DNA of 11,709 bases, taken from assembly GCA_020725805.1 (NCBI GenBank), contig DYEF01000109.1, forward strand, positions 1-11,709, written 5' to 3'. Below, piece after piece: positions 1 through 11,709 of the stretch. The notes under the pieces are model-generated. The model was given only the letters and a program-made list of their open reading frames with translations. It was not told where the DNA came from and did not search any database. This DNA comes from Bdellovibrio sp. Lineage in GTDB: Bacteria; Myxococcota; SpSt-1050. Made by a program: the position numbers and the translations under genes. Position 1 is the stretch's first letter. Each line of letters opens with the position of its first letter.

Positions 1-4
1 AACT

Positions 5-394
5 ATGGCTAAGATAATTAACAGATATTTATTCAATTGGCAAGATATAGATAACCTCCCTGAATTAAAAAGATTTCAGCTTGTTTTGGAATATGCAGAT
101 GACGAAGAGTTTATGAGGATGCTTGAGAGGATAAGGTATAAGGGGAGGAATGAATATCCTGTGAGGGCTATATGGAATAGTCTGCTTGTAATGTATGTAG
201 CCCAGCATAGTAGTATAAGTTCATTGAGACGGGAGTTGATGCGGAATCCTTTATTGAGACAGTTATGTGGATTTGATCCTGTGAAGGGGGCAAAGGCAGT
301 ACCACCTGCGTATGTATACTCGAGATTTATTAGTAAGCTGAACTACTCATTATGCCTGGCACCGGTAAATAGCAGATGTCTTATTACCGAATAA
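5..394 (+). pseudogene. Truncated transposase, N-terminal fragment (IS1182/DUF772-like)
   Basis: Residues 1-112 resemble the N-terminal DNA-binding region of IS1182/IS4-type transposases (DUF772-like). Visible hallmarks are the segment PVRAIWNSLLVMYV (residues 52-65), the helix SSISSLRREL (69-78), the LCGFD motif and the VPPAYVYSRF segment (about 99-108). Full-length proteins of this type run to several hundred residues and carry a DDE catalytic domain after this point. Here the recognisable part ends near base 340 (ISKL). It is followed by about 17 residues of unrelated, cysteine-containing tail and a stop, so the catalytic domain is absent. The fragment cannot encode an active enzyme. The left inverted repeat would lie outside the window, and no right terminal repeat is evident before base 404. 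The family name rests on remembered motifs, not a search; the truncation is clear. Confidence 0.72.
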
Positions 395-403
395 CGGCTA
401 TCC

Positions 404-1756
404 TCAATATCTCATTGTTATTCCGGACTGCAGGTAATAGATCGGCTCTGTAACCGAGACCGTCTTTCCTTCCTGATCCTTATATTCTGTTTTATTCACA
501 ACGTTGATCAATGCTGCACCTGCATCTCCCGGCACGAGGATACCTCCTATCAGCTGAACCGACAACAGCGAATCGAAGAAGACTCCCTCCGCAATAAGAT
601 TATTCTCCCACCCCACAAAAGATGAACCGAACGAATTTTCCTTCTCTGCTGTCATCAGAACTCCGCTTACAGGTCCGACTCTGAGCCAGTTCCGTATGTA
701 GTATATCCCCAGATCAAATCCGATCAAACCCGCCTTCATCTCGTAGAAGACACCATCAAAAGCCCCGATTCGCTTATCCAGATTATCGCCTATCGGTCTC
801 ATATCATTTTCGCTCAGTATGAGAGAAGGTCCTGCCCTTCTGGAACCAAACAAAAATGCCCCCGAGTCATTCCCCTCGTATTCGTCGTCCGAAGACATAT
901 AGGAGAAGACACCTTCAACCTTTATCATGTTGTCATAATTGTATGTCCCGCTTAACATAAATCCGTAAGCAGATATATTTGTGTTTTTCAGATCGGCTCC
1001 ACCTTTCTGCCTGTATCCGTGCAAATAGGTAGCCGACCCAGATATCTCCAAATCCTCCAGATTAAACCCCAGTCCACCCTCGAGTGCCGTTATCTGCCTT
1101 CTCCTGTCAATCAGGTGCATATCATCCACAAAATAGATTCCGGCCCTGAGCTTTAGTTCATCCAGAATTCTATAATATCCGTCGGCACCTACCAGATATA
1201 CATCTGTCATAAAATTGGACGAGGTAAAATCCCAACCCTTGTAAGTCTGGTCCGGATATTCCCCGCCTGTCATAAAAACTCCGTATTCATCCTGCTGATA
1301 ACCAATCCTGAGTGCCCCTATCCAGTGGTTTATAAACAGTGTCGAAATATCCATTACCCTTTGAAAACCAGCTTTCAGGACAAAGCCATCCTGCCCGACC
1401 TCTCCGTATATCTCCCTCTGTTTCAGGCCAATGGCATAAGATGAGTTGTTTTCATCAAGACCGACATCAGGGTTATTCCTGCTCCACAAATCCAGACCTA
1501 TCTCTGCCTCCCAGTAAAACCTGACCAACTCATTTGCACTGAGAGTGAGCATCGGCTTGAAGAATGTCCCGGCGAGTCCCATCTCCTGTCCGTATTTGCT
1601 GTAAAAAGGCTCTGTCCTGTCAAAATCGGTATCATTTCTCAGTATAAACATATTCAGAAGCTCAATATTCAGCTCCGCCTTTCTTGCCTTACTCTCTTCT
1701 GCCACCGCAATACCGGAGATTAAAACCAGAAGTAAACTTATAGCTATTCTGTTCAT
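404..1756 (-). CDS. Predicted outer-membrane beta-barrel protein, unknown function
   Basis: The 450-residue product starts with a classical signal peptide: MNR, a hydrophobic core at residues 4-16, and an AVA-E cleavage site at 19/20. The mature part is rich in alternating aromatic/glycine beta-strand patterns, for example residues 106-131, 145-162, 196-209 and 335-360. It ends in GITMRY with a terminal aromatic residue, as outer-membrane barrels usually do for recognition by the BAM machinery. I therefore read it as an outer-membrane barrel, possibly a porin or exporter-like channel, but I recognise no specific family. A purine-rich ribosome site (GAGGAG) precedes the ATG by 7 bases. It is the last gene of the three-gene operon, 15 bases after the GH5 lipoprotein gene, which suggests transport or display related to that enzyme's glycan. 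The C-terminus looks intact despite the transposase remnant 9 bases beyond its stop. Confidence 0.7.
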   Translation of the reverse strand: MNRIAISLLLVLISGIAVAEESKARKAELNIELLNMFILRNDTDFDRTEPFYSKYGQEMGLAGTFFKPMLTLSANELVRFYWEAEIGLDLWSRNNPDVGLDENNSSYAIGLKQREIYGEVGQDGFVLKAGFQRVMDISTLFINHWIGALRIGYQQDEYGVFMTGGEYPDQTYKGWDFTSSNFMTDVYLVGADGYYRILDELKLRAGIYFVDDMHLIDRRRQITALEGGLGFNLEDLEISGSATYLHGYRQKGGADLKNTNISAYGFMLSGTYNYDNMIKVEGVFSYMSSDDEYEGNDSGAFLFGSRRAGPSLILSENDMRPIGDNLDKRIGAFDGVFYEMKAGLIGFDLGIYYIRNWLRVGPVSGVLMTAEKENSFGSSFVGWENNLIAEGVFFDSLLSVQLIGGILVPGDAGAALINVVNKTEYKDQEGKTVSVTEPIYYLQSGITMRY

Positions 1757-1771
1757 AACGGCTCTCCTCTT

Positions 1772-4303
1772 TTAATTTCTTTTACCGACCAGAAGTTTTC
1801 CGTCTTTGTAAAAATATGTCCAGTCTGTATACTCTCTCTGCGCCTGAACGGGCCTTATCGTGATTTCGTGATTCTTTCCCGGTTCGTCAGCAGTAGGATA
1901 CCAGAAGAACGTCGAACTCTCTTTGTCAAACATCCCCCATCCGTCGGAGAGCCAGATATAGAATCCGTCCTTATACTGAACAGACGGAACGAATATCTCC
2001 GTCGGCATATCAGACTCCTTGCTCTGCATCGACATATAGAACTCACGCCACGGGTCTAAAATACCCTTCGAGGAGTCGTAATAGTGATAATCGGAATAAA
2101 AGTGCATTTTATAAGGTTTGCCGGACAAAAATTTCGGATATGGTCTTGAGAATGCCAGTTCTCCGCGCGGTTTCCCCTCAGGGTCTATTATCGAGAAATC
2201 CTCATAATTCCACAGGTCTCCCTTGTCGTATGAGTTGTCCGCAGAGAAACACCAGAGCAATCTGCCGATAAAGAGAGATTCAAATGCCTCATAGTAATTG
2301 TCGAGTATCTCTGCAGAAATTCTGTAACCTGATTTTCTCGATTTCTCAATACCGTTGTAATTGAAATAGGTCCCGAACTCCCCGAAGACCGTCGGCATCA
2401 GACCAAAAGTGCTTTTTACAGCCTCGACCTTCTCCTTTATATATGGAGTAAAATCCTGAACCCGCCACTCCTCCACATTGAAATCACGCGGCGGCGAATT
2501 TATTCCGAAGAAAGGATATATATCCGGATACCAGTGTGGGGTAAAGACCACCTGTTTTAGTTCCTCCGGTTTGTAAAGATTGACTGTCCCTATCGTCCCG
2601 CCCAGAAGTGAATCAAGGGCTCCTCCTCCCTCCTCGAGCCAAATAATTGCGTTCGGGTCAGCGTTCTGAATTGCCGTTCCGATTCTCTTGTAGAGTTCTA
2701 CCAGATAGACCACAAAATTCATATTGAGATCGAGCGTTGCAAATGTATCGATATCATCCGCCGCATACTGTTTTCTGAGCGTCTTTTTGTATTCGGCCTT
2801 CTCCTCCTCGATTTTGTCCCTGTGCTCGTCGATATAGAAACGGGTCTTCAGAAATGCCGCTTTGTCTGCCTCGTTCATATCCTTTGTCCTGTCCTGATAT
2901 TTTGCCTCATTGAGCGAAAGCCAGCTCTGATATTCCGTCTGGTGTTCATCGGCATAACCATATACCTCCGACTTGTGTGCACTGACGTACCGGTCCTCAA
3001 AGTACGAATCGGTCGGGAATACAGGAAGGAGATTTAAGAGAAAGATAAGACGGTATAAAGCCTCGGCCCTCTCCTCCCCGACGATGTTCACAAGGAGATT
3101 CTTGACAGACTGTGGATTGAACTCGGAAGAGAAGTATGCAGACATAATCGTAAGCATCAGAAATCCCCCGGGAGGTTCATTGATCAGGTCATACCCTATC
3201 ACATTGGGCAGATCCCTGACAGCCTCTACAACCTTAACCCACGAGTTTACATATCCGGTCTGCAGATAATCCTTCACGTTCATCTTTATCATCTTCTTTC
3301 CGCTCGGGTCACTAAGGTCGGGATATTCATATTCGTAATTCGGATATACCTTGTCACCGGCAAAGAAGGCCGCGTAGCATCTGTTGATATCATAACTCAG
3401 AAGCGTATTGTTCCACCAGTTCGTAAACGGGAAGACGTCAGTTGTCTCAGTTACATCGAAAGGAATAAGAGGTTCTTTAAGATTATTCTGCATCTTTAGG
3501 ACCATATCCTGAAGCCACTTCGAAAGGTCTCTCTCCTCCTGTGCCGGAACCGGACCCAGAAGACCGGAATCTCCCAGAAGCGAATTTATGTTGCTTATTA
3601 TCTGGTCTCTCATAAATGCATCACCCAGATTGCCGAGCAGTTTGAATGTCCCCCACTTTCTGGAGTCAAACTTCTTTTCGGGAAGACAGGCCTTAACTGC
3701 CCACATCGGAGCCCCGTCTCCCATAGTCCTCGAATCAAACTTTACCCTCCCCCTGTCGAGTTCCGATTCATCCGGAAATACAGACGCGAGCATATATTCC
3801 AGAGAACCTTCCTCTCCGAAGGCAGGTTTCCTGTTGAAGTTTACAAAGAGTATTCTCGAGAAGAGATTTTCGTGAAAATTTACAAGCACATAGATATTGT
3901 AATCGTTTGCCTTCTTTACTATCTCCCTGATATAGTTCAGGTATTCGTAATCAAATTTGCCCGGCCCGTCGTGCTCAACGGCCTCCCAGTTGACAACCAG
4001 ACGAATCGAGTTAAATCCCAGCTCCCTTAAGACCGAAAACCATTTATCTGCATCCGACAGGGGAAAAGGTCTGCCCACGAACGTCACCGGCTGTCCCCTC
4101 GGGTCGGCCGTCGGAATCGGTTTTACGGGCAGTTTATTCGTACCGCCCACATTGATTCCGTTGAAATAGACATATCTGTTGTGAACATCCCTGAAATATG
4201 TCCGGTCAACCTTGAGCATCGACAGGCTTTTATCAGGTTTTCTCTCCGAATCCAGACAGGATACAGAGAGAATCAAAACAAGTGCTAAAAGAATCCTCTT
4301 CAT
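1772..4303 (-). CDS. Glycoside hydrolase family 5 lipoprotein, endoglycoceramidase-like
   Basis: The 843-residue product has a lipoprotein signal with lipobox Cys16 (LSVSC). The GH5 TIM barrel begins near residue 46 (FNGINVGGTNK). Arg101 lies in SIRLVVNWEAVE and His144 in VNFHEN. The acid/base is Glu376 in YDLINEPPGG, His590-Trp-Tyr592 follows, and the nucleophile is Glu642 in VFGEFGT. All are present, so it should be active. GDGAPMWA (195-202), FTNWWNN (293-299) and the late stretch at 688-705 (ADN...GDLWNYEDFSI) are typical of endoglycoceramidases and related glycolipid-cleaving GH5 enzymes. A C-terminal beta-sandwich-like region (about 720-843) matches the extra domain of that group. Relatives are near 450-500 residues. 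The excess lies mainly in insertions at about 151-194, 221-290 and 385-525, the last with a charged helical segment at 451-517. GGAGGAG lies 3 bases before the ATG. Family is confident; the substrate (glycolipid, steryl glucoside or other) is inferred. Confidence 0.85.
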   Translation of the reverse strand: MKRILLALVLILSVSCLDSERKPDKSLSMLKVDRTYFRDVHNRYVYFNGINVGGTNKLPVKPIPTADPRGQPVTFVGRPFPLSDADKWFSVLRELGFNSIRLVVNWEAVEHDGPGKFDYEYLNYIREIVKKANDYNIYVLVNFHENLFSRILFVNFNRKPAFGEEGSLEYMLASVFPDESELDRGRVKFDSRTMGDGAPMWAVKACLPEKKFDSRKWGTFKLLGNLGDAFMRDQIISNINSLLGDSGLLGPVPAQEERDLSKWLQDMVLKMQNNLKEPLIPFDVTETTDVFPFTNWWNNTLLSYDINRCYAAFFAGDKVYPNYEYEYPDLSDPSGKKMIKMNVKDYLQTGYVNSWVKVVEAVRDLPNVIGYDLINEPPGGFLMLTIMSAYFSSEFNPQSVKNLLVNIVGEERAEALYRLIFLLNLLPVFPTDSYFEDRYVSAHKSEVYGYADEHQTEYQSWLSLNEAKYQDRTKDMNEADKAAFLKTRFYIDEHRDKIEEEKAEYKKTLRKQYAADDIDTFATLDLNMNFVVYLVELYKRIGTAIQNADPNAIIWLEEGGGALDSLLGGTIGTVNLYKPEELKQVVFTPHWYPDIYPFFGINSPPRDFNVEEWRVQDFTPYIKEKVEAVKSTFGLMPTVFGEFGTYFNYNGIEKSRKSGYRISAEILDNYYEAFESLFIGRLLWCFSADNSYDKGDLWNYEDFSIIDPEGKPRGELAFSRPYPKFLSGKPYKMHFYSDYHYYDSSKGILDPWREFYMSMQSKESDMPTEIFVPSVQYKDGFYIWLSDGWGMFDKESSTFFWYPTADEPGKNHEITIRPVQAQREYTDWTYFYKDGKLLVGKRN

Positions 4304-4315
4304 TATCTCCTCCGT

Positions 4316-5857
4316 TTATTTCTGAAAGGACTTTAATATATCGAGCATCCTCTGATTTGGCTCCAAAACAACCTCCCTGTATTTCTCGAACTTTCTCTTT
4401 ATCTCATCCTTCGAATCGAGATATATGTCCGGCCTCTCAAACTCAGATTTTAAGACGGACCTTACGCCCCACATCGATGAGTGATTGAACAGAATCTTTG
4501 CCTCGGGAGAATCTATCCTCTTATAAGTCCAGACAGACCAGTGATACTGCCTCTTTTCATACCATTTGACAAGTTCCGAGAGGGCTTCATAAGCCCAGTC
4601 GATATCCTTGATTACAGAGAAGCTCCCTATGAAAAACGGCACATTATACCTCTTCTGTGCATCTGAATAAATCTGGTCATACAGACTAATGAGTGTCTGA
4701 TAGGCCGAGAGCGACGTTGCATCAAACTCAAAGATATGGGTCGAATAGACGACGTTCGTCCAGTTATATTTAGAGGGTTCGGGAAAACTCCCCATACCCT
4801 TGAAACCGTCGTGAATTACGAGGAGGTGGTCATCACCGTTCTCCCTGATACCTTTTACGATCTTATCGTAAACGACATCCCTTGCATCCGTACTCGGGGC
4901 ATCGAAAGGCTCCGCAAGGAGTGAATACATCGCCACAATATCCCTGTTTTTGTATCTGTTCGAGATATATTTCCAGAGTTCGACCGTGAGAGCCTGCATC
5001 TTTTCATTCTCATATAATTTACCCTTGAAATCGGAATAATCGTTATGCCCGCCGGGAGATTCCTGTAAATCAATTACTGCATATACACCGTATTTTTCGC
5101 ACCAGTTAAGAAGTTCATCGATTGCCTTAAGGACCGGTTCATTATATGTGAGCTTTTCGGGAAGTTCGGCATCCTCATCGGTCGTCAGTGTCCTGTAACC
5201 AATGGGAACCCTTATAAGATTAAATCCCTGAGCTGAAATCCACTTTATGTCTTCTTCGGTAATCCAGCTTCTGATAAAACTGAGCAACAGTTCGTCCCTC
5301 GCCGCAATTCCGAATCTCTGAGCCAGAAGACCACGTAATTTATAATCAGAGTCATCACAAATAGTAGGATACTTCTTCAGTTCGTTTACAAAAGCATCAG
5401 CATCTGTCTCGGGGATAAGTTTCTTCAGTTCTGTTGTGAATTTGTCGAGCCAGCCCGAACCGTTTCCTATACATACATTCGGGAGAGGGTCTCCCTTCTT
5501 TGCCTCCGGAATACTCTCCTTCAATGCCGCAACTATCTCGTCTTTGTATATATGTGATTGTGCAAACTTATATGCCCTCGAAGAGGTCGTATGGTCGATC
5601 TGATTTACCCATGTTTCAAGAAAGAGATAGCCGCCGATATTAAATCCCCTCAGCCTAACGGGATTCCCATTAGAGTCAACTATCCTCTTGCCGCTTGCAG
5701 AAAGCCTTGAAAACAGAGGCTGATTTCCTGTGTCATCCGAAATGACATCCGCGGCCTGAATTATATCGGTTCCCGCATCAGAGAATTCGGATTCCCTTTC
5801 ACTGCAGAAGAAGATAAAAGGCAGGAAGACCAGAAGAACAAAGAATACTCTTTTCAT
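4316..5857 (-). CDS. GH5-fold exported protein with degenerate active site (probable pseudo-glycosidase)
   Basis: The 513-residue product has an N-terminal export signal ending at Cys18 (FIFFC). It is a likely lipoprotein, though Phe at -1 is atypical for a lipobox. An acidic linker (19-47) leads into a GH5 barrel resembling exo-beta-1,3-glucanases: GFNIGGYLFLETW (71-83), then WITEEDIKWISAQGFNLIRVPIGY (198-221) with Arg216. About 110 extra residues separate these segments. Glu316 survives in LLAEP, but the usual Asn before it is Ala315. The nucleophile Glu expected in the FIGxF segment is Ser412, the His of the DLHG-type strand is Gln265, and the His-x-Tyr tyrosine is Phe376. His374 and Trp443 remain. 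Retaining hydrolysis therefore looks impossible. The frame is intact and a good ribosome site (AGGGAGG) precedes the ATG, so the protein is probably made. It may bind a glycan or act as partner of the active GH5 protein encoded 12 bases downstream; that role is inference. Confidence 0.8.
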   Translation of the reverse strand: MKRVFFVLLVFLPFIFFCSERESEFSDAGTDIIQAADVISDDTGNQPLFSRLSASGKRIVDSNGNPVRLRGFNIGGYLFLETWVNQIDHTTSSRAYKFAQSHIYKDEIVAALKESIPEAKKGDPLPNVCIGNGSGWLDKFTTELKKLIPETDADAFVNELKKYPTICDDSDYKLRGLLAQRFGIAARDELLLSFIRSWITEEDIKWISAQGFNLIRVPIGYRTLTTDEDAELPEKLTYNEPVLKAIDELLNWCEKYGVYAVIDLQESPGGHNDYSDFKGKLYENEKMQALTVELWKYISNRYKNRDIVAMYSLLAEPFDAPSTDARDVVYDKIVKGIRENGDDHLLVIHDGFKGMGSFPEPSKYNWTNVVYSTHIFEFDATSLSAYQTLISLYDQIYSDAQKRYNVPFFIGSFSVIKDIDWAYEALSELVKWYEKRQYHWSVWTYKRIDSPEAKILFNHSSMWGVRSVLKSEFERPDIYLDSKDEIKRKFEKYREVVLEPNQRMLDILKSFQK

Positions 5858-5953
5858 AATAAACCTCCCTGAAAGCCCTGAACAGAACTGACATATGAAA
5901 AAAAATGTTTAACGAATAAAAAACCGGTTCCTACAGAATCAAACCGAAAGAGC

Positions 5954-5983
5954 ATTAAAGATATCCGGTGCAGTATGAGGCAA
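5954..5983 (-). promoter_or_regulatory. Weak candidate promoter for the GH5/barrel operon
   Basis: On the minus strand, TTGCCT (5983-5978) and TTTAAT (5959-5954) are separated by 18 bases, about 97 bases upstream of the first start codon. Each box departs from the sigma-70 consensus, and the AT-rich stretch nearer the gene could hold other starts. This is only the best-looking pair I found. Confidence 0.22.
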
Positions 5984-6058
5984 AACATCTGACACTTAGT
6001 ATCACATTACTTGTTCCATATCAAGATAATTTGACGGCCCTGCAGACGATTAATCCTG

Positions 6059-6087
6059 TTGCAAAAGCAGATATATTATTATATAAA
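6059..6087 (+). promoter_or_regulatory. Sigma-70-type promoter of the lysC operon
   Basis: TTGCAA (6059-6064) is followed after 17 bases by TATAAA (6082-6087), within a locally AT-rich stretch. A transcript would start near 6094. This leaves a leader of about 27 bases that contains the ribosome site AAGGAG (6110-6115), 5 bases before the lysC ATG. The leader is too short for a lysine riboswitch. Overlapping TATATT/TATTAT hexamers just upstream are alternative -10 boxes. Confidence 0.5.
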
Positions 6088-6120
6088 CTGAAACCCGGTA
6101 TCAGGCTTTAAGGAGTCTTT

Positions 6121-7359
6121 ATGCTAATTGTTCAGAAATACGGCGGCACATCTGTTGCCAATATCGAGAGAATACAGAACGTTGCCAGAAGAGCAGTCGA
6201 GACAGCCGGTAAGGGGCATTCTGTTCTTGTGGTTGTCTCTGCAATGGCAGGTGAGACAGATAAGTTAATTAATCTTGCCCATCAGATAAATGAAAATCCT
6301 TCAACAAGAGAGATGGACCTTCTCCTCTCTTCCGGAGAGAGGATAACCTGTGCCCTAACTGCGATGGCGGTTGAAAAATTTGGTAAGAAGGCAATAGCAC
6401 TCACCGGGAGACAACTCGGAATATATACGGATTCTGTTCACACAAGGGCTCACATAGAATATATAACAGGCGAAAGGGCAAAAAAGGCTCTAAAAGATGG
6501 ATATATAGTTGTCGTAGCGGGATTTCAGGGAATTACAAAGGAGACTGAAGAGGTGACCACTTTAGGACGGGGAGGCAGTGACCTTTCTGCGGTTGCCATT
6601 GCATATGCCCTGAGAGCAGACCTGTGCGAAATTTATACCGATGTTGACGGTGTTTATACTGCTGACCCTAATATCGTAAAGAAGGCAAGGAAGATAAAGA
6701 AGATTACCTATGAGGAGATGCTCGAGCTCGCATCTCTCGGGGCAAAAGTCCTGCAGACCCGTTCTGTTGAAGTGGCGGCAAAATTCAACGTCCCGCTTAT
6801 GGTCAAATCCAGCTTCAACTACAATGAAGGAACTCTTATAACAACGGAGGACAAAGATATGGAAAAGGTCGTCGTATCCGCAATCGCCCACGACAAAAAC
6901 CAGTCAAAGATTACCGTAAAAGGTGCACTGAACAGACCCGGTATTGCGGCGCTCATCTTCAAGTCGATTGCCGCAAAAAATATCATAGTAGATATGATAG
7001 GCCAGAATATTGCGAAGGGTGATGAACGTGCAGATATCTCATTTACGATTCCACGCAGCGAGACAAAGGAGACACTCAAAATAATCAGGGACCTCAAAAA
7101 GGAAATCGGATACACTGACATTGATGTAAATGAAAATATCGGAAAGGTATCAATTGTGGGAGTAGGTATGCGGACACATTCGGGTGTTGCTGCAAAGATG
7201 TTCGAGACTCTATCCGAACACGGAATCAATATTATGATGATAAACACATCGGAGATCAGTGTAAGCTGTATCATTGACCTCAGACATCTCGAAATGGCGG
7301 TCAGGGTACTGCACGATGCCTTTGGACTCGAAAACGAATTGAATGCCCAGCTTTCTTAG
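6121..7359 (+). CDS. lysC: Aspartate kinase
   Basis: Phosphorylates L-aspartate with ATP to aspartyl-4-phosphate, the first committed step toward diaminopimelate, lysine, threonine and methionine, in the cytoplasm. The 412-residue length is normal for a monofunctional enzyme. The amino-acid kinase domain shows KYGGTSV (6-12), SSGERIT (70-76), GRGGSDLSA (149-157) and TDVDGVYTADP (173-183). Two ACT domains follow, beginning near 264 (KGALNRPGIAALIF) and 343 (VSIVGVGMRTHSGVAAKMF), with the NTSEISVS segment at 375-382 that in relatives lies in the effector-binding region. Allosteric feedback by lysine and/or threonine is therefore likely, but the effector cannot be read from sequence. AAGGAG sits 5 bases before the ATG. 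It heads a four-gene operon with lysA 12 bases downstream. No sign of transfer or damage. Confidence 0.96.
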   Translation: MLIVQKYGGTSVANIERIQNVARRAVETAGKGHSVLVVVSAMAGETDKLINLAHQINENPSTREMDLLLSSGERITCALTAMAVEKFGKKAIALTGRQLGIYTDSVHTRAHIEYITGERAKKALKDGYIVVVAGFQGITKETEEVTTLGRGGSDLSAVAIAYALRADLCEIYTDVDGVYTADPNIVKKARKIKKITYEEMLELASLGAKVLQTRSVEVAAKFNVPLMVKSSFNYNEGTLITTEDKDMEKVVVSAIAHDKNQSKITVKGALNRPGIAALIFKSIAAKNIIVDMIGQNIAKGDERADISFTIPRSETKETLKIIRDLKKEIGYTDIDVNENIGKVSIVGVGMRTHSGVAAKMFETLSEHGINIMMINTSEISVSCIIDLRHLEMAVRVLHDAFGLENELNAQLS

Positions 7360-7371
7360 AAGAGGAATTAT

Positions 7372-8613
7372 ATGCATCATTTTAAGTACAAAAACGGAGA
7401 ACTTTATGCCGAAGAGATCCCCCTCTCTGAGCTTGCAGACAAATTCGGAACACCGCTTTATGTATACAGCCGAAAGACAATAGAGAGACATTTCAGAACG
7501 TATCTCGACGCATTCAGATACATCGAACATATTGTCTGTTTTGCGGTAAAATCCAATCCGAACCCTTCGATACTAAGGCTCCTTGCAAAGATGGGTGCCG
7601 GTGCGGATATCGTAAGCGGCGGTGAACTCTATCTCGCCCTCAAGGCAGGAATCCCTCCGGAAAAGATTGTCTACACAGGGGTAGGCAAGACCGAAGAGGA
7701 GATAAGATTTGCCTTAAAATCCGGTATTCTGATGTTCAACATCGAATCAGAGGAGGAACTGAGAGAGATCGACAATATTGCAAAGAAGATGGGAAAGAAG
7801 GCGAGAATAGGCCTGAGGGTCAATCCGGAGGTCGACGCAAAGACTCATCCGTATATCTCAACGGGACTCAAGAAATACAAATTCGGCATCCCTATTGAAA
7901 ACGCGCTTGAGTTATACATTTATGCAAAGAAACTAAAAAATGTCGAAATCACTGGTATTCATTCACACATTGGTTCACAGATAACTGCCACCGAACCGTT
8001 TATTCAGTCTTTATCAAATATAATCAGGCTCACAGACAACCTCAGACGGATAGGGATCACAATCAAATATCTCGACCTCGGAGGCGGACTCGGCATAAAA
8101 TACAAGGACGAAGAACCCCCGCTCCCCTCCGAATTGTCGATGGAGCTCAAGAATATCCTTATGGGTCAGGACGTAAAGATTATTCTCGAACCGGGGAGGT
8201 CGATTATCGGAAACGCCGGCATCCTTCTCGGAAAGGTCCTATATACCAAAAAGGCACACAAGACGTTCATCATAACAGACACAGGAATGAATGACCTGAT
8301 CAGACCAACTCTGTATCAGGCATATCATCAGATATTACCGGTCAAAAGGTCAAAACTTTCGAAAACTATTTTCGGAGACCTTGTAGGACCGATCTGCGAA
8401 TCGGGAGATTACATAGCAAAGGAAAGGGTCCTGCCGGCAATGAAAAGGGGAGATTATTTTGTGGTTATGAGTGCTGGTGCCTATGGGTTTTCGATGAGTT
8501 CCAACTACAATGCAAGGCCCAGAGTTGCCGAAGTGCTGGTCGACGGCAAGAAGGTCTCTCTTATCAGGAAGAGAGAGACATACGCTGACCTGACAAGAAA
8601 CTGCAGGATATAA
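7372..8613 (+). CDS. lysA: Diaminopimelate decarboxylase
   Basis: Decarboxylates meso-diaminopimelate to L-lysine, the last step of the pathway that LysC begins; PLP-dependent and cytoplasmic. The 413 residues match the fold-type III family length. Lys60 in FAVKSNP is the PLP Schiff-base lysine. HSHIGSQ (197-203), the glycine-rich DLGGGLG (235-241) and EPGRS (273-277) bind the cofactor phosphate. The active-site cysteine from the partner subunit is Cys342 in GPICESGD, and Tyr371 lies in SAGAYG. All signature residues are present, so I favour this over ornithine/arginine decarboxylase relatives; the adjacent lysC supports it. AGAGGAA lies a few bases before the ATG. The use of meso-diaminopimelate agrees with a Gram-negative wall. 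Confidence 0.96.
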   Translation: MHHFKYKNGELYAEEIPLSELADKFGTPLYVYSRKTIERHFRTYLDAFRYIEHIVCFAVKSNPNPSILRLLAKMGAGADIVSGGELYLALKAGIPPEKIVYTGVGKTEEEIRFALKSGILMFNIESEEELREIDNIAKKMGKKARIGLRVNPEVDAKTHPYISTGLKKYKFGIPIENALELYIYAKKLKNVEITGIHSHIGSQITATEPFIQSLSNIIRLTDNLRRIGITIKYLDLGGGLGIKYKDEEPPLPSELSMELKNILMGQDVKIILEPGRSIIGNAGILLGKVLYTKKAHKTFIITDTGMNDLIRPTLYQAYHQILPVKRSKLSKTIFGDLVGPICESGDYIAKERVLPAMKRGDYFVVMSAGAYGFSMSSNYNARPRVAEVLVDGKKVSLIRKRETYADLTRNCRI

Positions 8614-8623
8614 AAAGACAGAA

Positions 8624-9073
8624 ATGAGAGCAGTAATTCAGAGAGTCCTTTCCGCCTCCTGTGAAGTAAACGGGGAGATTACCGGTTCAATCGGACGGGG
8701 ACTTCTGGTATTTTTAGGTATCGGGAAGAATGACTCAGAATCCGATATTGAATATATTGCAGACAAGACAGTAAACCTGAGGATATTCGAAGACAATGAA
8801 AAGAAGATGAATCTCTCAGTCAGGGATATTGCAGGCTCGCTTCTGGTAATAAGCCAGTTCACCTTATATGGAGATGTGAGAAAAGGCCGCAGACCCTCAT
8901 TCGACCTTGCGATGATACCCGATGAGGCAGAGAGACTCTACGAAAGGGCCGTCGACATCTTCCGTAAAACAGGCATCAGGACAGAGACGGGAAGATTCAG
9001 GGAGATGATGAAGATATACCTTGTAAATGACGGACCCGTAACAATCCTTCTGGATTCGAAGAGATTATTCTGA
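8624..9073 (+). CDS. dtd: D-aminoacyl-tRNA deacylase
   Basis: Hydrolyses D-amino acids (and mischarged glycine) from tRNA, a cytoplasmic chirality proofreading step. The 149-residue length and the MRAVIQRV start are standard for bacterial DTD. The two signature motifs are intact: SQFTLYGD (77-84, with the conserved Thr80) and GPVT (137-140, holding the Gly-cisPro pair that rejects L-amino acids). KGRRPSF (87-93) is also typical. The ribosome site is weak (AAAAAGACAG), suggesting reliance on translation from lysA, which ends 10 bases upstream. The stop TGA overlaps the ATG of the next gene by one base. Its place after lysine genes is probably just operon packing; no functional link is evident. 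Confidence 0.95.
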   Translation: MRAVIQRVLSASCEVNGEITGSIGRGLLVFLGIGKNDSESDIEYIADKTVNLRIFEDNEKKMNLSVRDIAGSLLVISQFTLYGDVRKGRRPSFDLAMIPDEAERLYERAVDIFRKTGIRTETGRFREMMKIYLVNDGPVTILLDSKRLF

Positions 9074-10395
9074 TGAGAATTCTGTTTGTAATCCACGGCT
9101 TTCTGCCGTTTTCATCCACAGGGGTCGAAACCTATACATATACGCTTGCAAAGGCCCTGAGCAGGAAGAATGACGTCCTCGTTTATACCGCAAGGTTCGA
9201 CCCCCTTAAGAAAAAATATTCGGATTTCGATTACACATACAGCGGAATCAAAGTTAGAGGTTTTTACTACGACTCGGTATATAAGAATCTTTCTGAGACA
9301 TACAGAGACAGAAAACTGGATGAAAAATTTGCAGAAATAGTGAGAGAATTCAGACCCGACATAGTACACTTTCAGCATCTTATATTCCATTCTGCAGGTT
9401 ATACCGAAACCACCAGCGACCTGAAGATTCCCTCATTACTTACACTTCACGACTTTTATTACTTTTGTCCGAACCTCGGACAGAGATTATTTTTGGGCAG
9501 ATACCGGTGCAGAAACAAGATTCCCTTAAAATGCGCAATCTGTTACAGGACATCTAAACTGAATATCTCCCCGGTCGATACAAAAATCTACAAACAGACC
9601 GAAGGCAATTTCCTTTTTGAAAGAATCAGAGACTCTCTGCCTCATCTGAGTTATCTTGTCAAGGGATTGAGGTTATTACGGATTCATCCGACCCCTGACG
9701 AGATGCTCGAAAGGGAAAGAGAGATGCTTAAATTTCTCGGCAGAATAAACCTGTTAATCTCTCCCTCCCTGTATTACAAGAACTTTTACGAAGGATATAC
9801 CGGCCACAGCAATATAATTCATCTCGACTACGGATTCGAGAAAGCGGGGAAATACAGAAAAAAGAAGAAACAAAGCAGCAAACTAAGATTGGGATTCGCG
9901 GGGACTATCAGCAGACACAAGGGAGTTCACCTTCTGATAGAACTTGCAGAGAGACTGAAAGACTCCGTCAGAATCCTTATATGGGGAAACGATAAAAACG
10001 ACCTGATTCTGGCCAAAAGGCTCAAATCACAGAGAAATATAGAGTTCAGAGGTGAGTTCGGGCCCGAAGATAAAGGGAGAATATACGGGGAGATTGATTA
10101 TCTCGTTGTCCCGTCGGTCTGGGAGGAGAATTCACCGCTCGTGATACACGAAGCCCTCCTTTACGGCACCCCTGTAATTGCCTCCAGAAGAGGTGGGAAC
10201 CCGGAACTCATCAGGGAAGGGAGAAACGGATTTCTGTTTGATCCGGACGAAAGAGATTCATTGACAAATCTTATTAAAAAAATATTGCAGGAGAAAATCC
10301 GAATCGAAAAACCTGACTCATCTGTCGTAATGAATATTTCCAGACACAGAGAGGTTATTGAAAGATTATATGCAAATCTGCTCTCAAACAAGTAA
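9073..10395 (+). CDS. Glycosyltransferase family 4 (GT-B fold)
   Basis: Transfers a sugar from a nucleotide donor to an unknown acceptor at the cytoplasmic side of the inner membrane. The 440-residue product has the N-terminal acceptor domain pattern HGFLPFSSTGVETYTYTLAKAL (residues 8-29). LLTLHDFYYFCPN (122-134) is followed by a cysteine set (Cys132, Cys146, Cys154, Cys157) seen in many GT4 enzymes of surface-polysaccharide loci. The C-terminal donor domain starts near 271 (LRLGFAGTISRHKG), and the E-x7-E motif is Glu352/Glu360 in ENSPLVIHE, followed by ALLYGTPVIAS. A basic stretch (261-267) links the domains. No signal peptide. It is translationally coupled to dtd through a TGATG overlap. 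The acceptor could belong to lipopolysaccharide, exopolysaccharide or a glycolipid; no neighbour in this operon settles which. Confidence 0.88.
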   Translation: MRILFVIHGFLPFSSTGVETYTYTLAKALSRKNDVLVYTARFDPLKKKYSDFDYTYSGIKVRGFYYDSVYKNLSETYRDRKLDEKFAEIVREFRPDIVHFQHLIFHSAGYTETTSDLKIPSLLTLHDFYYFCPNLGQRLFLGRYRCRNKIPLKCAICYRTSKLNISPVDTKIYKQTEGNFLFERIRDSLPHLSYLVKGLRLLRIHPTPDEMLEREREMLKFLGRINLLISPSLYYKNFYEGYTGHSNIIHLDYGFEKAGKYRKKKKQSSKLRLGFAGTISRHKGVHLLIELAERLKDSVRILIWGNDKNDLILAKRLKSQRNIEFRGEFGPEDKGRIYGEIDYLVVPSVWEENSPLVIHEALLYGTPVIASRRGGNPELIREGRNGFLFDPDERDSLTNLIKKILQEKIRIEKPDSSVVMNISRHREVIERLYANLLSNK

Positions 10396-10552
10396 GGTTT
10401 TCATTTGTTTTTATTGCAGCAAAATTTTTATACATTGTCCTGTAATTCTTAATAGCGATAATACTACAAAATTCACTTTATTGGTCTATACACACTAGAG
10501 AAAGTAAAAAATGTCATTAAAACAGACTAAAAAGATAAATCTGTTCTGAATA
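10396..10552. other. AT-rich spacer between convergent operons
   Basis: Between the stops of the glycosyltransferase and lytic transglycosylase genes lie 157 AT-rich bases with several T and A runs and a short imperfect palindrome around TTGCAGCAA near 10420. Transcription from both sides must end here, but I see no GC-rich hairpin followed by a T run. No open frame has coding character. Confidence 0.6.
10521..10545 (-). terminator. Weak hairpin, possible terminator after the lytic transglycosylase gene
   Basis: AACAGA (10521-10526) and TCTGTT (10540-10545) form a 6-base stem with a 13-base loop, starting 7 bases beyond the minus-strand stop codon. On the minus strand it is followed by TTAATG and then a T run. 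The stem is AT-rich and the loop long, so it would be a poor intrinsic terminator. Confidence 0.2.
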
Positions 10553-11200
10553 TCAGTACATTGATAGCAGCTCGGTCTCGGTATTGACATTCACCCTGAA
10601 GCGGGCGGAGAGTATCTGGTAATTCAGAAGGATGATATGTGCATAGTAGTTCATAAGAATTGCTGTCTCTTCCGAAATCTCACCTTTTTTATAGCTTTTG
10701 AGCAGCCCTTCTCCCCCCAGATAGGCCATAAGCATATCTGTATAATTGCCGTATTTCTCCCTTAACCTCGAGAGTTCGGCCGTGCCCTTCTGGATGTTGG
10801 TATCTATATCATAGATATTTACCTGCACCTCGTCGAAATAACGAGGTATAAGCTGCATAAGTCCGGCGGCCCCGCGCGGCGAAAGAGAGAACGGATTATA
10901 TTCACTCTCCTTATAAATCACCGATGTAATAAACAGCGGGTCGAAATCGTACTTCAGGGAGTTTGAAATTATACTCTGGCTTATCTTCTCGACAAGACTA
11001 TACGAAAGGTCCCCGTTCTTACTCATTATCAGAAGCGAAATGGCGTTTCTCAGGCTCTCGTTGTTCTGTTCCTCGAGCGACCTGATACTCGTGCTGAAAT
11101 TCTCCTCGGTCCTGTTGTAATATCTGCCCGGAGACTGCGGATTGGAGCAGCCGTAGAAGATGACGACTGCCACCGCGGCATATTTAATTATTCTGCTCAT
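10553..11200 (-). CDS. SLT-domain lytic transglycosylase, lipoprotein
   Basis: Cleaves the MurNAc-GlcNAc bond of peptidoglycan to a 1,6-anhydro product, probably in the periplasm on a lipid anchor. From the chosen ATG the protein has 215 residues. The signal is MSRIIKYAAVAVVIFYGC with lipobox Cys18, followed by a polar linker. The SLT domain spans about 80-190. Catalytic Glu98 lies in VIYKESEYNP, followed by SPRGAAGLMQLIP (107-119) and NIQKGTAELSRL (135-146). The usual AYNAG segment reads AYLGG (159-163), an unusual change near the glycan-binding groove. An in-frame ATG at 11245 would add 15 charged residues before the signal. The internal ATG is preferred because it starts the signal peptide directly and has AGAGGA 6 bases upstream. 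It overlaps the preceding gene by 17 bases, indicating translational coupling. Confidence 0.85.
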   Translation of the reverse strand: MSRIIKYAAVAVVIFYGCSNPQSPGRYYNRTEENFSTSIRSLEEQNNESLRNAISLLIMSKNGDLSYSLVEKISQSIISNSLKYDFDPLFITSVIYKESEYNPFSLSPRGAAGLMQLIPRYFDEVQVNIYDIDTNIQKGTAELSRLREKYGNYTDMLMAYLGGEGLLKSYKKGEISEETAILMNYYAHIILLNYQILSARFRVNVNTETELLSMY

Positions 11201-11525
11201 CGACCATCCTCTGGAGTTTCTGAATCTTCTTGGCGACTCTCTCAAGCCTCTGGTTAAGCTCTGATAACTCAGGTCTGATATTCTGATAAAACCTTCTGTT
11301 GAGATAATTCAGTGACTTCAGGAATTTCTTCCTGCTCTGCCTGACGTAATTTCCGCAGACCGCCTCGTAATTATGTATTATCCTTTCGATCTCATTATTT
11401 TCTATTTCGGATTCGGGCAGCTTCGAAAGGAGGTATTTATACAGGTCGCTTACATTCTGCTCCTTTGCAAGCATCATATTCCTGATCATCTGTTCAAAGC
11501 GGTTTTTAAGAAAATCAATCGCCAT
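11184..11525 (-). CDS. Small basic coiled-coil protein, unknown function
   Basis: I do not recognise this 113-residue protein. It has no signal peptide or membrane segment. It is rich in Lys, Arg, Glu, Asn and Leu and is almost certainly mostly helical. The C-terminal part (about 84-110, from RPELSELNQRL to QRMVDEQ) has heptad-like spacing of Leu/Ile/Val suggesting a coiled coil. One cysteine (Cys57) is present. An in-frame stop 9 bases upstream of the ATG (with only CTG and GTT between) restricts the start to this codon or a later one. No ribosome site is visible, and the promoter boxes end about 10 bases before the ATG. It is the first gene of a two-gene unit with the lytic transglycosylase, which it overlaps by 17 bases. 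A role alongside that enzyme is possible but only by context. The overlap and the strong promoter argue that it is a real gene. Confidence 0.68.
   Translation of the reverse strand: MAIDFLKNRFEQMIRNMMLAKEQNVSDLYKYLLSKLPESEIENNEIERIIHNYEAVCGNYVRQSRKKFLKSLNYLNRRFYQNIRPELSELNQRLERVAKKIQKLQRMVDEQNN
11207..11212 (-). promoter_or_regulatory. Ribosome binding site fixing the lytic transglycosylase start
   Basis: AGAGGA on the minus strand lies 6 bases before the ATG at 11200, inside the 3' end of the coiled-coil gene. The alternative upstream ATG at 11245 would put a charged extension in front of the signal peptide, so this site supports the internal start. Confidence 0.6.
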
Positions 11526-11534
11526 AACCAGTTA

Positions 11535-11563
11535 ATCTTATCACATATGACACATTGTGTCAA
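11535..11563 (-). promoter_or_regulatory. Near-consensus sigma-70-type promoter for the coiled-coil/SLT operon
   Basis: On the minus strand, a perfect -35 box TTGACA (11563-11558) is followed after exactly 17 bases by TAAGAT (11540-11535). The -10 box is preceded by TGA, giving an extended -10 pattern (TGnTAAGAT). Transcription would start near 11528, about 3 bases before the ATG of the coiled-coil gene, giving an essentially leaderless mRNA. A perfect palindrome overlaps the -35 box. Confidence 0.6.
11548..11562. repeat. Perfect palindrome over the -35 box, candidate operator
   Basis: TGACACA and TGTGTCA form a perfect 7-base inverted repeat around a single central base. It covers five of six bases of the -35 hexamer and the adjacent spacer of the promoter at 11535-11563. 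The symmetry and placement fit a dimeric repressor site, but five arm bases coincide with the -35 consensus, so part of the symmetry could be chance. The cognate regulator is not in the window. Confidence 0.45.
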
Positions 11564-11709
11564 ATGGTTTTTTAGACGGGTGTTGTTCCAAAAGAGCTTT
11601 TTGCGTTGCACTGGGATATATGGAAAATGGGGTATCCCAGAGACCTCTTGATAAAAAATTCCCCCAACTCTACAGAGGGAAACACTACTTTTAAACATAC
11701 ATATTTCTT
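11564..11709. other. Right-end intergenic stretch, no gene recognised
   Basis: About 146 bases upstream of the coiled-coil operon to the window edge. Both strands have short open frames, but none has a ribosome site, a recognisable motif or neighbour-like codon use. The only structure seen is the inverted repeat at 11611-11640. It could be the edge of a mobile element or an upstream regulatory region; nothing here decides. Confidence 0.5.
11611..11640. repeat. 8-base inverted repeat (stem-loop)
   Basis: CTGGGATA (11611-11618) and TATCCCAG (11633-11640) are perfect inverted copies separated by 14 bases. Neither strand has a T run directly after the stem, so it does not look like an intrinsic terminator. 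It may be a protein-binding site, part of an element end, or chance. Confidence 0.4.

Follow-up and report, generated by a model that had tools for sequence, protein, structure and literature searches.

A GH5-Like Protein That Has Very Probably Lost Its Catalysis, Conserved in Two Species of One Genus of Myxococcota

Introduction

Non-catalytic GH5 proteins were described by Aspeborg et al. in 2012. They are GH5_30, a subgroup of GH5_1 from Xanthomonas, lipoproteins related to GH5_8, and one protein of GH5_48 (PMC3526467). Among these groups, one consists of lipoproteins and two have long branches (PMC3526467). Another case is Rsi24C-GH5 of Clostridium thermocellum. As described there, this is a distant, non-catalytic, cellulose-binding GH5 module of a biosensor, which has lost the acid/base and is fused to an anti-sigma factor (PMC3526467).

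The closest described active enzymes belong to two subfamilies. The GH5_22 exo-beta-xylosidase of Geobacillus thermodenitrificans (9ku5, 9kua) has an N-terminal LRG..GG..E motif before the barrel, and its nucleophile Glu is present in the motif GEF. The GH5_9 exo-beta-1,3-glucanases (Candida Exg, 1cz1; Aspergillus AoBgl) have a GGW..E motif and the full catalytic set. GH5_9 contains fungal sequences only (PMC3526467).

Here, we analyze P0001, a GH5-like protein encoded in a stretch of 11,709 nucleotides, hereafter the window. P0001 has the same N-terminal motif as the GH5_22 enzyme, with Ser412 at the place of the nucleophile Glu. It shares the fold and the GGW..E motif with the GH5_9 enzymes, which are farther from it than GH5_22. 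As in the groups of Aspeborg et al., catalytic residues are lost in P0001. Those groups lie in other subfamilies, however, and the loss in P0001 is therefore apparently independent. P0001 also differs from them in having neither an extra module nor a large C-terminal extension, and in being encoded in an operon with a second GH5 enzyme. Compared with Rsi24C-GH5 as described there, P0001 keeps the acid/base, has lost the nucleophile and is a stand-alone protein.

Results

Gene and Export Features of P0001

P0001 is a protein of 513 aa encoded by an open reading frame on the minus strand (4316..5857), and its orthologue in a second species is at L010:6001-7542. The ribosome-binding site AGGGAGG is at 5864..5870 on the same strand. 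The protein starts with a signal peptide, followed by a possible lipid-anchor Cys18, a linker of ~30 residues, and the GH5 barrel from residue ~50. The coordinates, the frame and the residues given in a preliminary description of this DNA were reproduced. That description also considered the frame, the ribosome-binding site and the export signal to be intact. The first two are, but the lipobox is weaker than claimed: it reads I-F-F-C18 in the window, with a non-consensus Phe at position -1, and I-F-S-C in the other species. From these features, P0001 would be exported and possibly anchored.

No further copy of P0001 was found in a search of its own genome. A scan for promoters and terminators returned a number of sites not above that in shuffled sequence. 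P0001 matches the Pfam family Cellulase (PF00150) with 77.7 bits (E=1.3e-21), the cut-off being 23.5 bits.

Active-Site Residues

The residues of P0001 were mapped with solved GH5 sequences and an alignment of twelve family members, and the local alignments are gap-free. Four of the eight GH5 signature residues are altered and four are retained. At the end of strand 7, the catalytic nucleophile Glu is absent, and both species of the genus have Ser412 there (codon AGC, 4622..4624, minus strand). The acid/base Glu after strand 4 is retained as Glu316, but the Asn before it is Ala315, so that the N-E pair of relatives is A-E here (4910..4915, minus). On strand 3, Gln265 replaces His and is followed by Glu266 (DLQE here, DLHG in relatives; 5060..5065, minus). 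On strand 6, the motif HxY is HxF (H374-I375-F376; 4730..4738, minus), with His374 retained and Tyr replaced by Phe376. The remaining retained residues are Arg216 on strand 2 and Trp443 on strand 8. The four replacements had been proposed in the preliminary description, and the gap-free alignments confirm them. Three more changes specific to the genus, G266E, E349H and Y352F, are absent from that description. E349H alone was rejected as diagnostic, since one relative, L080, likewise has His there although its catalytic set is complete.

In the pairwise alignment of strand 7 with 9ku5, VPFFIGSFSV of P0001 is opposite VPLWVGEFGS without gaps. In the family alignment, the same region stands against VPIYLGEFST and similar sequences, also with zero gaps. 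Another Glu at the end of strand 7, which would have restored a normal catalytic pair, was looked for: none is in VPFFIGSFSVIKD, and no other acid is on the strand. As for CelC in the family-profile alignment, the glutamates of LLNE and GEF are chain positions 140 and 280, its acid/base and nucleophile. In the predicted structure of P0001, S412 is on strand 408-414, Q265 on strand 259-265 and F376 on strand 369-376, and A315-E316 directly follow strand 308-312. Retaining hydrolysis needs the nucleophile. Because P0001 has Ser there instead, and its Asn, His and Tyr that would support catalysis are changed too, ordinary GH5 catalysis has very probably been lost.

Predicted Fold and Subfamily

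AlphaFold2, run on P0001 with eleven sequences, gave a model with pTM 0.82 and mean pLDDT 79. Confidence is low for residues 1-45, which comprise the N-terminal signal and the linker, and for two loops. The model is a (beta/alpha)8 barrel like those of solved GH5 structures. Among solved structures, it is closest to the GH5_22 exo-beta-xylosidase 9ku5 (Z 37.9, 365 residues, 2.3 A; 25% identity over the aligned structure), which is also the best match by sequence (E=1.5e-23) and by profile. The next matches are the GH5_9 exo-glucanases, with Z of about 32, and CelC, with about 30. The kinship with GH5_9 exo-beta-1,3-glucanases suggested in the preliminary description is thus not upheld: their Z is about 32 against 37.9, and their sequence E-values are weaker. 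As 9ku5 is nearer by both sequence and structure, P0001 can be called GH5_22-like, a term that refers to the nearest solved structure and sequence, not to formal subfamily membership.

Conservation in a Second Species

The orthologue in a second species of the same genus, Deltaproteobacteria bacterium SKW273 (Myxococcota; L010), is 82% identical to P0001 and carries every signature change. Between the two genes, pN is 0.11 and pS is 0.90; the synonymous sites are saturated, and dN/dS is therefore not expressible as a ratio. The differences at codon positions 1, 2 and 3 are 15, 8 and 60%. Identity rises to 95% in region 241-320, which surrounds the pocket and the positions where His and Asn were lost. 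Several altered residues are retained through synonymous codons: CAG/CAA for Q265, GCG/GCA for A315 and TTC/TTT for F352. Nine canonical relatives share 68 invariant columns, of which 28 are changed in P0001, and in each of these the orthologue carries the identical replacement. Taken together, these comparisons show that P0001 evolves under purifying selection and that its altered site is fixed.

Distant Relatives and the Timing of the Loss

A direct search with P0001 in 58 relatives of the phylum gave matches confined to this order. A search with the family profile covered 195 Myxococcota genomes and two more phyla, and the relatives that it recovered outside the genus have the catalytic set. 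The 30 relatives compared outside the genus belong to Myxococcota, Hydrogenedentota, Verrucomicrobiota and Armatimonadota, plus one record labelled proteobacterium, and represent at least four phyla. All 30 are canonical at positions 265 (His), 315 (Asn), 316 (Glu), 374 (His) and 412 (the nucleophile Glu), and 29 have Tyr aligned at HxY. Two of the canonical relatives (L015 and L018) are from the order of P0001 itself. The relatives with a normal catalytic pair show 25-30% identity, and none is a clear orthologue. P0001 is known from two species only, both of them uncultured. As to whether orthologues share the substitutions, a check proposed in the preliminary description, the only one, from the same genus, does.

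In a tree computed without the altered columns, a single change accounts for the loss, and it falls on the stem of the clade formed by the two species. This stem is long (2.02 changes per column), and the placement of the clade among the relatives is weakly supported. Both species share the changes and all 30 distant relatives are canonical; judged from this distribution, the catalytic residues were lost once, on the stem of the genus.

Some relatives have peculiarities of their own. L015:1378-2979 (contig JACRCP010000183.1), which has a complete catalytic set, contains an in-frame TAG before NVVYS, where other relatives have Trp. The codon could be a nonsense change or be read through, or the assembly could be in error. 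In two Salinispora proteins (L020 and L021), the GGW motif is separated from the GH5 barrel by several hundred residues of inserted repeats. More repeats follow the barrel, and they look discoidin-like from reading the sequence.

The Three-Gene Unit

On the minus strand, P0001 (5857-4316) is followed by P0002 (4303-1772) and P0003 (1756-404), with gaps of 12 and 15 bp. P0002 (1772..4303, minus) is a GH5 lipoprotein of 843 aa that starts 12 bp past the stop of P0001, with the ribosome-binding site GGAGGAG at 4307-4313 (minus). It matches Pfam Cellulase as well and bears a GH5 C-terminal domain. All eight signature residues are present in it: R101, H144, N375, E376, H590, Y592, E642 and W684. 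The nearest solved sequences are those of sterylglucosidase SglA (8exd) and endoglycoceramidases (6jyz, 2osx), the best with E=1.9e-34. The catalytic Glu residues and the GH5 C-terminal domain align with those of P0002. P0002 differs from them in being a bacterial lipoprotein of 843 aa and in having an insertion around residues 430-507. This insertion is charged, is also seen in the orthologue of P0002, and interrupts the alignment to shorter P0002 relatives.

P0003 (404..1756, minus) is a secreted protein of 450 aa with a signal peptide and a C-terminal aromatic residue, beginning 15 bp after P0002. P0003 and its relatives matched zero families of Pfam or NCBIfam. Structure prediction from two sequences only gave pLDDT 30, so the assignment of P0003 as a probable outer-membrane beta-barrel is drawn from sequence features. 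A DUF772 transposase fragment (window 5-394) at the end of the contig adjoins the three-gene unit.

P0001, P0002 and P0003 are in identical order and with similar spacing in the window and in the second species. The flanks of the unit differ between the two, which indicates that the three genes were kept together through rearrangement. The preliminary description had placed a conserved P0001 beside an active GH5 enzyme. The conserved neighborhood is borne out, and P0002 has all GH5 signature residues.

P0002- and P0003-like genes are also adjacent in seven other genomes of Myxococcota, and each of the two species of the genus has a second such pair. At least nine genomes of the phylum carry this conserved unit of two genes (window 404-4303; G000:C65 17630-21282, L053; G002:C146, L055; and others). 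No relative of P0001 lies beside these other pairs in the stretches read. In one genome of the same order, the copies related to P0001 sit on contigs other than that of its P0002-like gene. Since the pair occurs elsewhere without a P0001 relative, it is probably older, and the pseudo-GH5 gene probably joined one copy in this genus.

Two other genes can be mentioned. A sodium:solute symporter gene comes after the second P0002/P0003 copy in this genus. The window also encodes, at 10553-11245 (minus), an SLT lytic transglycosylase whose export signal contains a Cys. With the listed TTG as its start, this frame overlaps the gene at 11184-11525; initiation at an internal ATG is more likely.

Discussion

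It can be considered moderately probable that P0001 is a non-catalytic GH5 accessory protein that binds a glycan or glycolipid for P0002. P0001 would descend from an active GH5 glycosidase akin to GH5_22. The retaining double-displacement chemistry would have been lost with the nucleophile, and with the breaking of the N-E pair and of the HxY support. What would have been preserved is the barrel, together with some residues of the sugar pocket (E81, R216, E316, H374, W440 and W443). Such a protein would most likely bind glycans or glycosides in the periplasm or at the cell surface, and would capture substrate for, or present it to, the GH5 lipoprotein P0002. The putative membrane protein P0003 might then handle the product of P0002 or give it passage. 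Both the sugar binding and the partnership with P0002 are our suggestions from the retained residues and the gene order.

The main rival is a role between proteins, in which P0001 would activate P0002 or P0003, or serve them as a scaffold or chaperone, and would no longer bind sugar. This is possible rather than probable. The operon partnership is seen in both species, and pseudo-enzymes of other families act on their active relatives. Besides, H265, N315 and Y376 contribute to sugar binding in the -1 subsite when a GH5 enzyme is active. These are lost in P0001 in addition to the nucleophile, and its pocket may thus no longer bind the ancestral sugar. Yet both species have kept E81, R216, E316, H374 and W443 of the sugar site, and these residues lie in one of the best conserved parts of the protein. 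Relatives of P0002 also exist elsewhere without P0001. As seven genomes and the second copies manage without a pseudo-GH5 neighbor, P0001 would be dispensable for the basic function of P0002 and P0003, which counts against the accessory role too.

Altered catalysis appears unlikely. Here, the acid/base E316 would work with another carboxylate, such as E266, or with the substrate in place of the nucleophile. E316 is indeed strictly retained, and G266E sets a new acid beside the lost His265 in both species. However, E316 has lost its Asn partner and HxY its Tyr, and no GH5 enzyme is known to operate in this way. That P0001 is a GH5-fold glycosidase or transglycosidase with chemistry new to GH5, based on E316 with E266 or on participation of the substrate, is more doubtful still.

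An early pseudogene drifting to loss is highly improbable. Its sole support is the altered active site, against which stand the intact frame and ribosome-binding site, the strong purifying selection and the same altered residues in both species. The preliminary description had already judged that P0001 is not decaying, and the 513 open codons agree with it. Decay and sequencing or assembly error are excluded by the codon-position differences and by the orthologue, which shares all changes despite the saturated synonymous sites. An artefact, with the true nucleophile elsewhere or the bases wrong, is hardly credible, given the gap-free alignment of strand 7 and the concurrence of two independent genome assemblies.

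With non-catalytic GH5 proteins known since 2012, P0001 adds a loss that appears to have arisen separately, elsewhere in the family. Automatic annotation of this protein as a cellulase would mislead. P0001 could be considered as a clean case, within one genus, of a glycosidase turned non-catalytic: its order contains relatives that look active, the loss happened once, both species keep the altered site under purifying selection, and a candidate partner enzyme is encoded 12 bp downstream. What pseudo-glycosidases are for would become testable here with two or three purified proteins.
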